64,000 bases of DNA, taken from contig CASGCE010000008.1 of assembly GCA_949299935.1 (NCBI GenBank), positions 1 through 64,000 of the forward strand, written 5' to 3'. Position numbers and translations under genes: made by a program. Under the pieces are notes generated by a model, which was not told where the DNA came from, did not search any database, and saw nothing but the letters and a program-made list of their open reading frames with translations. Below are positions 1 to 64,000 of this stretch, piece after piece (the stretch's first letter is position 1; every line of letters begins with the position of its first letter). This stretch comes from an uncultured bacterium. GTDB taxonomy: Bacteria > Cyanobacteriota > Vampirovibrionia > Gastranaerophilales > Gastranaerophilaceae.

Positions 1-1
1 A

Positions 2-589
2 GCGTATCAATATGCGGTAAATGAGAACGGAAGTCCGGCATCTTGGACGTTTGGTACTAATATGTTTGATCCTAATTCTCATATTGCAATGGCAAATTAT
101 TTTAAACCCTATCTCAAACTTAGTGCGGATTGTGTAGGAAAGCCTAGAGAATATGTTAAAAAATATTGTTCTTCAAAATATACTCATATTGATGACACAG
201 TTAGAAGTTTAGTCAGGTTAAATAATGGTGCAACCGTGATTTTCAGAATTTGGAATCCGAAATGTAAGGCTTCTTATGCAAGTCCGGGTGAATATAATAC
301 TTGTGGTAGCATAACAGTTTTAACAAGTCCTATGAGTAGTTGTGAAGAGGGTATAAATATGTTTTCGTTTTACCTTACTACAAAGGGAGTTGTTCCTTTT
401 GGGCTTAATGGCAGCAGGTTGACCTTTGAACTGGCTTGTAATCCTGACATAGAAGCACCATATCCCAGTTATAGTCCAAATAGTAATATGTATGCCTGTA
501 CAGCTTGGGTTATATACAACAATAACATGGATTACTGGAAGTGTCCCGGAGAATTGTCGTGGGCAGGCAAACATTCTTGTGATGAATAA
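2..589 (+). CDS. Type IV pilin-like (pseudopilin) protein, N-terminus cut off by window edge
   Basis: Open in frame from base 2; the first ATG in the window (62) is internal, so the prepilin signal and N-terminal helix lie outside. What is seen is the globular C-terminal part, about 195 residues with many Cys and aromatic residues. It matches the second half of the complete prepilin at 13186-13905: both have an AVxENG segment early on, a TxKGxxP segment, and a closing Cys-x-x-Trp stretch followed by Asn-x-Asp-Tyr-Trp. That prepilin has the class III signal KGFTLSEVL, so by homology this should also be a membrane-anchored, extracytoplasmic pilin-like protein whose cysteines probably form disulfides. 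Function within the pilus or secretion system is unknown. The homology is my reading of short motifs, not an alignment score. Confidence 0.7.
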   Translation, partial: AYQYAVNENGSPASWTFGTNMFDPNSHIAMANYFKPYLKLSADCVGKPREYVKKYCSSKYTHIDDTVRSLVRLNNGATVIFRIWNPKCKASYASPGEYNTCGSITVLTSPMSSCEEGINMFSFYLTTKGVVPFGLNGSRLTFELACNPDIEAPYPSYSPNSNMYACTAWVIYNNNMDYWKCPGELSWAGKHSCDE

Positions 590-640
590 GTTATTAATGG
601 ATAAATATAATATAGCGGCTAAATCTCAGAATTGTTTACC

Positions 641-1777
641 TTAGTTTTTATAGGTTTCGGTATATTGTGGGTTAACTGCAAGCCACTTGAAGGCTTGTTC
701 TTCTGTTGCCGGTATGTCTATTACAAAAGTACCGCCATAACGCCCCCTGGAAAATACTAAATACCCTTCCTTTGCAAGATTTTGAAATGCTTTTCGGATT
801 GTGTTTGGGCTTAAGTCAAGCTGTTTTGAAAGTTCTATAATTGATGGAAGCTTCATACCTACCGAGTAATTTTCAGCTATCATTTTTTTTATGTTGTTTT
901 GAGTTTTTTCATAGTAGTAAAATGCGGTATCTTGCGCTGACGCAAAAATCGAAGTCTCATATCTTTGCTCAACGTCCATTTCATTCGGCATTTTTATTAC
1001 TGTTGTTCCGTATCTGCCTCGTCTTGGCAAAAGTATATTTTCGTCCATAAGTATTTTTAATGCGTCATGTATGGTCTTTATACTCACTCGTAATTCTCTT
1101 GAAAATTCGGCGTGCGCCGGAATTTTGTCACCTACTTTTAAGTTTTTTGAAATGTATTCTTTTATTTCGTTTTGAACTTTTTCTACAAGTGTTTTATTGG
1201 AACTTTCATCATTTACCGCAAATTCATTGGTTTTTAATTCCCAGCCAGTTTCCTTGGAGTTCTTAAATTTATGCGTTAAAATCCCTATTGAACATAAATA
1301 TTCCAAAGCAAGCCTCGTAGTATTTGATGAGCAACCTATGCTCTCTGCTATTACTCTTGAAGAAGGAAGATTTTTGCCTGCTTCTATGTTTGTATATTTT
1401 ATGTATTTCTTGATTTCTTCTACTGCATTCTCACGTTTTGAGGTTAATTTTCGCATTGCAGGTTCTGCATTACAAGACTTTATCAAAGTTCCGATACATT
1501 GTTTTGATTCAACATAACCTTTGTCTTCAAGATATCTTAATGCATTCTGGATTGTGCCTATGCTCACTCCAAGAAGATAAGCAAATTCCGCTTTTGTCGG
1601 TAACAGATTGTTTTCGTCTATCTTGCCTGATTCTAAATCCTCGCTTATCCACTCGCTAAGCCATTTGCTTATTACCATAGCTTTTGATTCTTTTATATTC
1701 TTTAAATCAGGTAACTTCTTTGTAATCTTGCTTATTTCTATCTTATTTAAGTCGTTTTTCTTTAGATAAGTTTGCAT
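641..1777 (-). CDS. Regulator with four tandem GntR-type winged-helix domains
   Basis: The start is the ATG at 1777, which has AAGG five bases upstream; an in-frame GTG at 1783 is less likely. The 378-residue protein consists almost entirely of four GntR-type winged helix-turn-helix units at about residues 33-100, 115-181, 197-263 and 289-355. Each shows the family pattern: a helix, a LPS/LPT/IPA turn, the recognition helix (for example SIGTIQNALRYL, SPNTIRKAFQNL), a DKGY/KEGY-like turn and a wing (RGRYGGT, RGRYGTT). No FCD, UTRA or aminotransferase-type effector domain is visible. Ordinary GntR regulators carry one such domain and dimerise, so this looks like a built-in array of DNA readers. 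Divergent to the Cys-rich gene at 1979; the 200-bp spacer is a plausible operator region. Target and ligand are unknown. Confidence 0.85.
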   Translation of the reverse strand: MQTYLKKNDLNKIEISKITKKLPDLKNIKESKAMVISKWLSEWISEDLESGKIDENNLLPTKAEFAYLLGVSIGTIQNALRYLEDKGYVESKQCIGTLIKSCNAEPAMRKLTSKRENAVEEIKKYIKYTNIEAGKNLPSSRVIAESIGCSSNTTRLALEYLCSIGILTHKFKNSKETGWELKTNEFAVNDESSNKTLVEKVQNEIKEYISKNLKVGDKIPAHAEFSRELRVSIKTIHDALKILMDENILLPRRGRYGTTVIKMPNEMDVEQRYETSIFASAQDTAFYYYEKTQNNIKKMIAENYSVGMKLPSIIELSKQLDLSPNTIRKAFQNLAKEGYLVFSRGRYGGTFVIDIPATEEQAFKWLAVNPQYTETYKN

Positions 1778-1910
1778 ACACACCTTACATTTTTTAATAG
1801 TACACTATTTATAAAAAAACATCAAGATATTTTTTGTCAGTGTATTAAAAATTTTTTACATAATTATATTGCTAATTTTGTATCATTTTAATCAAAAGTT
1901 TGCTCCAACA

Positions 1911-1966
1911 CGATTAGACCGGAGTGAGAATTAAAATTGTGACACACTATTTTATACTCCTAATCG
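1911..1966 (+). promoter_or_regulatory. Structured leader RNA just before the Cys-rich gene
   Basis: Bases 1911-1916 (CGATTA) and 1921-1925 (GGAGT) pair with 1956-1966 (ACTCCTAATCG): 6 + 5 base pairs with a 4-nt bulge (GACC) and a 30-nt loop. The 3' arm runs into the ribosome-binding site GGAGGG (1967-1971 lies just outside the stem). A competing small hairpin, CTCC-TAATC-GGAG, would cover the Shine-Dalgarno bases directly. Two exclusive folds touching the ribosome site suggest translational control, but no known riboswitch class was recognised. Confidence 0.45.
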
Positions 1967-1978
1967 GAGGGAAAAGTT

Positions 1979-2272
1979 ATGTCAAAAAATCTTAGCGATG
2001 CAATACAAAATATTATGCGGGAAAATGCTGCTCAAAATATAGTTGTTTTCACAAATCACCTAAAAATTGACGGGACAATACATGAATTCAAAGGTAAATG
2101 CGCGGACTGTCATGATTGCGTAATTGCATTAAAAGAAGTTACCGTATGCAGGCTTGAAGATTACTGTAGTTGTAATCATGATGACTGCCATTGCAAAGAT
2201 TATATCTGCTTCAAGTATGATTGGCTTAATATAAATATTGCAGAAATAGTTGCATTCAGTATAGTTACTTAA
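1979..2272 (+). CDS. Small cysteine-rich protein, putative metal-binding
   Basis: 97 residues with nine cysteines, most in the middle: a CADCHDC cluster near residue 41, then CSC and CHC pairs mixed with His and Asp around residues 61-71. Such Cys/His spacing suggests metal or Fe-S binding, or redox disulfides, but I recognise no family. There is no signal peptide or membrane segment. The ATG has a strong GGAGGG seven to eight bases upstream. A stable stem-loop (1911-1966) ends at that site. It is divergent to the four-domain GntR regulator, which may control it, and its end overlaps the end of the HD-GYP gene by 8 bp on the other strand. Confidence 0.7.
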   Translation: MSKNLSDAIQNIMRENAAQNIVVFTNHLKIDGTIHEFKGKCADCHDCVIALKEVTVCRLEDYCSCNHDDCHCKDYICFKYDWLNINIAEIVAFSIVT

Positions 2273-3500
2273 GAACAACTTGTCTTAAAGCTTCAATAAC
2301 GACAGGGTCCCAATTAGTGTTTGAATTCATAATTTCAAGTGCTTGTGTAACTTCCATTGCTTTTCGATAAGGTCTGTCAGAGGTCATTGCAGTGAAAGCA
2401 TCGGCAGCTGCAATGATTCTTGAACCTAAGGGGATTGATTGTCCCTTTAAACCCTCCGGTTTACCGGTGCCGTCATAGTGTTCTGTTTGGTAGTTAATGT
2501 ATGGGACAACCTCTGATAAGAAATTTATATTCATTAAAAGATTAACGCCTGTGTTGATGTGTTCTTGAACTTTTTCCAGTTCCTGTGCGGAAAGCCTTCC
2601 GCTCGTTGCAAAAATTTTCTCGGGAAGCGTAATTTTCCCGATGTTTTGAAGCAATCCGGCATAGTAGATTAAATCGGTTGTCTTTTCATTTAAGTTTAAT
2701 TGTTTGCAAATTTGTTTTGCAAGGTTGGCAGTGATTTGTGAATGCGAAACTTTATATTGTCCCTTTTTATCAACTGCTTTGGCAAGTTCTTCTACAAAAT
2801 TTTGCTGATAATCACACAAGTCACCGATTAATGCGGTTAATTCGGCCCTTAAATGCTGCATATCCGTGATACTCGCATTTTCATCCTCTGTTAATCGGGT
2901 TACCTCGTCTACTTGACTTTGAATTCTCACTGAAGTCGCAAAAAGCCTTGCAATACTTAATACAAGCTTTAGATATTCTTCGTTTAACGGTTGTTCGGCT
3001 GCTGTTTCCAGGGCGATTATTCCGTATATGTTCGCTGCTGTCCGCATTGGAATATATGTTATGCCGTCTTCATTTACGTATTCTTTCCCTGAAAAATCAA
3101 CGGATAATTCTTTTCCCATATCTTCATCTGATGCACCTACGAGCATCATTTGGTTGTTTTTTTGCATGTATATTCTGCAGCGCTCAACTTCTACCATTTG
3201 TTTTATTGTCTTTGCTATAGACGTATAAATGGCATGTTCTTCTGTGGCATTAAAATTTAGTACGCATAACGTGTTTTTTGAAGAATATATCGTAATCAGC
3301 TCTTTTAACTGTTCTTTCAACTTTTTTGCTTTGTCTTGTGTACTTAGGCTGATTTTTTGAGCAAGGTCTTTTGATATAAGATGCTCTGATACAAAGTCGC
3401 CAAGATTAAGTGCAAAAATCTCTTCTAAAGGATCACCTTCCATTAAATATTCTGATTGTGAAAATAAGGATACACCGTTTTTTACTTCTTCATTTCTCAT
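2265..3500 (-). CDS. GAF-like plus degenerate HD-GYP domain protein
   Basis: 411 residues. Roughly residues 55-200 resemble a GAF-type sensor and residues about 240-400 a HD-GYP domain, the family that hydrolyses cyclic di-GMP. The HD-GYP region keeps the leading His-Ser, the overall fold motifs (AGLLxxIGKI, DGTG, IIAAADAFTAMTSDRPYR) and the QEH histidine. However, the defining His-Asp pair is Gln285-Asn286, the HHE motif is Gln-Thr-Glu (338-340) and GYP is Gly-Lys-Pro (346-348). Several metal ligands are therefore missing, and I infer it is not an active phosphodiesterase and may instead bind the nucleotide or a partner. Start ATG 3500 has AGGA upstream. A 9-bp inverted repeat (3515-3523/3539-3547) lies just before the gene. 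Confidence 0.85.
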   Translation of the reverse strand: MRNEEVKNGVSLFSQSEYLMEGDPLEEIFALNLGDFVSEHLISKDLAQKISLSTQDKAKKLKEQLKELITIYSSKNTLCVLNFNATEEHAIYTSIAKTIKQMVEVERCRIYMQKNNQMMLVGASDEDMGKELSVDFSGKEYVNEDGITYIPMRTAANIYGIIALETAAEQPLNEEYLKLVLSIARLFATSVRIQSQVDEVTRLTEDENASITDMQHLRAELTALIGDLCDYQQNFVEELAKAVDKKGQYKVSHSQITANLAKQICKQLNLNEKTTDLIYYAGLLQNIGKITLPEKIFATSGRLSAQELEKVQEHINTGVNLLMNINFLSEVVPYINYQTEHYDGTGKPEGLKGQSIPLGSRIIAAADAFTAMTSDRPYRKAMEVTQALEIMNSNTNWDPVVIEALRQVVLK

Positions 3501-3514
3501 TAAAATTTCCTTCT

Positions 3515-3547
3515 ATACATGCCTTTGTCTTTTTATACGGCATGTAT
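3515..3547. repeat. 9-bp inverted repeat upstream of the HD-GYP gene
   Basis: ATACATGCC at 3515-3523 is mirrored exactly by GGCATGTAT at 3539-3547 across 15 bases. It sits within 15-47 bp of the minus-strand start codon at 3500, so it could be an operator or a leader hairpin. No regulator is identified. Confidence 0.35.
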
Positions 3548-3697
3548 TGATTAAAACTTTAATACTTTTTATAAAATTTCCTACTTTAGTATGGTATTTA
3601 TACGAGCAAATTATTTACGAACAGTGTCGTAAAATCTTGCATATGATAACAGAAAAAATAAATTTTATACACTAAGTAATTTTCTCAAAGAGTTTTA

Positions 3698-4198
3698 CTA
3701 ATATCCTATAGCCCACTTAAACGGTGCAGACGAAACTCTTGTTTTATCAATAATTGTGTCAGTAACAACAGCCGGAACTTCTATAACTTTTTCCGCTTTT
3801 TGCAGCAAATTATATTGCATCATTTTATTATCAACATTGTTAAAGGACTTCAACCTGTCCAGATTATTCTGTAATTCGGTATTTTCATCATTTAAAGATA
3901 TAATTTGACGGTTAAGCGTGTTTAGGGTCAATTCATTGCACATAACAAAATAATAGCTTACAAATGTAGTTAAAATAGCCATGATTAAAAGCCCGCATAA
4001 TGATTTATTAACTTTTCTTATCGCCATATCTTTTACCGTACTTTCTTTATAAAAGTAACCTTCAATAACCGGTGTTTTTTCTATAGGGTTTTCAGCGTAA
4101 TTATTATGATACTGCTGTTCTAAGTTAACTGAACTTTTTTCTGCTTCCTGCCCCAGCTGATAAGAATAATCTAATTTGTGTGCTCTTGCTATATTCAA
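3698..4198 (-). CDS. FtsL-like cell-division membrane protein
   Basis: 166 residues: a charged cytoplasmic N-terminus (1-65), one transmembrane helix (about 66-86), then a leucine-rich coiled-coil segment (about 88-118) and a short periplasmic tail. This is the FtsL/DivIC plan of small bitopic proteins that help recruit the septal peptidoglycan synthase. The sequence itself is not diagnostic; the call rests on topology plus position, 27 bp downstream of rsmH, the standard place for ftsL in the dcw cluster. The N-terminal tail is longer than in typical FtsL. No ftsI or mur genes follow here, so the cluster is broken up. Confidence 0.6.
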   Translation of the reverse strand: MNIARAHKLDYSYQLGQEAEKSSVNLEQQYHNNYAENPIEKTPVIEGYFYKESTVKDMAIRKVNKSLCGLLIMAILTTFVSYYFVMCNELTLNTLNRQIISLNDENTELQNNLDRLKSFNNVDNKMMQYNLLQKAEKVIEVPAVVTDTIIDKTRVSSAPFKWAIGY

Positions 4199-4225
4199 CT
4201 TTTTCTTTCCCCAACTAAAAACGGA

Positions 4226-5161
4226 TTACCTTCTAATGCACCTTGCAATCCTTAACTTTGCGCTTCTCGAAGGTGGATTTTCCTTAATTTCTTCTGCACT
4301 TGCCATTATCGGTTTTTTGTTTACAATTTCCAATACAGGTAAAGGACAATTACAAACTGACTGGTTTTTATCGCAATGGCAGCGCTGCGAGTGGTATTTG
4401 AATAAGTGTTTCACTATCCTGTCTTCCAAAGAATGAAAACTTATCACACTTATTATAGCACCAAACGCCAATAAATCCAACACATCGTTTAATGTATTTT
4501 TAACATTTTGTAACTCGTGATTAACTTCAATTCTGAGTGCTTGAAATACGCGAGTAGCCGGGTGTAGAGATGATTTTATTTTTGGAGTGGATTTAATTAT
4601 CAAATCTGCCAACTCAAAAGTTGTTTCAATTTTTTTATTTTTCCTTTGATTAACAATAGCCTTTGCAATGCGTTTTGAGAATCGTTCTTCGCCGTATTCG
4701 GAAAAAATTCTGACGAGTTCATTTTCGCAATAAGAATTAACGACGTCATAAGCCGTAAAACCATAATCTTGGCAAAATCTCATATCCAGCGGAGCATCTT
4801 TAGAAAAAGAGAATCCCCTGTCCTTAGCAGTAAGCTGGTGGTATGATGCCCCCAAATCAAAAAGTACTCCGCCTGTGATTTTATCTATCCCGAGGTTTAG
4901 TAATACTTTTTTAATGTCAGTATAGGAGTTTTTAACAATGGTTATGTTCGGATAGTTTTTCAAACGTTTGCAAGCGGCATTTATGGCATCATTATCGATA
5001 TCAAATGCAATGAGTTTTCCGTCAGGCGATATTCTTTGCAAAATAAGTTCACTGTGTCCGCCTCCGCCAAGGGTGCAATCTACGTATATAAGCCCATTTT
5101 TGCACTCTAATGCGTCAACTGCCTCCTTTTTCATCACAGTATAATGTTTAAATTCTTCCAT
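4226..5161 (-). CDS. rsmH: 16S rRNA (cytosine-1402-N4)-methyltransferase RsmH
   Basis: 311 residues, normal for RsmH (MraW), the SAM-dependent enzyme that methylates N4 of C1402 in the ribosomal P site. The SAM-binding loop VDCTLGGGGHSE is near residues 28-39; the FDLGASYHQL, RGFSFSKDAPLDMR and ISFHSLEDRIVK motifs that mark the family are all present, as is the C-terminal NPPSRSAKLR segment. It lies between a small orphan gene 15 bp upstream and the FtsL-like gene 27 bp downstream, so it is probably co-transcribed with both. The usual upstream partner mraZ is missing; the 81-residue orphan occupies its place. Confidence 0.96.
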   Translation of the reverse strand: MEEFKHYTVMKKEAVDALECKNGLIYVDCTLGGGGHSELILQRISPDGKLIAFDIDNDAINAACKRLKNYPNITIVKNSYTDIKKVLLNLGIDKITGGVLFDLGASYHQLTAKDRGFSFSKDAPLDMRFCQDYGFTAYDVVNSYCENELVRIFSEYGEERFSKRIAKAIVNQRKNKKIETTFELADLIIKSTPKIKSSLHPATRVFQALRIEVNHELQNVKNTLNDVLDLLAFGAIISVISFHSLEDRIVKHLFKYHSQRCHCDKNQSVCNCPLPVLEIVNKKPIMASAEEIKENPPSRSAKLRIARCIRR

Positions 5162-5176
5162 AAAAGAATTTTAACA

Positions 5177-5422
5177 TTAAAAAATAAAACCGCCAAGACC
5201 GTAATTATCGTAAATTTCTATAAATTTATCATAAGAATACGACGTCATTTTACTGTTGTCGTTTGCATCAATAATTTGGATAGTCTGTTTTACTTCTACC
5301 ATTTTTTTATTTTGCAGTCTGGCTGGTATATCAACGATTATTTCATCAATGTTAATTTCGCCTTTTTCCGGGCGTTCAATGCAGTTAATAAGCATGTTAA
5401 GAATGTCTTTACTAAATTCCAT
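5177..5422 (-). CDS. Small orphan protein upstream of rsmH
   Basis: 81 residues, not recognised. A plausible AAAAGAG ribosome site precedes the ATG, and the gene ends 15 bp before rsmH, so it is probably the first gene of the rsmH-ftsL unit. The sequence is mixed alpha/beta in character with acidic patches, no signal peptide and no Cys. It stands where mraZ usually stands, but has no visible similarity to the MraZ/AbrB fold motifs. Confidence 0.55.
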   Translation of the reverse strand: MEFSKDILNMLINCIERPEKGEINIDEIIVDIPARLQNKKMVEVKQTIQIIDANDNSKMTSYSYDKFIEIYDNYGLGGFIF

Positions 5423-5593
5423 CTCTTTTAATATCCCAAATACGATGCAGACAATATGTATATACGGAAGAATCGGTGTTAAGCTTTTATATTAAGGGCA
5501 GATTATTTAGAAAAATTTACATTTATTAACATTTATTTTAAGACAGACAGAGCCAAACAAAAAGTGCAAATGTTTTGTAAAGAGCGCTGAGAA

Positions 5594-5627
5594 AAATCCG
5601 GAAAAAGATAAGAATTTTTCCGGATTT
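5594..5627 (-). terminator. Intrinsic terminator after gltX
   Basis: Perfect 13-bp stem, AAATCCGGAAAAA (5594-5606) with TTTTTCCGGATTT (5615-5627), 8-nt loop, followed on the minus strand by a short T-rich run. It lies 25 bp downstream of the gltX stop codon. Confidence 0.85.
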
Positions 5628-5651
5628 ACGTGAAAAAATCAAGTATAAAAT

Positions 5652-7115
5652 TTATTTAATAGCATTTTTAATTCTGCGGAACACCTTATCTTTGCCGAGT
5701 ATGGCAAGAATAGCAGTCATATCAGCGCCGCAGGTTCTGCCTGTAACTGCAGCTCGAATAGCCCACATAGTAACTTTAGGTTTAATACCTTTTTCTTTAT
5801 ATTCGGCACGGAAAGCTTCCAGTTTTTCGTGAAGATTATCCTCACTAAACTCCCAGTTTTCGGCTTGTTTTAAAAATTCTTTCAAAACATCTTGTGCCAC
5901 ATCAGTATCCAGAACGTCAATTTGAGCTTTAGGTTCAATTTCGACATCCTCACCAAAGAAATAAGGTACAGCGTCAGTTATATTAGACAACAATGTTAAA
6001 GGTTCATAAGTTATTTCAACCATTCTCGTATATTGTGCATCAGTAAGTTCTGACAAATCGTATTTAGTCAAATAGGGTTTGAGTTTTTCTTTTAATTCTT
6101 CTATGCTAAGCATTTTAATATAGTGGCTGTTCATCCAGTTTAACTTGTCATATTCGAAAATTGAGTTAGATGAAGAAATATCTCCTATTCTAAAATCTTG
6201 AGCAATTTCATCGATTGATTTGATTTCCTTTCCGTCAGAGGGTGACCAACCCAATAGAGCTACAAAGTTAATTAACGCTTCAGTCAAATAACCCTTTTCA
6301 ACAAATTCAGAAACTGCGGTTGCGCCGTGTCTTTTTGAAAGTTTACTCCTGTCCGGTGCCAAAATCATTCCAAGATGTCCGAATTTGGGGATTTGAGCTC
6401 CCAGTGCTTCGAAAATAAGAATTTGCTTGAAGGTATTTGAAATATGATCTTCTCCGCGGATTACGTGTGATATTTTCATCAACATATCGTCAATAACTAC
6501 TGCAAAATTATAAGTTGGTGTTCCGTTTGATTTCATAATAACAAAATCGCCTAACAAGTCTGTGTCCATATGAAGTTCACCTTTTACAAGGTCATCAAAC
6601 TTCAAGACAGAGTTGTCGTGAAATGTTTTTTGCACCTTTGAGATATTGAAGCGAATTGCGGGTTTTCTGCCTTCAGCTCGTAATCTTGCCTTTTCATTTT
6701 CAGATAAATTTTCGCATTTTTTTGAATAAACGTAGGGTTTTTTATTTTGTGTGGCGGATTGTTTTTCAGCTTCCAATTCTTCGGGAGTGCAAAAACATTC
6801 ATATGCAAATCCTTTTTCCAAAAGTATCTGAGCATATTTAGGATAGATATCAAATCTTTCGGATTGAGTATAAGGGCCGTAAGGTCCGCCTACATCCGGA
6901 CCTTCATCCCAATTCAAGCCAAGTGCCTTTAAACTATCGAAAATATTATCGATATAGGATTGACTTGTTCGTTCTGCATCAGTATCCTCAATTCTTAAAA
7001 CGAATTTTCCGTTATTTTTTTTCGCAAATAAATAGTTAAACAGCGCTGTTCGTGCGGTTCCTATATGCAAGTTCCCGCTTGGTGAAGGCGCGATTCGTAC
7101 TCTGATTTCTGTCAT
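5652..7115 (-). CDS. gltX: Glutamyl-tRNA synthetase
   Basis: 487 residues, the bacterial GluRS length. Class I catalytic signatures are intact: the HIGH-type motif HIGT at residues 17-20 after PSPSG, and the KMSKS-type motif KLSKR near residue 258. The N-terminal Rossmann fold is followed by the helical anticodon-binding half ending at the stop. Charges tRNA-Glu, and in lineages lacking GlnRS also tRNA-Gln. The start ATG has GAAGGG just upstream, and an extended -10 (TGC-TATAAG, 7131-7139) predicts an mRNA leader of only about nine bases. A strong terminator follows. Single-gene transcript. Confidence 0.97.
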   Translation of the reverse strand: MTEIRVRIAPSPSGNLHIGTARTALFNYLFAKKNNGKFVLRIEDTDAERTSQSYIDNIFDSLKALGLNWDEGPDVGGPYGPYTQSERFDIYPKYAQILLEKGFAYECFCTPEELEAEKQSATQNKKPYVYSKKCENLSENEKARLRAEGRKPAIRFNISKVQKTFHDNSVLKFDDLVKGELHMDTDLLGDFVIMKSNGTPTYNFAVVIDDMLMKISHVIRGEDHISNTFKQILIFEALGAQIPKFGHLGMILAPDRSKLSKRHGATAVSEFVEKGYLTEALINFVALLGWSPSDGKEIKSIDEIAQDFRIGDISSSNSIFEYDKLNWMNSHYIKMLSIEELKEKLKPYLTKYDLSELTDAQYTRMVEITYEPLTLLSNITDAVPYFFGEDVEIEPKAQIDVLDTDVAQDVLKEFLKQAENWEFSEDNLHEKLEAFRAEYKEKGIKPKVTMWAIRAAVTGRTCGADMTAILAILGKDKVFRRIKNAIK

Positions 7116-7130
7116 GTTCCCTTCTTTCTT

Positions 7131-7139
7131 CTTATAGCA
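7131..7139 (-). promoter_or_regulatory. Extended -10 promoter of gltX, minimal leader
   Basis: Minus-strand TGC-TATAAG. Counting 7 nt from the hexamer puts the transcript start at about 7124, leaving a 9-nt leader (GAAGGGAAC) that is little more than the ribosome-binding site. Confidence 0.5.
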
Positions 7140-7347
7140 CTAATGAGGATATCACAGACACATTTGCAATTCAAGAACTGTGTTTTATTGAAAAGTTAAG
7201 TTATGTAAACATATCTTATATGCTGTAATCCAGTCATATTAGGAAATTTAAAAAATATATATATTTAGGATATAAAAAATAGCACTTTTTTCTTTAAAGA
7301 TGTTTTTAATAATATATCAGAGCATAATAAAAGAAAAAGGAGAATAT

Positions 7348-7536
7348 ATGGCACGAGTACTAATTTCTATGCCCGAAGAATTTCTTAACAAAATAGATCA
7401 GGTAGCTGATGGTGAAAATCGTTCCAGAAGTGAACTAATTAGAGAAGCTCTGCGAACTTATATTTACAAGCAAAAGGTACGAGAATCAACTGCGGCAGGA
7501 AAAAATGCCGAACTCTTGGAAACTTTATTGCAATAA
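7348..7536 (+). CDS. Ribbon-helix-helix (CopG-type) DNA-binding protein
   Basis: 62 residues when started at ATG 7348, which has AAGGAG spaced correctly; an upstream in-frame start at 7300 lacks a ribosome site. The pattern ARVLISMPEEFLNKID, then SRSELIREALRTYI, is the CopG/MetJ ribbon-helix-helix fold: an N-terminal beta strand that reads DNA as a dimer, followed by two helices. Such proteins are repressors, often antitoxins, but no toxin gene adjoins: gltX is divergent and a bidirectional terminator separates it from the next gene. I infer a stand-alone regulator. Its target is not visible. Confidence 0.85.
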   Translation: MARVLISMPEEFLNKIDQVADGENRSRSELIREALRTYIYKQKVRESTAAGKNAELLETLLQ

Positions 7537-7562
7537 GGTTGTTTAAAGGATTTATGGGAAAC

Positions 7563-7597
7563 AAGAAAGAAGCCCTATTTTATGGGGCTTCTTTCTT
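7563..7597. terminator. Bidirectional intrinsic terminator
   Basis: Perfect 13-bp stem AAGAAAGAAGCCC (7563-7575) / GGGCTTCTTTCTT (7585-7597) with a 9-nt loop, between two convergent genes. A- and T-rich flanks on the two sides let it serve both strands. Confidence 0.85.
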
Positions 7598-7621
7598 TGC
7601 GGTAATAAATGCATATTAGTA

Positions 7622-7840
7622 TTAATCGTGTTTGCGGAAGAAATTTATATCTTTCAGATCCGATTTTTTGACTACAAGACCGCAATTACGACAGGAAAGG
7701 ATTTCTCCGGTGCTGTCTATAGGCATGAATATATGTTCGCAATTTTCTTTTTGAGAATCGTATTCAGTTAACGGGTTGTAGAAGCTTTCGTCCTGTTTTT
7801 TCCGTTTAATTTTTTTAACAAGAAGTTCTATAAAATACAT
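7622..7840 (-). CDS. Small zinc-ribbon-like protein
   Basis: 72 residues, unrecognised. Cys and His residues form a possible zinc ribbon: Cys-Glu-His near residue 34 and Cys-Arg-Asn-Cys-Gly near residues 50-54. The N-terminus is hydrophobic then strongly basic (KKIKRKK). Its first base overlaps the last base of cdd, so the two are translationally coupled. Role unknown. Confidence 0.6.
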   Translation of the reverse strand: MYFIELLVKKIKRKKQDESFYNPLTEYDSQKENCEHIFMPIDSTGEILSCRNCGLVVKKSDLKDINFFRKHD

Positions 7841-8223
7841 TAAAGGCTGAATCCTCCCGGCAAAAGGTCTTCAATTTTATGCAAAGCAAGTTCATCGCCA
7901 TTTTTAAGTATTATGACAACTCCGTCTTGAGATTTGAATTCAAACAAAACCTGTCTGCAAGCTCCGCAGGGATAACAGTTTTCCTTATTGGGAGAATATA
8001 TTGCAATTGCTTTGATTTTTCTTTCATTGTCTGTTATGGCGCTTCCTATGGCATTTCTTTCTGCACAAATTGTAAGTCCGTAACTGGCATTTTCGAAATT
8101 GCAACCGGTGTATATTTTATCATTTTCAGTCAGAACGCAGGCACCCACCGGAAACTTTGAATATGGTACATAAGCATTTTTTGAAGCTTCCATAGCTTTT
8201 TCCATTAAGATTTTGTAATCCAT
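7840..8223 (-). CDS. cdd: Cytidine deaminase
   Basis: 127 residues from ATG 8223, which has AAAGGAGAG upstream; an earlier in-frame start at 8247 would put that ribosome site inside the gene. Zinc-dependent cytidine deaminase that turns cytidine and deoxycytidine into (deoxy)uridine for pyrimidine salvage. The signature residues are there: TICAERNA with the zinc Cys and catalytic Glu, and PCGACRQ with the other two zinc cysteines, plus the substrate-binding NFENASYG loop. Length is that of the small tetrameric type. It overlaps by one base the small zinc-ribbon gene downstream. Confidence 0.95.
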   Translation of the reverse strand: MDYKILMEKAMEASKNAYVPYSKFPVGACVLTENDKIYTGCNFENASYGLTICAERNAIGSAITDNERKIKAIAIYSPNKENCYPCGACRQVLFEFKSQDGVVIILKNGDELALHKIEDLLPGGFSL

Positions 8224-8292
8224 AATATTCTCTCCTTTTAATATCATTTTAGGATATTATTTTAGAAATATAATCCATTACACGTAGGATTG

Positions 8293-8301
8293 TGCTATAA
8301 T
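8293..8301 (+). promoter_or_regulatory. Extended -10 promoter, leaderless start
   Basis: TGC-TATAAT, a perfect extended -10, ends 6 nt before the ATG at 8308, so the transcript should begin at the A of the start codon. There is no Shine-Dalgarno sequence. Confidence 0.65.
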
Positions 8302-8307
8302 TTTGTT

Positions 8308-9108
8308 ATGAAATTTTTCACGAAAATAATTGTACTGTTGTGTTTATTGTTGGGTAATTGCGTAAGTGCAGAGCCTTTCAAGGTTGTGGTTTTGCCGGTT
8401 GATTTATTTTCGGTTTGTGACAATTACTATTGTTTTCCTGAAGTATCGGAGATTATAGCTGAAGATGTAATAAATAATTTTAATAAATGCGGCAAAATTG
8501 TTTCACCAAATATTTATGATATAAGAAAAAAGTTCGAAGGGGATTCCAAATTAAAGGCTTCAGCAGTAAATACATTAACCAGATTCAAGAACAAAAATTC
8601 TATTGATTTCACGTCAGCAAAAGTTATTGCGGATGCTTTTGGTGCGAAATCTTTACTTTTAATAAACAGTCTTGTAACGCAGCCGAATTCAAGACGCAGT
8701 GTATGGGAAGTAATGGAGGTTTCGAGTGTTTTTGAAGCTTACAGCAGTTATACAATGGAGACATATGCGGTATTGACGGATAATGTAAATGATGTTGTAA
8801 TGTGGAGTGGAAAATATAAAAGGCGTCTTGCAGATAATGAGTCAAGGTTTTGGGCGCTTACAAGTGCTCAAGCATTGTCACAATTAGAAAAATTAAAATT
8901 TTATTCCAGGGATATCATTTCAAAAAATATATCGGAAAATGTAGTTTTGCGTTTTTATCCCAAGGTTACCGAACCTATTTTGCCGCAATCGATTGAAAAA
9001 ACCGAAACAACGGATTTTCGCCCCAATCCTTTGCAAGGCACAAATTTCAAGCCGCAAGAAAATAAAGAGTACGAAGAAATTGATAGTGAAATGATTTTTG
9101 ATTTTTAG
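8308..9108 (+). CDS. Exported protein of unknown function
   Basis: 266 residues from ATG 8308. A TTG at 8290 is also open but would translate the -10 box, so it is rejected. The first 20 residues (MKFFTKIIVLLCLLLGNCVSA) form a clear signal peptide; a Cys just before the likely cleavage point could instead make it a lipoprotein, though the lipobox is poor. The mature part starts with an FKVVVLPVD strand and has a region (about 55-170) reminiscent of the nucleotide-binding-like domain of outer-membrane-associated TolB/CsgG-type proteins, which is a weak impression only. The C-terminus is Pro/Glu-rich. Its end overlaps the convergent gene by 4 bp. Confidence 0.75.
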   Translation: MKFFTKIIVLLCLLLGNCVSAEPFKVVVLPVDLFSVCDNYYCFPEVSEIIAEDVINNFNKCGKIVSPNIYDIRKKFEGDSKLKASAVNTLTRFKNKNSIDFTSAKVIADAFGAKSLLLINSLVTQPNSRRSVWEVMEVSSVFEAYSSYTMETYAVLTDNVNDVVMWSGKYKRRLADNESRFWALTSAQALSQLEKLKFYSRDIISKNISENVVLRFYPKVTEPILPQSIEKTETTDFRPNPLQGTNFKPQENKEYEEIDSEMIFDF

Positions 9109-9383
9109 TTTTTAAACGGATCTGGTTGTCTTGTTTGGGGCAGATTATTGTTTTGTTGTTCTCTTAATCTTTCATTGAAGGAATTGTCCGGATTTTGATT
9201 TTGCGTTTTTTTAGGCATCATAGTGTTTTTATCGGTATCCCTTTTTATCATATCATTTTTCATTTCGACCTGAGCCGGTGTTTTTATGGCAATTTCTTCC
9301 AGCTCGTTAATTCTGTCTTTTGCATCGATTCCTGCAAGTGTTAATACAACTGCAATTGATAAAAATATAAGGAACTTTTTCAT
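9105..9383 (-). CDS. Small secreted hydrophilic protein
   Basis: 92 residues from ATG 9383, which has AAGGAG upstream; the in-frame ATG at 9398 would contain that site. Signal peptide MKKFLIFLSIAVVLTLAG followed by a highly charged, Gln/Asn-rich and probably disordered chain ending in Pro-rich sequence. No family recognised. Convergent and slightly overlapping with the exported protein gene at 8308-9108. Confidence 0.6.
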   Translation of the reverse strand: MKKFLIFLSIAVVLTLAGIDAKDRINELEEIAIKTPAQVEMKNDMIKRDTDKNTMMPKKTQNQNPDNSFNERLREQQNNNLPQTRQPDPFKN

Positions 9384-9450
9384 TATGTTCTCCTTCATGT
9401 GATATTTTAGCCTGACTTTATTCTTTTTATATTACCCACGTGTTTAATAC

Positions 9451-9479
9451 TTGCACAAACTAACGTTCAATGTTAAAAT
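9451..9479 (+). promoter_or_regulatory. Promoter of the zinc-ribbon/radical-SAM pair
   Basis: TTGCAC (9451-9456), 17-nt spacer ending in TGT, then TAAAAT (9474-9479). It gives a leader of about 20 nt carrying GAGAGG before the ATG at 9506. Confidence 0.6.
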
Positions 9480-9505
9480 AGATTTATAAAAGAGAGGAAA
9501 ATCAT

Positions 9506-9676
9506 ATGGCAAGATTAATCAGACCTTCTTGGGCAATAAGATGCGTTCAATCAGGGTGCAAGACTCTTTTTGAAGTTGCGCAATTAGAGGACGGGAAACA
9601 GCAAGAGGTTGTGTGTCCGAACTGTGGGGAACACTACGTGTACCCGATTTTGAACGAGAATGAAAACGAATCGTAA
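9506..9676 (+). CDS. Small zinc-ribbon protein
   Basis: 56 residues. GAGAGG stands 9 bp before the ATG. Four cysteines: Cys-x5-Cys near the N-terminus and CPNCG near residue 40, a classic zinc ribbon arrangement, with VCPNCGEHYVYP as the second knuckle. Its stop is only two bases from the start of the radical-SAM gene, so the two are surely in one operon and may act together. No named family recognised. Confidence 0.65.
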   Translation: MARLIRPSWAIRCVQSGCKTLFEVAQLEDGKQQEVVCPNCGEHYVYPILNENENES

Positions 9677-9678
9677 CC

Positions 9679-10605
9679 ATGTTTAACAATACTGATAAAC
9701 GCTATAATCAGTATAGTACGTATTTGAAAAATAAATTTGGAGTTAAGGTTTATAAAATAACGCTTGACGCGGGTTTTTCGTGTCCAAACAGAGATGGTAC
9801 AATTTCGACCGGCGGATGTATTTTTTGTGATGAGGAGGGTAGTTTTTCGGGTGCTCATTCAAATAGGCTTGATATTGAAGAACAGGTGGAAATTGGGATA
9901 AAAAACTTGTCGGAGCGTTTTAAAGCCGAAAAGTTTATGTCCTATTTTCAAGCTTATACAAATACTTACAAGCCTGTTAAGGAATTAGAAAAGATTTATA
10001 ATTGTGCTTTGAAAAATGACAAAATTGTGGGGATTTCAATCGGTACAAGACCTGATTGTGTTGATGATGCAAAACTGGATTTAATAGCTTCATATAAAGA
10101 CGATTATTACACCTGGATAGAGTACGGACTACAATCCATTCACGATAAGACTTTGCGCAGGATAAATCGCGGGCATGATATGAATTGTTTTTTAGATGCT
10201 TATGAAAAAACGAAAAAACGCGGCATAAATGTATGTGTTCATGTTATTTTCGGATTGTGGGAAACTCATGAGGAAATTATGCAGACTGCAAAAAAGCTTG
10301 CACAACTGGGTGTTGATGGAGTCAAAATTCACATGCTTTGTGCTTTGGAGGGGACTAAACTTGCAAATATGTATGCAAATGGTGAAGTAGATTTTATGGG
10401 TGAGGATGAGTATGTGAATTATGTGTGTGACTTTTTGGAATATCTTCCCAAAGAAACTACAATTCATCGTCTTGCGGGTAACGGTAGTAAAGATACTTTA
10501 ATTGCACCAAAGTGGTTGGGAGCAAAATTCGATTGTCTTAATAAAATTGATAAGGAATTTGTTAAGAGAAATTCATATCAAGGCAACAAATTTGTTTACA
10601 ATTAA
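9679..10605 (+). CDS. Radical SAM protein, YhcC/TIGR01212 type
   Basis: 308 residues, the usual length of this family. The 4Fe-4S/SAM motif is the long-spaced form, Cys35-x11-Cys47-x2-Cys50 within AGFSCPNRDGTI...GGCIFC, which marks the YhcC group; GISIGTRPDC, a YGLQSIHDKTL segment and GVKIHMLCALEGT follow in family order. These proteins use S-adenosylmethionine and a reduced cluster to make a 5'-deoxyadenosyl radical, but the substrate is not established. It starts two bases after the small zinc-ribbon gene and shares its promoter. Confidence 0.9.
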   Translation: MFNNTDKRYNQYSTYLKNKFGVKVYKITLDAGFSCPNRDGTISTGGCIFCDEEGSFSGAHSNRLDIEEQVEIGIKNLSERFKAEKFMSYFQAYTNTYKPVKELEKIYNCALKNDKIVGISIGTRPDCVDDAKLDLIASYKDDYYTWIEYGLQSIHDKTLRRINRGHDMNCFLDAYEKTKKRGINVCVHVIFGLWETHEEIMQTAKKLAQLGVDGVKIHMLCALEGTKLANMYANGEVDFMGEDEYVNYVCDFLEYLPKETTIHRLAGNGSKDTLIAPKWLGAKFDCLNKIDKEFVKRNSYQGNKFVYN

Positions 10606-10725
10606 GTGATAATGTGTAATAATTTTCTTGGTTAGTTTGTAAAATTTTGTTAAAATACAAAGAAAAATTAGGCAAAAAATATTATTCATACATTTTAGAC
10701 TGTTTGCAATAGTATTGGAGAAAAT

Positions 10726-11439
10726 ATGTTAAGTGTACAATCAGTAAATTTAAGACCTGCATTTGGTGGTTATCGTCCAAACTACGATGAGGTGGAAGAT
10801 GTCGAGTTTACCCTGAAGGATGAGTATTATCCTAAGAATTCATATGTAAAAGATAAGTCTGCTTTGGAGGAACATTTAGCCGAAATTAATAAAGTTATTG
10901 AAGATAAATCAATACCGAAGCCTGTAAGGGTTTTTGGTAAACTGGTTTCGGTTGGTATAGGCTCTGTTTTGGGTTTTGTAAGTATGAAATATGGTGCTCA
11001 AGGTATGGCAAAACTCATTAGAAAAGGTGCAGCTTGGCTGGGTAAGTTAAAGGAAAAAACTTTCTTTGAAAATGCTGCCAAAAAATTTGCTTATGCGAAG
11101 GGGCAGATAAATGAAATTTGCACTAACGTATATAACAGTATAATGGACTCAAAATTAATAAAAGCCTCTTCTGAGTTCTTTGTTAATATAGGCAAAAAAT
11201 ATAAAGAAACAAAATTAGCTACAAGTATTTCAGAGTTTAATAAATCAAAACCTGCTAGAGTTGTTTTCGAAGGCGCTTCCAAAGTTAAGGATGGTATAAA
11301 CGGACTTTCAAGCAGAGCGCGTAAATATGTATCTCAAATTACGGAAGAACAAGTGGAAAAAGGTGTTGTTAACCTATTTGCATTCAGTGGTGGAGTTACA
11401 GGCGGAGTTACAGCCTTACAAGATGTTACTAAGGATTAA
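10726..11439 (+). CDS. Orphan protein with amphipathic central region
   Basis: 237 residues, not recognised. TTGGAG precedes the ATG. After a charged N-terminal part (to about residue 60) comes a small, Gly-rich hydrophobic stretch (VSVGIGSVLGFVSMKYG) that may dip into a membrane, then a lysine-rich helical region and a second Gly-rich hydrophobic stretch near the C-terminus. The N-terminus has the pattern Asn-x3-Ala-Phe-Gly-Gly that recurs in related form in two other orphans of the window. The next gene starts 3 bp after its stop and looks similar in composition, so they form a pair. Function unknown. Confidence 0.7.
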   Translation: MLSVQSVNLRPAFGGYRPNYDEVEDVEFTLKDEYYPKNSYVKDKSALEEHLAEINKVIEDKSIPKPVRVFGKLVSVGIGSVLGFVSMKYGAQGMAKLIRKGAAWLGKLKEKTFFENAAKKFAYAKGQINEICTNVYNSIMDSKLIKASSEFFVNIGKKYKETKLATSISEFNKSKPARVVFEGASKVKDGINGLSSRARKYVSQITEEQVEKGVVNLFAFSGGVTGGVTALQDVTKD

Positions 11440-11442
11440 TCT

Positions 11443-11901
11443 ATGATGTTAGCAGTTGAAGGAGTTTCATATACAGGTAATGGTTCAGGTAATGACGAAA
11501 GACGTGTCAGAGCCACTGAAGTCGGTGTGGGTGCCGGTGCTACTGTTGGCGGTGCTAAATACGGAATTAATGCTTTCAAGAGATTTAAGTTGAATAAAGT
11601 TGGTGATGTTGTCCAGTTATCAGGCAAAACCACTCAAGCTATAAGAGATGCTGCGAATGTCGGCAAAAAATCTAAGACACTTTGGAATAGAATGCTTATG
11701 AATGCTAAAACTTACAAAGAAAGCATTATCAACTGGGGTAAGTCATTAAAAGTTGCTAAATGGATGAAGCCGATTTTTGAAAGCAAGGCTTTTGCAAAAG
11801 TTTCTGCCGCAATTGGTGGTGTGACGGCTGTATTTGTATTCATTTCCGGTATTGGTGAAATGGGAAATACCTTCAGTAAACTTGCAAACAAAGGGGATTA
11901 A
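11443..11901 (+). CDS. Orphan partner of the preceding gene
   Basis: 152 residues, unrecognised. Starts 3 bp after the preceding stop (ATG 11443 or the adjacent ATG 11446), hence translationally coupled. Glycine-rich segment (VGVGAGATVGGAKYG) near residues 27-41, a Lys-rich helical middle, and a hydrophobic helix near 122-140 that could span or lie on the membrane. The composition mirrors its neighbour, suggesting a complex or a split protein. A 16-bp inverted repeat after the stop (11915-11960) could end its transcript. Confidence 0.65.
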   Translation: MMLAVEGVSYTGNGSGNDERRVRATEVGVGAGATVGGAKYGINAFKRFKLNKVGDVVQLSGKTTQAIRDAANVGKKSKTLWNRMLMNAKTYKESIINWGKSLKVAKWMKPIFESKAFAKVSAAIGGVTAVFVFISGIGEMGNTFSKLANKGD

Positions 11902-11907
11902 GTAATA

Positions 11908-11936
11908 TTGTTAAAATAACAAAATCGTGCTAAACT
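11908..11936 (+). promoter_or_regulatory. folP promoter, leaderless start
   Basis: TTGTTA (11908-11913), 17-nt spacer, TAAACT (11931-11936) preceded by TGC. Six bases separate the hexamer from the ATG at 11943, so the mRNA should start at the ATG. No ribosome-binding sequence precedes it. Confidence 0.6.
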
Positions 11937-11960
11937 TCGGTTATGCACGATTTTGTTATT
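11915..11960. promoter_or_regulatory. 16-bp perfect inverted repeat enclosing the folP promoter and start
   Basis: AATAACAAAATCGTGC (11915-11930) is mirrored by GCACGATTTTGTTATT (11945-11960) across a 14-nt loop. The loop contains the -10 box of folP (TGC-TAAACT, 11928-11936) and the ATG begins at 11943. In RNA reading through from the upstream orphan pair this folds into a strong hairpin ending in T-rich sequence, a likely terminator; in DNA it is an operator-like palindrome. Confidence 0.7.
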
Positions 11961-13085
11961 AAAGAAGTTATAAATGCGGATATGGGAAAAGAGCTTGCAG
12001 ATATTGGGTTTGACAAGTCATATCTCAACGAAGCTTGTAAAAAATTTGTGTATAAGAATTTGAAAATTTATAATTTATCAATGGCGCAGGCAAATATTTT
12101 AAAACAGACAGCAATATCTGTTGGCGCGGATTGTGCAACTCATCGAGAAACTATTACCGCTAAGATAGATAAAACAGACTGTCTGTTGGGTGGTAGTTAT
12201 TCTCAATTAAAAAAAATAGCTGCAAAACTTGTTCTACAGCCTTTTGGGTTGAAGTTTTTAGGTGAGCAAATTGATAATTTTTTGTCATTTAACAAAACAA
12301 ATCCTACAAAAATTGTGGGGATATTAAACTTAACACAAAATTCATTTTCAGATGGCGGAGAGTTTTATGAGTTAACAGATGCACTCAATCACTTACATGA
12401 ATTGATAAGTGACGGTGCAGACATAATCGATATCGGTGCGGAATCCACCAAACCTTATTCAACTGCGGTGGGTGATAATGAACAATTAGCAAAACTTATA
12501 CCTGTGCTTGAGTATATTAGGGCGAATAATATAGATATACCGGTAAGCATAGACACCAGAAGCTCAATTGTTGCAAAGAGATGTTTACAGCTGGGCGCTG
12601 TGATGATTAACGATGTTTCAGGTTTTGATTACGATAAAGGGATGCCCGGAATTATAGCAAAATATAATGCAAAAGTTATTATTCAACATTCAAAGTGTAC
12701 TCCGGATAAAATGCAAGATAATCCCGAGTATGACAATTTAATGGATGCAATATATTTGAGTTTAAAAAATAAAATAGAATTGGCTGTGTTGAACGGTATA
12801 AAGTGCGAAAACATAATTGTTGATCCGGGGATTGGTTTTGGTAAAACACGTAAAGATAATTTTGAAATACTTAAGCGTATTGAGGAACTCCGTGGTTTGG
12901 GTTATCCTCTTATGCTGGGGCTTTCCCGTAAAAGTATTTTAAACATGCCTGACAAAGACAATTTTACAAAAGATATTTATAGTACGGCATTGCATTCTGT
13001 TGCTATTTGTAAAGGAATTGACTATTTAAGGGTTCATAATGTAAAATTGTGCCGTGGGCTGGTTGATTTGTTAAAACAGGAGTAG
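11943..13085 (+). CDS. folP: Dihydropteroate synthase with N-terminal extension
   Basis: 380 residues, about 100 more than usual. Residues about 123-380 are the TIM-barrel dihydropteroate synthase, which joins p-aminobenzoate to the pterin pyrophosphate in folate synthesis: GILNLT with the metal Asn, SFSDGG, DIGAESTKP, VSIDTR, INDVSGF, VDPGIGFGKT and LGLSRKS are in order. The loop usually read as TPDSF is TQNSF here, a change next to the substrate site. The first ~120 residues, containing several Cys, are an extra domain I do not recognise. The gene begins inside a 16-bp palindrome and looks leaderless. A micro-ORF with a G9 run follows. Confidence 0.93.
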   Translation: MHDFVIKEVINADMGKELADIGFDKSYLNEACKKFVYKNLKIYNLSMAQANILKQTAISVGADCATHRETITAKIDKTDCLLGGSYSQLKKIAAKLVLQPFGLKFLGEQIDNFLSFNKTNPTKIVGILNLTQNSFSDGGEFYELTDALNHLHELISDGADIIDIGAESTKPYSTAVGDNEQLAKLIPVLEYIRANNIDIPVSIDTRSSIVAKRCLQLGAVMINDVSGFDYDKGMPGIIAKYNAKVIIQHSKCTPDKMQDNPEYDNLMDAIYLSLKNKIELAVLNGIKCENIIVDPGIGFGKTRKDNFEILKRIEELRGLGYPLMLGLSRKSILNMPDKDNFTKDIYSTALHSVAICKGIDYLRVHNVKLCRGLVDLLKQE

Positions 13086-13090
13086 AACAA

Positions 13091-13132
13091 ATGAAATTCG
13101 GGAGAAATAACGGGGGGGGGCGACCCTTCTAA
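13091..13132 (+). other. Micro-ORF containing a G9 homopolymer
   Basis: AGGAG inside the end of folP precedes an ATG at 13091 that opens 13 codons (MKFGRNNGGGRPF) before TAA. The three Gly codons are an uninterrupted run of nine G (13112-13120). Adding one G would join this frame, without a stop, to the pilin gene downstream. It may be a real leader peptide, a switch or chance. Confidence 0.3.
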
Positions 13133-13170
13133 GTAGATATAGCAAGGTTTTCGACCCAATCGGTATTATG

Positions 13171-13179
13171 TGCTATAAT
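13171..13179 (+). promoter_or_regulatory. Extended -10 promoter, leaderless start
   Basis: TGC-TATAAT, identical to the box at 8293, ends 6 nt before ATG 13186. No Shine-Dalgarno sequence. Confidence 0.65.
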
Positions 13180-13185
13180 TCAAGT

Positions 13186-13905
13186 ATGAAGAATTATAGT
13201 ACAAGAAAAGGTTTCACATTATCAGAGGTATTGATAACAATAGGGATAATAGGAGTGGTTGCAGCGCTAACGATTCCGAATTTAATTGTGAAATATCAGG
13301 AAAAACAAACTGTAACACGATTTAAGTGGGTATATTCAACATTAGCGAATGCTTTCACGATGGCGGTGGCGGAAAATGGAGCGCCGGAAGTATGGGAATT
13401 AGATAATCCTCAAGATTTGGCAGAGATTTTGTCAAAATATATGCGTGTTGATGAAAAATGCTATTATAAAAAAGGTTGTCTGCCCAGTGATATACAAGTT
13501 GTTGCGTTGACAGGTGAAACCAGATATGGACATTTGGGTAATTATTCGACAGTGGTGAAAGAAAAATTCGGTAATGGTATCGCTTTGTATTATGTGAGTA
13601 GTCATACCGGTTGTATTTACACCACTGTTGATGCCGCCGGAAATGAGAATATACATAAAAATGACTGCGGCAGTATATATGCATTTATAACTGCGAATAA
13701 ATTTAGCAGATTAGGCTTGGATCATTTTTTATTTACCGTCACTCCGAAAGGAATATTACCAAAGTATTATGATTGGAATGATAGCTATATAAAAAGAAAT
13801 TGTAATAAGGTAAACCAAAATACGGAAACAAATATCAATGTAAATGGCATGACATGCGGTGAATGGATAAGACGTTGGGGTAATGCCGATTATTGGTATG
13901 ATTAG
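13186..13905 (+). CDS. Type IV pilin-like protein with prepilin signal
   Basis: 239 residues from ATG 13186. An in-frame ATG at 13168 would translate the -10 promoter box and is rejected. The N-terminus is a textbook class III (prepilin) signal: basic MKNYSTRKG, cleavage after Gly, then FTLSEVLITIGIIGVVAALTIP with the conserved Glu at +5. Prepilin peptidase would cut and methylate it; the mature helix anchors it in a pilus or type II secretion pseudopilus. The globular domain is Cys- and Tyr-rich and shares its closing Cys-x-x-Trp ... Asn-x-Asp-Tyr-Trp pattern with the partial gene at the start of the window. No pilus assembly genes are nearby. It overlaps the end of apt by 4 bp. Confidence 0.9.
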   Translation: MKNYSTRKGFTLSEVLITIGIIGVVAALTIPNLIVKYQEKQTVTRFKWVYSTLANAFTMAVAENGAPEVWELDNPQDLAEILSKYMRVDEKCYYKKGCLPSDIQVVALTGETRYGHLGNYSTVVKEKFGNGIALYYVSSHTGCIYTTVDAAGNENIHKNDCGSIYAFITANKFSRLGLDHFLFTVTPKGILPKYYDWNDSYIKRNCNKVNQNTETNINVNGMTCGEWIRRWGNADYWYD

Positions 13906-14438
13906 TACTTGAGCATTGAAACGATTTTCAAATCTTTGTCGAATTTTTTACGGCCTTTTAGGTCTTCAAGTTCTATTAAAAATGCTATACCGACAAGATT
14001 TCCGCCTGTTTTTTTGATAAGTTTGCAAGCAGCATCAGCAGTTCCGCCTGTTGCAAGCAAATCATCCACGATTAAAACGTTGTCGCCTTCGTTGATGGCA
14101 TCCGTGTGGATTTCAATTTTATCAGTGCCGTATTCAAGTTGGTATTCCTGACTTATGGTTTCAGCAGGAAGTTTATTAGGTTTTCTTATCGGCACAAATC
14201 CTGCATTGAGTTTATATGCCATTGGCATGCCAAATATAAATCCGCGGCTTTCAATTCCTGCAATGTAATCAATTTTTACATCTTTGAATTGGTCACAAAG
14301 GTAATCAATCATCTCTTTAAGTATATCAGGTTCTTTCAGTGCGGTCGTTATGTCACGGAAGATAATCCCTTTTTGAGGAAAGTCTTTGACTGAACGGATT
14401 TTGTCTTTTACTTTTGCTACTGCATCGGTTGTGTTCAT
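13902..14438 (-). CDS. apt: Adenine phosphoribosyltransferase
   Basis: 178 residues, typical. Converts adenine and PRPP to AMP (purine salvage). The PRPP-binding motif VLIVDDLLATGGT is at about residues 122-134, preceded by IAGIESRGFIFG and the IRKPNKLP flexible-loop segment specific to APRT. Lies 12 bp downstream of the glycosyltransferase gene on the same strand, probably co-transcribed. Confidence 0.96.
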   Translation of the reverse strand: MNTTDAVAKVKDKIRSVKDFPQKGIIFRDITTALKEPDILKEMIDYLCDQFKDVKIDYIAGIESRGFIFGMPMAYKLNAGFVPIRKPNKLPAETISQEYQLEYGTDKIEIHTDAINEGDNVLIVDDLLATGGTADAACKLIKKTGGNLVGIAFLIELEDLKGRKKFDKDLKIVSMLKY

Positions 14439-14450
14439 CTATAGTTTCTC

Positions 14451-15824
14451 CTATTTAGTTAGTAATAATTTTTTTAATTCTTCTTTTGCTAATCTTATTT
14501 TTTCTTTTGCCTTTTGAATGGCGTGTTCTCTCTGCACAAGTCCGTGAGCGGTTTTGCCCCAGTTCATGTCTTTTTTCATAAACAAGATTTTGAAGCCTAT
14601 AAATAAAACAAGCGGAAACCAGATTATGAAAAGATAAATGGTTGTTTCAATTGCCTGATTAAAAGCATCAAGTCTGGAAAGATTATCATAGCGTCTGAGG
14701 CTGTATCTGGCTGCGGTGAAAAATCCTATTCCTATCACGCAGCCTATAATTACTGATGAAAAAAGCATATGAGGCGGTGCATCTTTTGCAAGGACTTTAA
14801 AGCCGCGTATAACAATTTCCATTATAAGCCAAGCCGGCATAATAAATTGTGAAATATAAGCAACCAAATCTAAGCTGACTCTTAAAGACATGTCTTTTGA
14901 GGTGAGGACATCTCCTGCATATTCCAGATAACGTCGTATTGTACCCTCCAGCCATCTTCGTCTTTGCCGGTATAACGGCCAAAGATAAATAATTCCTTCC
15001 TCATAAACTATTGCATCTTTGCAAAATCTAACGTCCCAGCCCTTTATATGGAGTCTGGTTGACATATCCAAATCATCAGTGATTGTATAATTATTCCATC
15101 CTCCTATATCATCGAGTGCTTCACGTTTAATCAATTCACCGTTTCCACGTAATTCTACGGCACCTTTTACGGAATCTCTGCCAATCTGAAAGTGTGTGTC
15201 AATAGTCATTTCGTTATTTTGACAACGTGTTAAGATATTTTCATCTTTGTTACGGATTACTTTTCTGGCCTGGACAGCACCAACATCCTTTGGTTCAAGG
15301 TTTGGTATAAGTTTTTTTATAAAATCCCTCTCAACTCGGGCATCTGCATCAAATACCAAAATTGCATCCCCCTTGGCATAACTTAAAGCATCATTTAAGA
15401 CTGCGGATTTACCGGGGAACGCATCTTTTGGACGAATAAATGCGATTATTTGCGGATGCTTCTTTTCCAAATCTTTAATAACAGAAGCAGTATTATCAGT
15501 GCTTCTGTCGTCTATCACAATGATTTCAAAAGGTTCATAATCAATTTGCAGGATATTTTCAACGGTCTGAGAGATTACACTTTCCTCGTTGTGTGCAGGA
15601 ATCATTATGGAGATAAACGGTTTATAGCTTTCATTAATTATTTGAGGATATTTTTGTAACTGCCGACTTCTAATCTTATAGGCAAGGCTGGTAAATAAAG
15701 CGTATAAGACCATAGCGGCGATTAAAAATGCCAATCCCCACATTGTATTAAAGTAACTTTGAAAGATGTATATGAATACACCCAAACCAAAAACTATTGC
15801 GAATAATAATACTCTTTCCTTCAT
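14451..15824 (-). CDS. Processive family 2 glycosyltransferase (membrane)
   Basis: 457 residues from ATG 15824, which has GGAAG upstream. A TTG at 15848 is open but would translate the -10 box. Two N-terminal membrane helices, a cytoplasmic GT-A domain and about three C-terminal membrane helices: the plan of poly-N-acetylglucosamine, hyaluronan and cellulose synthases. Catalytic residues are visible: DDRSTDNT, DADARV, the acceptor-site TDDLDMS and the processive signature QRRRW. Closest in plan to the PgaC/IcaA group, so it probably builds a surface beta-linked polysaccharide from a UDP-sugar. No pga/ica or bcs partner genes adjoin, so the polymer is not identified. Confidence 0.88.
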   Translation of the reverse strand: MKERVLLFAIVFGLGVFIYIFQSYFNTMWGLAFLIAAMVLYALFTSLAYKIRSRQLQKYPQIINESYKPFISIMIPAHNEESVISQTVENILQIDYEPFEIIVIDDRSTDNTASVIKDLEKKHPQIIAFIRPKDAFPGKSAVLNDALSYAKGDAILVFDADARVERDFIKKLIPNLEPKDVGAVQARKVIRNKDENILTRCQNNEMTIDTHFQIGRDSVKGAVELRGNGELIKREALDDIGGWNNYTITDDLDMSTRLHIKGWDVRFCKDAIVYEEGIIYLWPLYRQRRRWLEGTIRRYLEYAGDVLTSKDMSLRVSLDLVAYISQFIMPAWLIMEIVIRGFKVLAKDAPPHMLFSSVIIGCVIGIGFFTAARYSLRRYDNLSRLDAFNQAIETTIYLFIIWFPLVLFIGFKILFMKKDMNWGKTAHGLVQREHAIQKAKEKIRLAKEELKKLLLTK

Positions 15825-15838
15825 ATCTTCCACATGTA

Positions 15839-15847
15839 ATTTTACCA
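15839..15847 (-). promoter_or_regulatory. Extended -10 promoter of the glycosyltransferase
   Basis: Minus-strand TGG-TAAAAT. The predicted transcript start at about 15832 leaves an eight-base leader that consists of the ribosome site GGAAG and spacing. Confidence 0.45.
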
Positions 15848-15956
15848 AAAAACACTAAAAGTTGTATAATTTTCTTGGTATTATTACTTTTTGTATACAA
15901 AATATGCTAAATATCATGCTTATAGAGGTTTTTCAAGGTTAAATATTGTAAAATAG

Positions 15957-15984
15957 TTGCACTGGTTAAAACTTTGGCTATAAT
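15957..15984 (+). promoter_or_regulatory. Promoter of the HU gene
   Basis: TTGCAC (15957-15962), 16-nt spacer, TATAAT (15979-15984). The leader of about 24 nt contains GAGGAG before the ATG at 16015: a conventional, strong start unlike the leaderless ones nearby. Confidence 0.8.
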
Positions 15985-16014
15985 AAACATGTACACAAAA
16001 AGAGGAGTTTTAAG

Positions 16015-16293
16015 ATGAACAAAGAAGAATTAGTACAAGAAATTGCTAAAAAAGCAAATGTTACACAAAAAGAGGCATCAGAAGTATTAGGTGCTTGGGT
16101 TGATACAATCCAAAAAACAGTTGCTAAAGGTAAAAAAGTTACTTTAGTAGGTTTCGGTACATTTGAATCCCGTAAGAGAGCTGCAAGAATCGGCAGAAAT
16201 CCTCAAACAGGTAAAGAACTTAAAATTGCTGCTAAGACAGTTCCTGCATTTTCAGCAGGCAAAAAATTCAAGACTGCAGTTAACGGCAAGTAA
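16015..16293 (+). CDS. hup: HU-type nucleoid DNA-binding protein
   Basis: 92 residues. Small basic histone-like protein that bends and compacts DNA as a dimer. The N-terminal helices MNKEELVQEIAKKA and the DNA-gripping arm GRNPQTGKE followed by IAAKTVPAFSAGKKF are standard. The strong promoter, GAGGAG ribosome site, clean terminator and lysine-rich codons chosen from common triplets point to high expression. Single-gene unit. Confidence 0.97.
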   Translation: MNKEELVQEIAKKANVTQKEASEVLGAWVDTIQKTVAKGKKVTLVGFGTFESRKRAARIGRNPQTGKELKIAAKTVPAFSAGKKFKTAVNGK

Positions 16294-16310
16294 TTGAGTT
16301 TCACAAATTT

Positions 16311-16340
16311 CGGGGAGTACACAAAGTACTCCCCGTTTTT
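16311..16340 (+). terminator. Intrinsic terminator of the HU gene
   Basis: Perfect 10-bp stem CGGGGAGTAC / GTACTCCCCG with a 5-nt loop, followed by five T. It also separates HU from the convergent accC gene. Confidence 0.93.
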
Positions 16341-16352
16341 GTATAAAAATCA

Positions 16353-17711
16353 TTAATCAATATTTTCATTTTTCCTTTTATAGTAATCTTCAATAAAGCC
16401 GGTATTGAAGTTTCCGCTTATAAATACTTCATCCTCAACGATATCTTGATGAAACGGAATAGTTGTTTCAATACCGGTGACGACATATTCTTTTAATGCA
16501 CGATACATTCTGCGTCTGGCCTCGTTGCGTGTTCTGCCCCAACAGATTAATTTTCCTATCATTGAGTCATAATAAGGAGGGATACTATAGTCTTGATATA
16601 CGTGAGAATCAACTCTTACGCCGAATCCTCCCGGTGTAACATAACCGGTAATTTTACCCGGATTAGGCATAAAGTCTTTATCGGGGTTTTCAGCGTTAAT
16701 TCTGCATTCTATTGCGTGACCTCTTAAGACAATTTCATCTTGAGTAAAGTCAAGTTTTTCTCCGGCAGCAACCATAATTTGTTCACGAACCAAATCAACA
16801 TTGGAAATCATCTCTGTTACGCAGTGTTCAACCTGGATCCGAGTATTCATCTCCATAAAATACCACTTTCCATCGTGATCAAGCAGGAATTCACAGGTTC
16901 CTGCACCTTCATAGTTAATAGCCTTAGCTGCCCGAACAGCAGCAGCACCCATTTCACGTCTGGTTTCTTCATTAATTGCAGGAGAAGGTGCTTCTTCAAT
17001 CAATTTTTGGTGGCGTCTTTGTATAGAGCAGTCACGTTCACCGAGATGTACAACATTGCCGTATTGATCTGCAAGAATTTGAACCTCGATATGTCTTGGG
17101 TTTTCGAGGTATTTTTCGGCATAAACATCAGGATTACCGAAGAAATTTTGTGCTTCAGCCTGACACAAGTTCATATTAGTTTCAACCTCATCATCGTTTC
17201 GGACTATTCTCATGCCCTTGCCGCCACCGCCTGCAGTTGCTTTAAGTATAATGGGGTAACCAGCTTTTTTAGCGAATTCTTTAACTTCATCAGGTGTTTT
17301 CAAGATTCCGGTTCCGGGTGTTACCGGAACATTATTTTCAATCATAGTTTTGCGGGCGGTTGCTTTGTCACCCATTTTATGCATAGCTTCAGGCGTGGGT
17401 CCAATAAATTTGATATTATGTTTAGCACAAATTTCCGCAAAATCTGCCCTTTCAGACATAAAACCGTAACCCGGGTGAATAGCATCAGCGCCTGAAACAA
17501 GTGCTGCAGAAATTATTGCCGGAATACTTAAATAACTCTGGGAGCTTGCTGCAGGGCCTATGCAGTATGCTTCGGTTGCAAGCCTTACGTGAAGTGAATT
17601 TGCGTCAGCCTGTGAATATATTGCCACTGTCGGAAGTCCGATTTCTCGGCACGCCCTAATAATCCTTACCGCAATTTCACCGCGGTTTGCTATCAATACT
17701 TTTCTAAACAT
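16353..17711 (-). CDS. accC: Biotin carboxylase subunit of acetyl-CoA carboxylase
   Basis: 452 residues, normal for AccC. Carboxylates the biotin on AccB using ATP and bicarbonate, the first half of fatty-acid synthesis. The ATP-grasp signatures are in place: [40 protein letters not shown]-type segment ([12 protein letters not shown]) and the C-terminal ECRINAENP and SHVY region. Lies 45 bp downstream of accB and ends the efp-accB-accC unit; carboxyltransferase genes accA/accD are elsewhere. A long open frame on the opposite strand (16740-17495) is a shadow of this gene. Confidence 0.97.
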
Positions 17712-17756
17712 ACACTTTTCCTTAAAAATAAGTGAAATAATCAGCTCACTTATTAA

Positions 17757-18200
17757 CTATTCTATATACATTAAAACTTGACCGAACTCAACCGGTTGAC
17801 CGTCCTCCACGCAGATTTCAACAATCCTTCCGGAAAATTCGGATTCAATTTCGTTCATTAACTTCATAGCCTCAACTATGCAAACAACATCGCCCTTTGA
17901 GACTGTTTGACCAACCTCCACAAAAGGTTTTGCATCAGGTGAAGGGGCTTTATAAAAAGTTCCAACCATAGGAGATGTAACCGGTTGACCTTTTTTAACT
18001 TCAGTTTTAGCAGCGGTTTGAGGTGACTGCTGAATTGAAACGGTTGGCGCAGCCTGTAAAGGTGCAATTGCCGGTGCGCCCGTATATAATTCGCGTCTTA
18101 CGGTTATTGCCTGATTGCCATCTTCCAGTGAAATTTCTGTCAAATTTTTTGCCTCAATTATTTCAGCTAATTTCTCAATATAATCTGTATCAAATTTCAT
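17757..18200 (-). CDS. accB: Biotin carboxyl carrier protein
   Basis: 147 residues. The C-terminal biotinyl domain (about 70-147) carries the lysine that receives biotin, Lys113 in EAMKLMNEI, with the typical PMVGTF and GDVVCIVE strands. The N-terminal part (1-35) is the conserved [19 protein letters not shown] region, joined by a Pro/Ala/Gln-rich linker. Carries carboxybiotin between AccC and the carboxyltransferase. The order efp-accB is typical of Cyanobacteria and many Firmicutes; here accC follows directly. Confidence 0.96.
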
Positions 18201-18218
18201 ATTATATGCCTTTCTTAA

Positions 18219-18776
18219 TTATGCACGATCCAAATATTCATTTGTTCGTGTATCAACTCTTATTTTATCTCCATTTGAAATGAAGAACGGGACATTAACA
18301 ACGGCGCCGGTTTCAAGTTTTGCCGGTTTTGTTCCGCCTTGCGCCGTGTTGCCTTTTTCTGAAGGTGGAGTATCAATGACTTCCAATTCAACGTGCGCCG
18401 GAATATCTACACCGATAATTCTTTTATCGTGCATTAAAACCTGAACAACCATATTTTCTTTGAGGTATTTAATCCCTGCTCCAACCTGTTCTTCAGTCAA
18501 TTGCAATTGTTCGTATGATTCCATATCCATCATTACGAATTCTTTACCTTCTTTGTATAAATATTGCATTTCCCGTCTATCCAGCATTGCTTTTGCAACC
18601 TTTTCTCCTGCTCGAAAAGTCTTTTCAACTACCTGACCTGTTTCAACATTTTTAAGTTTTGATCTTACAAAAGCGGCACCCTTTCCCGGCTTAACGTGTA
18701 AAAACTCGACTACTGACCATAAACCATTATCTAACTCAAGAGTCAGGCCCGTTTTTAAGTCGTTTACTGAAATCAT
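18219..18776 (-). CDS. efp: Translation elongation factor P
   Basis: 185 residues, the standard three-domain EF-P, which rescues ribosomes stalled on proline runs. The loop that reaches the peptidyl-transferase centre is [10 protein letters not shown] with Lys32 at the tip, the position that is lysylated, rhamnosylated or left bare in different bacteria. A lysine there argues against the EarP-rhamnosyl (Arg) type; no modification enzyme is nearby. AGGGGA-type ribosome site upstream of the ATG. First gene of the efp-accB-accC unit, 18 bp before accB. Confidence 0.97.
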
Positions 18777-18894
18777 ATTTTTCCCCTTTTACTCTGTATG
18801 TCTTTTGAATACACTGATGATAACATAAAAATATAAAATTTCAAACCAGCTTAACAAATTGATAAATTAATTCTGCCTGTAATTTTAGTTTTTA

Positions 18895-18903
18895 TGCTAA
18901 AAT
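18895..18903 (+). promoter_or_regulatory. Extended -10 promoter of rsgA, near-leaderless
   Basis: TGC-TAAAAT ends 9 nt before the ATG at 18913, so the leader would be about 3-5 nt. The nearer ATG at 18908 reads into TGA after two codons. No Shine-Dalgarno sequence. Confidence 0.5.
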
Positions 18904-18912
18904 TAGTATGTT

Positions 18913-19917
18913 ATGACAGAAGGACAAATATATAAAATACATTCTGATTTTTATTATGTTGATGACGGTGTGAACTCTTATGAGTGCAAGATTAGGGAGG
19001 TTTTGAAAAAACAAAAGGAAAAAATTTACGTCGGAGATTTTGTTGAATTTAACAATGGAGTTATACGATCAATATTTCCGAGAAAAAATTTTATTTCCCG
19101 ACCAAGTGCCGCAAATATTGATCAAATAGTTATTGTACTGGCACTCAAGGAGCCCGATTTGAATTTTAAACAGTTGAACCGATATATAGCTTTTGCTAAA
19201 TACCATAATATTGATGCAGTTTTGTGTTTCAATAAGAGTGATTTAAAGTGGGATAAGGATTTGAAACCCAAAATTATGTCTATATATGAGCCTTTGGGAT
19301 ACAAAGTATTATTCACTTCTGCTATCAAACGTAAAGGATTGGAGGGACTGGCAGAGGTTTTAAAAAATAAAACAAGTGTATTATGCGGGATTTCCGGTGC
19401 TGGCAAATCAAGTCTGATAAATGCTTTGAATCCGGCTTTAAATATGCGTACAAGTCGTGTTAGTGAAAAAATCGGCAGAGGTACTCATACCACAAGACAC
19501 TGTGAAATCGTAAAGATAAATGAAAATTCCCGTATAGTGGATACGCCCGGATTTAGTAATGTAAAGTTTGATTTTATAATGCCAAAAGATGTTAGTATTT
19601 TGTTTGAGGATATTGCACAATTCAGCTCGGGTTGTAAATACAGCGATTGTCTGCACAAAAATGAAGATGGCTGCTGCGTGCTTGCAAATCTTGATAAGAT
19701 TGATCTGTCCAGATACGAAAGTTATCTTGCATTTGTTGAGGAAGCTGAGGATTACAAACAAAAGGTTAAAAATGAGGGGCAAAAGACAGAGAATTATAAA
19801 AAGTTTTTAAACAACAAGCAAGTCGCTAAGATTAGCGGTAAAAAACGTCAAAGCGCAAGGAATAATTTAAAACAGCGATTATATAAGGAAATTACAGAGC
19901 ATGAACAGACTTATTGA
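18913..19917 (+). CDS. rsgA: Ribosome small-subunit-dependent GTPase RsgA
   Basis: 334 residues. Circularly permuted GTPase that tests late 30S subunits during assembly. An N-terminal OB domain (about 1-65) precedes G-motifs in permuted order: NKSD (G4), then GISGAGKSS (G1), the TTRH switch and DTPGF (G3). The C-terminal zinc knuckle follows with FSSGCKYSDCLH and a third/fourth Cys at GCCV. The tail is basic and extends past the knuckle (about residues 285-334), probably contacting rRNA. The next gene starts inside its last 17 bases, so the two are co-translated. Confidence 0.95.
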   Translation: MTEGQIYKIHSDFYYVDDGVNSYECKIREVLKKQKEKIYVGDFVEFNNGVIRSIFPRKNFISRPSAANIDQIVIVLALKEPDLNFKQLNRYIAFAKYHNIDAVLCFNKSDLKWDKDLKPKIMSIYEPLGYKVLFTSAIKRKGLEGLAEVLKNKTSVLCGISGAGKSSLINALNPALNMRTSRVSEKIGRGTHTTRHCEIVKINENSRIVDTPGFSNVKFDFIMPKDVSILFEDIAQFSSGCKYSDCLHKNEDGCCVLANLDKIDLSRYESYLAFVEEAEDYKQKVKNEGQKTENYKKFLNNKQVAKISGKKRQSARNNLKQRLYKEITEHEQTY

Positions 19918-20761
19918 ACTTGTAAATGAAAATTTGGATAAATATATTGAAATAAGATATCCGGAGGATATTTTTAAGGCTATGAGATACACGGTGTTGT
20001 TACCCGGTAAGCGGTTAAGACCTGTAATGTGTCTTGAAACCTGTAGAATGCTTGGCGGAAATATTATGGATGCATTACCTGCCGCCTGTGCTATAGAAAT
20101 GCTCCATGCTCAGACTTTGATTCATGATGATTTGCCCTGTATGGATAACGACGATTACCGACGCGGTAAATTAACCAACCACAAAGTTTTTGGCGAAGCT
20201 TTGGCGGTGCTTGCAGGCGATGCACTGTTAACTTTTGCTCCACAGGTTATTGTTAAAAATTCCCAAAAGCTGGGCGCTGTTAAATTGTTGAAAATACTTG
20301 AAGAATATTTTCAATACGCAGGAGCTTACGGTGTTATCGCAGGACAGGTTGTCGATATTTTAAATGAAAATACGGTTTCTGTCGCTTCTGCCGAAACTCT
20401 GGATTTTATTCACACGCATAAAACCGCTGATTTATTTAAGCTTTCCATAAGAACAGGTGCGATTATTGCAGATGCAGACGAAGCACAGATTTCGGCTATG
20501 ACCGATTTTGCACAAAAACTCGGCTTCGCTTTTCAAATCGCAGATGATATTCTGGATGAAACTTCCACTTTTGAAAAAATGGGTAAAACTCTCGGTAAAG
20601 ATAAACTCGAAGGTAAATTGACTTATACTGCGCTTTTTGGGTTGGATAAAGCCCGCTCAGACCTTGCTCATTTGCTGCATGATTGCAGGTCTGTTTTAAT
20701 GAAAAATGCTTTTCAATCTGAAATTTTTGAACAAATTATCGGTAAAATTGCTGTTACATAA
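19901..20761 (+). CDS. ispA: Polyprenyl diphosphate synthase (farnesyl/geranylgeranyl type)
   Basis: 286 residues. Trans-isoprenyl diphosphate synthase that condenses isopentenyl diphosphate with allylic diphosphates. The first aspartate-rich motif is DDLPCMDNDD and the second is DDILDE; PGKRLRP and the GQVVDI segment flank them. The DDxxxxD form of the first motif with this length is the FPP/GGPP (IspA/CrtE) group; the chain length made cannot be read off reliably. Overlaps rsgA by 17 bp. A DUF212 gene follows, as near crtE in Cyanobacteria. Confidence 0.9.
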   Translation: MNRLIELVNENLDKYIEIRYPEDIFKAMRYTVLLPGKRLRPVMCLETCRMLGGNIMDALPAACAIEMLHAQTLIHDDLPCMDNDDYRRGKLTNHKVFGEALAVLAGDALLTFAPQVIVKNSQKLGAVKLLKILEEYFQYAGAYGVIAGQVVDILNENTVSVASAETLDFIHTHKTADLFKLSIRTGAIIADADEAQISAMTDFAQKLGFAFQIADDILDETSTFEKMGKTLGKDKLEGKLTYTALFGLDKARSDLAHLLHDCRSVLMKNAFQSEIFEQIIGKIAVT

Positions 20762-20795
20762 TAATTGTAAAGTTTTTGCAATGAATTTCTATATT

Positions 20796-20804
20796 TGATA
20801 TAAT
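20796..20804 (+). promoter_or_regulatory. Extended -10 upstream of the DUF212 gene
   Basis: TGA-TATAAT. Predicts a start near 20811 and a 31-nt leader with CAGGA before ATG 20842, giving this gene its own promoter after the prenyl synthase. Confidence 0.45.
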
Positions 20805-20841
20805 TACCGTTGATTTGTAGAATTTACAGGATGATAGATTT

Positions 20842-21303
20842 ATGCATACTTTGATTATAAATAACGGATATGAAGCACTAATTTGCGGTATTTTGTCCGC
20901 ATTTTTCGCGCAGGTAATTAAGTTTTGTGTTTTTACAATTCGTACAAGAAAGATTAATTTTAAAATATTTACAACTACCGGCGGAATGCCCAGCTCACAT
21001 TCTGCAGGTGTTATGGGATTGTCCGCTTCTATCGGTATAATAGCCGGTTTTAGTTCATTGATTTTTGCAGTTGCCTTTGGTTACGCACTCATTGTAATGT
21101 ATGATGCTGCAGGTTTGCGTCGTGCCGCTGGTAAAACGGCTGCTTGTTTGAATCGTATGATGGATGATTTTTATAAACACGATCTACAGGCATTTGGCGG
21201 TAAGCTTAAAGAACTTTTGGGGCATACTCCTTTGGAAGTCTTTTTCGGTGCTGTGTTCGGTGTCTTATTTGCTTTTGCTTTTCATAATTTCCTTTTGTCT
21301 TAA
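20842..21303 (+). CDS. Divergent PAP2-family membrane protein (DUF212)
   Basis: 153 residues with four or five hydrophobic helices. The GGMPSSHSAGVMGLS segment and the MYDAAGLRRAAG segment are the signatures of the DUF212 'acid phosphatase/vanadium-dependent haloperoxidase-like' family, which retains part of the PAP2 Ser-His motif. A role in polyprenyl-phosphate or lipid phosphate metabolism is suggested by its placement after the prenyl diphosphate synthase, but no activity is established for the family. Confidence 0.85.
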   Translation: MHTLIINNGYEALICGILSAFFAQVIKFCVFTIRTRKINFKIFTTTGGMPSSHSAGVMGLSASIGIIAGFSSLIFAVAFGYALIVMYDAAGLRRAAGKTAACLNRMMDDFYKHDLQAFGGKLKELLGHTPLEVFFGAVFGVLFAFAFHNFLLS

Positions 21304-21310
21304 AAAATAC

Positions 21311-21338
21311 TTGCACTTTTGTTTTATTTGTGTATAAT
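21311..21338 (+). promoter_or_regulatory. Promoter of the SNF2 gene
   Basis: TTGCAC (21311-21316), 16-nt spacer, TATAAT (21333-21338). The transcript would start near 21345, about 20 nt before the TTG start codon. Confidence 0.7.
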
Positions 21339-21364
21339 GTAGTTATAAGGGTTTATAGATTTAG

Positions 21365-24300
21365 TTGTCTATATCCGATGTTATCCCCTTAGAAAAGGAA
21401 GATTATACTCAACAAATGGGTGCTGAGGAATTTAATTATAAGTTTATAAAAGAGCATGCAAGTCCGGGAAGTTGGCGCAGAGGCTATGAATACCATCTTA
21501 AAGATATGGTATTTGATACTTATCCTGAAAAAAATTTTTATATGGGAAAAGTTAAAGGTAACTTCCAGGATCATTATAATACTGACTTGATTTTTAAGAA
21601 AAACGGTGTTACTGCCCGCTGTAATTGCCCTTTAAAGGAAGAATGGTGTAAGCATGCCGTTGCCGTTGGCTTGAAGGCAATTGATGAACACGCTTACGAG
21701 GATTGGCTCGAAACTAAGTTTGGCTTGGAATTTGATTACCCTGATGAAAATACAACTCTTACCGAAGAACCTAAAGGAAATTATATATTCCATTTTAATC
21801 CGAAGCGTAAGGCTAATTTCTTCTCTATACTCGTTATGTCAAGAGAAACCGGTAAAGTGGTCAGACAGATTGAGCCTATTTTGAGAAATTTTATTGAAGC
21901 GCAAAAGCAGGATAAAAGTTTTGAACTTAATAATACTCAAAAAGTTGAATTGAATATCTTAAAAGAATTGCTTAAAATTTCGCGACAGGATAAAAAAGCA
22001 GGCTGGTATGATATACCCATTACAAAATTTGGTCCTATGTTCAATCTGCTTGCTATGGCGGATGAAGTGTTAGATGAAAAAACAAAACAAAGATTGAAAT
22101 TCACTGACAAAGAATGGCAGCTTGTGTTGTACGTAAACAGCTCTCAAGCAGGCACTATACTTTTGTCGCTTGAATGGCAACGCCCTGATAAGGATGATGT
22201 TTATTTGTTTGAGGATGTCAGGTATTTTTCCAGACATTTAAAGTGGGGTAGATATAAAAATATTATTTTCCCTACAAATATTGCTATGCAATCTATTCCG
22301 CAGAACCTTTTGAAATCTTCGTTCACCGATCTTAAGGATGCTGAAGGCGGTAAGTTTATTTATGAAGAATTACCTAAATTGCAGGGAATTATGGATGTTA
22401 GAATTGCTGATAATATTTCTAAACTTATGCTTGAATCTCGACCGCCTCTGAATATTGTTACACTCGGTATTGATTATGATCAATCATTAAAAGCTACCTT
22501 GGAATTTGAGTATGATGGAGTCAGAGTTCCGTTTTCAAAAAATGCAAGTGAAAAATCACCTTATCTTACTATTAAAAAACCTGATGAGGATTTAATTTAT
22601 TGGGTTAAGCGCAATTATAAACATGAAATCGATGCCTATAACATGCTTTTGGCTTGTAAGTTCGTTCCGATGCAGACTAATAATTTGGCTTTGGAAAAAG
22701 AAAATGCAATTGATTTTTACAATTATTACATAAAACAGGCGGGTGAAGGCTGGAGATTTGAAGAAAAAGATGATATGAGTTTCTTCAAACTTATGGAAGA
22801 TCCGTTTAAATTGTGTGCAGAGATTAAATTTAGTGAAGAATCGCAGGACAGTTTTGAAATTCATATATTTGGAAAAGCCGGTGATGAGATTATAAATTTT
22901 GATGATATTTATGATACTATTCAAAACGGTGAAAAATATGCACGTATAAGAAGTTTGGGGTTTGTGGAATATCCTGCACAAAATATTTACGCGATGATGA
23001 GGGCATTTAATTCGTTTGATGTTTACAGAACTCCTGATAACAGATTTACTGTAAAGACTTACCGTGCGGGTTTGATTAATGAGTTAAAAAATCTTGGAGT
23101 TGAGTTAATCCTGAGTGAAGATTTTGAAAAATTCTGGGAGCAGATGTCAACATTTTCAACTTCTCAAGACCTGAATTTGCCAAAGGGAATTCGTGCAGAA
23201 TTCCGTGAATATCAGACCAAAGGTTTTGGCTGGCTATGGTTCATGTACAAGTATGGTCTTAATGGTATTTTGGCTGATGATATGGGGTTGGGTAAAACTT
23301 TACAGGCATTGACCGTGATACAAAAAGCAAAGGAAGAAGATGGTCCTATGCCTGTGTTGGTTATTTGCCCGACTACTGTTGTCTTTAACTGGGAAGCAGA
23401 AATACAAAAGTTTGTTCCTACGTTGTCTTGTCTTAAACTCTCCGGTGTTGAGCGCAAGCAAATGTTTAAGGAAATTCCGAATTATGATGTTATCATTACC
23501 AGTTATGCGCTGATAAGGCGTGATGTCGAAAAATTAAAAAATATTAATTTCCGTTACATTATTTTGGATGAATCGCAAAATATTAAAAATGCCATGTCGC
23601 AAACTGCTCAGGCGGTTAAAAAACTGCAGGCGCAGCATAAGCTCGCACTTTCAGGCACACCGATTGAAAATAAATTAGAGGAACTGTGGTCTGTATTTGA
23701 TTTTTTAATGCCCGGATTTTTGTTCAGCGTTGCTGACTTTAATTACAGGTATGTTAATCCCATTATGGAGAGGCAGGATAAAATCGTCGAAAAACGCTTG
23801 AAATTACAGATTTATCCGTTCATTTTGCGCCGTATGAAACGTGATGTAGCCAAAGATTTGCCTGATAAGGTCGAAAATATTGCATATTGCGAACTTACTG
23901 ATGAACAAAAGGATTTTTATCTTCAAGTTTTGGATAGCACAAAAGAAGAATTGTTTAAAAGTATTGAACAAAACGGTCTTGAAAAAAGCAGATTATCGAT
24001 TTTTTCTGCATTGCTCAGATTACGTCAAATTTGTTGCCACCCCAGACTCTATGATAAGGAAAATGTCAAAAATATTATGTCATCCGGTAAATTCGAAAAA
24101 CTTAAATCAATGCTTGAAGAAATTATTTCCGAAGGTCATAGGGTGCTTTTATTCAGTCAATTTGTGGATATGCTGGATATTGTAAAAGCATGGCTTGAAC
24201 GAGAAGGTATTAATTACGAATATCTTACAGGTAAAACCAAAGACAGACAGGCTGCTGTTGAAAGGTTTAATTCAACGCCGTCTATTCCGATTTTTCTGGT

Positions 24301-24595
24301 TAGTTTGAAAGCAGGCGGAACGGGCTTGAATCTTACCGGAGCGGATTATGTTATCCACTACGACCCTTGGTGGAACCCTGCTGTCGAAGATCAGGCAACT
24401 GACCGTGCTTACCGTATCGGTCAGACCAAAAAGGTTTTTGTTTATAGGCTTATTACAAAAAATACGGTTGAGGAAAAAATTCAAAAACTTAAGACTATTA
24501 AGCGTAACCTCGTTGACAGCGTGATTTCTGTTGACAGAAATATTACAAAATCACTTACTATGGAAGATTTGAAGGAAATTTTTTCGGTTGACTGA
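21365..24595 (+). CDS. SWIM zinc-finger SNF2-family ATPase/helicase
   Basis: 1076 residues. An N-terminal SWIM zinc finger (CNCP...CKH, about residues 86-98) is followed by a long middle region and a C-terminal SNF2/Rad54-like motor: ADDMGLGKTLQAL (Walker A, near 636), LDESQNIKN (Walker B as DESQ, near 735), LSGTPIEN, and the second lobe with GGTGLNLTGADYVIHYDPWWNP and DRAYRIGQTKKV. These ATPases move along double-stranded DNA and remodel bound protein; the bacterial SWIM-SNF2 role is unclear. The start is TTG at 21365 because a stop codon immediately precedes it in frame; the next candidate is ATG 21416. Transcribed from its own promoter. Confidence 0.93.
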   Translation: MSISDVIPLEKEDYTQQMGAEEFNYKFIKEHASPGSWRRGYEYHLKDMVFDTYPEKNFYMGKVKGNFQDHYNTDLIFKKNGVTARCNCPLKEEWCKHAVAVGLKAIDEHAYEDWLETKFGLEFDYPDENTTLTEEPKGNYIFHFNPKRKANFFSILVMSRETGKVVRQIEPILRNFIEAQKQDKSFELNNTQKVELNILKELLKISRQDKKAGWYDIPITKFGPMFNLLAMADEVLDEKTKQRLKFTDKEWQLVLYVNSSQAGTILLSLEWQRPDKDDVYLFEDVRYFSRHLKWGRYKNIIFPTNIAMQSIPQNLLKSSFTDLKDAEGGKFIYEELPKLQGIMDVRIADNISKLMLESRPPLNIVTLGIDYDQSLKATLEFEYDGVRVPFSKNASEKSPYLTIKKPDEDLIYWVKRNYKHEIDAYNMLLACKFVPMQTNNLALEKENAIDFYNYYIKQAGEGWRFEEKDDMSFFKLMEDPFKLCAEIKFSEESQDSFEIHIFGKAGDEIINFDDIYDTIQNGEKYARIRSLGFVEYPAQNIYAMMRAFNSFDVYRTPDNRFTVKTYRAGLINELKNLGVELILSEDFEKFWEQMSTFSTSQDLNLPKGIRAEFREYQTKGFGWLWFMYKYGLNGILADDMGLGKTLQALTVIQKAKEEDGPMPVLVICPTTVVFNWEAEIQKFVPTLSCLKLSGVERKQMFKEIPNYDVIITSYALIRRDVEKLKNINFRYIILDESQNIKNAMSQTAQAVKKLQAQHKLALSGTPIENKLEELWSVFDFLMPGFLFSVADFNYRYVNPIMERQDKIVEKRLKLQIYPFILRRMKRDVAKDLPDKVENIAYCELTDEQKDFYLQVLDSTKEELFKSIEQNGLEKSRLSIFSALLRLRQICCHPRLYDKENVKNIMSSGKFEKLKSMLEEIISEGHRVLLFSQFVDMLDIVKAWLEREGINYEYLTGKTKDRQAAVERFNSTPSIPIFLVSLKAGGTGLNLTGADYVIHYDPWWNPAVEDQATDRAYRIGQTKKVFVYRLITKNTVEEKIQKLKTIKRNLVDSVISVDRNITKSLTMEDLKEIFSVD

Positions 24596-24632
24596 TAATG
24601 TGTATGCATAATTCATTAAGTCTGTTTTTTCA

Positions 24633-24641
24633 TGATAGTAT
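24633..24641 (+). promoter_or_regulatory. Extended -10 promoter, leaderless start (MATE gene)
   Basis: TGA-TAGTAT ends 6 nt before ATG 24648; no ribosome-binding sequence. Confidence 0.55.
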
Positions 24642-24647
24642 ATAGAC

Positions 24648-25994
24648 ATGCGTTTATCCGAATTTAAACATTATGCAAAAGAACTGTTACATATTGCCCT
24701 GCCTATAATAATGGGTAACTTGGGATTTATCATGATAGGTGCCGGTGATGTTTTGATTGCAGGAAGACACTCGACTGACACTCTCGCGGCAATTTCTATT
24801 GCAACAGCTATTTCAAATTGCATTATGACATTTGGTATCGGTTTAATTGCAAGTGTTTCGCCTTTGTTATCAAATTACAGAGGGCAAAAGCATTCCGCTA
24901 AAAAATATTTTTTCCCTACAATAAGATTTTCTATGATTTTGGCTTTTATTATGATGATTGCTGTATTGTTATGTGTCCCCTTAATTGATTATATGCAATT
25001 TGAACCTAAACTTGTGATGCCTATAAAGATTTATATGATTATAACGGCATTTTCAACCTTCGGTACATATTTACACGCTGCTTTGAAGGAGTTTTTGCAA
25101 GCATTTGAGATTGTTTTTTTGCCTAATGTTGTTACTGTAATTTCAGTTTTTTTAAATCTGGTTTTAAATATACTACTTGTATTCGGTTACGGGCCTTTGC
25201 CGTCGTTGGGTGCCGTAGGTCTTGCAATCGCCAGTTTTATCGTAAGATATTTTATGGGATTTGTGCTGTTGTGGTACTGCTTTAAACTTATGAAATTCCG
25301 TAACTACAAGGTTGATAGAGAATATTTTAAAGGTCTTATGAGAATTGGGATGCCGATATCGATTGCTATTTTAATAGAATTTATTGCATTTAATTGTGTT
25401 GCCATTATAATGGGTCGTGTCGCAGGGGTTTATGCTGCAGCACAGAATCTTGTATGTACTTTGACCACTGTATCGTTTATGGTCCCGCTTGCTATATCAA
25501 ATGCTATTGCCGTTAAGGTTGGTTTTGCAAATGGTGCACATAATCTTGTGGAATTAAGGCGGTATGCTTATACTGGCTTGGCTATGGCTGTGGGTTTTAT
25601 GGTTTGCAGCTCAATTGTTTTTGCAAGTTTTCCTAATTTTCTTGTAGGATTATTTACAAATGATTTTGACCTCATTAAAATCAGTGTGCCGGTTTTGTAT
25701 ATTTTGGCAATGTTCCAGATTTTCGACGGATTGCAAGTGTCTTTGTCCGGTATATTCAAGGGCATAAAGAAAACTAAAATCGTTATGATTGCCAATTTTG
25801 TCGGCTATTGGCTGATTTCAATTCCTTTAGGCTATATTCTTGCGTTTAAGTATGATATGAATATAATGGGATTTTGGTTTGGACTTTTATGTGCTGCGGT
25901 TATACTTTGTACTATTATGCTTGTTATCTTAAGGAAATATATTAATGATGCCAGAAAGAACCTTGATTTTGCTATAGTTGCAGAAGATTATTAG
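24648..25994 (+). CDS. MATE-family multidrug/cation efflux transporter
   Basis: 448 residues, about twelve transmembrane helices in two related halves, the size and layout of the NorM branch of MATE exporters. Conserved features include ALPIIMGNLGFIMIGAGDVLIAGR at the N-terminus (helix 1 with the Asp that follows) and a matching PISIAILIEFIAF segment that opens the second half. It would export drugs or metabolites in exchange for H+ or Na+; the substrate cannot be told. The start lies directly behind a -10 box, so translation looks leaderless. Confidence 0.9.
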   Translation: MRLSEFKHYAKELLHIALPIIMGNLGFIMIGAGDVLIAGRHSTDTLAAISIATAISNCIMTFGIGLIASVSPLLSNYRGQKHSAKKYFFPTIRFSMILAFIMMIAVLLCVPLIDYMQFEPKLVMPIKIYMIITAFSTFGTYLHAALKEFLQAFEIVFLPNVVTVISVFLNLVLNILLVFGYGPLPSLGAVGLAIASFIVRYFMGFVLLWYCFKLMKFRNYKVDREYFKGLMRIGMPISIAILIEFIAFNCVAIIMGRVAGVYAAAQNLVCTLTTVSFMVPLAISNAIAVKVGFANGAHNLVELRRYAYTGLAMAVGFMVCSSIVFASFPNFLVGLFTNDFDLIKISVPVLYILAMFQIFDGLQVSLSGIFKGIKKTKIVMIANFVGYWLISIPLGYILAFKYDMNIMGFWFGLLCAAVILCTIMLVILRKYINDARKNLDFAIVAEDY

Positions 25995-26011
25995 ATTTTT
26001 CAGATGTTTTA

Positions 26012-26020
26012 TGTTATCAT
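26012..26020 (+). promoter_or_regulatory. Extended -10 promoter of ndk
   Basis: TGT-TATCAT. Predicted start near 26027 gives a 17-nt leader holding GGAGG before ATG 26044. Confidence 0.5.
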
Positions 26021-26043
26021 AGCGTTGTATGGAGGTAAATAAC

Positions 26044-26520
26044 ATGGGACATACTGAAGAGAGAACATTTGTTGCTATTAAGCCTGATGCCGTAATAAGA
26101 GGACTTACCAGTGTTATACTTAAAAGATTTGAGGATAAGGGCTACAAAATAATAGGTTTAAAAATGCTTATGGTGACGCCCGAACAGGCCGCAAAACATT
26201 ATGCTGAACACTATGGAAAACCGTTTTATGATAGGCTTATAAGATATATTACAAGCGGTCCGATAGTGGCAATGGTGCTTCAAGGATATGGAGTAATCAA
26301 TGGTGCGCGTCAACTTATGGGCGCAACTGATCCTGCTGAAGCACAGGTGGGTACTATTCGTGCCGATTTTGCACAGTTGAAAGAGTATAATGTGGTGCAC
26401 GGTTCTGATTGTGTTGAAAGTGCCGAACGCGAAATCGCTATTTATTTCAAGCCGGAGGAACTTTGTATTGACTGGAAAAATATGACTGAACTTGTCACGG
26501 AGAAGGAAGATTTAAAATAG
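26044..26520 (+). CDS. ndk: Nucleoside diphosphate kinase
   Basis: 158 residues from ATG 26044, which has GGAGG eight bases upstream; the in-frame ATG at 26029 overlaps that site. Transfers the gamma phosphate between nucleoside triphosphates and diphosphates through a phospho-histidine, here in NVVHGSD. The family opening ERTFVAIKPDAV, RLIRYITSGP and ATDPAEAQVGTIRADF are all present. The stop is directly followed by the tgt start codon. Slightly longer than the usual ~140 residues at the C-terminus. Confidence 0.96.
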   Translation: MGHTEERTFVAIKPDAVIRGLTSVILKRFEDKGYKIIGLKMLMVTPEQAAKHYAEHYGKPFYDRLIRYITSGPIVAMVLQGYGVINGARQLMGATDPAEAQVGTIRADFAQLKEYNVVHGSDCVESAEREIAIYFKPEELCIDWKNMTELVTEKEDLK

Positions 26521-27636
26521 ATGCGTGAATTTTTTAGTTACGAATTGGTTCACCGGTGCGCACAAACAGGTGCACGTGCGGGAATTTTAACTACTCCGCA
26601 CGGAAAAATTTTGACTCCTATTTTCATGCCGGTTGGTACTAATTCTGTTGTTAAAACGCTTACCTCTGATATGGTTAAGGATACGGGTGCGCAGATAATT
26701 TTAGCAAATTCTTATCATTTGTATTTACGAGCCGGAACTGCATTAATAAAACAATTTGGAGGTATTCATGCCTGGATGAATTGGGATAGACCTGTATTAA
26801 CTGATTCAGGGGGGTTTCAAGTATTTTCATTGGCACATTTGAGGGAAATTACCGAAGATGGTGTGGAATTCCGTGACCCTAAAGACGGTAAAAAACATTT
26901 TATCTCACCGGAAGTTTCCATGCAAATTCAACAGGATATAGGTGCTGATATAATTATGGCATTTGACGAGTGTGCACCGTATCCTTGTGATTATGAAACA
27001 GCAAAAAAAGCTATGGAACGCACACACAGGTGGCTTGAAAGATGTATAAATGCTAAATCAAATGAGCATCAAGCCTTGTTTCCGATTGTACAGGGTGCTT
27101 TTTTTGATGATCTGAGGCGAGAAAGTGCTGAGGTGGTTTCATCTTATGATGCATTGGGTTATGCAATAGGCGGGCTAAGTGTGGGTGAATCAAAGGAGAT
27201 TATGAATCATTTTGTTGAACTTACTGCACCGTTGCTTCCGATTAACAAGCCGCGTTATCTTATGGGCGTCGGTACTCCGCAAGATTTGCTTGACGGGATT
27301 ATCAGAGGGGTAGATATGTTTGATTGCGTATTACCTACCAGAAATGCCAGACACGGTTCTTTTTTTACTTATGATGGCAAACGTAATATTAAAAATAAAG
27401 AATTTTATGATGATCCTCGTCCGCTTGAAAAAGATTGTGACTGCTATGCCTGTCAGAATCATTCCAGAGCTTATATCAGGCACTTGTGGCGTTGTGGTGA
27501 AAGCACGGCTTCTACTTTGCTGTCAATTCACAATATCAGATTTATGGTAGAATTTTCTCAAAAATGTCGCGAGGCCATATTGGCGGATAAATTTGGGGAT
27601 TTTTATAATAAACATTACTGTAATATGTTGAAATAA
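26521..27636 (+). CDS. tgt: Queuine/preQ1 tRNA-ribosyltransferase
   Basis: 371 residues, standard for bacterial TGT, which swaps guanine-34 for preQ1 in the anticodon of GUN tRNAs. Key parts: LTDSGGFQVFS with a catalytic Asp, FDECAPYP, GGLSVGE, the nucleophile region DMFDCVLPTRNARHG, and the zinc site CDCYACQNHSRAYIRH (three Cys and a His). Begins on the base after the ndk stop codon, so it is translationally coupled to it. No queC/D/E/F genes are nearby, so preQ1 may be salvaged or made elsewhere. Confidence 0.97.
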   Translation: MREFFSYELVHRCAQTGARAGILTTPHGKILTPIFMPVGTNSVVKTLTSDMVKDTGAQIILANSYHLYLRAGTALIKQFGGIHAWMNWDRPVLTDSGGFQVFSLAHLREITEDGVEFRDPKDGKKHFISPEVSMQIQQDIGADIIMAFDECAPYPCDYETAKKAMERTHRWLERCINAKSNEHQALFPIVQGAFFDDLRRESAEVVSSYDALGYAIGGLSVGESKEIMNHFVELTAPLLPINKPRYLMGVGTPQDLLDGIIRGVDMFDCVLPTRNARHGSFFTYDGKRNIKNKEFYDDPRPLEKDCDCYACQNHSRAYIRHLWRCGESTASTLLSIHNIRFMVEFSQKCREAILADKFGDFYNKHYCNMLK

Positions 27637-27642
27637 ATCCGC

Positions 27643-28137
27643 TTAGGTTGTTCTATGCCCTGTTTTAAGCTGATGATCAACGTTTGCTGTTCTTTGGTTT
27701 GCACTTAATTTACCTTTTATCAAGTGGTAAGAGACAACGCCTAACCCCAGTATTCCTGTAATAATCTTACCTTTTTTGCTTATATTCTTAATCGGGTGTT
27801 TGAATGCTTCAATTATGCTATTTCCTTTTTTTAGCCCTCTTGGCACAGCGCCAAAAGCCCAAAAACTTGTAAGTGAAGCAGCAACTGTTAATGCTCCGTA
27901 ACCAACCGCTTTGAATATTGCCTTGGTCATTTCACTTAATGTTGTGAAAAATTTGGCAATTTTGCTCAAACCCTCTACAAATCCGGATTTTTTCTGTTTT
28001 TTAGTAGCTGCGTATGCATCTTGTTCTTGAGTAAGAGCTTTAGCTGCAGGCAGCTGTTGTAGAGTTTTTTCTTGCTCTTGAACATCTTTAGGCATTTGTT
28101 GTTTGAAACTCATACTAGGATTGAAGTAAATTTGCAT
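27643..28137 (-). CDS. Orphan protein with central hydrophobic region
   Basis: 164 residues from ATG 28137, which has AAGGAG five bases upstream (GTG 28143 would overlap it). Unrecognised. The N-terminus reads MQIYFNPSMSFKQQ, the second example of an Asn-x3-Ser/Ala-Phe start seen in orphans here, then a Gln/Lys-rich linker, two hydrophobic stretches (about residues 78-95 and 120-138) and a basic tail. The pattern resembles the orphan pair at 10726-11901: short N-terminal motif plus Gly/Ala-rich membrane-seeking helices. Downstream of mutS on the same strand. Confidence 0.6.
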   Translation of the reverse strand: MQIYFNPSMSFKQQMPKDVQEQEKTLQQLPAAKALTQEQDAYAATKKQKKSGFVEGLSKIAKFFTTLSEMTKAIFKAVGYGALTVAASLTSFWAFGAVPRGLKKGNSIIEAFKHPIKNISKKGKIITGILGLGVVSYHLIKGKLSANQRTANVDHQLKTGHRTT

Positions 28138-28219
28138 ACGCACTCCTTTTCTACTATATATATTAAAACTTGTAAATATTTTTTTTGCTCATTTTATTCA
28201 TAAAAATTTACAAATTTTA

Positions 28220-30793
28220 TCAATTAAACAAATTTAATTGAGGGATATCAGCTTCAAGGGTGTCAGACTTTTTGCGAGTGGATAGATTATTCGAAAAATC
28301 GCGTTGCATTTTATTCATCAAATCCTGGGAACGTTTGATAACAATATTTGGAAGTCCTGCCATTTTAGCGACCTGAATTCCGTAACTTTTGCTTGCACCG
28401 CCCTGTACAATTTTACGTAAAAATTCTATTTCACCGTTTTGTTCGGCAACGGTTATCCGGTAATTTTTTATTTGCGGGTAAGTATTTGTCATAACATTAA
28501 GTTCGTGGTAATGAGTTGCAAAAATACAGCGGGATTTTATTTTTGTTGCGATATATTCTGCTACAGCCCAAGCGATTGCGACCCCGTCATAGGTACTTGT
28601 TCCGCGTCCGATTTCGTCGAGCAAGATAAAGCTTTTTTCTGTTGCTGAGTTTAAGATGCAGGCTGTTTCTATCATTTCCACCATAAATGTGGATTGCCCT
28701 AAGGTTAAGTCATCGGATGCGCCTACTCGGGTAAAAATTTTATCAAAAACACCAATTTTTGCGTAATCTGCCGGAACCCAAGAACCTATTTGTGCAAGTA
28801 TTCCAATTAAAGCGTTTTGGCGCATATAAGTTGATTTACCTGCCATATTAGGACCTGTCAGTATCATAAATTGTGTAGTGTCAAGGGAATTGCTTTTCAA
28901 GGTCAAATCATTTGGCACGTATTCTCCGAGAGGCAGTATTTTTTCCAAAACCGGATGTCTGCCGTTTTTAACTATAAAATCATCAGATTCATCGACAATC
29001 GGTTTTGTATAATTATTTTCCACGGCAATTTCAGCCAGAGATGTTGAAACGTCCAAAACCGCCACTGACTCTGCAATTTCTCGAATTTTTGTTACATACT
29101 CTTTTGAGTAATCTCGAAAATCATTATAAAGCTTATATTCCAGCTCAGTGGACTTGAAGCGTGCTGAAAGAACATCATCCTCGTGTTTTTTCAATTCTTC
29201 TGTAATAAATCTTTCGGCATTTGTAAGAGTTTGTTTTCTTATGTAATTTTCGGGTGCCATATTTATGTTAGCATTTGTAATTTCAATAAAATATCCGAAA
29301 ACTTTATTATAACCGACTTTCAAATTCTTAATTCCGGTTTTTTCTCGTTCGGTTTCTTCAAATTTTTTGAGCCATTCTTCTCCGCCGGTAAGCAAATCCC
29401 TGAAATAATCCAGTTCACCATTCACATTATCTTTGATTATACCGCCTTCTTTGATATGTACAGGCGGATTATCAATAATTGTTTTTTCTATAAGATCTGC
29501 GTAAATAGATATATCTTGGCGGTAATTTTCAATTTTTTCAAACGGATTATTATCCAGATTTTTAGCGATATCCAAAATTTCAGGCAAAGCCTGTAGCGAG
29601 GTTTTCAAACCTATGAAGTCACGTGGTGTGGCGCTGCTGTTGCTTATTCTTGTTGAAAGTCTTTGAATATCCTGGATTTTTTCAAGTTTTATCGAAAGTT
29701 CACGTCTTAAGGTTCCTTTTTCCACCAGTTCGGATACCGCATCTTGACGCTTCTGTATGTCCTCAACTTTTTTTAATGGCTGACAGATTCGGCTTCTTAA
29801 AAGTCTTGCACCCATGTTTGTTCTTGTTTTATCAATAGACCATAAAAGTGAACCGTATTTATTTTTTTCCCGCATTGTTTCGGTTAATTCTAAATTTTTT
29901 CTTGTATTTACGTCGATAAGCATGTATTCGGAAAGTTCATAGTGCTCAATTCTTTCAAATTTGGGCATGTTTCCTTTTTGGGTTTCCCAGATGTATGATA
30001 AAAGCGCGCCTGCCGCACGGAAACCTGATTTGCAGCTTGCATATCCGAATGCTTCCAAACTTTTGGTCTCAAAAACCGCTTTCAAATTGCTTTCGGCAAA
30101 TGCAGGCTCAAACACTGAGGGAGGTATCTTTGAACAATTATAAATCTTTGTTATATTTTCGGGCAGGTCAATTTTTTCATCAGGCACAATTTGAAAAGGT
30201 TTAATTTCTTCACGAATTGAGGGAGCTATTATTTCTGCTGGGTTAAGCCTTGCAAGCTCTGCAATAATTAAATCCAAAGAAGCTTGTGTTACCTTGAATT
30301 CGCCTGTCGAAATATCTGTATATGCAAAGCCATAAAGTCCGTTTTTTTCATCATTATACATTGCACAGATATAGTTGTTGGTATTTTGTTCAAGAAAATT
30401 GCTTTCGACAATGGTGCCGGCTGTTATAATCCTTGTTACACCACGTTTAACGAGATCTTTTGTATACTTAGGATCTTCAAGTTGTTCACAGATGGCGACT
30501 TTAATATTTTTTTGCACAAGCTTTTCAATGTAAGTATCTGCGGCTTTGGCTGGTATTCCGGCGAGCGGTATTCTTCCCAAATCCCCGGCATCTTTGCTGG
30601 TTAATGTTAATTCCAATGCCTTTGACAATTTTAGTGCGTCTTCAAAAAAAGTTTCATAAAAATCGCCCAGCCTGTACAAAAGCAGCATGTTCGGATTTTC
30701 GCGCTTTATTTCCAAATACTGGCGCATGACCGGCGTGGTATCTTCCGGTATTACTTCCCAGCTATTTATATTGTTGATTTCCATTTTTGTCAT
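28220..30793 (-). CDS. mutS: DNA mismatch repair protein MutS
   Basis: 857 residues, a full-length MutS. The N-terminal mismatch-binding domain has the GDFYETFFEDA segment with the Phe-x-Glu (F-Y-E) that wedges into the mispair; the C-terminal ABC ATPase has TGPNMAGKSTYMRQ (Walker A), STFMVEM (signature) and LLDEIGRGTSTYDG (Walker B), then ATHYHEL. No mutL adjoins. The promoter on the minus strand (TGG-TATAAT, 30806-30814) leaves only about five or six untranslated bases and no ribosome site, so translation is near-leaderless; an ATG three codons in is an alternative. Confidence 0.97.
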   Translation of the reverse strand: MTKMEINNINSWEVIPEDTTPVMRQYLEIKRENPNMLLLYRLGDFYETFFEDALKLSKALELTLTSKDAGDLGRIPLAGIPAKAADTYIEKLVQKNIKVAICEQLEDPKYTKDLVKRGVTRIITAGTIVESNFLEQNTNNYICAMYNDEKNGLYGFAYTDISTGEFKVTQASLDLIIAELARLNPAEIIAPSIREEIKPFQIVPDEKIDLPENITKIYNCSKIPPSVFEPAFAESNLKAVFETKSLEAFGYASCKSGFRAAGALLSYIWETQKGNMPKFERIEHYELSEYMLIDVNTRKNLELTETMREKNKYGSLLWSIDKTRTNMGARLLRSRICQPLKKVEDIQKRQDAVSELVEKGTLRRELSIKLEKIQDIQRLSTRISNSSATPRDFIGLKTSLQALPEILDIAKNLDNNPFEKIENYRQDISIYADLIEKTIIDNPPVHIKEGGIIKDNVNGELDYFRDLLTGGEEWLKKFEETEREKTGIKNLKVGYNKVFGYFIEITNANINMAPENYIRKQTLTNAERFITEELKKHEDDVLSARFKSTELEYKLYNDFRDYSKEYVTKIREIAESVAVLDVSTSLAEIAVENNYTKPIVDESDDFIVKNGRHPVLEKILPLGEYVPNDLTLKSNSLDTTQFMILTGPNMAGKSTYMRQNALIGILAQIGSWVPADYAKIGVFDKIFTRVGASDDLTLGQSTFMVEMIETACILNSATEKSFILLDEIGRGTSTYDGVAIAWAVAEYIATKIKSRCIFATHYHELNVMTNTYPQIKNYRITVAEQNGEIEFLRKIVQGGASKSYGIQVAKMAGLPNIVIKRSQDLMNKMQRDFSNNLSTRKKSDTLEADIPQLNLFN

Positions 30794-30805
30794 ATCTATA
30801 ATACT

Positions 30806-30814
30806 ATTATACCA
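30806..30814 (-). promoter_or_regulatory. Extended -10 promoter of mutS, near-leaderless
   Basis: Minus-strand TGG-TATAAT. Predicted start near 30799, six bases before the ATG; an overlapping TAGTAT would start transcription one base before it. Confidence 0.5.
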
Positions 30815-30864
30815 TCAAAAATTTGTTAGAATTATATCGGGTCAAAAAAAAGAAGGAATTTAAT

Positions 30865-31467
30865 ATGATTGGTTGTCTGAGAAATGTCATTAGAGCTGTT
30901 GTTATAACTCTTGCTATTGTGGGTTTTATGTCACTTGGCGGTAAGGAGCTTATTGGCGGCTGGATTGGAAATTGGTTAAATCCTTCACCTGAAGTTTTGC
31001 TTGAAAGGGCTAAAAAAGTCGGTGATTTCTCGAAAATTAATGATGAATTTGAAATAGAAAAAGCCTCGGGGATTTTGGGTTATAATGCAGTGATAGCGGA
31101 GCATAAAGCATCAGGACAAAAAATGCTTGTTGTTGATACCGGTGAAAAGGTTATATTGACTGCCGAAGACATAAAATCTGATAATGTTGAGGAAAAATTG
31201 CGTAATTCTGTTAAGAAATTTAAATACCAAACATTTTCGATCAATGATATATCCGTTACAAAACGCGGAACACTTTTTTCATATGGTAAATCAGCACCTT
31301 ATATCAAATTTGAAGCTAAAGTTAAAAAATTTCCGATAGGGGATGTGGCTGGTATAATTTCTGTTGTTGAAGATTCCGAAGGCAATGATAGATTACTTTT
31401 ATCAGTTTCCGAGAAGGAAAAATATTCTCAACTTATTGCGGATGAGTTTTTTAAAAATGTTAAATAA
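30865..31467 (+). CDS. Membrane-anchored protein of unknown function
   Basis: 200 residues from ATG 30865, preceded by GAAGGA; an in-frame start at 30823 has none. One N-terminal transmembrane helix (about 7-28), then a soluble alpha/beta domain that begins NPSPEVLLERAKKVGDFS and contains several strand-like VVDTGEKVILT-type segments. No family recognised. The helix could be a non-cleaved anchor placing the domain outside the cytoplasm. Divergent from mutS; the next small gene has its own promoter. Confidence 0.65.
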   Translation: MIGCLRNVIRAVVITLAIVGFMSLGGKELIGGWIGNWLNPSPEVLLERAKKVGDFSKINDEFEIEKASGILGYNAVIAEHKASGQKMLVVDTGEKVILTAEDIKSDNVEEKLRNSVKKFKYQTFSINDISVTKRGTLFSYGKSAPYIKFEAKVKKFPIGDVAGIISVVEDSEGNDRLLLSVSEKEKYSQLIADEFFKNVK

Positions 31468-31491
31468 TGTTGCTTTTTTTAAATAAAAGGG

Positions 31492-31497
31492 TATAAT
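31492..31497 (+). promoter_or_regulatory. -10 box directly before a leaderless small gene
   Basis: Perfect TATAAT (without TGn) ends 6 nt before ATG 31504. Confidence 0.5.
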
Positions 31498-31503
31498 ATA
31501 TCT

Positions 31504-31707
31504 ATGGATGAGAATCGTGAATATGATAAATTTACCAAATATCTTGCTAAGGAATACTTTACTATTAATGAAGTAAGAAAATTTGTTGAAAGTGATTTTG
31601 TTGTGAATGTTACACAGGAAGGACAAGATCCTAAACACAAAAACTACGTGAAATATTCGGTTAAGCTTGTAGATGGTGACGTATATTACGTTTATGTTAA
31701 ACCGTGA
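31504..31707 (+). CDS. Small soluble protein, unknown
   Basis: 67 residues, acidic, no Cys, no signal peptide. Two halves: a helical N-terminus (FTKYLAKEYFTINEVRKFVE) and a strand-rich C-terminus with regular alternation (YVKYSVKLVDGDVYYVYVKP). Unrecognised. A consensus TATAAT lies exactly six bases before the ATG, which supports the gene being real and leaderless. A 177-bp stretch after it, up to ricT, holds no convincing gene. Confidence 0.55.
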   Translation: MDENREYDKFTKYLAKEYFTINEVRKFVESDFVVNVTQEGQDPKHKNYVKYSVKLVDGDVYYVYVKP

Positions 31708-31884
31708 TAAATTTTGTGGTTTTAGATTTCGGAAGAAGATTTACACAATAAATCCGGCTCTGGCATGGATGCAGGTGATTTTGCTTGCTTTTTACGATAT
31801 TTTACGCGGTAAAGGGGATATTTATTTCAGGATTGGGCTTGTAGGGTGTGCAAAACCCTCGCGTTGTGTAAAGACTTTAATTTA

Positions 31885-32817
31885 CTATATATTTCCGGTT
31901 GAGCTGTTTTTGTCATCCTCAAGCTGTTTAATATCAATATTTAGCTCGTCTTCTTCAACGTAAGATGTGTTAAGTGGCTGAATATCAATTTCAACGTTAA
32001 CATCAGCATCAACCATTTCAATATCAGTCTTAAGAAATTCCTTGACTTTGCCGTCTTCAGTTTTAACCGCAACTTTTCCGCTCAAAAATTGCAAATAACA
32101 TACTTTGCCGAGACCTTCGGGGGTCATAACGGATGATCCAACAGGTGGCATGCCTTTGGCTGCATCTATGTAGTTTGAATATTCATATGTTAAGCAGCAC
32201 AATAACCGCCCGCAAGTACCGGAAATTTTCCCCGGAGTAATCGGCATTCCTTGATCTTTGGCAAGTTTCACATTAATTGTGGCAAATTTCCTTAGAAAAC
32301 TTGAGCAGCAAAATGGTCTCCCGCATATTCCCATACCGTCGACAATTGAGGTTTCATCTCTGACACCGATATGTCTTAAATCTATTCGGACACGCGTAAA
32401 TACTTGTGTTAAATCTTTTAATAACGCCCTAAAATCTACACGTTCTGGTGCGGTGTAATAAAATGTAATCTTTTTTCTGTCAAAAGTTATTCTGCATTGT
32501 ACAAGATTCATATTCAAACCGTGCTGCTTTACAAGCTCTTGACACTTAAAAAATGAGGTTACTTCCTCTTTTTTAATATCATCAAGTGTCTGTAAATCTT
32601 TTTGTGATAAAACTCTTATTACAGGCAAAGGCTCAGGTGTTATGTCGCTTTTTTCCCAACTTTGGGAAATTTCGGAATTAACAACGAAAACTTTTAGGGC
32701 TTCTTCTCCCTTTTCGGTTCTCACTATTACAAGCTGCCCATCTTCAAGATGAATTGTTTCCGGCACTGTTAGGGGATAAAATGTGTTTTTAAGGTATCTT
32801 ACTGCAAATTTATACAT
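31885..32817 (-). CDS. ricT: PSP1-domain protein RicT (YaaT)
   Basis: 310 residues. PSP1 superfamily; in Bacillus subtilis RicT forms the RicAFT complex, which carries [4Fe-4S] clusters and affects RNase Y-dependent RNA processing and cell-fate decisions. The six family cysteines are present: Cys165, Cys170, Cys171 in GICGRPFCCSSFL and Cys202, Cys207, Cys208 in GTCGRLLCCL. An acidic C-terminal tail (residues about 265-310) is variable. The start overlaps gpsA by 8 bp, so it ends the six-gene minus-strand run. RicA and RicF genes are not in the window. Confidence 0.9.
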   Translation of the reverse strand: MYKFAVRYLKNTFYPLTVPETIHLEDGQLVIVRTEKGEEALKVFVVNSEISQSWEKSDITPEPLPVIRVLSQKDLQTLDDIKKEEVTSFFKCQELVKQHGLNMNLVQCRITFDRKKITFYYTAPERVDFRALLKDLTQVFTRVRIDLRHIGVRDETSIVDGMGICGRPFCCSSFLRKFATINVKLAKDQGMPITPGKISGTCGRLLCCLTYEYSNYIDAAKGMPPVGSSVMTPEGLGKVCYLQFLSGKVAVKTEDGKVKEFLKTDIEMVDADVNVEIDIQPLNTSYVEEDELNIDIKQLEDDKNSSTGNI

Positions 32818-33811
32818 ATTTTTCTTCTTCTTTTAACTTCCTATTCATTAATTTTTCCAATAACTTTTGCGGAGTTATATCAGTATAGACCGCTTCATAT
32901 ATAGCGTTAGACACCGGTACTTCAATATTGAGCTTTTGAGCAAGTTCGCAAATTGCTTTTGAGGTTTTTACACCTTCTGCTACAGAGCCGAGCTCATTCA
33001 GAATATCCTCGATTTTTTTGCCTTGTCCGAGCATTGCACCTACTGTATAATTTCTTGACATAGGGCTTGAGCAAGTCGCAATTAAATCACCCATGCCTGA
33101 AAGTCCGTACAGTGTTGATGGATTTGCTCCAAGCCTGATGCTAACTCTTACAATTTCCGCCATCCCGCGGGTTAAAAGCGTACCGGTACAATTATCACCT
33201 AAATCCATTGCGTGTGCAAACCCTGATGCAATTGCTATTACATTCTTCAGGCTCCCGCCCAGTTCTACACCCACTACGTCATTATTTGTATATAGTCTGA
33301 ATCTGCCGGGGACATTTAGTGCTTGTTGAACAAATTCTGCTGTTTCAATATCTTCACTAGCTATACATGCTGCTGTGGGCTTTGATTGCAAAACTTCTTT
33401 TGCTAATGTCGGTCCTGATAAAATCGCCAGTTTTTGTTTGGGCAAAACCTCTTTTATTACTTCGCTCATTCTCATTAACGACGGTAGTTCAATGCCCTTT
33501 GAGGCATTTACAAGAATTTGATCCGAATTTATTCCGGAATTCTTTAAATTCTCACAAACACTCCTTGTACCTGATGTTGATACTACATTTAAAATTATAT
33601 CCGCTCCTTTGATGGCGGTGTTCATATCAGATGTTATATTGACTTTATTTGAAAGTTGTACTTCTAATGGTTTTGAAGTGTGTTTGTTGGTTATTAAATC
33701 CTCTGATAAATCCTTTTGCCTGCCCCAAACGGTTATTTCCTCAAAATTATCAGTCAAAAGCCATGCTAATGTTAACCCCCAACATCCTGCTCCAAGTACC
33801 GTAAGTTTCAT
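32810..33811 (-). CDS. gpsA: Glycerol-3-phosphate dehydrogenase [NAD(P)+]
   Basis: 333 residues, the GpsA length. Reduces dihydroxyacetone phosphate to sn-glycerol-3-phosphate, the backbone of membrane phospholipids. The dinucleotide-binding loop GAGCWGLTLA is at residues 7-16, LSGPTLAKEV near the middle, then ELGGSLKNVIAIASG with the catalytic Lys and NCTGTLLTRGMAEI. Ten bp downstream of murQ and overlapping ricT by 8 bp. Confidence 0.96.
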   Translation of the reverse strand: MKLTVLGAGCWGLTLAWLLTDNFEEITVWGRQKDLSEDLITNKHTSKPLEVQLSNKVNITSDMNTAIKGADIILNVVSTSGTRSVCENLKNSGINSDQILVNASKGIELPSLMRMSEVIKEVLPKQKLAILSGPTLAKEVLQSKPTAACIASEDIETAEFVQQALNVPGRFRLYTNNDVVGVELGGSLKNVIAIASGFAHAMDLGDNCTGTLLTRGMAEIVRVSIRLGANPSTLYGLSGMGDLIATCSSPMSRNYTVGAMLGQGKKIEDILNELGSVAEGVKTSKAICELAQKLNIEVPVSNAIYEAVYTDITPQKLLEKLMNRKLKEEEKYV

Positions 33812-33820
33812 AGTCTCTCC

Positions 33821-34711
33821 TTATACCACCGCTTTATAAATTATTTTTCTTAAAACTCCACCGTGTTTTTTTAGCTCACTCCTGGCTTCGTCTATACTAA
33901 TCTTCATCATTATTGACACAATCGCGGTTTTTATTTCCCAGTCACATTTTAAAAGTGTCGAAAGTGCATCTGCCAGACTTACTCCAGCAATTTGACCCAC
34001 AATCCGTATTGCACGATCCTTTAATTTTTCATTAACTGCCTTCAGATCAATCATAAAATTTTCATATGTTTTGCCGATTTTAATCATCGAACCTGTGGAA
34101 AGCATATTTAAAATCATCTTTTGAGCAGTACCTGCTTTAAGTCGGCTTGAACCTGCTATAACTTCAGGCCCTACTTCAACGCAGATTACCAATCCGGCTT
34201 CTTCCGCTATTCTCCCGTTTGAGTTGCATGTTATGGCGATAGTCTTGGAACCCGCTTCTTCTGCTTGCTGCAAAACTCCTAAAAGATATTTAGGATTGCC
34301 GCTTGCAGATATGACAACGCATACATCTTTGTCAGTTAAGACTTTTGCATCATTTACACCTAAATCAAAGTTATCCTCGGCACCTTCAACTGAATACAAA
34401 AATGCATCTTTACCTCCGGCAATTTTTCCTTGTACCATATCGTACGGTACGCTAAAAGTCGGTGGGCATTCTGAAGCATCTAATATACCAAGTCTGCCTG
34501 ATGTACCAGCACCAAAATAAAACAATCTCCCACCTTTTAAAAATTGTTTTGCAATTATATCTATCGCTTCTGCTATATGTTCAGCTTCGTCCTCTACCGC
34601 AAGCGCAACAAGTTTGTCCTCCTCGTTCATTTTTTTTACCATATCAACAGTAGACAACAAATCAATGTTTTTGGTATTCTCATTCCTATACTCTGTTATT
34701 GCTTCGCTCAT
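33821..34711 (-). CDS. murQ: N-acetylmuramic acid 6-phosphate etherase
   Basis: 296 residues from ATG 34711, which has AGGGGG upstream; a GTG at 34729 would overlap it. MurQ removes lactate from MurNAc-6-phosphate to give GlcNAc-6-phosphate, recycling cell-wall sugar. A SIS fold is visible, with FYFGAGTSGRLGILDASECPPTF-type sugar-phosphate site (quoted in part: GAGTSGRLG, DASECPPTF), VISASGNP and the VVGPEVIAGSSRLKAGTAQK-type segment (GPEVIAGSSRLKAGT). C-terminal UBA-like helices follow. No murP, nagZ or anmK is nearby, so where the 6-phosphate substrate comes from is open. Confidence 0.95.
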   Translation of the reverse strand: MSEAITEYRNENTKNIDLLSTVDMVKKMNEEDKLVALAVEDEAEHIAEAIDIIAKQFLKGGRLFYFGAGTSGRLGILDASECPPTFSVPYDMVQGKIAGGKDAFLYSVEGAEDNFDLGVNDAKVLTDKDVCVVISASGNPKYLLGVLQQAEEAGSKTIAITCNSNGRIAEEAGLVICVEVGPEVIAGSSRLKAGTAQKMILNMLSTGSMIKIGKTYENFMIDLKAVNEKLKDRAIRIVGQIAGVSLADALSTLLKCDWEIKTAIVSIMMKISIDEARSELKKHGGVLRKIIYKAVV

Positions 34712-34728
34712 TTTTCCCCCTGAAAACA

Positions 34729-35190
34729 CTATATTAATTTAAACAGATTGGCCATTTCTATTGCGGCTTTTGCTGCGTCAGCGCCTTTGTTACCTGCTTT
34801 GGTTCCGGCTCTTTCTATTGCTTGTTCTATGTTATCGGTTGTTAATATCCCGAATATTACAGGAATATTAGTCGCTAATGCTACTTGTCCAATACCTTTT
34901 GAAACCTCTGCACTTACATATTCAAAATGCGGTGTTGAACCTTTTATTATTGCACCTAATGTTATGACTGCATCATATTCACCGCTTCCTGCAAACTTCT
35001 TCGCCGCAAGCGGTATCTCAAATGCACCAGGAACTTTTACTATGTCAATATTAGTTTCCTTTACTCCGTGACGTTTTAGTTCATCTATTGCGCCTGACAA
35101 TAGCTTTGAAACAATAAAATCATTAAATCTTGAGATTATTATACAGAATCTTTCTCCTGCTGTCGTTAGTTGACCTTCGTATGTTTTCAT
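34729..35190 (-). CDS. ribH: 6,7-dimethyl-8-ribityllumazine synthase
   Basis: 153 residues from ATG 35190, with AAAGGAG upstream; an in-frame ATG at 35214 contains that site. Penultimate enzyme of riboflavin synthesis, forming icosahedral or pentameric shells. Conserved parts: [32 protein letters not shown] with the active-site His, and [12 protein letters not shown]. Other rib genes are not in the window. Gap of 17 bp to murQ. Confidence 0.96.
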
Positions 35191-35230
35191 CTTAATATAC
35201 TCCTTTGCATACATTGTACACCACAGAGCC

Positions 35231-35926
35231 CTATTTTACAATAAGTGGTACGAAAATCTTATAAAAAATATATAATGATGCCAGAATAAGCAATATTCCG
35301 CTTATTTTCATTAAAATATCGGAAATTTTGTGAAAATTTTGTTGATTTTTAAGCCCTGATGTCAAAAAGCCGGCAATTATCAGTATAAGTCCTTGACCGA
35401 GTGAAAATAAAAATAACATTATTATTGCATTTATTATGTTGGCTGAAAGTGATGCAAAGGCCATTATTCCAGCCAAAATAGGTGTCGAACACGGTGTTCC
35501 GATTAGCGCAAATACTCCACCTAATATTATCGGATACAAATATGTATGTTGATTTTTGTTTTTGGGCACCTCTTTTATCAGTACCGGAAGCTCAAAATCT
35601 ATTATGCCTATAAGTTTTAAACCCATTATTAACAGTATTGATGCCAGTATTAAAGCAAAATAACTGTTTGATACAAAAACTTTTCCTGTTATTGCACATA
35701 TTATGCCCAGTATTGAAAATATTATAGCTGTCCCCAATACGAAAAAAATCATCTGCAGCAAAGTTTTTGCCGGTTTTGCACTTGAGTATCCTCCAATGTA
35801 GCCTATTATTATCGGAAGCATTGCTAATGAGCACGGTGATATTGAGGCTATTAAACCTCCCAGAAATGATATCGCAAAAAGTATCAGCGTGCTTGTGTTG
35901 GTTGTAAAAATATCACCGTAATCCAT
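35231..35926 (-). CDS. CcdA/DsbD-type transmembrane thiol carrier
   Basis: 231 residues with six hydrophobic helices, the size of CcdA. The two Cys that carry electrons across the membrane sit in the family motifs SPCSLAMLP (first helix) and GTPCSTPIL (fourth). It would take reducing power from cytoplasmic thioredoxin and hand it to the thioredoxin-like protein encoded immediately upstream; the two genes touch by one base. Likely clients are extracytoplasmic cysteine proteins such as the Cys-rich pilins, but that is inference. No cytochrome c maturation genes are present here. Confidence 0.9.
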
Positions 35927-36321
35927 TAATTAAGACCTTTCAGATATGCTTCCAACTCGTCTTTTTCTATGGCACCTTCTATACGTTTTGTCATTTTACC
36001 TGTTGAATCGAGTAATATTACCGTAGGCACAAGGGTTACGTTGTATTTCTCAATCTGTTCATTTGTAAATGAGTTTCGATCTTGTACCGGTATTTCTGTC
36101 AGAATTATTTTACCTTCATATTTTGGAAATATTTCTTTAAAAATTTTGTCCATTTTTTGACAATCCAAACACATTGTTGATGTGAATTTTATCACTTGCG
36201 GAATGCCGCTTTGTTCCGTATTGGTCGTTTGGGCTGTCGTAGCAGCCGATTTTGTAAGTGCCATATAGCATATTATGGGCACTGCTATTATTAGCAATAT
36301 TGTTATCAAATTTTTTCTCAT
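35926..36321 (-). CDS. Membrane-anchored thioredoxin-like protein
   Basis: 131 residues. N-terminal signal anchor (about 5-22), a short Thr/Ala linker, then a thioredoxin fold whose active site is Cys-Leu-Asp-Cys in STMCLDCQKM, with the cis-Pro loop VTLVPTVILL. CxDC sites are found in extracytoplasmic reductases of the DsbD-gamma/TlpA kind. Coupled by one overlapping base to the CcdA-like gene, so the two make one electron path. Ribosome site AAGGAG. It opens the six-gene run; its promoter has an extended -10, TGC-TAATAT at 36343-36351 on the minus strand. Confidence 0.88.
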   Translation of the reverse strand: MRKNLITILLIIAVPIICYMALTKSAATTAQTTNTEQSGIPQVIKFTSTMCLDCQKMDKIFKEIFPKYEGKIILTEIPVQDRNSFTNEQIEKYNVTLVPTVILLDSTGKMTKRIEGAIEKDELEAYLKGLN

Positions 36322-36342
36322 AATTTACTCCTTTTGACTTCT

Positions 36343-36351
36343 ATATTAGCA
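36343..36351 (-). promoter_or_regulatory. Extended -10 promoter of the thioredoxin-to-ricT run
   Basis: Minus-strand TGC-TAATAT; predicted start near 36336 leaves a 15-nt leader with AAGGAG before ATG 36321. The best -35 (TTGATA at 36368-36373) is spaced at 19, so it is weak. Confidence 0.45.
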
Positions 36352-36405
36352 TAAAACAAAAAGAAAATATCAATAACCACATGTGGGTAATGTTTCGGGT
36401 TAATA

Positions 36406-36911
36406 TTACATAAAAACTATTACCGGAACAAAGTACTTTCTTGTACCGACAAGAAAGTACCCCAAGAAACTCTCGACCGGAACTACACTCGCTAATCATT
36501 ACTATAACTCAACCCAAGCTCGCAAACTCGCTTCGCTCAGACAACGCTCGCTCTGTTGTTGTTTTGTTATGTAATGATTGCTCGTTCCGTTAAGGTCGAA
36601 TTGTTTTTAAACTGCGCCTATAAACACGGCAAGGTTTGACTAAACTCCGCGATAGCGGAGTGAGCAATAACTGTAGCCGAAACAAACGTTAGAGGCGTGT
36701 ACTGTTTGAGCGGTAAAAGTATTTGTGGTTAGAAAAGTTGATTATTTTTAAAGCGAGTTTACACGCCTTTATGTTGAGGCGTACAAGTTATTAGTGAACG
36801 CAGCGTGCGGTGGTTTTGTGCAACTTTTGCCACCAAAAGTTGCCGCCGTGCGCGCAGCACTTAACCTCATCTTTTAAATTAAACATGGGTTCAGTAATAG
36901 TTTTTATGTAA
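36406..36911. mobile_element. MITE-like non-coding element with 18-bp terminal inverted repeats
   Basis: About 506 bp with no gene. TTACATAAAAACTATTAC (36406-36423) is repeated exactly in reverse at 36894-36911. The interior is built of further inverted repeats: a 12-bp stem with 4-nt loop (36433-36460), AATCATTAC-type arms at 36494-36508 and 36566-36579, a 7-bp ACTCCGC/GCGGAGT stem (36644-36661), AGGCGTGTA/TACACGCCT arms, and a 10-bp GCAACTTTTG/CAAAAGTTGC stem (36820-36843). It is clearly more GC-rich than the surroundings. No clear target-site duplication was found. A non-autonomous transposon relic or a large structured RNA are both possible. Confidence 0.6.
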
Positions 36912-36960
36912 ACTATCTGCAAAATAAAATCCAGAAATCTATAAGATTTGTAAGCTCTAA

Positions 36961-37122
36961 TTAATCTTCCGGTATATAAAAATCTGCCTTTGCGAGTAAT
37001 TCTCGGGTATGTTCGTAGCAGCAGCTGTTCTTACAGATTTGTTGATATTCTTGAACTATGCTAATCACGTCATCTACACTCATTTTTATTAATCTTCTTT
37101 CACCTTCAATTATTCTTGCCAT
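36961..37122 (-). CDS. 53-residue protein, unknown
   Basis: Starts at ATG 37122, which has AAAGGA upstream; the longer frame from 37155 lacks a site. Begins MARIIEGERRLIKMSVDDV, mostly helical, with three Cys in a CKNSCCYEH cluster. No family recognised. It ends 50 bp from the MITE-like element, with which it has no evident link. Clear ribosome site and coding-like composition support it being real. Confidence 0.55.
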   Translation of the reverse strand: MARIIEGERRLIKMSVDDVISIVQEYQQICKNSCCYEHTRELLAKADFYIPED

Positions 37123-37217
37123 AAAAGTTCCTTTCTTTATTACTTTATACGGCAAAAAATTCCCTAAACCTTTGCAAAATCAGCTATTTTGTTTAAAAAT
37201 CTCTTTTGTAATTTGAC

Positions 37218-38294
37218 TTATAATTTTATGTGTTCATCAAGTTTGAAATAGTCAACAAGTATCAGAATTGATGCGATTTCGTTAAAAAATTTGGTTATTC
37301 TGTTTGGGTCATCCAGCCTCATAAATAAGTTCCCTATTTCAAACAGGTTTTTGTGTGTTGAAATCGCAAACATTATTGTGTTATCAAAAAAAGAACATTT
37401 TGCTTTTTTAGCACCAAAAGCTGTATTCAGGTTATTAAATCTTTCCATAAATGCGGTTGTAATTAAGTATCTTGCTTCCACCTGATCGGATGAATATACA
37501 TTGAATTTCTTTTCGAATACTGGATCTTCAAGGTTAACTTCGTCCATTACTTCACCGTTCCCTTTTGAAAAGAATGTGAAAATCGCAATTATTGCAAGTG
37601 CTACCGCTGCTATAAGCAGGATTTTGAGCTCAGGGAATAAGTATATATATGCAAATAGGGGTAAAATGGAGCTGAAAAACATCCACTTGCCCATTCTGGC
37701 GGTATGCATATCCCATTTTGTAGTAATAATTGTTTTATTACGTATAGTTTTGTTTGATTCAAAATTTATTATGATTCCTTTGAATATTGTCCGTCTGCGA
37801 CGATTTTTGCCGCTGCCTGTTTGGTTTACAAGTTTTGTTTCCGAAATTACAAAGTTAACCCCGTTATATTTACCTTTGAAAGAATCATCGTTGCTTCTTC
37901 TGTTATATCCAGCAAATAATTCGCTTTTCCCCAGTTCTTCATCTGTTATAAAAAATAGTCCATTCCCCCATTCTACATCACCAAATACTTTTGTTAAACT
38001 GTGCATGCATTCTTTTTTTAGCATTTTTATAAAATTTTTATTCATATAATGTGGAATTGCTATTGCAGCCAATCCAAGAATAAGACTCAAAATTTGACAT
38101 ACTATATCTGTTGCATCCTTTAGTGAATAATAAGATACCAATGCAAATGCGGCTATTACAATTACTTCAATAAAAAAACAAAAGCTGAAGCTGCCTTTTC
38201 TTTTTTCTTCAAATTCAATAAGTGTTGGCAGAATTTCTTTATGATATACCTGATAAAATTCGCGTCTGTAATCGTCTATAGTTTTTTCTTTCAT
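37218..38294 (-). CDS. DUF3137-family membrane protein
   Basis: 358 residues. Two membrane helices near the N-terminus (about 33-85) and two in the middle (about 203-243), with soluble regions between and after. The GKYNGVNFVISET-like strand after the first pair and the FEKKFNVYSSDQVEARYLIT segment after the second are characteristic of the DUF3137 family. Such genes often accompany lemA, which is not present. Function unknown. A TATAAT (38302-38307) ends seven bases before the ATG with no ribosome site, so it is likely leaderless. Confidence 0.8.
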   Translation of the reverse strand: MKEKTIDDYRREFYQVYHKEILPTLIEFEEKRKGSFSFCFFIEVIVIAAFALVSYYSLKDATDIVCQILSLILGLAAIAIPHYMNKNFIKMLKKECMHSLTKVFGDVEWGNGLFFITDEELGKSELFAGYNRRSNDDSFKGKYNGVNFVISETKLVNQTGSGKNRRRRTIFKGIIINFESNKTIRNKTIITTKWDMHTARMGKWMFFSSILPLFAYIYLFPELKILLIAAVALAIIAIFTFFSKGNGEVMDEVNLEDPVFEKKFNVYSSDQVEARYLITTAFMERFNNLNTAFGAKKAKCSFFDNTIMFAISTHKNLFEIGNLFMRLDDPNRITKFFNEIASILILVDYFKLDEHIKL

Positions 38295-38301
38295 ATACTA
38301 T

Positions 38302-38307
38302 ATTATA
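38302..38307 (-). promoter_or_regulatory. -10 box of the DUF3137 gene, leaderless start
   Basis: Minus-strand TATAAT, seven bases before ATG 38294; no Shine-Dalgarno sequence. Confidence 0.5.
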
Positions 38308-38344
38308 TAAGATTTTTGTTTTTTGTATATAATGTAAATAAATG

Positions 38345-38375
38345 AAAAAAGCCTCCGGATTTGGAGGCTTTTTTT
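38345..38375 (-). terminator. Intrinsic terminator of the rpo operon
   Basis: AAAAAAGCCTCC (38345-38356) pairs with GGAGGCTTTTTT (38363-38374) around a 6-nt loop; A- and T-runs on both sides make it work in both directions. It lies 18 bp after the rpoC2 stop. Confidence 0.93.
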
Positions 38376-38392
38376 GTTATTTTGAAGTATGA

Positions 38393-41300
38393 TTATTCAT
38401 CTTCGTTATCGTCTAATGTGAAATCAGGAGCGCCGAACATGCCTTCAATTTCTTCCAAAATTGCAGACGGTTTTCTTGCCTGATTTCTTTGTGCTACTGC
38501 ACGTTTTCTTGCTTCGCGTTCTTTTTCTTCGTTGGCGTTAGACAGATGGTGGAAGCCTGTACCTGCAGGTATTAAACGTCCGATAATTACGTTTTCTTTC
38601 AAGCCTCTGAGCATATCTTTCTTACCGTCAACGGCAGCTTCTGTCAGGATTCTTGTTGTTTCCTGGAAGGAGGCTGCTGATATGAAGCTTTCGGTATTCA
38701 AAGAAGCCTTAGTAATACCCAACAACATGTATTCACAAGTTGCGGGGGTTTTACCGTCTTCTTCAACCTTTTTATTTGCTTCTTCAAAAGTTTGAAGCTC
38801 AATTAACTCACCTGGTAAAAGGTCAGTATCGCCTGCGTCAAGGACTCTTACCTTTTTAGTCATCTGACGTACGATAATTTCGATATGTTTGTCTGCGATT
38901 TCTACACCTTGTGAACGGTATACACGTTGTACTTCGTCAACCAAGTATTGTTGTGCTGCCTCAACTCCGCAAAGTCTTATAACGTCATGCGGGTTCAACG
39001 GACCGCTTGTCAGTGGCTGTCCTTTTGTTATTTTCTGCTTGTCGTGGACTATAATATTTGCGTCGATTGCATATTTTATTTCCACTCTGCCGTTATCATT
39101 TACCAGGTATAATCTTGGTAAATCTTCATCGGTTTCAATTTCAGCAAAACCGTCTTCTTCGGCAAGAATTGCACAATCTTTAGGCTTACGGCCTTCAAGA
39201 AGCTCCTCAACCCTTGGCAAACCTTGTACGATGTCGCCGGTTTTTTGTCTTTCAAATACCAATGTAGCAAGCATATCACCTCGAAGTACCAATGCACCTG
39301 ATTCTACTTGTAGCATTGTACCAGGGCTGATTAGGTAGGGTCTTCCGGTTCTCACAACAATTTCGCCTTTATTTACGGCCACTACCTGACCCGATACAGG
39401 TGAGGTTTCTCCGCTTGATGAAATTATTGAGTCGGTTTTTATAAAATTACCTTTTTTCACGCTTGCACTTGATTTAATTTTAATAACTTCCTCATAATTT
39501 TTACTTGTTAACAAAAGGCGTCTGTTATCTGTTTTATTTTCATTAATTGATGCCACACCTTCATTTATTGCTAAGACTTGTGTTTTTGCAATAGGAGTTT
39601 TAGGTTCAATTGTCTGACCGTCTTTAACAAGCAATTCTGTCTGAAGTGCTGATAAAAGCTTAGAATTACCTTCAAATTCTCGGCGGACAATCAGGTTTTC
39701 AAGAACTACAATTCTCAAATTACCTTTTTCATCCAATTCTACCATACCTTTTAAGTGTGATAAGTAACCTTGCATTTGAAGTACAAGACTTGTTCTTGTA
39801 ATTGTCGAACCGTCGAGATTTCTTACTCTTGCGCCATCTTTGTATTGAAGTTGAGTTACAGGGACTATATCTATTAACTCATCAGTTGTATTAAATTTAA
39901 TAGAAACGTCCTTTTGTTGGACATCCAATACCTGTACAGGTCTTACCAAGATTTGTATAGGCTGATTAGAGATATTATCTTCATCCAAAGTGAGATTTGC
40001 ATCAAGTTCTTCGTCTAAATCATCTATTTCTAGCTCGTCCAAAGATGAATCCATAATGGTCACGATGGAAGTTTCTTTAGCCTTGATACCGTCAGCAATT
40101 AAGGTACCCTTTTTAACTATTTCGCCTTCATCCACTTTTAATTCCGAAACGCTTGGTAAAGTATGAATTTGTCCGGGTCTTACGGTAATTTCGTGGATTA
40201 TATCGTTGTACTCTTTGAATTCAACGATACCGTCGATGTGGCAATAAACATCTTTTACGACCTCAGTACCGGCTGTAACGTATGTTCCGTTGTCTACCAT
40301 TTTTAATGAACTATCTTTTGAAATTTGGTGGATTTCTTCGGGAATAAATACAACTTTGCCGGGCTTAGTAATAATCTGATTTTCATCAACTTCAACATCA
40401 ACGTATCTGATTTCACCTGAGCTTGTAACGGAGCATTCTTCATCCAAAAGCTCTGCTATAATCATCCCGTTTTCTACCGTTGTATCCACGGGTGCTTTTA
40501 CTATGTATTTTTCACCAGTTTTCTTTACTGTCCATAATTGTTCTTTTTTAGTTTGTTCAAAAGTTGCATTTTCGGGCATCAAGGAAGCTATTACGATTGT
40601 AATTTCCTTACCTTGGACTATTTTTTTAATTTTTTTGCCTTCAAAATTAACATTTTCGATAACCAAATCTTCACCAAATCGGACTTCTCCTCCGTGTTCA
40701 GAAATAGTCAAAGTTTCAGCAAGTTTTTCACCTTCCTTAATCTTTTGGCCATCTTTTACGATTACTTTAGAGCCGCCCGGCAGGTTATAGACATCGCCTC
40801 CAAGAACCCAGATTACGCCTTGTTTATTTGTAGTTCTTGAGATATTGCCTTGTCTGTCTTTCTTTTCATCAGCTACAAAATCTTCATAGATAACTTCTCC
40901 GCTTAAGTCTGCGTTGATATCTTTAGTAGCTTTTTCAGTTAAACGTGAACCGTCGCCTTGTGAGGTTGGTTCATATGCAGCCAGAGTATATCCTTTTTCG
41001 ACCTTCATACCGTTTGTAAAGAACACGGTTGAGCCTGCAGGGATGTGATATTTTTCTGTTCTTTTTGAACCTTTAACTTCAATATCGGCTTCGTAATTTG
41101 CGACATTAACGATATCTCCGTGACGTGTTCTTAATTCTCTTGTTTTAACATTAGATATAACTTCGCCGGCAGATTTTGCATCAACGTGTTTCATAGCGCC
41201 TGAACCTTTGAATACACCACCTGTGTGGAATGTTCTCATTGTAAGCTGTGTACCCGGTTCACCGATTGACTGTGCGGCAATAATACCGATAGCTTCACCT

Positions 41301-42253
41301 ACGTCAACGAGTTTTTGGGTAGTCATTGCCCATCCGTAGCATTTTTGGCAGATACCGTATTCAAGTCCGCAGGTCAAGCCTGATCTGACTTTTAGTTCTT
41401 GCAAGTTCAAATGTGCTATTTTTTTGATATCCTCACGATTTAGTGTTGTACCTGACTTAACAAGTACTGTTCCGTCTTTATCTTTAATATCCTCGGCTAT
41501 TGTTCTTCCTAGTAACCTATCAATTAATGGTACAATAACTATATCTCCGTCCACGATAGGTTTCATGTTAATTGATTTTTTCGTATGACAGTCATCTGCT
41601 CTGATTATAACGTCTTGAGCAACGTCCACCAGACGTCTTGTTAAATATCCTGAATCGGCTGTTTTCAAAGCCGTATCTACCAAACCTTTACGTGCACCGT
41701 ATGAGGAAATAATATATTCTGTTACGGATAAGCCCTCTTTAAAGTTTGATTTGATAGGCAAGTCGATAATTTGCCCCTGTGCATCAGCCATTAAACCACG
41801 CATACCAACCAATTGTGATACCTGTGATAAGTTACCTCTGGCACCTGAAAATGCCATCATGTAAACCGGATTTAATTTATCAAAATTTTCTACCACCTGT
41901 TCAGTTAATTTTGCGGTTGTTTCCGACCAGGTGTCGATAACTTTTGTATATCTTTCTACTTCAGTAATTTCACCTTTAAGGTATCTGTTTGTTGATTGTT
42001 CAATTTCTTTTTCAGCTTCTTGCAAAAGATCTTTTTTTGCAGGAGGCACTTGCAAATCTGCTATCGAAATAGTTGTTCCTGATTTGGTTGCATATTTATA
42101 ACCCAAGTTTTTCAAAGCGTTTGCAAGTTCTGCTGTTTTTGCTCCACCGTATTCCAAATACATTTGCGCAAGCAAATTGTTTAATCCTTTTTTATCCATT
42201 TGTTTGTTAATGTATTCGGGTGTCTTTTTTTCATGAATGTATGTTGTTTCCAT
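38393..42253 (-). CDS. rpoC2: RNA polymerase beta' subunit, C-terminal part (RpoC2)
   Basis: 1286 residues from ATG 42253 (AAGGG upstream). Corresponds to the C-terminal half of beta' in other bacteria. The bridge-helix/trigger-loop region GIIAAQSIGEPGTQLTMRTFHTGG is near residue 325, but the other trigger-loop half, QGLPRVEELLEGRKP, comes only near residue 1005: some 650 residues of repeated beta-barrel-like units (SI3 insertion) lie between. A split beta' with a giant SI3 is a hallmark of Cyanobacteria and their non-photosynthetic sisters. Zinc cysteines near residues 215-310 (DDCHTKK, CGLEYGICQKCYG) are intact. Last gene of rpoB-rpoC1-rpoC2. Confidence 0.97.
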   Translation of the reverse strand: METTYIHEKKTPEYINKQMDKKGLNNLLAQMYLEYGGAKTAELANALKNLGYKYATKSGTTISIADLQVPPAKKDLLQEAEKEIEQSTNRYLKGEITEVERYTKVIDTWSETTAKLTEQVVENFDKLNPVYMMAFSGARGNLSQVSQLVGMRGLMADAQGQIIDLPIKSNFKEGLSVTEYIISSYGARKGLVDTALKTADSGYLTRRLVDVAQDVIIRADDCHTKKSINMKPIVDGDIVIVPLIDRLLGRTIAEDIKDKDGTVLVKSGTTLNREDIKKIAHLNLQELKVRSGLTCGLEYGICQKCYGWAMTTQKLVDVGEAIGIIAAQSIGEPGTQLTMRTFHTGGVFKGSGAMKHVDAKSAGEVISNVKTRELRTRHGDIVNVANYEADIEVKGSKRTEKYHIPAGSTVFFTNGMKVEKGYTLAAYEPTSQGDGSRLTEKATKDINADLSGEVIYEDFVADEKKDRQGNISRTTNKQGVIWVLGGDVYNLPGGSKVIVKDGQKIKEGEKLAETLTISEHGGEVRFGEDLVIENVNFEGKKIKKIVQGKEITIVIASLMPENATFEQTKKEQLWTVKKTGEKYIVKAPVDTTVENGMIIAELLDEECSVTSSGEIRYVDVEVDENQIITKPGKVVFIPEEIHQISKDSSLKMVDNGTYVTAGTEVVKDVYCHIDGIVEFKEYNDIIHEITVRPGQIHTLPSVSELKVDEGEIVKKGTLIADGIKAKETSIVTIMDSSLDELEIDDLDEELDANLTLDEDNISNQPIQILVRPVQVLDVQQKDVSIKFNTTDELIDIVPVTQLQYKDGARVRNLDGSTITRTSLVLQMQGYLSHLKGMVELDEKGNLRIVVLENLIVRREFEGNSKLLSALQTELLVKDGQTIEPKTPIAKTQVLAINEGVASINENKTDNRRLLLTSKNYEEVIKIKSSASVKKGNFIKTDSIISSSGETSPVSGQVVAVNKGEIVVRTGRPYLISPGTMLQVESGALVLRGDMLATLVFERQKTGDIVQGLPRVEELLEGRKPKDCAILAEEDGFAEIETDEDLPRLYLVNDNGRVEIKYAIDANIIVHDKQKITKGQPLTSGPLNPHDVIRLCGVEAAQQYLVDEVQRVYRSQGVEIADKHIEIIVRQMTKKVRVLDAGDTDLLPGELIELQTFEEANKKVEEDGKTPATCEYMLLGITKASLNTESFISAASFQETTRILTEAAVDGKKDMLRGLKENVIIGRLIPAGTGFHHLSNANEEKEREARKRAVAQRNQARKPSAILEEIEGMFGAPDFTLDDNEDE

Positions 42254-42300
42254 TATATATTCCCTTTTTGTTATTTTATTACAAATCAATAAAACTATAT

Positions 42301-44010
42301 TTAAGCCAGAGCATTTTTAACTGTTTCGTTAAAAATTATTCTTCCGACTGTAGTTTCAATTCTTTCACCTTTGTCATTTCTTACAACTATCTTATCGTGT
42401 AAATCAATTACACCGACTTCAAGAGCCGAAATTGCATCTTGGAAGTTGTAGAAGTAACCTTTAGGTTCTTGTTCAGGATTTTTCAAGATAGTCAGGTAAT
42501 ACATACCAAGTACCATATCTTGAGAAGGTGTAATAATAGGCTTTCCGTTTGCCGGAGCCAGAATGTTGTTTGTAGCAAGCATTAACATTCTTGCTTCTGT
42601 CTGAGCTTCAATTGAAAGCGGTACGTGAACAGCCATTTGGTCGCCGTCAAAGTCAGCGTTAAATGCTGTACACACCAATGGGTGCAATTGAATTGCTCTG
42701 CCTTCAACAAGTTTAGGTTCAAATGCCTGAATACCTAATCTGTGCAAGGTTGGAGCACGGTTCAATAATACCGGGTGCCCGTCAATTACCTCTTCTAATA
42801 TATCCCAAACTATCGCTTCGGAACGTTCAATTTTCTTTTTAGCCGATTTAATGTTTTGAACATATCCTCTTTCGATAAGTTTATTGACTACAAATGGTTT
42901 AAACAATTCAATAGCCATTTCTTTTGGCAAACCGCATTGATTCAAGCTCAATTGCGGACCTACTACGATAACCGAACGACCTGAGTAGTCAACACGTTTA
43001 CCGAGCAAGTTTTGTCTGAAACGACCTTGTTTACCTTCAATGATATTTGATAATGATTTTAATGCACGGTTGTTAGGACCAACAACGGTTCTTCCTCTGC
43101 GACCGTTATCAATCAATGCATCAACTGCTTCTTGCAGCATACGTTTTTCGTTTCTTACGATTATTTCAGGAGCTCCCATTTCCAAAAGTCTTTGCAAACG
43201 GTTGTTTCTGTTAATTACGCGTCTGTATAAATCATTCAAATCCGATGTCGCAAAACGTCCGCCATCTAACTGTACCATCGGTCTTAAATCCGGTGGTGTT
43301 ACAGGTAATACATCCATTATCATCCAGGTCGGATCCGTTTCGGATGATATTAGTGCATCAAGCAATCTTAATCGTTTAATCAGTTTGCTTTTTCTCTGTA
43401 CTGATGTTATGTTGCCTGCTAATTCTGTTCTTATTTCTTCAGCCAATTCGTTTATGTTAATTTCTGACAACAATTCTTTTATGGCCTCTGCACCGATACC
43501 TACTTTTAATTCGGTTTCTTCATTTTCGGTGATGTAATCTTCGTATTCTTCTTCACCCAGCAATTGCAATTTCTTAAATGGGCTTTCTCCGGGTTCTATT
43601 ACTACGTAGTTGTTGAAGTAAATTACCTGTTCCAGATCTTTCAAAGTCATATCCAACAGTAAACCAAGGTATGATGGAATACCTTTTAAAAACCAAATAT
43701 GTGATACCGGAGCCGCGAGTTTGATATGTCCCATTCTGTGACGACGGACTTTTGAATCCGTAACTTCAACACCGCAGCGTTCGCAGATAATGCCTTTGTG
43801 TCTTACTCTTTTATATTTACCGCAATAGCATTCCCAATCCTTTGTCGGTCCGAAAATTCTTTCGCAGAACAGACCGTCTCTTTCAGGCTTCAAGGTTCGG
43901 TAATTTATTGTTTCCGGTTTTGTTACTTCACCGTAGGACCATTTCAAAATCCTTTCCGGTGAAGCTATACTTATTCGTATATAGTCAAAATAATCTATGC
44001 TTGTTGACAT
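42301..44010 (-). CDS. rpoC1: RNA polymerase beta' subunit, N-terminal part (RpoC1/gamma)
   Basis: 569 residues. Holds the N-terminal zinc finger ([20 protein letters not shown]), the clamp helices and the active-site loop [15 protein letters not shown] (near residue 450), whose three Asp bind the catalytic magnesium. Ends shortly after the funnel start, where beta' is cut in Cyanobacteria. The reading frame closes with a clean TAA and rpoC2 has its own start 47 bp on with a ribosome site, so this is a true gene split, not a frameshift. Ribosome site AAGGAG before ATG 44010. Confidence 0.98.
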
Positions 44011-44058
44011 TAGTTTCTCCTTTTATTGGCGGGGATATTATCCCCGCTTAAATTATTT

Positions 44059-47000
44059 CTAAAGATCACCGAAAGTTGTCGGTGTTTCAAAGAAGTTGAT
44101 ATTCAACAACTCTGAATCTATATCTGATAATGTGCGTTTTGGTGCTGATTTTCTCAAATCATCCATATCGCTCATTAAGTCGACTTCTTCACCGTCTTTT
44201 TTCGCTACTGTAATATCCAAACCGATACTTTGCAATTCTCTTACAAGTACCTTAAACGATTCAGGAATGCCGGGTCTTGGGATATTATCGCCTTTTACGA
44301 TTGATTCGTAAGCTCGGTTTCTGCCGTTTACATCATCGGATTTGATTGTTAACATTTCCTGTAATGTATAAGCAGCACCGTATGCTTCCAATGCCCATAC
44401 TTCCATTTCTCCGAATCTTTGTCCGCCGAATTGTGCCTTACCGCCTAAAGGTTGTTGAGTTACCAATGAGTATGGCCCTGTTGAACGTGCGTGAATTTTG
44501 TCGTCAACCAGGTGGACAAGTTTTAGGATGTATGAAAGTCCTACTGCAACCGGTTCATCAAACGGTTCACCTGTTCTTCCGTCGATAAGTCTTACTTTAC
44601 CGTCTTCTGTTACCCAATCGCATCCGCTTTCTTTAATACCTTTCAATAATTCATATTTTGTTGCGATTTCTGATTGAGCTTCACCGTACATTTCATCGAA
44701 TGAAGGTGCTTCGTAGTAGTTTCCTGTTAAATATGCTGCCAAACCAAGCAATAACTCGTAAGTTTGACCAACGTTCATACGTGAAGGAACACCAAGCGGG
44801 TTCAACACGATATCAACAGGTGTACCGTCCGGCATAAACGGCATATCTTCCTTCGGTAAAATACGTGATACGATACCTTTGTTACCGTGACGTCCTGAAA
44901 GTTTATCACCAACTGAAACTTTACGTTTTTGTGCTATGTAAACTCGGATTACGGTATTTGCACCCGGCGGCAATTCGTCGCCTTTTTCTCTGTCAAACAC
45001 CTTAACGTCGATAACGCGGCCGCCTTCGCCGTGGGGAACCCTTAAAGAGTTATCTTTTACATCTCTTGCTTTTTCAGCAAAGATTGCTCTTAAAAGTTTT
45101 TCTTCAGGCGGATGTTCAGATTCACCTTTTGGTGTAACTTTACCGACTAATATATCGTCTGCATAAACTCTTGCACCGATACGGACAATCCCGCGTTCAT
45201 CCAAATGTCTCAACGCATCTTCTGACACGTTCGGAATTTCACGTGTAATTTCTTCCGGTCCGAGTTTTGTTTGTCTTGCGTCTATTTCCAATTTTTCAAT
45301 GTGAATTGATGTGAAAATATCATCGTGAACGCATCTTTCTGATAACAAGATGGCATCTTCGAAGTTGTAACCTTCCCAAGGCATATACGCCACTATTACG
45401 TTTTTGCCCAATGAAAGCTCTCCGCCGCATGTTGATGCACCGTCTGCAATCACATCGCCAACTTTTACCTTGTCGCCTTCATTTACTATCGGTCTTTGGT
45501 TAATGCACGTATCTTGGTTACTTCTTACGTATTTCATCAACTGATATACGTGAGGATTATTCTGTTTATCACGAATGATGATTTCTTCACCGACTACTTT
45601 TTCCACAGTCCCGTCAACATCTGATACTATTACCATACCTGAGTCTTTGGCTGCTCTTGATTCTAAACCCGTACCTACTACGGGTCTTTCCGTAATAAAT
45701 AACGGAACTGCTTGACGCTGCATGTTTGAGCCCATTAGCGCACGGTTCGCATCGTCGTGTTCAATAAACGGAATCATTGATGTGGCAACTGATATTATCT
45801 GAATAGGACAAACTCCCACGTAGTCAACTTTCTTTGAATCACCCATTGTGAACTCTGAGTGGTATCGTACCGGTACATATTCATCTTTAAAGCTTCTGTC
45901 TTTATTTAATTGTACGTCCGCCGGCGCTACACGGAAGTTTTCATCTTCATCCGCTGTCAAGTAGTGTACTTCGTCCGTAACAATTCCGTCTTTTACCACA
46001 AAGAAAGGTGATTCTACAAATCCGTAGTCGTTTACTTTTGCGTGTGTTGCCAATGAACCTATCAAACCTGCATTCGGACCTTCAGGTGTTTCAACAGGAC
46101 AAATACGTCCGTAGTGTGACGGATGAATATCTCGAACTGCAAAACCTGCACGTTCTCTCATTAAACCGCCAGGTCCTAATGCTGAAATACGTCTTTTGTG
46201 TGTTAATTCAGCTAATGGGTTTGTTTGGTCCATGAATTGTGATAATTGTGAACTTCCAAAAAATTCTTTCAATGAAGCAACTAATGGTTTAGTGTTCAAC
46301 AAGTTCAACGGGGTTAATGTTTCTGAATCCTGCAGGGTCATTCTTTCTTTCACAATTCTTTCAATTCTTGAAAGACCTACTCTGAATTGGTTTTGTAACA
46401 ATTCACCTACTGAACGGATTCTTCTGTTCCCCAAGTGGTCGATGTCATCCAATGTACCTTCGTCATATGTTAAATTAATCAGGTATTCAATCGATGCAAC
46501 GATATCTTGAACTGTTAATGTTCTTTGGTTTTTCGGAATGTTTAAGTTCAATTTTTTGTTTAACTTATAACGACCTACACGACCGATGTCGTATTTTTTC
46601 TCATCAAAGAAACGTGCTTCCAATATTGAACGCCCGCCTTGAGGAGATGCCGGATCGCCGGGTCTTAGTTTTTTGTATACTTCGATTAAGGCATCGTCTG
46701 TTGTTTCTGTTGTATCTTTGTCCAATGTCTTTTTCAAAAATTCAAAGTGCGTGAACAAAGTCTCCATTTCAGAAACGGTTATACCCATTGCCTTTAATAG
46801 AGTTGTTGCTAGGATTTTTCTGTTCTTGTCTATCTTAACATAGATTAAATCGTTGCTGTCTGTTTCTATTTTTAACCATGCTCCGCGGTTAGGTATCATT
46901 GTTGCATTGTATAATCTCTTTCCTGTTGGTGAAACTTCACGCTTGAAATATACTCCGGGCGAACGCACTATCTGTGATACGATTACCCGCTCTGCTCCGT

Positions 47001-47376
47001 TTACAATGAATGTACCCTTGTCCGTCATTGTCGGTATATCACCTATGTATACCTCTTGTTCTTTGATTTCTCCGCTGTCACGGTTCACTAATCTTATCAT
47101 GACACGCAATTGCTTCGCATATGTCGCATCGTGAATCCTTGCTTCTTCTACTGTATACTTTGCATTATCAAAAGTATAATTTGGCAAGAAGTGTAATTCT
47201 AATCTCCCGGTGTAGTCTTTTATCGGGCTGAAAGACAGTAATTCCTCCTTTAAACCCTCTTTTAAAAACCACTCGAAAGATTTCTTTTGCACTTCAATAA
47301 GGTCCGGTAAATCATCCAATCGAGTATGCGGAATACCCATTGGAGTTACTCTTTCTGCGTATTTTGTCTTAGACAT
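44059..47376 (-). CDS. rpoB: RNA polymerase beta subunit
   Basis: 1105 residues, shorter than the E. coli 1342 and like cyanobacterial RpoB. Rifampicin-region segments ([29 protein letters not shown], quoted here in parts: [24 protein letters not shown]), [20 protein letters not shown] and the C-terminal [20 protein letters not shown] are conserved. The Asp-Gln-x-Asn and His-Lys-Arg-Arg residues of the rifamycin pocket look wild type. Ribosome site GAGG before ATG. Unlike most bacteria it is not preceded by rplJ-rplL; it has its own promoter and a long leader. Confidence 0.98.
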
Positions 47377-47538
47377 TAAATTACCTCATTTTCATAAATG
47401 GTGTACGTACTAAACTTTTAAAATTTTTCTAACTTGAGGCTGTTAACCTTTTGCCGAAAATCGGCAAATATATATATTCTTAGGGGCTTTTGGGTTTTGA
47501 ACACATACAACCCCCACTTTACTTTTGCATGTTACTTC

Positions 47539-47566
47539 ATCATATTACATCAATATTTTTAGTCAA
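47539..47566 (-). promoter_or_regulatory. Probable rpoB promoter
   Basis: Minus-strand TTGACT (47561-47566), 16-nt spacer, TATGAT (47539-47544). Transcript start predicted near 47532, about 155 nt before the rpoB ATG. Confidence 0.6.
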
Positions 47567-47780
47567 GAAATCTTAAACCTATTTTTTATTGTTTGTTAAT
47601 TTTTTGTTACATTGATTTTCTTATGTCTTGAAAGCCGCATTATATCTGTATTTGGCTGTCAAGATATAAATCTTATATATCCATTTGCGGCTATTTTGCA
47701 TTCCCGGCTTTAACTTTTGCCCTGTTGGTTTTACTCTCTTTTGTTTAACTGTATAAATCCTTGCAAATCTTGAGAATTTT

Positions 47781-47789
47781 TGTTAGTAT
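47781..47789 (+). promoter_or_regulatory. Extended -10 promoter, leaderless start
   Basis: TGT-TAGTAT ends seven bases before ATG 47797. The earlier in-frame starts would run through this box. Confidence 0.5.
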
Positions 47790-47796
47790 GTTTAAT

Positions 47797-48399
47797 ATGA
47801 AAAGAATATTCTGTTTAGTGGCTTTATTATTTTTCGGATTGACGGTTAATGCCGAGGGTATTACTCTGACGGGTGAGGCTCGCTTTGACTGGGTTGATAT
47901 GACTCAGATTCAGCGCGATTCGACAATTGAATATTATCACAATATCCTTTTTGGCGATAACAGTGTTAATAATTATTCGAAAGATCAATTCACGGAACAA
48001 TTCAAGCCGTTTAAAAAAGACCAAAATTACAAGGAACATTATATGCTTGCAAAAGAAGATGTTAAGGAAACTGCTGAGGCTAATATTTGTTCCTTTTACT
48101 ACAAGAAAAATATACTCATTATTTACGCACTTCAATACAAAGATAATCCTCGTAATGTCTTTTATTATGACCCTTACGGACATTTACGCTACGTGGACGT
48201 TATTTCTGAAAATTATCCTGATTTTCCTTATGACTCAAAGCAGTACAAAGCCGATGGGAAACTTGTAAGTGCCATATATTTTGTGTCAAAGGATATGCAA
48301 TATATGTACGAACCTGACGGTAAATTTAAGGGTTTGTGGTACAAGGAAAAAATGTATGACAGAAACGGTAAACAAAAAGTTGTAAGAACTAATTGGTAA
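47797..48399 (+). CDS. Exported protein of unknown function
   Basis: 200 residues from ATG 47797; longer in-frame starts at 47761 or 47788 would translate the promoter. Signal peptide MKRIFCLVALLFFGLTVNA with a clear cleavage site before Glu-Gly. The mature chain is rich in Tyr, Lys and Asp; its second half repeats a YDPYGHLRY...YEPDGKFKG...YDRNGKQKV pattern (about every 25-50 residues), somewhat like MORN/toxin_YwqK-type 'x-D/N-G-K/H' strands. No named family. Divergent from rpoB and closed by a terminator. Confidence 0.75.
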   Translation: MKRIFCLVALLFFGLTVNAEGITLTGEARFDWVDMTQIQRDSTIEYYHNILFGDNSVNNYSKDQFTEQFKPFKKDQNYKEHYMLAKEDVKETAEANICSFYYKKNILIIYALQYKDNPRNVFYYDPYGHLRYVDVISENYPDFPYDSKQYKADGKLVSAIYFVSKDMQYMYEPDGKFKGLWYKEKMYDRNGKQKVVRTNW

Positions 48400-48406
48400 T
48401 TTTAAA

Positions 48407-48433
48407 GGCGGATTTGACATCCGCCCTTGTTTT
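48407..48433. terminator. Intrinsic terminator
   Basis: GGCGGAT (48407-48413) / ATCCGCC (48419-48425), 5-nt loop, then a T-rich run (TTGTTTTG). It ends the exported-protein gene and faces the convergent gene at 48435. The stem core is the same as in the terminator at 61561. Confidence 0.8.
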
Positions 48434-48434
48434 G

Positions 48435-48728
48435 TTATTTACCTGTTTTTTTATCAAACTTGTGAGGTGCTTTGTGCTCTACCGGAGGAACTGCTTCCCC
48501 ATCAAAATCAATATGATGTCTGTAGCGGTCACATCCGCATTCGTGATGATACGGCGGAGGATACATACCCGGATTTGGTACAGGTGGTTTTTCTATTGCA
48601 TGAAACAGGCACAATGCAAAAAATACTCCGAAAAATGAACCGCAAGTTACGATTAAAAATTTCCTGAAACTTTTTGACATGCATATGCATTCACATTGCT
48701 TGTCTTCAAATTTTTTTTCTTCTGTCAT
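48435..48728 (-). CDS. Small membrane protein with His/Cys/Pro-rich tail
   Basis: 97 residues. A cytoplasmic N-terminus with CECIC (three Cys in five residues), one transmembrane helix (about 23-46), then a Pro-rich stretch and the cluster PPPYHHECGCDRYRHH. The paired Cys and His groups on both sides of the membrane suggest metal binding, which is inference. Unrecognised. Strong AAAGGAGA ribosome site before ATG 48728. Confidence 0.65.
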   Translation of the reverse strand: MTEEKKFEDKQCECICMSKSFRKFLIVTCGSFFGVFFALCLFHAIEKPPVPNPGMYPPPYHHECGCDRYRHHIDFDGEAVPPVEHKAPHKFDKKTGK

Positions 48729-48899
48729 AATCTTTTCTCCTTTTTTTACATACTAACCCATATAGTATCTCTAGTTATTATAATTTATTATAACTGTTTT
48801 TTGCAAAAATTGTTCATTTGTTAAGAAGAAATAATAAATTTTGTTTAAATTTTTTTATTCATTCTCGAATATTGAGTGAAAATTGTTAATTGTTTCCAA

Positions 48900-51476
48900 T
48901 TAGTTTTTAACAATTGACAGGATATAATTATCGTTAAAATATTTGTTAGCTGTTTCTGTTATATCGGATTCTGTTACACTGTTTATAAGTTTTGCATATT
49001 TATTTTTAAAATCATAGCCCCGTTTCGAAACCTCAAACCATCCTGAAGTCGTGGCTTTTTCAAGGTTTGTTTCCTGTGCTATGACAAACTGTCCGATTAG
49101 CTTGTCTTTGGCGTTTTGAAGCTCTTTTGTTCCTACGTATTCGGTTTTCAGTCTGTTAATTTCTTCAAATAATTTAGTTTTTGCGCGTTCAAGGGTTTTA
49201 GGGTTTGTACCTATGTATACTACAAAGTTTCCCTTTAGCATGCCGGGGCTGTAATTTGAGCCCAATTGGTAGGCAAGACCCTCTTGATCCCTAAGATTTT
49301 TGAATAAGCGCGAACTCATGCCGGAACCGAGCATTGAATTTATTACCTGAAGCGTGGCATAGTCTTTCAAATCCTGTAAACCTGATGTTTGCCAGCCCAA
49401 AAATATCCATGCAGTTTCGCTGTTTTTGTCAGTTTGTATTGATATTTTCGGCTTTTGGTTATTTGCAATGGTATACTTGTTATAGTCAAAAGCTTCAGCC
49501 GATTTGTTCTGAAATATTTTTGTAAGTGCATTGATTGTTTTTTCTTTGTCGGGGTTACCGTTTATTGATATCACTGTGTTTTCGGGGGCAAATAAACCGC
49601 CGTAAAATTTCTGAATATCCGATTGTTCAATTTGCGGTAATGTTTTTTCCAAAATTTTTGTGGAATTTGAGTATACGCTTCCCTGATAGATTAATGTGTT
49701 GTATTCTTCAAGCGCTTTTTGTAAAGGCAGGTCACGATTTTTGCGAATAGAATTAATTTTTTCCGAACGTATTTTTTCGATTTCGTAGTCGTCAAGTATC
49801 GCATTATTTACTAGTTCATCCAGAAGTTCAAGCGTTTTTTCGTATTCGTTTTTGGTTGTTAATATATTTATCGAAAACGCATCGGCTTTAGAATCAGGTA
49901 CGATTTTTATCCCGTTATCCTCCATTATTTGTGCAAACTCAGTTGAAGAATATTTCTTGGTACCTTTCAACATCACTGCTGCGGTAATTTTTCCTGTGCC
50001 CGGTATTGCCTCTGTAAATTCTCCGCCTTTTGAAAAGATGCTTATGGCTATAATATCGTTTGCCGTATTCGGCGTTAAAAGAAGTGTTGCACCGTTTGCA
50101 AGTTTGTATTTTTGTGTACCTGAGCTTTCACTTATTAGTGTTGATTTTGTGTTCAATGTTTTTCTGTCAGAAATCTTTATCTCCTTTGTGTTTTCCGGTA
50201 AAATTATTGATACGGCGCTTTTTTCAACACCTAGGTATTTATTTGCAACTCGTTTTACCTCTTGCGGCGTTACTTTTTTTATGTTTGAAATGTATTCTTC
50301 GTAAAATTTTGTCCCTCCGGTTGTCACAACAGTATAACCAAGTTCCTGTGCGATGTTTGTTATTGATTCTCTTGCATAGTATGTATCCCGTTCTATCATA
50401 TTTTGCGCCAGTCGGACCTGTTCTGATGTAACCCCGTTTTTCTTTATTTGCGCAATTTCATCAAAAATGTTTTTTTCCAGCTTTTCGGCATTTTCAGGTA
50501 TAAAGTTCGCTGAAATGGCAAAAAGGCCGTCCTCTTTGAAAGTGTTATTGGTAGCACTTATACTGAATGCAAGTTGCTTTTTATCTTTTATGGTCTGGTA
50601 AAGTATGGAAGACCTACCCTCGCCTAATATTGCCGCAAGTACATCAAGAGCGTACGAATCTTTGTTTGTTGTGTCGCTGCCGCGAAAGCCTATTAGCATA
50701 TATCCCGATTGGGTGGGTATATATTCCGTTTTTCTCAACTGCGAAGTTATAGGTTTTTCTTTCGGATAATTATGCTTAGGTACTTTTTTGTATTCGGTTG
50801 AAAACTCAGATTTGACTTTTGTCAATACTTCCGGTGTTTTTACGTCCCCCACTATTATTGTAACCATGTTTGACGGTGCGTAGTATTTGTTGAAATAATT
50901 CAGAACCTCTTCGCGCGTAATAGTTTCGATAATGTTGTTTTCACCTATTACTTTGCGTTTATAGGGATGAACTTTATACATCATTTTTACCAGATTGTCA
51001 TATACCTTTGTCGTCGGAGAATTTATGTCTTTACTGATTTCCTCCAGAACAACTTTTCTCTCCTTTTCCATTTCTTTTCTCGGAATGAGCGGATTTTGAA
51101 GCATATCGGCATGCATGTTTAGTGCCAAATCAAAATCTTTTGAGGGTATGGTTATGTGATAATGTGTAAAATCTTTGCTTGTGGCTGCATTGTTTACTGC
51201 GCCCTTTGCTTCAAGTATGCGATCAAATTCCCCCGGTTCGTGGTTTGTTGTCCCTTTAAAAAATAAATGCTCTAAAAAATGTGATACGCCGTTATTCTCG
51301 TCTGTTTCGTTTATTGAACCTGTTTTTACCCATGTATCTATTGTTACTATTGGATTTGTGTGTACTTCTTCTATTATAACAGTTTGACCGTTGTCAAGTT
51401 TGTATACATTAAACTCGGCCGCTGAAGCATATCCGCATAGTATTGTCAAACACAATAAAATAATTACGTTTCTCAT
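48900..51476 (-). CDS. Exported M16-family zinc protease (two M16 halves)
   Basis: 858 residues with a signal peptide (about 1-19). The first half carries the inverted zinc motif His66-Phe-Leu-Glu69-His70 and a downstream Glu in the ERKVVLEEI segment, so it should be active; the second half (about 440-858) has the same fold without HxxEH, as is usual for the paired, pitrilysin-like enzymes. Two halves close into a chamber that degrades peptides, here in the periplasm. The family also has processing roles next to pqq or secreted-peptide genes, but no such partner is seen. GGGG-rich ribosome site before ATG. Confidence 0.93.
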   Translation of the reverse strand: MRNVIILLCLTILCGYASAAEFNVYKLDNGQTVIIEEVHTNPIVTIDTWVKTGSINETDENNGVSHFLEHLFFKGTTNHEPGEFDRILEAKGAVNNAATSKDFTHYHITIPSKDFDLALNMHADMLQNPLIPRKEMEKERKVVLEEISKDINSPTTKVYDNLVKMMYKVHPYKRKVIGENNIIETITREEVLNYFNKYYAPSNMVTIIVGDVKTPEVLTKVKSEFSTEYKKVPKHNYPKEKPITSQLRKTEYIPTQSGYMLIGFRGSDTTNKDSYALDVLAAILGEGRSSILYQTIKDKKQLAFSISATNNTFKEDGLFAISANFIPENAEKLEKNIFDEIAQIKKNGVTSEQVRLAQNMIERDTYYARESITNIAQELGYTVVTTGGTKFYEEYISNIKKVTPQEVKRVANKYLGVEKSAVSIILPENTKEIKISDRKTLNTKSTLISESSGTQKYKLANGATLLLTPNTANDIIAISIFSKGGEFTEAIPGTGKITAAVMLKGTKKYSSTEFAQIMEDNGIKIVPDSKADAFSINILTTKNEYEKTLELLDELVNNAILDDYEIEKIRSEKINSIRKNRDLPLQKALEEYNTLIYQGSVYSNSTKILEKTLPQIEQSDIQKFYGGLFAPENTVISINGNPDKEKTINALTKIFQNKSAEAFDYNKYTIANNQKPKISIQTDKNSETAWIFLGWQTSGLQDLKDYATLQVINSMLGSGMSSRLFKNLRDQEGLAYQLGSNYSPGMLKGNFVVYIGTNPKTLERAKTKLFEEINRLKTEYVGTKELQNAKDKLIGQFVIAQETNLEKATTSGWFEVSKRGYDFKNKYAKLINSVTESDITETANKYFNDNYILSIVKN

Positions 51477-51535
51477 ATTATCCCCTTCTACTTAAATATT
51501 ACTATAAAATTTTTAATAGAAAAGTAGTTATAAGG

Positions 51536-51820
51536 TTATTTTTTGAAAACCATGTGTTTGACTGTTTTGTACACACCTATACCTGCAACTGCCAAAAGTG
51601 TGCACCAAACACCTACCGGTGTTTTTTTTCTGTCGGCTCTTTTTTCCTTTTTTTGTTTTACGAAAATATCTTGTGATATTTGATTAAAATTTTTTGTTGC
51701 TTTATAGTGTGAATATATCTCCGGCTCCGGATGATAATCCGGTGCTTGCACTTCACCAAGAACATATGGCGGATTTTTCATCGGCAAGTTTGCCGCATTT
51801 TCCTTCACTACTGTTTCCAT
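51536..51820 (-). CDS. Small tail-anchored membrane protein
   Basis: 94 residues. A hydrophilic, Pro-rich N-terminus (NPPYVLGEVQAPDYHPEPEIYS), a basic stretch (KQKKEKRADRKK), and one C-terminal transmembrane helix (about 69-86) with a basic end, so probably anchored with the N-terminus in the cytoplasm. Unrecognised. On the minus strand TGT-TTTAAT (51827-51835) ends six bases before the ATG, another leaderless candidate. Confidence 0.55.
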   Translation of the reverse strand: METVVKENAANLPMKNPPYVLGEVQAPDYHPEPEIYSHYKATKNFNQISQDIFVKQKKEKRADRKKTPVGVWCTLLAVAGIGVYKTVKHMVFKK

Positions 51821-51826
51821 AGTTTT

Positions 51827-51835
51827 ATTAAAACA
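51827..51835 (-). promoter_or_regulatory. Extended -10, leaderless start of small membrane protein
   Basis: Minus-strand TGT-TTTAAT, six bases before ATG 51820, no ribosome site. Confidence 0.4.
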
Positions 51836-51895
51836 ATAAACATAAAAAAATTGCCTTTTGTTTGTATTTATATTAAGATTTTATTGGCTTTTCAT

Positions 51896-51938
51896 TTGAC
51901 TTATTGTTTAATGGAGTATAAAATAAGAATAATTATCA
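51896..51938 (+). promoter_or_regulatory. perR promoter with PerR/Fur-type box
   Basis: TTGACT (51896-51901), 17-nt spacer, TAAAAT (51919-51924). Immediately downstream, TAAGAATAATTATCA (51924-51938) matches, on the minus strand, 12 of 15 positions of the PerR box TTATAATNATTATAA, an imperfect 7-1-7 palindrome. A repressor bound there would cover the -10 and start, predicting autoregulation of perR and the genes behind it. Confidence 0.6.
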
Positions 51939-51954
51939 ATTTGAGGTTTAAAAC

Positions 51955-52329
51955 ATGAATTATTCGAAACAAAGAGAAGTTGTATTAAATTCGTTAAAAG
52001 AAAACGTAATACATCCTACTGCAGAGAATTTGTATTCTATAATTCAGATTGAATATCCCGAAGTCAGTAAAGCTACTTTATACAGGAATTTGAGTCAACT
52101 TGCAAAAGCGGGTTTAATAAGAAAAATTGACGGACTTGACTCATCAGCGCATTTTGACCATAATACAAAGTTACACTATCATTTTATTTGTGAAAAATGT
52201 GGTAAAGTGTTTGATATAAGTACTGATGTTGCTCAGAATATTGTAAAAAAAGCTGAGCAGGAAACGGGTTTTAAAATTACGAGTCACGAAATAGTATTCA
52301 AAGGCTTGTGTAAAGACTGTAAAAATTAA
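51955..52329 (+). CDS. perR: PerR-type peroxide-sensing repressor (Fur family)
   Basis: 124 residues. N-terminal winged helix, then a metal-sensing dimer domain. The regulatory metal ligands of PerR can be placed: His20, Asp68, His74, His76 and Asp87; an Asp at the last position (rather than Glu) is the PerR, not Fur, signature. Structural zinc is held by Cys79/Cys82 (CEKC) and Cys119/Cys122 (CKDC). With Fe(II) it would be oxidised by peroxide and release DNA. It heads the rubredoxin-rubrerythrin-flavodiiron cluster and has a PerR-like box in its own promoter. The N-terminus is about 17 residues shorter than the Bacillus protein. Confidence 0.9.
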
Positions 52330-52342
52330 AAGGAGAGAAATT

Positions 52343-52489
52343 ATGGAAAAGTATTTGTGTACAGTGTGCGGTTATGTTTATGATCCGGCTGAAAATGGTG
52401 ATATACCGTTTAAGAAGCTTGAAGATGATTGGACTTGCCCTTTATGCGCCATGCCTAAAGAGATGTTTGAAGTATTAGTTGAAGAATAG
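52343..52489 (+). CDS. Rubredoxin
   Basis: 48 residues, slightly shorter than usual (52-54). One-iron electron carrier: the Fe(Cys)4 site is [10 protein letters not shown] near the N-terminus and [11 protein letters not shown] near the C-terminus, with the conserved DDWTCP. AAGGAGAG before the ATG. It lies 13 bp after perR and 11 bp before the first rubrerythrin, so it is the likely electron donor for the reductases of this cluster. Confidence 0.95.
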
Positions 52490-52500
52490 GGGTATGTTAT

Positions 52501-53040
52501 ATGGAATTAAAAGGTACCAAAACGGAAAAGAATCTTATGACAGCGTTTGCCGGCGAATCGGAGGCAAGAAATAAATATACTTACTATGCTTCACAAGCGA
52601 AAAAAGATGGTTTTGTGCAAATAAGTCGAATTTTTGAGGAAACCGCAAATAACGAAAAAGAACATGCAAAGTTGTGGTTCAAATATCTTCACGAAGGCAA
52701 AGTTCCCGAAACCATCAAGGCGCTTGAAGACGCAGCAAATGGTGAACATTACGAATGGACTCAGATGTATGCGCAGTTTGCACAGGAGGCTAAAGAAGAA
52801 GGTTTTAGTGAGCTTGGAATACTTTTTGAAATGGTTGCCAAAATTGAAAAAGAGCACGAAGCCCGTTACAGAAAGCTGTTGGAAAATATCAAAAATAATA
52901 CGGTATTCAGCAAACCTTCATCAGTTACATGGGAGTGTGGGAATTGCGGACACGTTTTAGAAGGTGAAGTTGCACCTGAGATTTGTCCGGTTTGTAAGCA
53001 TCCCAAATCCTACTTTTTTGTGAAGGCAAAAAACTACTAG
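52501..53040 (+). CDS. rbr: Rubrerythrin (peroxide reductase)
   Basis: 179 residues. N-terminal four-helix diiron domain with all ligands in place: Glu19 (ExxxR), Glu52 and His55 (NNEKEH), Glu82 and Glu85 (GEHYEW), Glu116 and His119 (IEKEH). C-terminal rubredoxin-like domain, CGNCG...CPVC. Reduces hydrogen peroxide to water with electrons from rubredoxin/NADH systems; a standard defence of anaerobes. Eight bp before its paralogue, so co-transcribed. Confidence 0.96.
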   Translation: MELKGTKTEKNLMTAFAGESEARNKYTYYASQAKKDGFVQISRIFEETANNEKEHAKLWFKYLHEGKVPETIKALEDAANGEHYEWTQMYAQFAQEAKEEGFSELGILFEMVAKIEKEHEARYRKLLENIKNNTVFSKPSSVTWECGNCGHVLEGEVAPEICPVCKHPKSYFFVKAKNY

Positions 53041-53048
53041 GAGATAAG

Positions 53049-53585
53049 ATGTCGGTTAAAGGAACAAGAACAGAACAAAATCTTATTGAAGCTTTTGAAG
53101 ACGAAGCTTTGGCCAGATGTAAGTATTCAATATATGCGAATGCGGCTCGGGCAGAGGGTTTTGAAACTGCTGCCCGAGTTTTGGATGATTTTGCAAATAA
53201 CGAAAATGAACATGCCAAATTGTGGTTAAGACTTGTTAATGATGGTAAGCTGCCGTCTACAGAATTTAATTTGAAAAATGCTCTGGAATTTGAAAAAAAA
53301 CAGTGGACCGATAAATATTTACAATACGCTGAAGATGCTCGTCAGGATAATTTTGAGCATATAGCCGGACTTTTCGAAAAGGTAGCCGATATCGAAAAAC
53401 ATCATGCTGAAGTTATGGAACGACTTTTGCTGATGTTGAATGAATCTGAAGTTTTGCCTGATGCAAACGGGAATTTTAGCTATATGTGTTCTGAGTGCGG
53501 TTGCATTATTGAGCAAAAAGAAAGGCCGGATTATTGCCCTTTGTGTAATGAACCTACCGTGTTTTTCTTTAAAATAAAAAGATAG
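53049..53585 (+). CDS. Second rubrerythrin with an altered diiron ligand
   Basis: 178 residues, aligning without gaps to the first rubrerythrin through residue 119. It retains Glu19, Glu52, His55, Glu82, Glu116 and His119, but Glu85 is Gln85 (EKKQW instead of EHYEW). In studied rubrerythrins that Glu is the ligand that trades places with the nearby His as the centre goes from oxidised to reduced, so this protein may have changed redox behaviour. The C-terminal rubredoxin site (CSECG...CPLC) is intact. GGAGAT ribosome site; tandem duplicate by position. Confidence 0.92.
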   Translation: MSVKGTRTEQNLIEAFEDEALARCKYSIYANAARAEGFETAARVLDDFANNENEHAKLWLRLVNDGKLPSTEFNLKNALEFEKKQWTDKYLQYAEDARQDNFEHIAGLFEKVADIEKHHAEVMERLLLMLNESEVLPDANGNFSYMCSECGCIIEQKERPDYCPLCNEPTVFFFKIKR

Positions 53586-53647
53586 CCAAAATGGGTTTTG
53601 TACAAAATGACAAAATGTTATATAAATAGTTTTGAGAAGGAGCGATA

Positions 53648-54817
53648 ATGAAATTTCGTGAGATTAAAAATAATGTATTTTACTGTGGTTTGAACGATAA
53701 GGAAAGAAAAATTTTCGATGAACTTATTCCGTTGGAGCAGGGGACAAGCTATAATTCTTATCTTGTGAACGGTTCTGAAAAAGTTGCAATTATTGACACA
53801 ATGTACCCTCCAAAGGCTGATGAATATTTTAAAAATCTTGATGAAAATAAAGTTACAAAAGTTGATTATATTATTCTCAATCATGGAGAACAGGATCATA
53901 CCGGTGTTTTGCCTGAATTAATCAAAAGACATCCTGACGCTGTTGTCGTTACAAACCAGTTTTGTAAAAATAACATAATGGAAATGCTTTTTATTCCTGA
54001 GGATAGAATTAAGGTTGTAAGAAATGATGAAAAGCTTTCATTAGGTGACAAAACTCTAAAATTTATAATAGCACCCGGTGTGCACTGGCCTGATACCATG
54101 TTTACACATATCGTGGAAGATAATTTGCTCTGTACGTGTGACTTTTTAGGTGCGCATTATACTTTCGATGATATTTTTGCCGATGACAGTGAAAATCTTG
54201 CGCACTGTGCTAAGCGTTATTATGCTGAAATTATGATGCCGTTCAGAAAAATGTGTCAAAAATACGTAAAGCAGATTAAAGAGCTTAAACCGGAGATGAT
54301 TTTACCGAGTCACGGACCGATTTATAAAAATCCTGAATTTATTTTGAATTTATACGAAGATTGGTCGGCTGATAATGCTAAAAATCTTGTTTTGCTGCCG
54401 TATGTTTCCATGTATGGCAGTGTGGCAGAAATGGTTAACTATCTGTCGGACAAGCTTAATGATGCAGGTATCCAAACCATTAAACACGATATTGTATCTG
54501 ATGATCTTGGAGATTTAGCCGTGGCATTGGTGGATGCTAAAACGATAGTTTTCGGAGTGTCAATGGTTTTATGCTCTCCGCATCCGGCGGCTGCAAATGC
54601 CGCATACCTTGTTAATATCCTTAACCCTAAAACTGAATATATTTCAATAATCGGTTCATACGGCTGGGGCGGCGATTTGGTCGGTAAGTTGACTTGTATT
54701 ATGTCTAACCTTAAAGCGGAACTTATTGAACCAATATTGGTTAAAGGCAGGGCTAAAACCGATACCTTTCAAAAGCTTGATGAGATGGCAAAAGCCATTA
54801 TTGAAAAACATAGTTAA
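53648..54817 (+). CDS. Flavodiiron protein (A-type flavoprotein, O2/NO reductase)
   Basis: 389 residues. N-terminal metallo-beta-lactamase-like diiron domain with the family ligands (NHGEQDHTG, then the VHWPDTM His, an Asp in CDFLG and a His in SHGP) and a C-terminal flavodoxin domain that binds FMN (PYVSMYGSV, SYGWGGD). It reduces oxygen to water and/or NO to N2O, fed by rubredoxin. No extra C-terminal flavin-reductase domain of the kind fused in cyanobacterial Flv proteins: this is the simple anaerobe type. Last gene of the oxidative defence cluster; GAAGGAG before ATG 53648, 62 bp after the second rubrerythrin, with possible own promoter. Confidence 0.95.
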   Translation: MKFREIKNNVFYCGLNDKERKIFDELIPLEQGTSYNSYLVNGSEKVAIIDTMYPPKADEYFKNLDENKVTKVDYIILNHGEQDHTGVLPELIKRHPDAVVVTNQFCKNNIMEMLFIPEDRIKVVRNDEKLSLGDKTLKFIIAPGVHWPDTMFTHIVEDNLLCTCDFLGAHYTFDDIFADDSENLAHCAKRYYAEIMMPFRKMCQKYVKQIKELKPEMILPSHGPIYKNPEFILNLYEDWSADNAKNLVLLPYVSMYGSVAEMVNYLSDKLNDAGIQTIKHDIVSDDLGDLAVALVDAKTIVFGVSMVLCSPHPAAANAAYLVNILNPKTEYISIIGSYGWGGDLVGKLTCIMSNLKAELIEPILVKGRAKTDTFQKLDEMAKAIIEKHS

Positions 54818-54884
54818 AATTTCTTAATACAATTATCAAAAAAGTTCTTTTTGTGTTTTATAAATACGGGAAGGACTTTTTGAT

Positions 54885-55691
54885 ATGAACGTAAACAAAA
54901 TAACTATTTATAACAATAAACTGAGCTGTCAAAAGCCGTCAGAAAATAAGGCTGCGGATTTATCACAAGTACCTGTTTACGGTCTGCAAAAATCCGTATA
55001 TAATGCTGGCGGTACAGGTATTTATTTCGGGTGTTTGGCTAGCGGTGCCGATAGCATTGAAAATGAATGTATTGAAATTTTACGTGCTGCAAGAAACGGT
55101 GTTAAAAGACGATTTGCTGAAGATGATATTACAGATATTTTAAGAAGATTAAAAGTGGTCAAACAACCTGCAGATAAAAAAAATATATTAATGGAGGCAC
55201 TCGAACTTAATGAAGAATATACCGGATTGACACCTTCATCTGAGATTTTTAAGAATATTATAAGTCTGACAGCACCAAGACAAGAACAGGAGAGATTTGC
55301 CATACTTGAATTTGCTGCAAATGAACTACAAAACGCCACTAAACCGCTTGAAACTTTTTATAAACTTCCGATTGACAAACAAGATAATCTTACTCAACTC
55401 CTTGTGAAGATTGATGATTTAAATTATCAAAATATGTTCAAAGATAATGAAGCTCGTGAAAGTATTGTAAAATCTTTATATAACACTTTCAAAGTGCCTC
55501 TCTATGCACACAAAGATGTTGCCAAAATGGATGTTTCACTTGTCCACGGGTATAAAGACAAAAATCTTCAAATATTGGATGCAGATATGGATTTTTATGA
55601 AAAACAAGACTGTTACGCAAACGAAGTTGCCAAATCTAAGGTAATTTCTGTTGTAGAAAGTATTATAAATTATTTTGTGGAAAATGTATAA
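54885..55691 (+). CDS. Orphan protein of unknown function
   Basis: 268 residues, unrecognised. GAAGGA before the ATG. N-terminal motif MNVNKITIYNNKLSCQKP resembles the Asn-x3-Ser/Ala-Phe start of two other orphans, with Cys in place of Phe. Residues about 40-60 are Gly-rich, the rest is helical and charged (repeat-like pattern EILRAARNGVKRRF, ITDILRRLKVVKQ, EALELNEEYTG). No membrane segments. It ends one base before the convergent glycosyltransferase gene. Confidence 0.65.
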   Translation: MNVNKITIYNNKLSCQKPSENKAADLSQVPVYGLQKSVYNAGGTGIYFGCLASGADSIENECIEILRAARNGVKRRFAEDDITDILRRLKVVKQPADKKNILMEALELNEEYTGLTPSSEIFKNIISLTAPRQEQERFAILEFAANELQNATKPLETFYKLPIDKQDNLTQLLVKIDDLNYQNMFKDNEARESIVKSLYNTFKVPLYAHKDVAKMDVSLVHGYKDKNLQILDADMDFYEKQDCYANEVAKSKVISVVESIINYFVENV

Positions 55692-56555
55692 TTATTCTGT
55701 GGTACTTTTGCTCCATCTTATAATATTAAATAATCTATAGTGTTTGTGATTATTTTTTGTTGTTACTTTAAATATAGTAAGCCCCAGAAATTTTATACGT
55801 TTAGTCATTGTTTTGTGTTTTGCAATATTAATGTTATGTTCCGCAAAAAACTTGTAAGATTGTTCGTCAGCCCATAATTTGTCGCTTAGATGCTTTTTGT
55901 CCTTAAATGTGACTGTAGAATTGGGTCTATCCCAATAATAGTAATATGTATCAGGGACGGTAACTAATTTTTCCAAATAAAACAAAATTTGGGGGGTAAA
56001 TACAATATCCTCATAAAATCTGTTTTCAGTAAATTTCAGGTTAAGTTTTTTATAACTTTCTGTTTTATATATCTTGTTCCAAATATATGATTTATCAGGG
56101 ACGTCGCATAATTTTAGCTTGGTATCGTAATTAGTTGATGAAATTTCATCTGTTATCTTAAGATAAAATCTCTTTTTAATATTGTTCAAGCGTATTATCC
56201 CTGCTGCTGCTATGTCAGCTTTATGCATTTTGGCGGTGTAGTATAGTTTTTCATAAAAATCCAAGTCTACCCAATCATCGCTGTCAACAAATCCGATATA
56301 TTCACCTTTGGCGATGTCAATACCAGTATTTCTGGCTATTGATTGACCGCCATTTTCTTTATCAATTACGACAAACCTGCTGTCTTTTGCCTGATATTCC
56401 CTGAGAATATTAAGCGAATTATCATTTGAGCCGTCATTAACACAAATTATTTCAATATCTTCAAGTGTTTGATTAAGTAAACTGTCAAGACATCTTTTCA
56501 AATAATCCTGACAGTTATAAACCGGAATAATAACACTTACCTTCACATTTTGCAT
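55692..56555 (-). CDS. Family 2 glycosyltransferase (surface polysaccharide type)
   Basis: 287 residues. GT-A fold: SVIIPVYNCQDYLKRCLDSL, VNDGSNDNS (first Asp), GGQSIARNTGID, and the metal-binding FVDSDDW. No membrane helices. The C-terminal segment with KFLGLTIFKV resembles the ends of glycosyltransferases that build lipopolysaccharide, capsule or glycan side chains, but it stands alone here, outside any polysaccharide cluster. Ribosome site GAGGG before ATG. Sugar and acceptor unknown. Confidence 0.88.
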   Translation of the reverse strand: MQNVKVSVIIPVYNCQDYLKRCLDSLLNQTLEDIEIICVNDGSNDNSLNILREYQAKDSRFVVIDKENGGQSIARNTGIDIAKGEYIGFVDSDDWVDLDFYEKLYYTAKMHKADIAAAGIIRLNNIKKRFYLKITDEISSTNYDTKLKLCDVPDKSYIWNKIYKTESYKKLNLKFTENRFYEDIVFTPQILFYLEKLVTVPDTYYYYWDRPNSTVTFKDKKHLSDKLWADEQSYKFFAEHNINIAKHKTMTKRIKFLGLTIFKVTTKNNHKHYRLFNIIRWSKSTTE

Positions 56556-56628
56556 AGATTTGCCCTCAAAACCTGTCTTGCATTATATTTATACTTCAGT
56601 ATAAGGCAGTCATATTTTGCGGATACCG

Positions 56629-58434
56629 TTATGCCTTAGAAAGTTCTTTAGCGAAAGATTCGGATGAGCGTGAATGGATTTCATTTTGGATTTTTGAAAT
56701 AAATTCGTCGACATTGAACATACCGACCTGCCCGATACCTCTTGCGCGGACTGCGACAGAATTTTGTTCAATTTCCTTATCGCCTATTACCACGACATAA
56801 GGGATTTTCTTATCTTGCAAGCTTTCTCTGATTTTATAATTCATGCTTTCGGAACGATCATCGAGTTTTGCACGAATTCCCATTTTTATCATTTTTTTAT
56901 AAACGTTTTCAGCAAAATCCACGTGTTTTTCATTTGAAATGGGTACTATTGCAACTTGTGTCGGTGCAAGCCAGGTTGGGAAGGCACCGGCGTAGTGTTC
57001 AATTAAGATACCGTGGAAACGTTCCATTGAACCGAAAATGACCCGATGTAGCATTACGGGAGTTTTCATTGAACCGTCTTTATCCTGATATTTAATGCCG
57101 AAGCGTTCTGGCAGGTTAAAGTCCAATTGAATTGTTGCACACTGCCAAGTTCTGCCGATGGCGTCTTTAACCTTGAAATCAATTTTGGGACCGTAAAATG
57201 CGCCGTCGCCCTCGTTGATTTCGTATTTCATACCACGTCTGTCCATGGCTTCTTTTAATCCTGCTTCAGCTCTGTTCCAGTTCTCAAGTTCTCCCACGTA
57301 GCTTTCGGGGCGGGTTGACAGCTCAACTTCAAATTCCATATTGAATATTGCCATAGTATCTGCAACAAAATCAATAATTTCATTGATTTCATCGACAAGT
57401 TGTTCCGGAGTACAAAATACGTGAGCATCGTCTTGTGTAAAGCCTTGAACACGGGTTAAACCTGAAAGTGCACCTGATTTTTCTTTTCTGTATACTGTAC
57501 CAAGTTCTGCCATTCTCAACGGCAGTGAGCGGTATGAATATCTGTTTGCCTGATAAATAAGAATATGAAACGGACAATTCATCGGTTTAAGTATAAACTG
57601 TTCATCGCTATCGTCGTCTTTTTGGATAAAGAACATATTCTCTTTGTAGTGATCAGCATGCCCTGAAATCTCCCAAAGCTTTGATTTTGCAATGTGTGGA
57701 GTGTTAACGATAACGTAACCGCGTTTTCTATGTTCTGTTCTCCAGTAATTTTCAATTTCTTCTCTTACAACCGCCAAGTTCGGATGCCAAAGTACAAGTC
57801 CTCCGCCCAATTCGTCACGGGTTGAGAATAGGTCAAGTTTTGCTCCGAGTTTTCTGTGGTCACGTTTTTCAGCCTCTTCAAGAAAATGCAGATAATCCGC
57901 TAAATCTTCCTTTGTCCAGTATGCAGTCGCATAAATTCTTTGGAGCATTTTATTATTTTCATTCCCTCTCCAGTATGCTCCGGCTACTTTCAAAAGTTTA
58001 ATCGCATTTGGCTTTATGTAGCTTGTATCCGGAAGGTGCGGTCCTGCACATAAATCATTAAATAAAACTTTCCCGTCCTTGTCTTTTGTCAGATACAGTG
58101 TAGGATTGTCGTTTCTGTGCTCCTCAAGTAGTTCTGCTTTATATATTTCACCTTCCCTTTTAAATTCATCAATTTGCGCATCAACATCTTCAACGTAGTG
58201 TTTTTCGAAGATCAAATTTTGTTTTACTATGTTTTTCATTTCATCTTCAATTTTAATCAGGTCATCTTCCGTGAAAGCATGCCCGTCCGTTAAATCAAAA
58301 TCATAATAAAATCCGGTATCAGTTGACGGTCCGATAGCTAACTTTGCTTGCGGAAATAATTTCTGAACTGCCTGTGCCATAACGTGTGACGCTGAGTGTC
58401 TGAGCAGTTTAAGTGTTGATTCGTTTTTTTCCAT
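56629..58434 (-). CDS. thrS: Threonyl-tRNA synthetase lacking the TGS domain
   Basis: 601 residues against about 640 in E. coli. It begins directly with the editing domain (STLKLLRHSASHVMAQAV, with the HxxxH zinc-like site), so the N-terminal TGS domain (about 60 residues) is missing. The class II core is intact: motif 1-3 segments, MNCPFHI with the zinc Cys, GLTRVQGFTQDDAHVFC with a zinc His, and a third His in EHYAGAFP; the anticodon-binding domain ends the protein. The start is supported by GAAAGG upstream. A GC-rich hairpin sits in its leader. Confidence 0.96.
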   Translation of the reverse strand: MEKNESTLKLLRHSASHVMAQAVQKLFPQAKLAIGPSTDTGFYYDFDLTDGHAFTEDDLIKIEDEMKNIVKQNLIFEKHYVEDVDAQIDEFKREGEIYKAELLEEHRNDNPTLYLTKDKDGKVLFNDLCAGPHLPDTSYIKPNAIKLLKVAGAYWRGNENNKMLQRIYATAYWTKEDLADYLHFLEEAEKRDHRKLGAKLDLFSTRDELGGGLVLWHPNLAVVREEIENYWRTEHRKRGYVIVNTPHIAKSKLWEISGHADHYKENMFFIQKDDDSDEQFILKPMNCPFHILIYQANRYSYRSLPLRMAELGTVYRKEKSGALSGLTRVQGFTQDDAHVFCTPEQLVDEINEIIDFVADTMAIFNMEFEVELSTRPESYVGELENWNRAEAGLKEAMDRRGMKYEINEGDGAFYGPKIDFKVKDAIGRTWQCATIQLDFNLPERFGIKYQDKDGSMKTPVMLHRVIFGSMERFHGILIEHYAGAFPTWLAPTQVAIVPISNEKHVDFAENVYKKMIKMGIRAKLDDRSESMNYKIRESLQDKKIPYVVVIGDKEIEQNSVAVRARGIGQVGMFNVDEFISKIQNEIHSRSSESFAKELSKA

Positions 58435-58506
58435 TGTAATCCTTTCGTCCTTTGGGTTCTCGGTAAATTCTGTTTAAATAATAACATTTATAAAAACTTT
58501 TACCGC

Positions 58507-58544
58507 CCGGGGTGGACCCCCCTAACTCTACGTTTATGATTGTA
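58507..58544 (-). promoter_or_regulatory. thrS promoter and GC-rich leader hairpin
   Basis: Minus-strand TGT-TACAAT (58539-58547) predicts a start near 58532. The first part of the leader is GGGGGGTCCACCCCGGGCGG (58504-58523), of which GGGG-TCCA-CCCC is a short strong hairpin, very unlike the AT-rich surroundings. Not a T-box: the specifier stem and the antiterminator sequence are missing on this strand. Confidence 0.4.
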
Positions 58545-58681
58545 ACACAAAATTATTTTGGCATGCACATTGCTAAATTTGGGAATTGAATGCCTATAAT
58601 GGCTCGGTTATGATTTATAAATCTTATTAACACAATTATAAATCATTAGCATGAGATAAAAAAAAGGGTAATATTATTATT

Positions 58682-58903
58682 ATGGAAAGAAAAGATATTA
58701 TAAGAATTTTTGCAGAGAATTTAAGAGCGGAAAGGGCGAGAAGAAAGTTTTCCCAGGAGTATTTAGCGGAGAAGGCTGATATTACGCCGGAATATTTAGC
58801 CAGGATAGAGCATGAAAAATATAGTCCGTCGCTTGTGGTGATAGTCAAACTGGCAATTGCTCTTGGAGTAACTGTTGATAAACTTATGCCGTTAAAAGAT
58901 TAA
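58682..58903 (+). CDS. Small HTH (XRE-family) transcription regulator
   Basis: 73 residues, essentially one Cro/CI-type helix-turn-helix: FSQEYLAEKADITPEYLARIEHEKYSPS (quoted in parts: SQEYLAEKADIT, PEYLARIEHEKYSPS) with the recognition helix in the middle. No sensor domain. A TAATAT ends seven bases before the ATG with no ribosome site, so it is probably leaderless and may regulate itself. No phage or toxin genes adjoin, so it is a free-standing regulator with unknown target. Confidence 0.85.
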   Translation: MERKDIIRIFAENLRAERARRKFSQEYLAEKADITPEYLARIEHEKYSPSLVVIVKLAIALGVTVDKLMPLKD

Positions 58904-58982
58904 CATTTCTTAACTTATTTATTTTTTCCCTCAGGATTTTCGTTTTTATTGTAGAATATAGTAGAGTACGAAAGAGGTAAGA

Positions 58983-59321
58983 ATGAATACAGTAGTAATA
59001 GTAGGTCGTGTTGGTCGTGATGCGGAAGTCCGATATTTTGAGTCAGGGAAAGTAAAGGCGAGCTTTTCGGTTGCCGTAAATCGATGGGATCCCAAAACCA
59101 AATCAGAGGTTGCGGATTGGTTTAATATAGATGTTTGGGACAAGCAGGCTGAGTTTGCCGGTGAATACGTAAAAAAAGGTATTCAAGTTGTAGTAGACGG
59201 CAGGATCGGTCAGAACAAATGGACTGACAAAGCTACCGGAAATGACAGAGAGAACTTTATGATAATAGCAAACAGCATAAGATTGTTGAGTTCCAAAAAA
59301 GATGCGGAAGCACAGATATGA
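58983..59321 (+). CDS. ssb: Single-stranded DNA-binding protein, tail-less
   Basis: 112 residues: just the OB-fold (MNTVVIVGRVGRDAEVRYF, WFNIDVWDKQAEFAGEYVKKG). Usual bacterial SSBs run to 150-180 residues with a flexible tail ending in an acidic DDIPF-type peptide that recruits repair proteins; here the chain stops at DAEAQI, so that peptide is missing. The sequence resembles the short cyanobacterial SSBs. GAGG ribosome site. Overlaps the next gene by 4 bp. A second, full-length SSB may exist elsewhere. Confidence 0.92.
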   Translation: MNTVVIVGRVGRDAEVRYFESGKVKASFSVAVNRWDPKTKSEVADWFNIDVWDKQAEFAGEYVKKGIQVVVDGRIGQNKWTDKATGNDRENFMIIANSIRLLSSKKDAEAQI

Positions 59322-60631
59322 TAATCAATTCAAATATAGTCGGCATAATTGCGGATGATCTGACAGGGGCGAACGATACAGCATTGCAGTTTCGTTTGAG
59401 GGGTGCGAATACTCAAATTTTATTGAGTGATGAAGTTGAGCCGTTAAATATTGCAGGGACACAGACCTGGGCAATATCTACGGAAACCCGTAATGTAACT
59501 TATCACGAAGCGTATGAAAAAGTTAAACGGGTTAGCAGGATGTTTTCGGAAATTTTAAAGCCGGATTATTTTTATAAAAAAATAGATTCCACGGTAAGGG
59601 GTAATATTGCGGTAGAGACGCTGGCGATGCTTGAGGTATTGGGTTCAGATGCAGCGGTTTTAATACCGGCATTTCCTTCAGAAGGAAGGGTAACCGTAGG
59701 AGGATACCATTTGCTAAAAGGTATTCCTATTGAAAGGACAGAAATGGCTCGGGATCCGCATTTTCCGATAATTGAGTCACATTTGCCTACACTGTTAAAA
59801 TCTCAAATTTCACAGGAATATCATCATTTGGTCGAATCATTGGATTTATCGACTGTAATGAAGGGTGCAGGGCCCATTGTAAGGAAACTTAATGAGTTGA
59901 TAAAATACGGTAAAAAGCTTATTGTTGCAGATGCCGTTTCCACGACCGACATAGAGCAGATTGTGCTTGCGATCGGAAAATCCGAATACAAGATTTTACC
60001 CGGAGGAACAGCAGCAGCAGCGCGTGCATTTAGCAATGTATGGTTTTCCGATAATGATACGGATACAGTTACAAAAGTTTTACCCGAGCTTCCGAAATTT
60101 ATAGTTTCTGGTAGTGCAACGCAGATTACAGCAAATCAGATAGAAAGATTGGAGCAAAGTGAGGAATTTGACGAGAATACGCTTATTATAAGTCTTGATT
60201 TGGAGACGGTTTTGAATGGTGTAAGTGAGGAGCTGACTAATCGTATAATTTCAAATCTGGCAGCGAATAATGTTGTTGTTGTTCACACTTCAAATCTTAT
60301 AAGAAATTTTGACGGATTTTCGGATGAATCATTACGTGCCGAGCTGACCAAAGCTGAACTGGCAAGTGTTATAACGGATTTTCTTTCGGATTTAGTGCTT
60401 CGGGTTACTGAGAAGAAGGAGCTTATTCTTATAACACTCGGGGGTGAAACCTCATATAAATGTTGTGCTAAAATAGGTGCTAATCAACTACAGTTAATTG
60501 ATGAAGTGGCACCTGCAATTGCTTTGTGCATGGACCATGACGCGCGTTGGATTGTCACAAAATCCGGTAATCTTGGCGGCGTTAATACTTTAATTGATAT
60601 ATTGAAATATTTTGATCATCATGAAGGATAA
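59318..60631 (+). CDS. Four-carbon acid sugar kinase (DUF1537 family)
   Basis: 437 residues. N-terminal substrate-binding domain opens with VGIIADDLTGANDTA and KIDSTVRG; C-terminal nucleotide-binding domain has LGGETSYKCC and SGNLGGVNTL. Characterised members (OtnK, DtnK) phosphorylate D-erythronate or D-threonate at C4. It overlaps ssb by 4 bp upstream and the PdxA-family gene by 11 bp downstream. That pairing is the known catabolic module, kinase plus PdxA2 dehydrogenase, suggesting use of 4-carbon sugar acids. The missing partners (aldolase or isomerase, transporter) are not here. Confidence 0.9.
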   Translation: MIINSNIVGIIADDLTGANDTALQFRLRGANTQILLSDEVEPLNIAGTQTWAISTETRNVTYHEAYEKVKRVSRMFSEILKPDYFYKKIDSTVRGNIAVETLAMLEVLGSDAAVLIPAFPSEGRVTVGGYHLLKGIPIERTEMARDPHFPIIESHLPTLLKSQISQEYHHLVESLDLSTVMKGAGPIVRKLNELIKYGKKLIVADAVSTTDIEQIVLAIGKSEYKILPGGTAAAARAFSNVWFSDNDTDTVTKVLPELPKFIVSGSATQITANQIERLEQSEEFDENTLIISLDLETVLNGVSEELTNRIISNLAANNVVVVHTSNLIRNFDGFSDESLRAELTKAELASVITDFLSDLVLRVTEKKELILITLGGETSYKCCAKIGANQLQLIDEVAPAIALCMDHDARWIVTKSGNLGGVNTLIDILKYFDHHEG

Positions 60632-61520
60632 GATTATTATAACAACAGGCGATCCGAACGGTATCGGTGCTGAAATTACTCTAAAAGCTTTGAATAAGAT
60701 TGATTTACCTGTATCAGATGTGGTTATAGTTTCAAACTCTGAGATTATTAATTTTTACGGGAAATTGAATAAAAACTATGAGATTATAGAAGTTCCGTAC
60801 AAAAAATCCGATATTTTACCAGGGAAAGTTACAGCTCAAGCCGGTGAGTTCAGCTATATGTCGTTGAAAAAGGCGTGTGAGCTTAAAGGCAGAGCGATCG
60901 TGACAGCACCTGTTGCAAAAAAAGCGCTTCACCTTGCAGGACATAATTTTAACGGGCAGACCGAAATTCTGCAAGAATATCTTTCGTATGACGGACAGCT
61001 TGCTGAGATGCTTTTTGTTTCGGGGAATTTCAGGGTTTTGCTTTTGACGCGTCATTGTGCCTTGAAGGAGGTTGTGCTGACAAAAGAGCTGGTTGTTGAA
61101 AAAGTTACAACTCTTTACCGATTTTTTACCGAAAAATTGAGGATAAGTGAACCTAAATTCGCATTGTGCGGGTTTAATCCGCACTCCGGTGAGGATGGAA
61201 TTTTAGGCAGAGAAGAAATAGAAATTTTGCAACCTGCCGTAGAGTTTTTACGGCAACGTGGAATAAATATATCAAAGCCGTTGCCGGCAGATACGCTTTT
61301 TGCTAAATATTTTGATTATGATTGTATTATTGCTAACTATCATGATCAGGGCTTAATACCGATTAAAACGTTGGCAGGTTTAAAAACCGTAAATATGACT
61401 ATAGGTTTGGATGTTATAAGAACTTCTCCCGGGCACGGTACGGCTTTTGATATCGCAGGTAAAAATATTGCCGATGAAACAGGTATGGTTCAAGCTATGA
61501 ATACCGTTCGTTTTTTGTGA
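60621..61520 (+). CDS. pdxA: PdxA-family 4-phospho-sugar-acid dehydrogenase
   Basis: 299 residues from ATG 60621 (a TTG at 60612 is also open). NAD-dependent, metal-dependent oxidative decarboxylase fold: TTGDPNGIGAEI, GHNFNGQTEIL, FNPHSGEDG, ANYHDQGLIP and TSPGHGTAFDIAG are in order. Classical PdxA oxidises 4-phosphohydroxy-threonine for vitamin B6; the close relative PdxA2 oxidises 4-phospho-D-threonate or -erythronate. Because it is fused by overlap to a DUF1537 kinase I favour PdxA2, but sequence alone does not separate them and it could serve pyridoxal synthesis. Confidence 0.88.
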   Translation: MKDKIIITTGDPNGIGAEITLKALNKIDLPVSDVVIVSNSEIINFYGKLNKNYEIIEVPYKKSDILPGKVTAQAGEFSYMSLKKACELKGRAIVTAPVAKKALHLAGHNFNGQTEILQEYLSYDGQLAEMLFVSGNFRVLLLTRHCALKEVVLTKELVVEKVTTLYRFFTEKLRISEPKFALCGFNPHSGEDGILGREEIEILQPAVEFLRQRGINISKPLPADTLFAKYFDYDCIIANYHDQGLIPIKTLAGLKTVNMTIGLDVIRTSPGHGTAFDIAGKNIADETGMVQAMNTVRFL

Positions 61521-61560
61521 TTTGATACGTCGGTTAATATTGCTTCATAAATCTGCACGA

Positions 61561-61592
61561 AAATAAAGGCGGATTTTAATCCGCCTTTATTT
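61561..61592. terminator. Bidirectional intrinsic terminator
   Basis: Perfect 15-bp stem AAATAAAGGCGGATT (61561-61575) / AATCCGCCTTTATTT (61578-61592) with a TT loop, between the convergent pdxA and secF genes. Its core GGCGGAT/ATCCGCC is the same as at 48407. Confidence 0.92.
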
Positions 61593-61611
61593 ATAATGTC
61601 GTAAAATTTAT

Positions 61612-62610
61612 CTAAGCCGTAACAGTTTCTTTTACGGGCGGTCTGGGAGAATTCTTTTTGTCGTTCCAAAAATCAACAAGCATGCTACAGAAGAATATGC
61701 TTGAATATGTCCCGATTGCTATACCCAAAATCATTGCAAGTACAAAATCCTTTGTCGTTACTCCCCCAAAGAAGTACAACGCCAGTAGTGTAATTAATGT
61801 TGTTAATGAGGTGTTGATACTTCTGGCTAAAGTTTGGTTAACTGAGGCGTCGACAATCTCTCCAAAGGTCATTTTCTTGGAATAATATCTTAAATTTTCT
61901 CTTATCCTGTCAAATACAACTATTGTGTCGTGAACAGAAAAACCGATTACTGTCAAAATTGCGGTGATAAATAAACCGTTTATTTGAACATTATATCTTA
62001 ATCCCAAAATTGAAAACATTCCGCATACAAATATTACATCGTGGAAAATTCCAAGTATTGCCGCAATAGCATAGTCAAATCTGAAACGTAATGAAAGATA
62101 TATGCAAATCCCTAAAAATGCCAGCGCAACCGCTATGAAAGAATTTTTAAACAATTCTTTACCCATGGTTGGTCCTACTGAGCTTACTTGAATAAGCTCC
62201 GGATTTTCAAATTGTGTTTGCAAAGCGTTTGTTATGTTTTGAACATCATCAGAGCTTTCTCCTATAAACTTTGTTCTTATTGAGATTATTGAATTAATGT
62301 TGTTTTGGGTTTCATTTTGTTGAGTGTTGTTTACATTTAAAATCTGTAAATAAGGATTTTCAACTCCAATTTTCTCAAGGTTTGTACGCGTCGTTGTGAG
62401 GTCTTTGTTTGAAATATTTTGTTTTAATCCGTACTGCAAAATTGTTCCGCCTGTATAATCAATTCCAACCTTCATCGGCGCGTGATTTGGATATGTTATA
62501 GAGGAGTATAACATAGCTATGATGCCGGGTGTTAGCAAAATCGCGGATAACACTATCCACAATACTCTGTACTTAACTATATGTACTACGTGTTTTTTTA
62601 GTGCAAACAT
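61612..62610 (-). CDS. secF: Protein translocase subunit SecF
   Basis: 332 residues, six membrane helices with a periplasmic loop (about 40-130) after the first. GIDYTGGTILQYG and the transport-domain FSVHDTIVVFDRIREN (the family's DTIVVFDR) are clear. With SecD it uses the proton gradient to pull exported proteins through SecYEG. 16 bp after secD. C-terminus ends RPPVKETVTA, mildly extended. Confidence 0.96.
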   Translation of the reverse strand: MFALKKHVVHIVKYRVLWIVLSAILLTPGIIAMLYSSITYPNHAPMKVGIDYTGGTILQYGLKQNISNKDLTTTRTNLEKIGVENPYLQILNVNNTQQNETQNNINSIISIRTKFIGESSDDVQNITNALQTQFENPELIQVSSVGPTMGKELFKNSFIAVALAFLGICIYLSLRFRFDYAIAAILGIFHDVIFVCGMFSILGLRYNVQINGLFITAILTVIGFSVHDTIVVFDRIRENLRYYSKKMTFGEIVDASVNQTLARSINTSLTTLITLLALYFFGGVTTKDFVLAMILGIAIGTYSSIFFCSMLVDFWNDKKNSPRPPVKETVTA

Positions 62611-62626
62611 TTTATTTAATCCTTTC

Positions 62627-63934
62627 CTAGTCTAAAATACCAAAACGGGCTTTTTCACGTTTGGTTTCAGTTGCTTCGTAACTCTTTCCGATTTCGTCCT
62701 TTGAAAGTCCGAATAGTGCAGGATATTTAAGTTCACCTGTACCGAATATTAAATGCATAAAGTTTTTCGTAATCGTAATTGCACTGAACATTGAAACAAT
62801 TACACCCAAAGCAAGAGTTAATGCAAAACCTTTAACAATACTTGTACCCAATAAGTACAAAATTGTACAGGTTATGATGGTGGTCATATTTGAATCAAAA
62901 ATACTGGTGAAGGCCCTGTCAAAACCCGAATTTATAGCTGTGAAAAGGTTTCTTCCGGATCTTAATTCTTCCTTAGTTCTTTCAAAAATAAGTATATTAG
63001 CATCAACAGCCATACCTATTGAAAGAATGAAGCCGGCAATGCCTGCGAGAGTGAGGGTTACAGGGATTGTCTTGAATAAAGCGAACAATATTAAGCTATA
63101 GATTATCAACGCAATATCCGCAATAAGCCCTGGTAATCTGTAGTATGCTATCATAAACAGCATTACCGCACCTAAACCGATAATCCCAGCCAGTTTTGAT
63201 TTTTCAATACTGTCAGCCCCCAAAGTCGGACCTACTGTATTTTCTTCAACAATTTTGGCAGGAACGGGAAGTGCACCGGCATTTAACAGATTCACCATTC
63301 TTTCCGCTTCAGCATACTCAAATCCACTGTTTCCGCCTGAAATTTGCGCTTTACCACCATATATTGCTTCTCTGATTACCGGAGCTGATTGAAGTTCTCC
63401 GTCAAAGAATATCGCCATTTGCTGACCCACTAGGGATTTTGTTAAATCGGCGAATTTCTTTGCACCGGCATCATTAAATTCCAAAGAAACTACCCACTGT
63501 CCTGTTTGATCAGTGCTCAATAATGATTTTTGTAAATCCTGACCCGTTAGACCTGTTTCTACCCAAATTGGGTTGCCTTCCGCATCTTTGCCTTCTTTTT
63601 TAAATTCCAATTGCGCTGTTTCACCTAAAAATGCTTTTGCTTCCTTTAAATCCGTAACATTTGGAATTTCTATTAAAAGCCGCTTGTCTCCTATCTGTTG
63701 AACTACTGTTTCAGCAACACCAAGTTTATTTACGCGGTTTTCTATTGCAAACTGCAAACGCCCCATAACCTCCGGTGTTATTTTTGCTATGGACTTGGTT
63801 GTTTCAGCTTCAATCATAAGGCGCGAACCGCCTACCAAATCCAACCCGAGTTTTGTAGGCTTTACAAATATTATAACCGTTGATACGATTACAATAACTA
63901 CAATTGCCCAGAACATGATAATTTTGTTTTTCAC
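62627..63934 (-). CDS. secD: Protein translocase subunit SecD
   Basis: 435 residues, the short type (E. coli 615). First helix, then the periplasmic P1 head (about 35-245, GLDLVGGSRLMIEAE, a RVNKLGVAE region and the P1 base), then five C-terminal helices with the MAVDANILIFERTKEELR transport motif. Partner of SecF directly downstream. GAGG ribosome site upstream. The yajC gene is not seen before the window ends. Confidence 0.96.
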   Translation of the reverse strand: MKNKIIMFWAIVVIVIVSTVIIFVKPTKLGLDLVGGSRLMIEAETTKSIAKITPEVMGRLQFAIENRVNKLGVAETVVQQIGDKRLLIEIPNVTDLKEAKAFLGETAQLEFKKEGKDAEGNPIWVETGLTGQDLQKSLLSTDQTGQWVVSLEFNDAGAKKFADLTKSLVGQQMAIFFDGELQSAPVIREAIYGGKAQISGGNSGFEYAEAERMVNLLNAGALPVPAKIVEENTVGPTLGADSIEKSKLAGIIGLGAVMLFMIAYYRLPGLIADIALIIYSLILFALFKTIPVTLTLAGIAGFILSIGMAVDANILIFERTKEELRSGRNLFTAINSGFDRAFTSIFDSNMTTIITCTILYLLGTSIVKGFALTLALGVIVSMFSAITITKNFMHLIFGTGELKYPALFGLSKDEIGKSYEATETKREKARFGILD

Positions 63935-63949
63935 TTTTGTTTATCCTCT

Positions 63950-64000
63950 CTATACTGATAGTTTATCAAAAATAAAATTTAGTTCATAGCCTGTATGGGC
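63950..64000 (-). CDS. Possible end of a gene upstream of secD (partial)
   Basis: On the minus strand one frame is open from the window edge for 16 codons and ends with TAG 15 bp before secD. This would be the right place for the end of a co-transcribed gene, but 51 bases cannot prove it; two other frames close sooner. Treat as tentative. Confidence 0.25.
   Translation of the reverse strand, partial: AHTGYELNFIFDKLSV

Follow-up and report, generated by a model that had tools for sequence, protein, structure and literature searches.

Dispersed gene-less elements with inverted dif-like ends in gut Gastranaerophilales probably behave as invertible dif-module-like units

The closest described systems to the element reported here are the dif modules of Acinetobacter. 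In these modules, two inverse 11-6-11 pdif sites bound a discrete segment, the spacer varies between sites while being identical, or nearly so, at recombining sites, and the modules are inverted in place and reshuffled (PMC13141974, PMC6449649). Experiments have recorded inversion between inverse pdif sites whose six-base spacers are identical (PMC13141974). Known modules sit mostly on plasmids and as a rule contain genes, though an ORF-less one is described (PMC13141974). Chromosomal dif has a 28-bp form and occurs once per chromosome, and in Bacillus subtilis it reads ACTTCCTAGAA-TATATA-TTATGTAAACT (PMC3025954). Gut-bacterial invertible promoters, or invertons, are intergenic invertible DNA between inverted repeats (PMC11892184). 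MITEs, BIMEs and BOX-type mosaic repeats are dispersed mosaics of small size, with inverted ends and no genes.

Here, we describe an element in a window of 64,000 nt, which is the whole stretch of DNA analysed and lies on contig C8 of the 1.68-Mb genome of an uncultured Gastranaerophilaceae bacterium. The element is a member of a large dispersed gene-less family in gut Gastranaerophilales, which are melainabacterial relatives of Cyanobacteria. Inverted site pairs, six-base spacers and inversion follow the logic of dif modules, and we therefore read it as an invertible dif-module-like element. We regard it as probable that the family consists of gene-less, arm-swapping, invertible chromosomal elements of dif-module design, worked by a Xer-type tyrosine recombinase. 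Under the Acinetobacter naming, the internal position of the XerC-type arms would make the present element a “C module” (PMC13141974, PMC6449649). Unlike the Acinetobacter modules, the family is chromosomal, gene-less and present in many copies, its members are two-armed mosaics of hairpin modules in another phylum, and we infer Xer action. It differs from chromosomal dif in forming inverted pairs at many loci, from invertons (PMC11892184) in having conserved arm families together with hypervariable centres that come in pairs, and from MITEs, BIMEs and BOX-type repeats in having ends with paired variable centres and interiors that are inverted and exchanged at fixed sites. We found no such element in the open-access literature on Melainabacteria and Gastranaerophilales, a body of text that leaves out most subscription papers. 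The family appears to put an established DNA-recombination system to a new use.

The window element and its family

The element (36406–36911, 506 nt) is intergenic. On one side lies a thioredoxin-like gene (PF00085; 35929–36321, minus strand), whose start codon is 85 bp from the element and which is followed by a DsbD-type membrane gene. On the other side is a conserved 56-aa ORF (36964–37131, minus strand), which has no assigned function and no Pfam family; its orthologue adjoins the element in other genera. An initial annotation had described a GC-richer, ORF-free block with exact 18-bp inverted ends and several internal inverted repeats, and these features were borne out. The ends (36406–36423 and 36894–36911) extend to a 29-nt pair that is 83% complementary, no ORF of at least 60 aa lies inside, and the G+C content is 41–45% in windows inside the element versus 29–38% around it. 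Ten inverted pairs were found in 36300–37020, including the perfect 12-bp stem with a 4-nt loop (36433–36444/36449–36460) that had been singled out, and a perfect 10-bp stem at 36820–36843. The predicted RNA fold of the 506 nt reaches −174.8 kcal/mol (z = −7.9), and none of 100 shuffled sequences folded as low.

The terminal repeats lie in two inverted 28-bp dif-like sites. The left site (36403–36430, minus strand) is composed of an outer XerD-type arm (36403–36413), a six-base centre (36414–36419) and an inner XerC-type arm (36420–36430). The right site (36887–36914, plus strand) is composed of an inner XerC-type arm (36887–36897), a centre (36898–36903) and an outer XerD-type arm (36904–36914). 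The left centre is AAACTA, and that of the right site is identical; in their inverse orientation, with 11-bp arms around a 6-bp centre, the two sites have the build of a pdif pair. Compared with B. subtilis dif, the outer arms are identical at 9/11 (left) and 11/11 (right) positions, whereas the inner arms match poorly (6/11 and 4/11) and carry GTAA in place of ATAA at both ends. Because of these poor inner arms, the window copy may be inactive.

Between the sites, module comparison identified two arms that point inward, a cap and core of one type (A, 36433–36510, and a, 36540–36600; both plus strand) and those of another (b, 36647–36714, and B, 36778–36860; both minus strand), so that the arm make-up is a + b. 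Cap A includes the 12-bp hairpin (36433–36460) and cap B the hairpin at 36820–36843. The remnant of a central hairpin, M, lies between them (36614–36630, plus strand) and matches 74% of M, which in other copies has the form CCGCGCC...GGCGCGG.

Relatives were detectable by sequence in 21 of 99 related genomes, its own included. A 24-base hairpin of the element matched 99 stretches of a species-genome collection, and the match titles shown were those of Candidatus Gastranaerophilales, Melainabacteria or unassigned gut or rumen bacteria. The end motif TACATAAAAACTATTAT, with at most one mismatch, was found in 13 of 16 congeneric genomes, with 170 occurrences in total and up to 34 in one genome; a reversed control pattern occurred 4 times. 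The initial annotation had noted that the window holds no second copy. This extends to the whole genome, which contains one full copy and two partial matches (C17:23658-23766, 81%; C34:77267-77336, 84%).

Across 44 end-to-end copies, a central hairpin lies between two arms, which an end site bounds on either side, and the modules point inward from both sides in 40 copies. At least four arm types were distinguished (cores a, b, c and d; caps A, B, C and D). Cores of the same type were never paired in the 36 copies typed on both arms (8 of the 44 were set aside), compared with 10.5 expected at random, and zero was not reached in 20,000 shuffles; because related copies do not count as independent, we take the result as a strong tendency and not as an exact probability. 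Like arms are presumably missing because they would form a long perfect palindrome. Some copies have an extra outer arm, E, and an additional end site; we also looked for a palindromic host element made of E arms with an empty centre and found none. Simple ORF-based calls, made independently of annotation, placed the 44 copies between tandem (25), convergent (10) and divergent (9) genes. In four copies (L092, L108, L118 and L091), the left border directly follows an apparent terminator hairpin and T run.

Read outward, the family consensus of the end sites is AATTCCGATAA-TAGTTT-TTATGTAAAAA, which corresponds to a XerC-like arm, a six-base centre and a XerD-like arm. The XerD-type arm is better conserved than the XerC-type arm, and the inner ATAA/TTAT is nearly invariant, the same pattern of arm conservation as that described for dif in PMC2731167. 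On a scale of 11, the arms of the family ends scored 7.71 and 8.51 versus 6.13 and 6.42 for 380 other ATAA-N6-TTAT 28-mers, and at least 17 of 22 was scored by 42 of 102 ends versus 17 of the 380. Searching the genus with the proteobacterial form of dif gave no more matches than the reversed control in most genomes and no clear chromosomal dif; two exact-looking dif sites fall in a conserved stretch that resembles coding sequence.

Paired centres, arm exchange and inversion

The ends have the form CATAA-N6-TTAT and, across genera, CATAA-NNNNT[A/G]-TTA. When ATAA-N6-TTAT was searched with N6 free, 22 of 45 candidate pairs in inverted orientation had identical N6 (unfiltered pairs 250–1000 bp apart, excluding those with AAACTA), as opposed to none in direct orientation; 5000 shuffles gave a mean of 1.56 and a maximum of 8. 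The other 23 candidates differ at two or more positions of N6, with no single-base differences, and are thus probably not real pairs. Stricter end patterns gave identical centres in 27/28 and 19/19 pairs. Column by column, after one pair (L294 2181) had been dropped, the centre positions match in 25–26 of 27 pairs versus 9–13 expected. Positions 15 and 16, just inside the centre, match in 17 and 18 of the 27 (8.2 and 11.1 expected), and bases flanking the site on the outside match between ends at a level near chance.

The signal emerges once other genera and other centres are included. AAACTA pairs were identical in 24 of 28 cases, with no excess over shuffles, and are uninformative on covariation; within the genus of the window alone, the 2 shared deviations found were not significant (shuffles averaged 0.67, and 684 of 5000 reached that count). 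A single genome (contigs CALUPW) contains AGATTG, AATATG and ATTTTG centres, each of them paired. At the window locus, seven copies from seven genomes were readable at both ends and carried five different centres, with 7/7 identical between their ends, which indicates that the centres at one locus change together.

Comparison of flanks revealed that many copies occupy the identical genomic place in different species. At one site common to G011 and G012 (L094 and L129; flanks 90 and 99% identical), the left arm is shared and the right arms differ. The window locus holds an element in G000 (the window's own genome), G015 and G002, with different interiors. These comparisons show arm mosaicism at fixed sites, as read from sequence. 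Among 24 same-site pairs oriented by their flanks, the interior was collinear in 10, inverted in 10 and without a clear call in 4; loci lacking both flanks were left out, and the pairs are not independent of each other. A second set of 10 pairs, mostly from other genera, contained 6 inverted and 4 collinear cases, two of the pairs being weak matches that involve the window locus.

The clearest case is L086 (G011) versus L125 (G012), in which the flanks are collinear and ~98% identical and the interior is inverted exactly between the ends. The inverted alignment gives 98.0% identity over 356 aligned bases with 52 gap columns, versus 88.5% over 262 bases with 240 gap columns when the interiors are aligned as the flanks lie. 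The window element is likewise inverted relative to that of G015 at the same site (82% over 83 bp). Genome comparisons between species thus show element interiors inverted in place, and separate insertions into a single site, in either orientation, could give the appearance of some of these inversions.

Proposed recombination and alternative explanations

In the mechanism that we propose, the terminal inverted repeats would be two inverted dif-like sites, each with its XerC-type arm inside, the centre, and its XerD-type arm outside. Recombination from site to site would flip the interior in place. Copies with a common centre could recombine with each other and, by exchange at the central hairpin as well, would re-mix their arms. 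The six-base centre probably represents the strand-exchange region; as strand exchange needs the same six bases, centres would stay identical within a pair and drift between pairs. The enzyme would be of the Xer type, most likely the host XerC/XerD, and flipping may still be ongoing. None of ten selected window proteins of 237–334 aa is a tyrosine recombinase.

A more far-reaching version, which we put forward tentatively, is that the elements form a chromosome-wide, gene-less, two-armed invertible set in which the private six-base centres of the dif-like sites serve as addresses. Each element would flip on its own, arms would pass between elements with a common centre, and over evolution the two ends of a locus would change their centre together.

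The initial annotation had suggested a MITE-like transposon. Dispersal, the lack of genes, intact inverted ends, many relatives elsewhere and a filled/empty site polymorphism agree with that label; what is not supported is mobilisation of the DDE-transposase type, and the ends appear to act as an inverted pair of tyrosine-recombinase sites, with paired centres and exact in-place inversion. An ordinary MITE, with ends that are transposase-binding repeats, a DDE transposase (absent or lost) that inserted it at TA, and orientation differences arising from independent insertions at favoured sites, is an unlikely explanation. It would account for the many sites per genome, the one clear filled/empty polymorphism and the TA that borders nearly all copies on both sides, preceded by TT at 76 of 88 ends. 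However, a MITE gives no reason to expect hypervariable centres that agree between the two ends of an element but differ among the copies in a single genome, and the L086/L125 pair has exact borders in common with an interior that is 98% identical yet inverted; DDE_3 was absent from 11/11 genomes and DDE_Tnp_1 from 16/16 (incomplete assemblies), arguing against both IS630-type DDE_3 and DDE_Tnp_1 enzymes as mobilisers, and no target duplication was proved. Y1/RAYT was likewise rejected as a mobiliser: Y1_Tnp occurs in 7 of 16 genomes and is missing from the element-rich G002 and G009. None of nine Y1_Tnp hits has paired element ends around it, with one lone end-like match in L348.

Still less probable is that the short inverted repeats undergo homologous recombination or gene conversion, which would flip the interior and homogenise the ends with no dedicated recombinase. 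Perfect repeats of 17–33 bp could pair, and some matching does extend just inside the centre. Such repeats are short for RecA-dependent recombination, the sites carry dif-like arms, and matching between the ends is concentrated in six bases between invariant arms and falls near chance outside the site. Least probable of all is a structured RNA or base-paired stem, in which the complementary ends would form the closing stem of a large fold in RNA or single-stranded DNA. The very strong fold, with the ends as its basal stem, and the complementary changes at both ends would fit; pairing, however, would act along the whole stem and not mainly on a six-base centre, and a fold explains neither the swapped arms nor whole interiors inverted at fixed sites. 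No Rfam match came near the gathering score in 34000–39000 of the window (best, ssnA, 18.4 bits versus 37.3). The large noncoding RNA considered in the initial annotation is not needed to explain the element.

At site L103, the element is present in G015 and absent from G011 and G009, where the empty site reads GAGATTTRGCTTTG. This empty sequence is not dif-like, and arrival at new sites therefore needs another step, perhaps transposition. The filled copies compared with the empty site reveal no clean repeat, despite TA at both borders, in line with the earlier remark that no target duplication was found; none was provable at the filled/empty sites compared. Another candidate for a virgin site (L053/L111 in G008) was rejected since it resembles a deletion scar. 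The proposed search for copies with intact ends and empty sites thus yielded many copies and an orthologous site occupied in one species but empty in two others. Nor is the window locus occupied in all relatives without sign of mobility, the pattern that the initial annotation had named as counter-evidence: it is filled in some and empty or rebuilt in others.

If the far-reaching version above is true, the melainabacterial branch would have its first described dif-like sites, and uncultured gut bacteria would possess a genome-wide, orientation-dependent layer of intergenic variation. Acinetobacter dif modules have been described as plasmid gene carriers, and a chromosomal, gene-less, high-copy version in another phylum would widen the role of Xer-type recombination. 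Because dif prediction failed in 5/5 Cyanobacteria (PMC3025954), the sites would provide a handle on Xer specificity in this lineage. By their centre identity, active inverted site pairs can be tested for in any genome from sequence alone. Flipping and arm exchange before housekeeping genes may create hidden expression variants in gut bacteria yet to be grown.

Decayed copies and neighbouring features

Two decayed copies were observed in the genome of the window (G000:C33:60740-60990 and G000:C17:23523-23915), and the same sites in G015 carry fuller copies, suggesting that the genome may be losing the family. Several C/D caps, including L086:1533-1593 and 1810-1879, resemble by eye intrastrand-triplex motifs, with a pyrimidine stem, a purine stem and a mirrored purine tract. 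Intrastrand-triplex repeats of this kind are treated in PMC4666352; as an explanation of the family, these motifs would leave the paired centres and the inversion unexplained.

An IMG/VR contig of 12.5 kb (L336), phage-like by eye with large and structural phage-type genes, contains an A-type arm and a D-like hairpin (1370–1740) between different ends, a 20-nt inverted pair (1338–1357/1828–1847, 95%) that is not dif-like. Arms can therefore occur inside other ends. A RAYT-type Y1 transposase gene with its own palindromic repeats, unlinked to the elements, was found at L347:363-905 (G011:C9).

Elsewhere in the window, the Phe leader model is weakly matched on both strands at 38301–38404 (35.6 and 32.1 bits against a gathering score of 55), between a DUF3137 gene and rpoC2. 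The RNA polymerase beta-prime subunit is encoded at 38393–44010 by two ORFs of 569 and 1298 aa, and such a split is a trait of Cyanobacteria.
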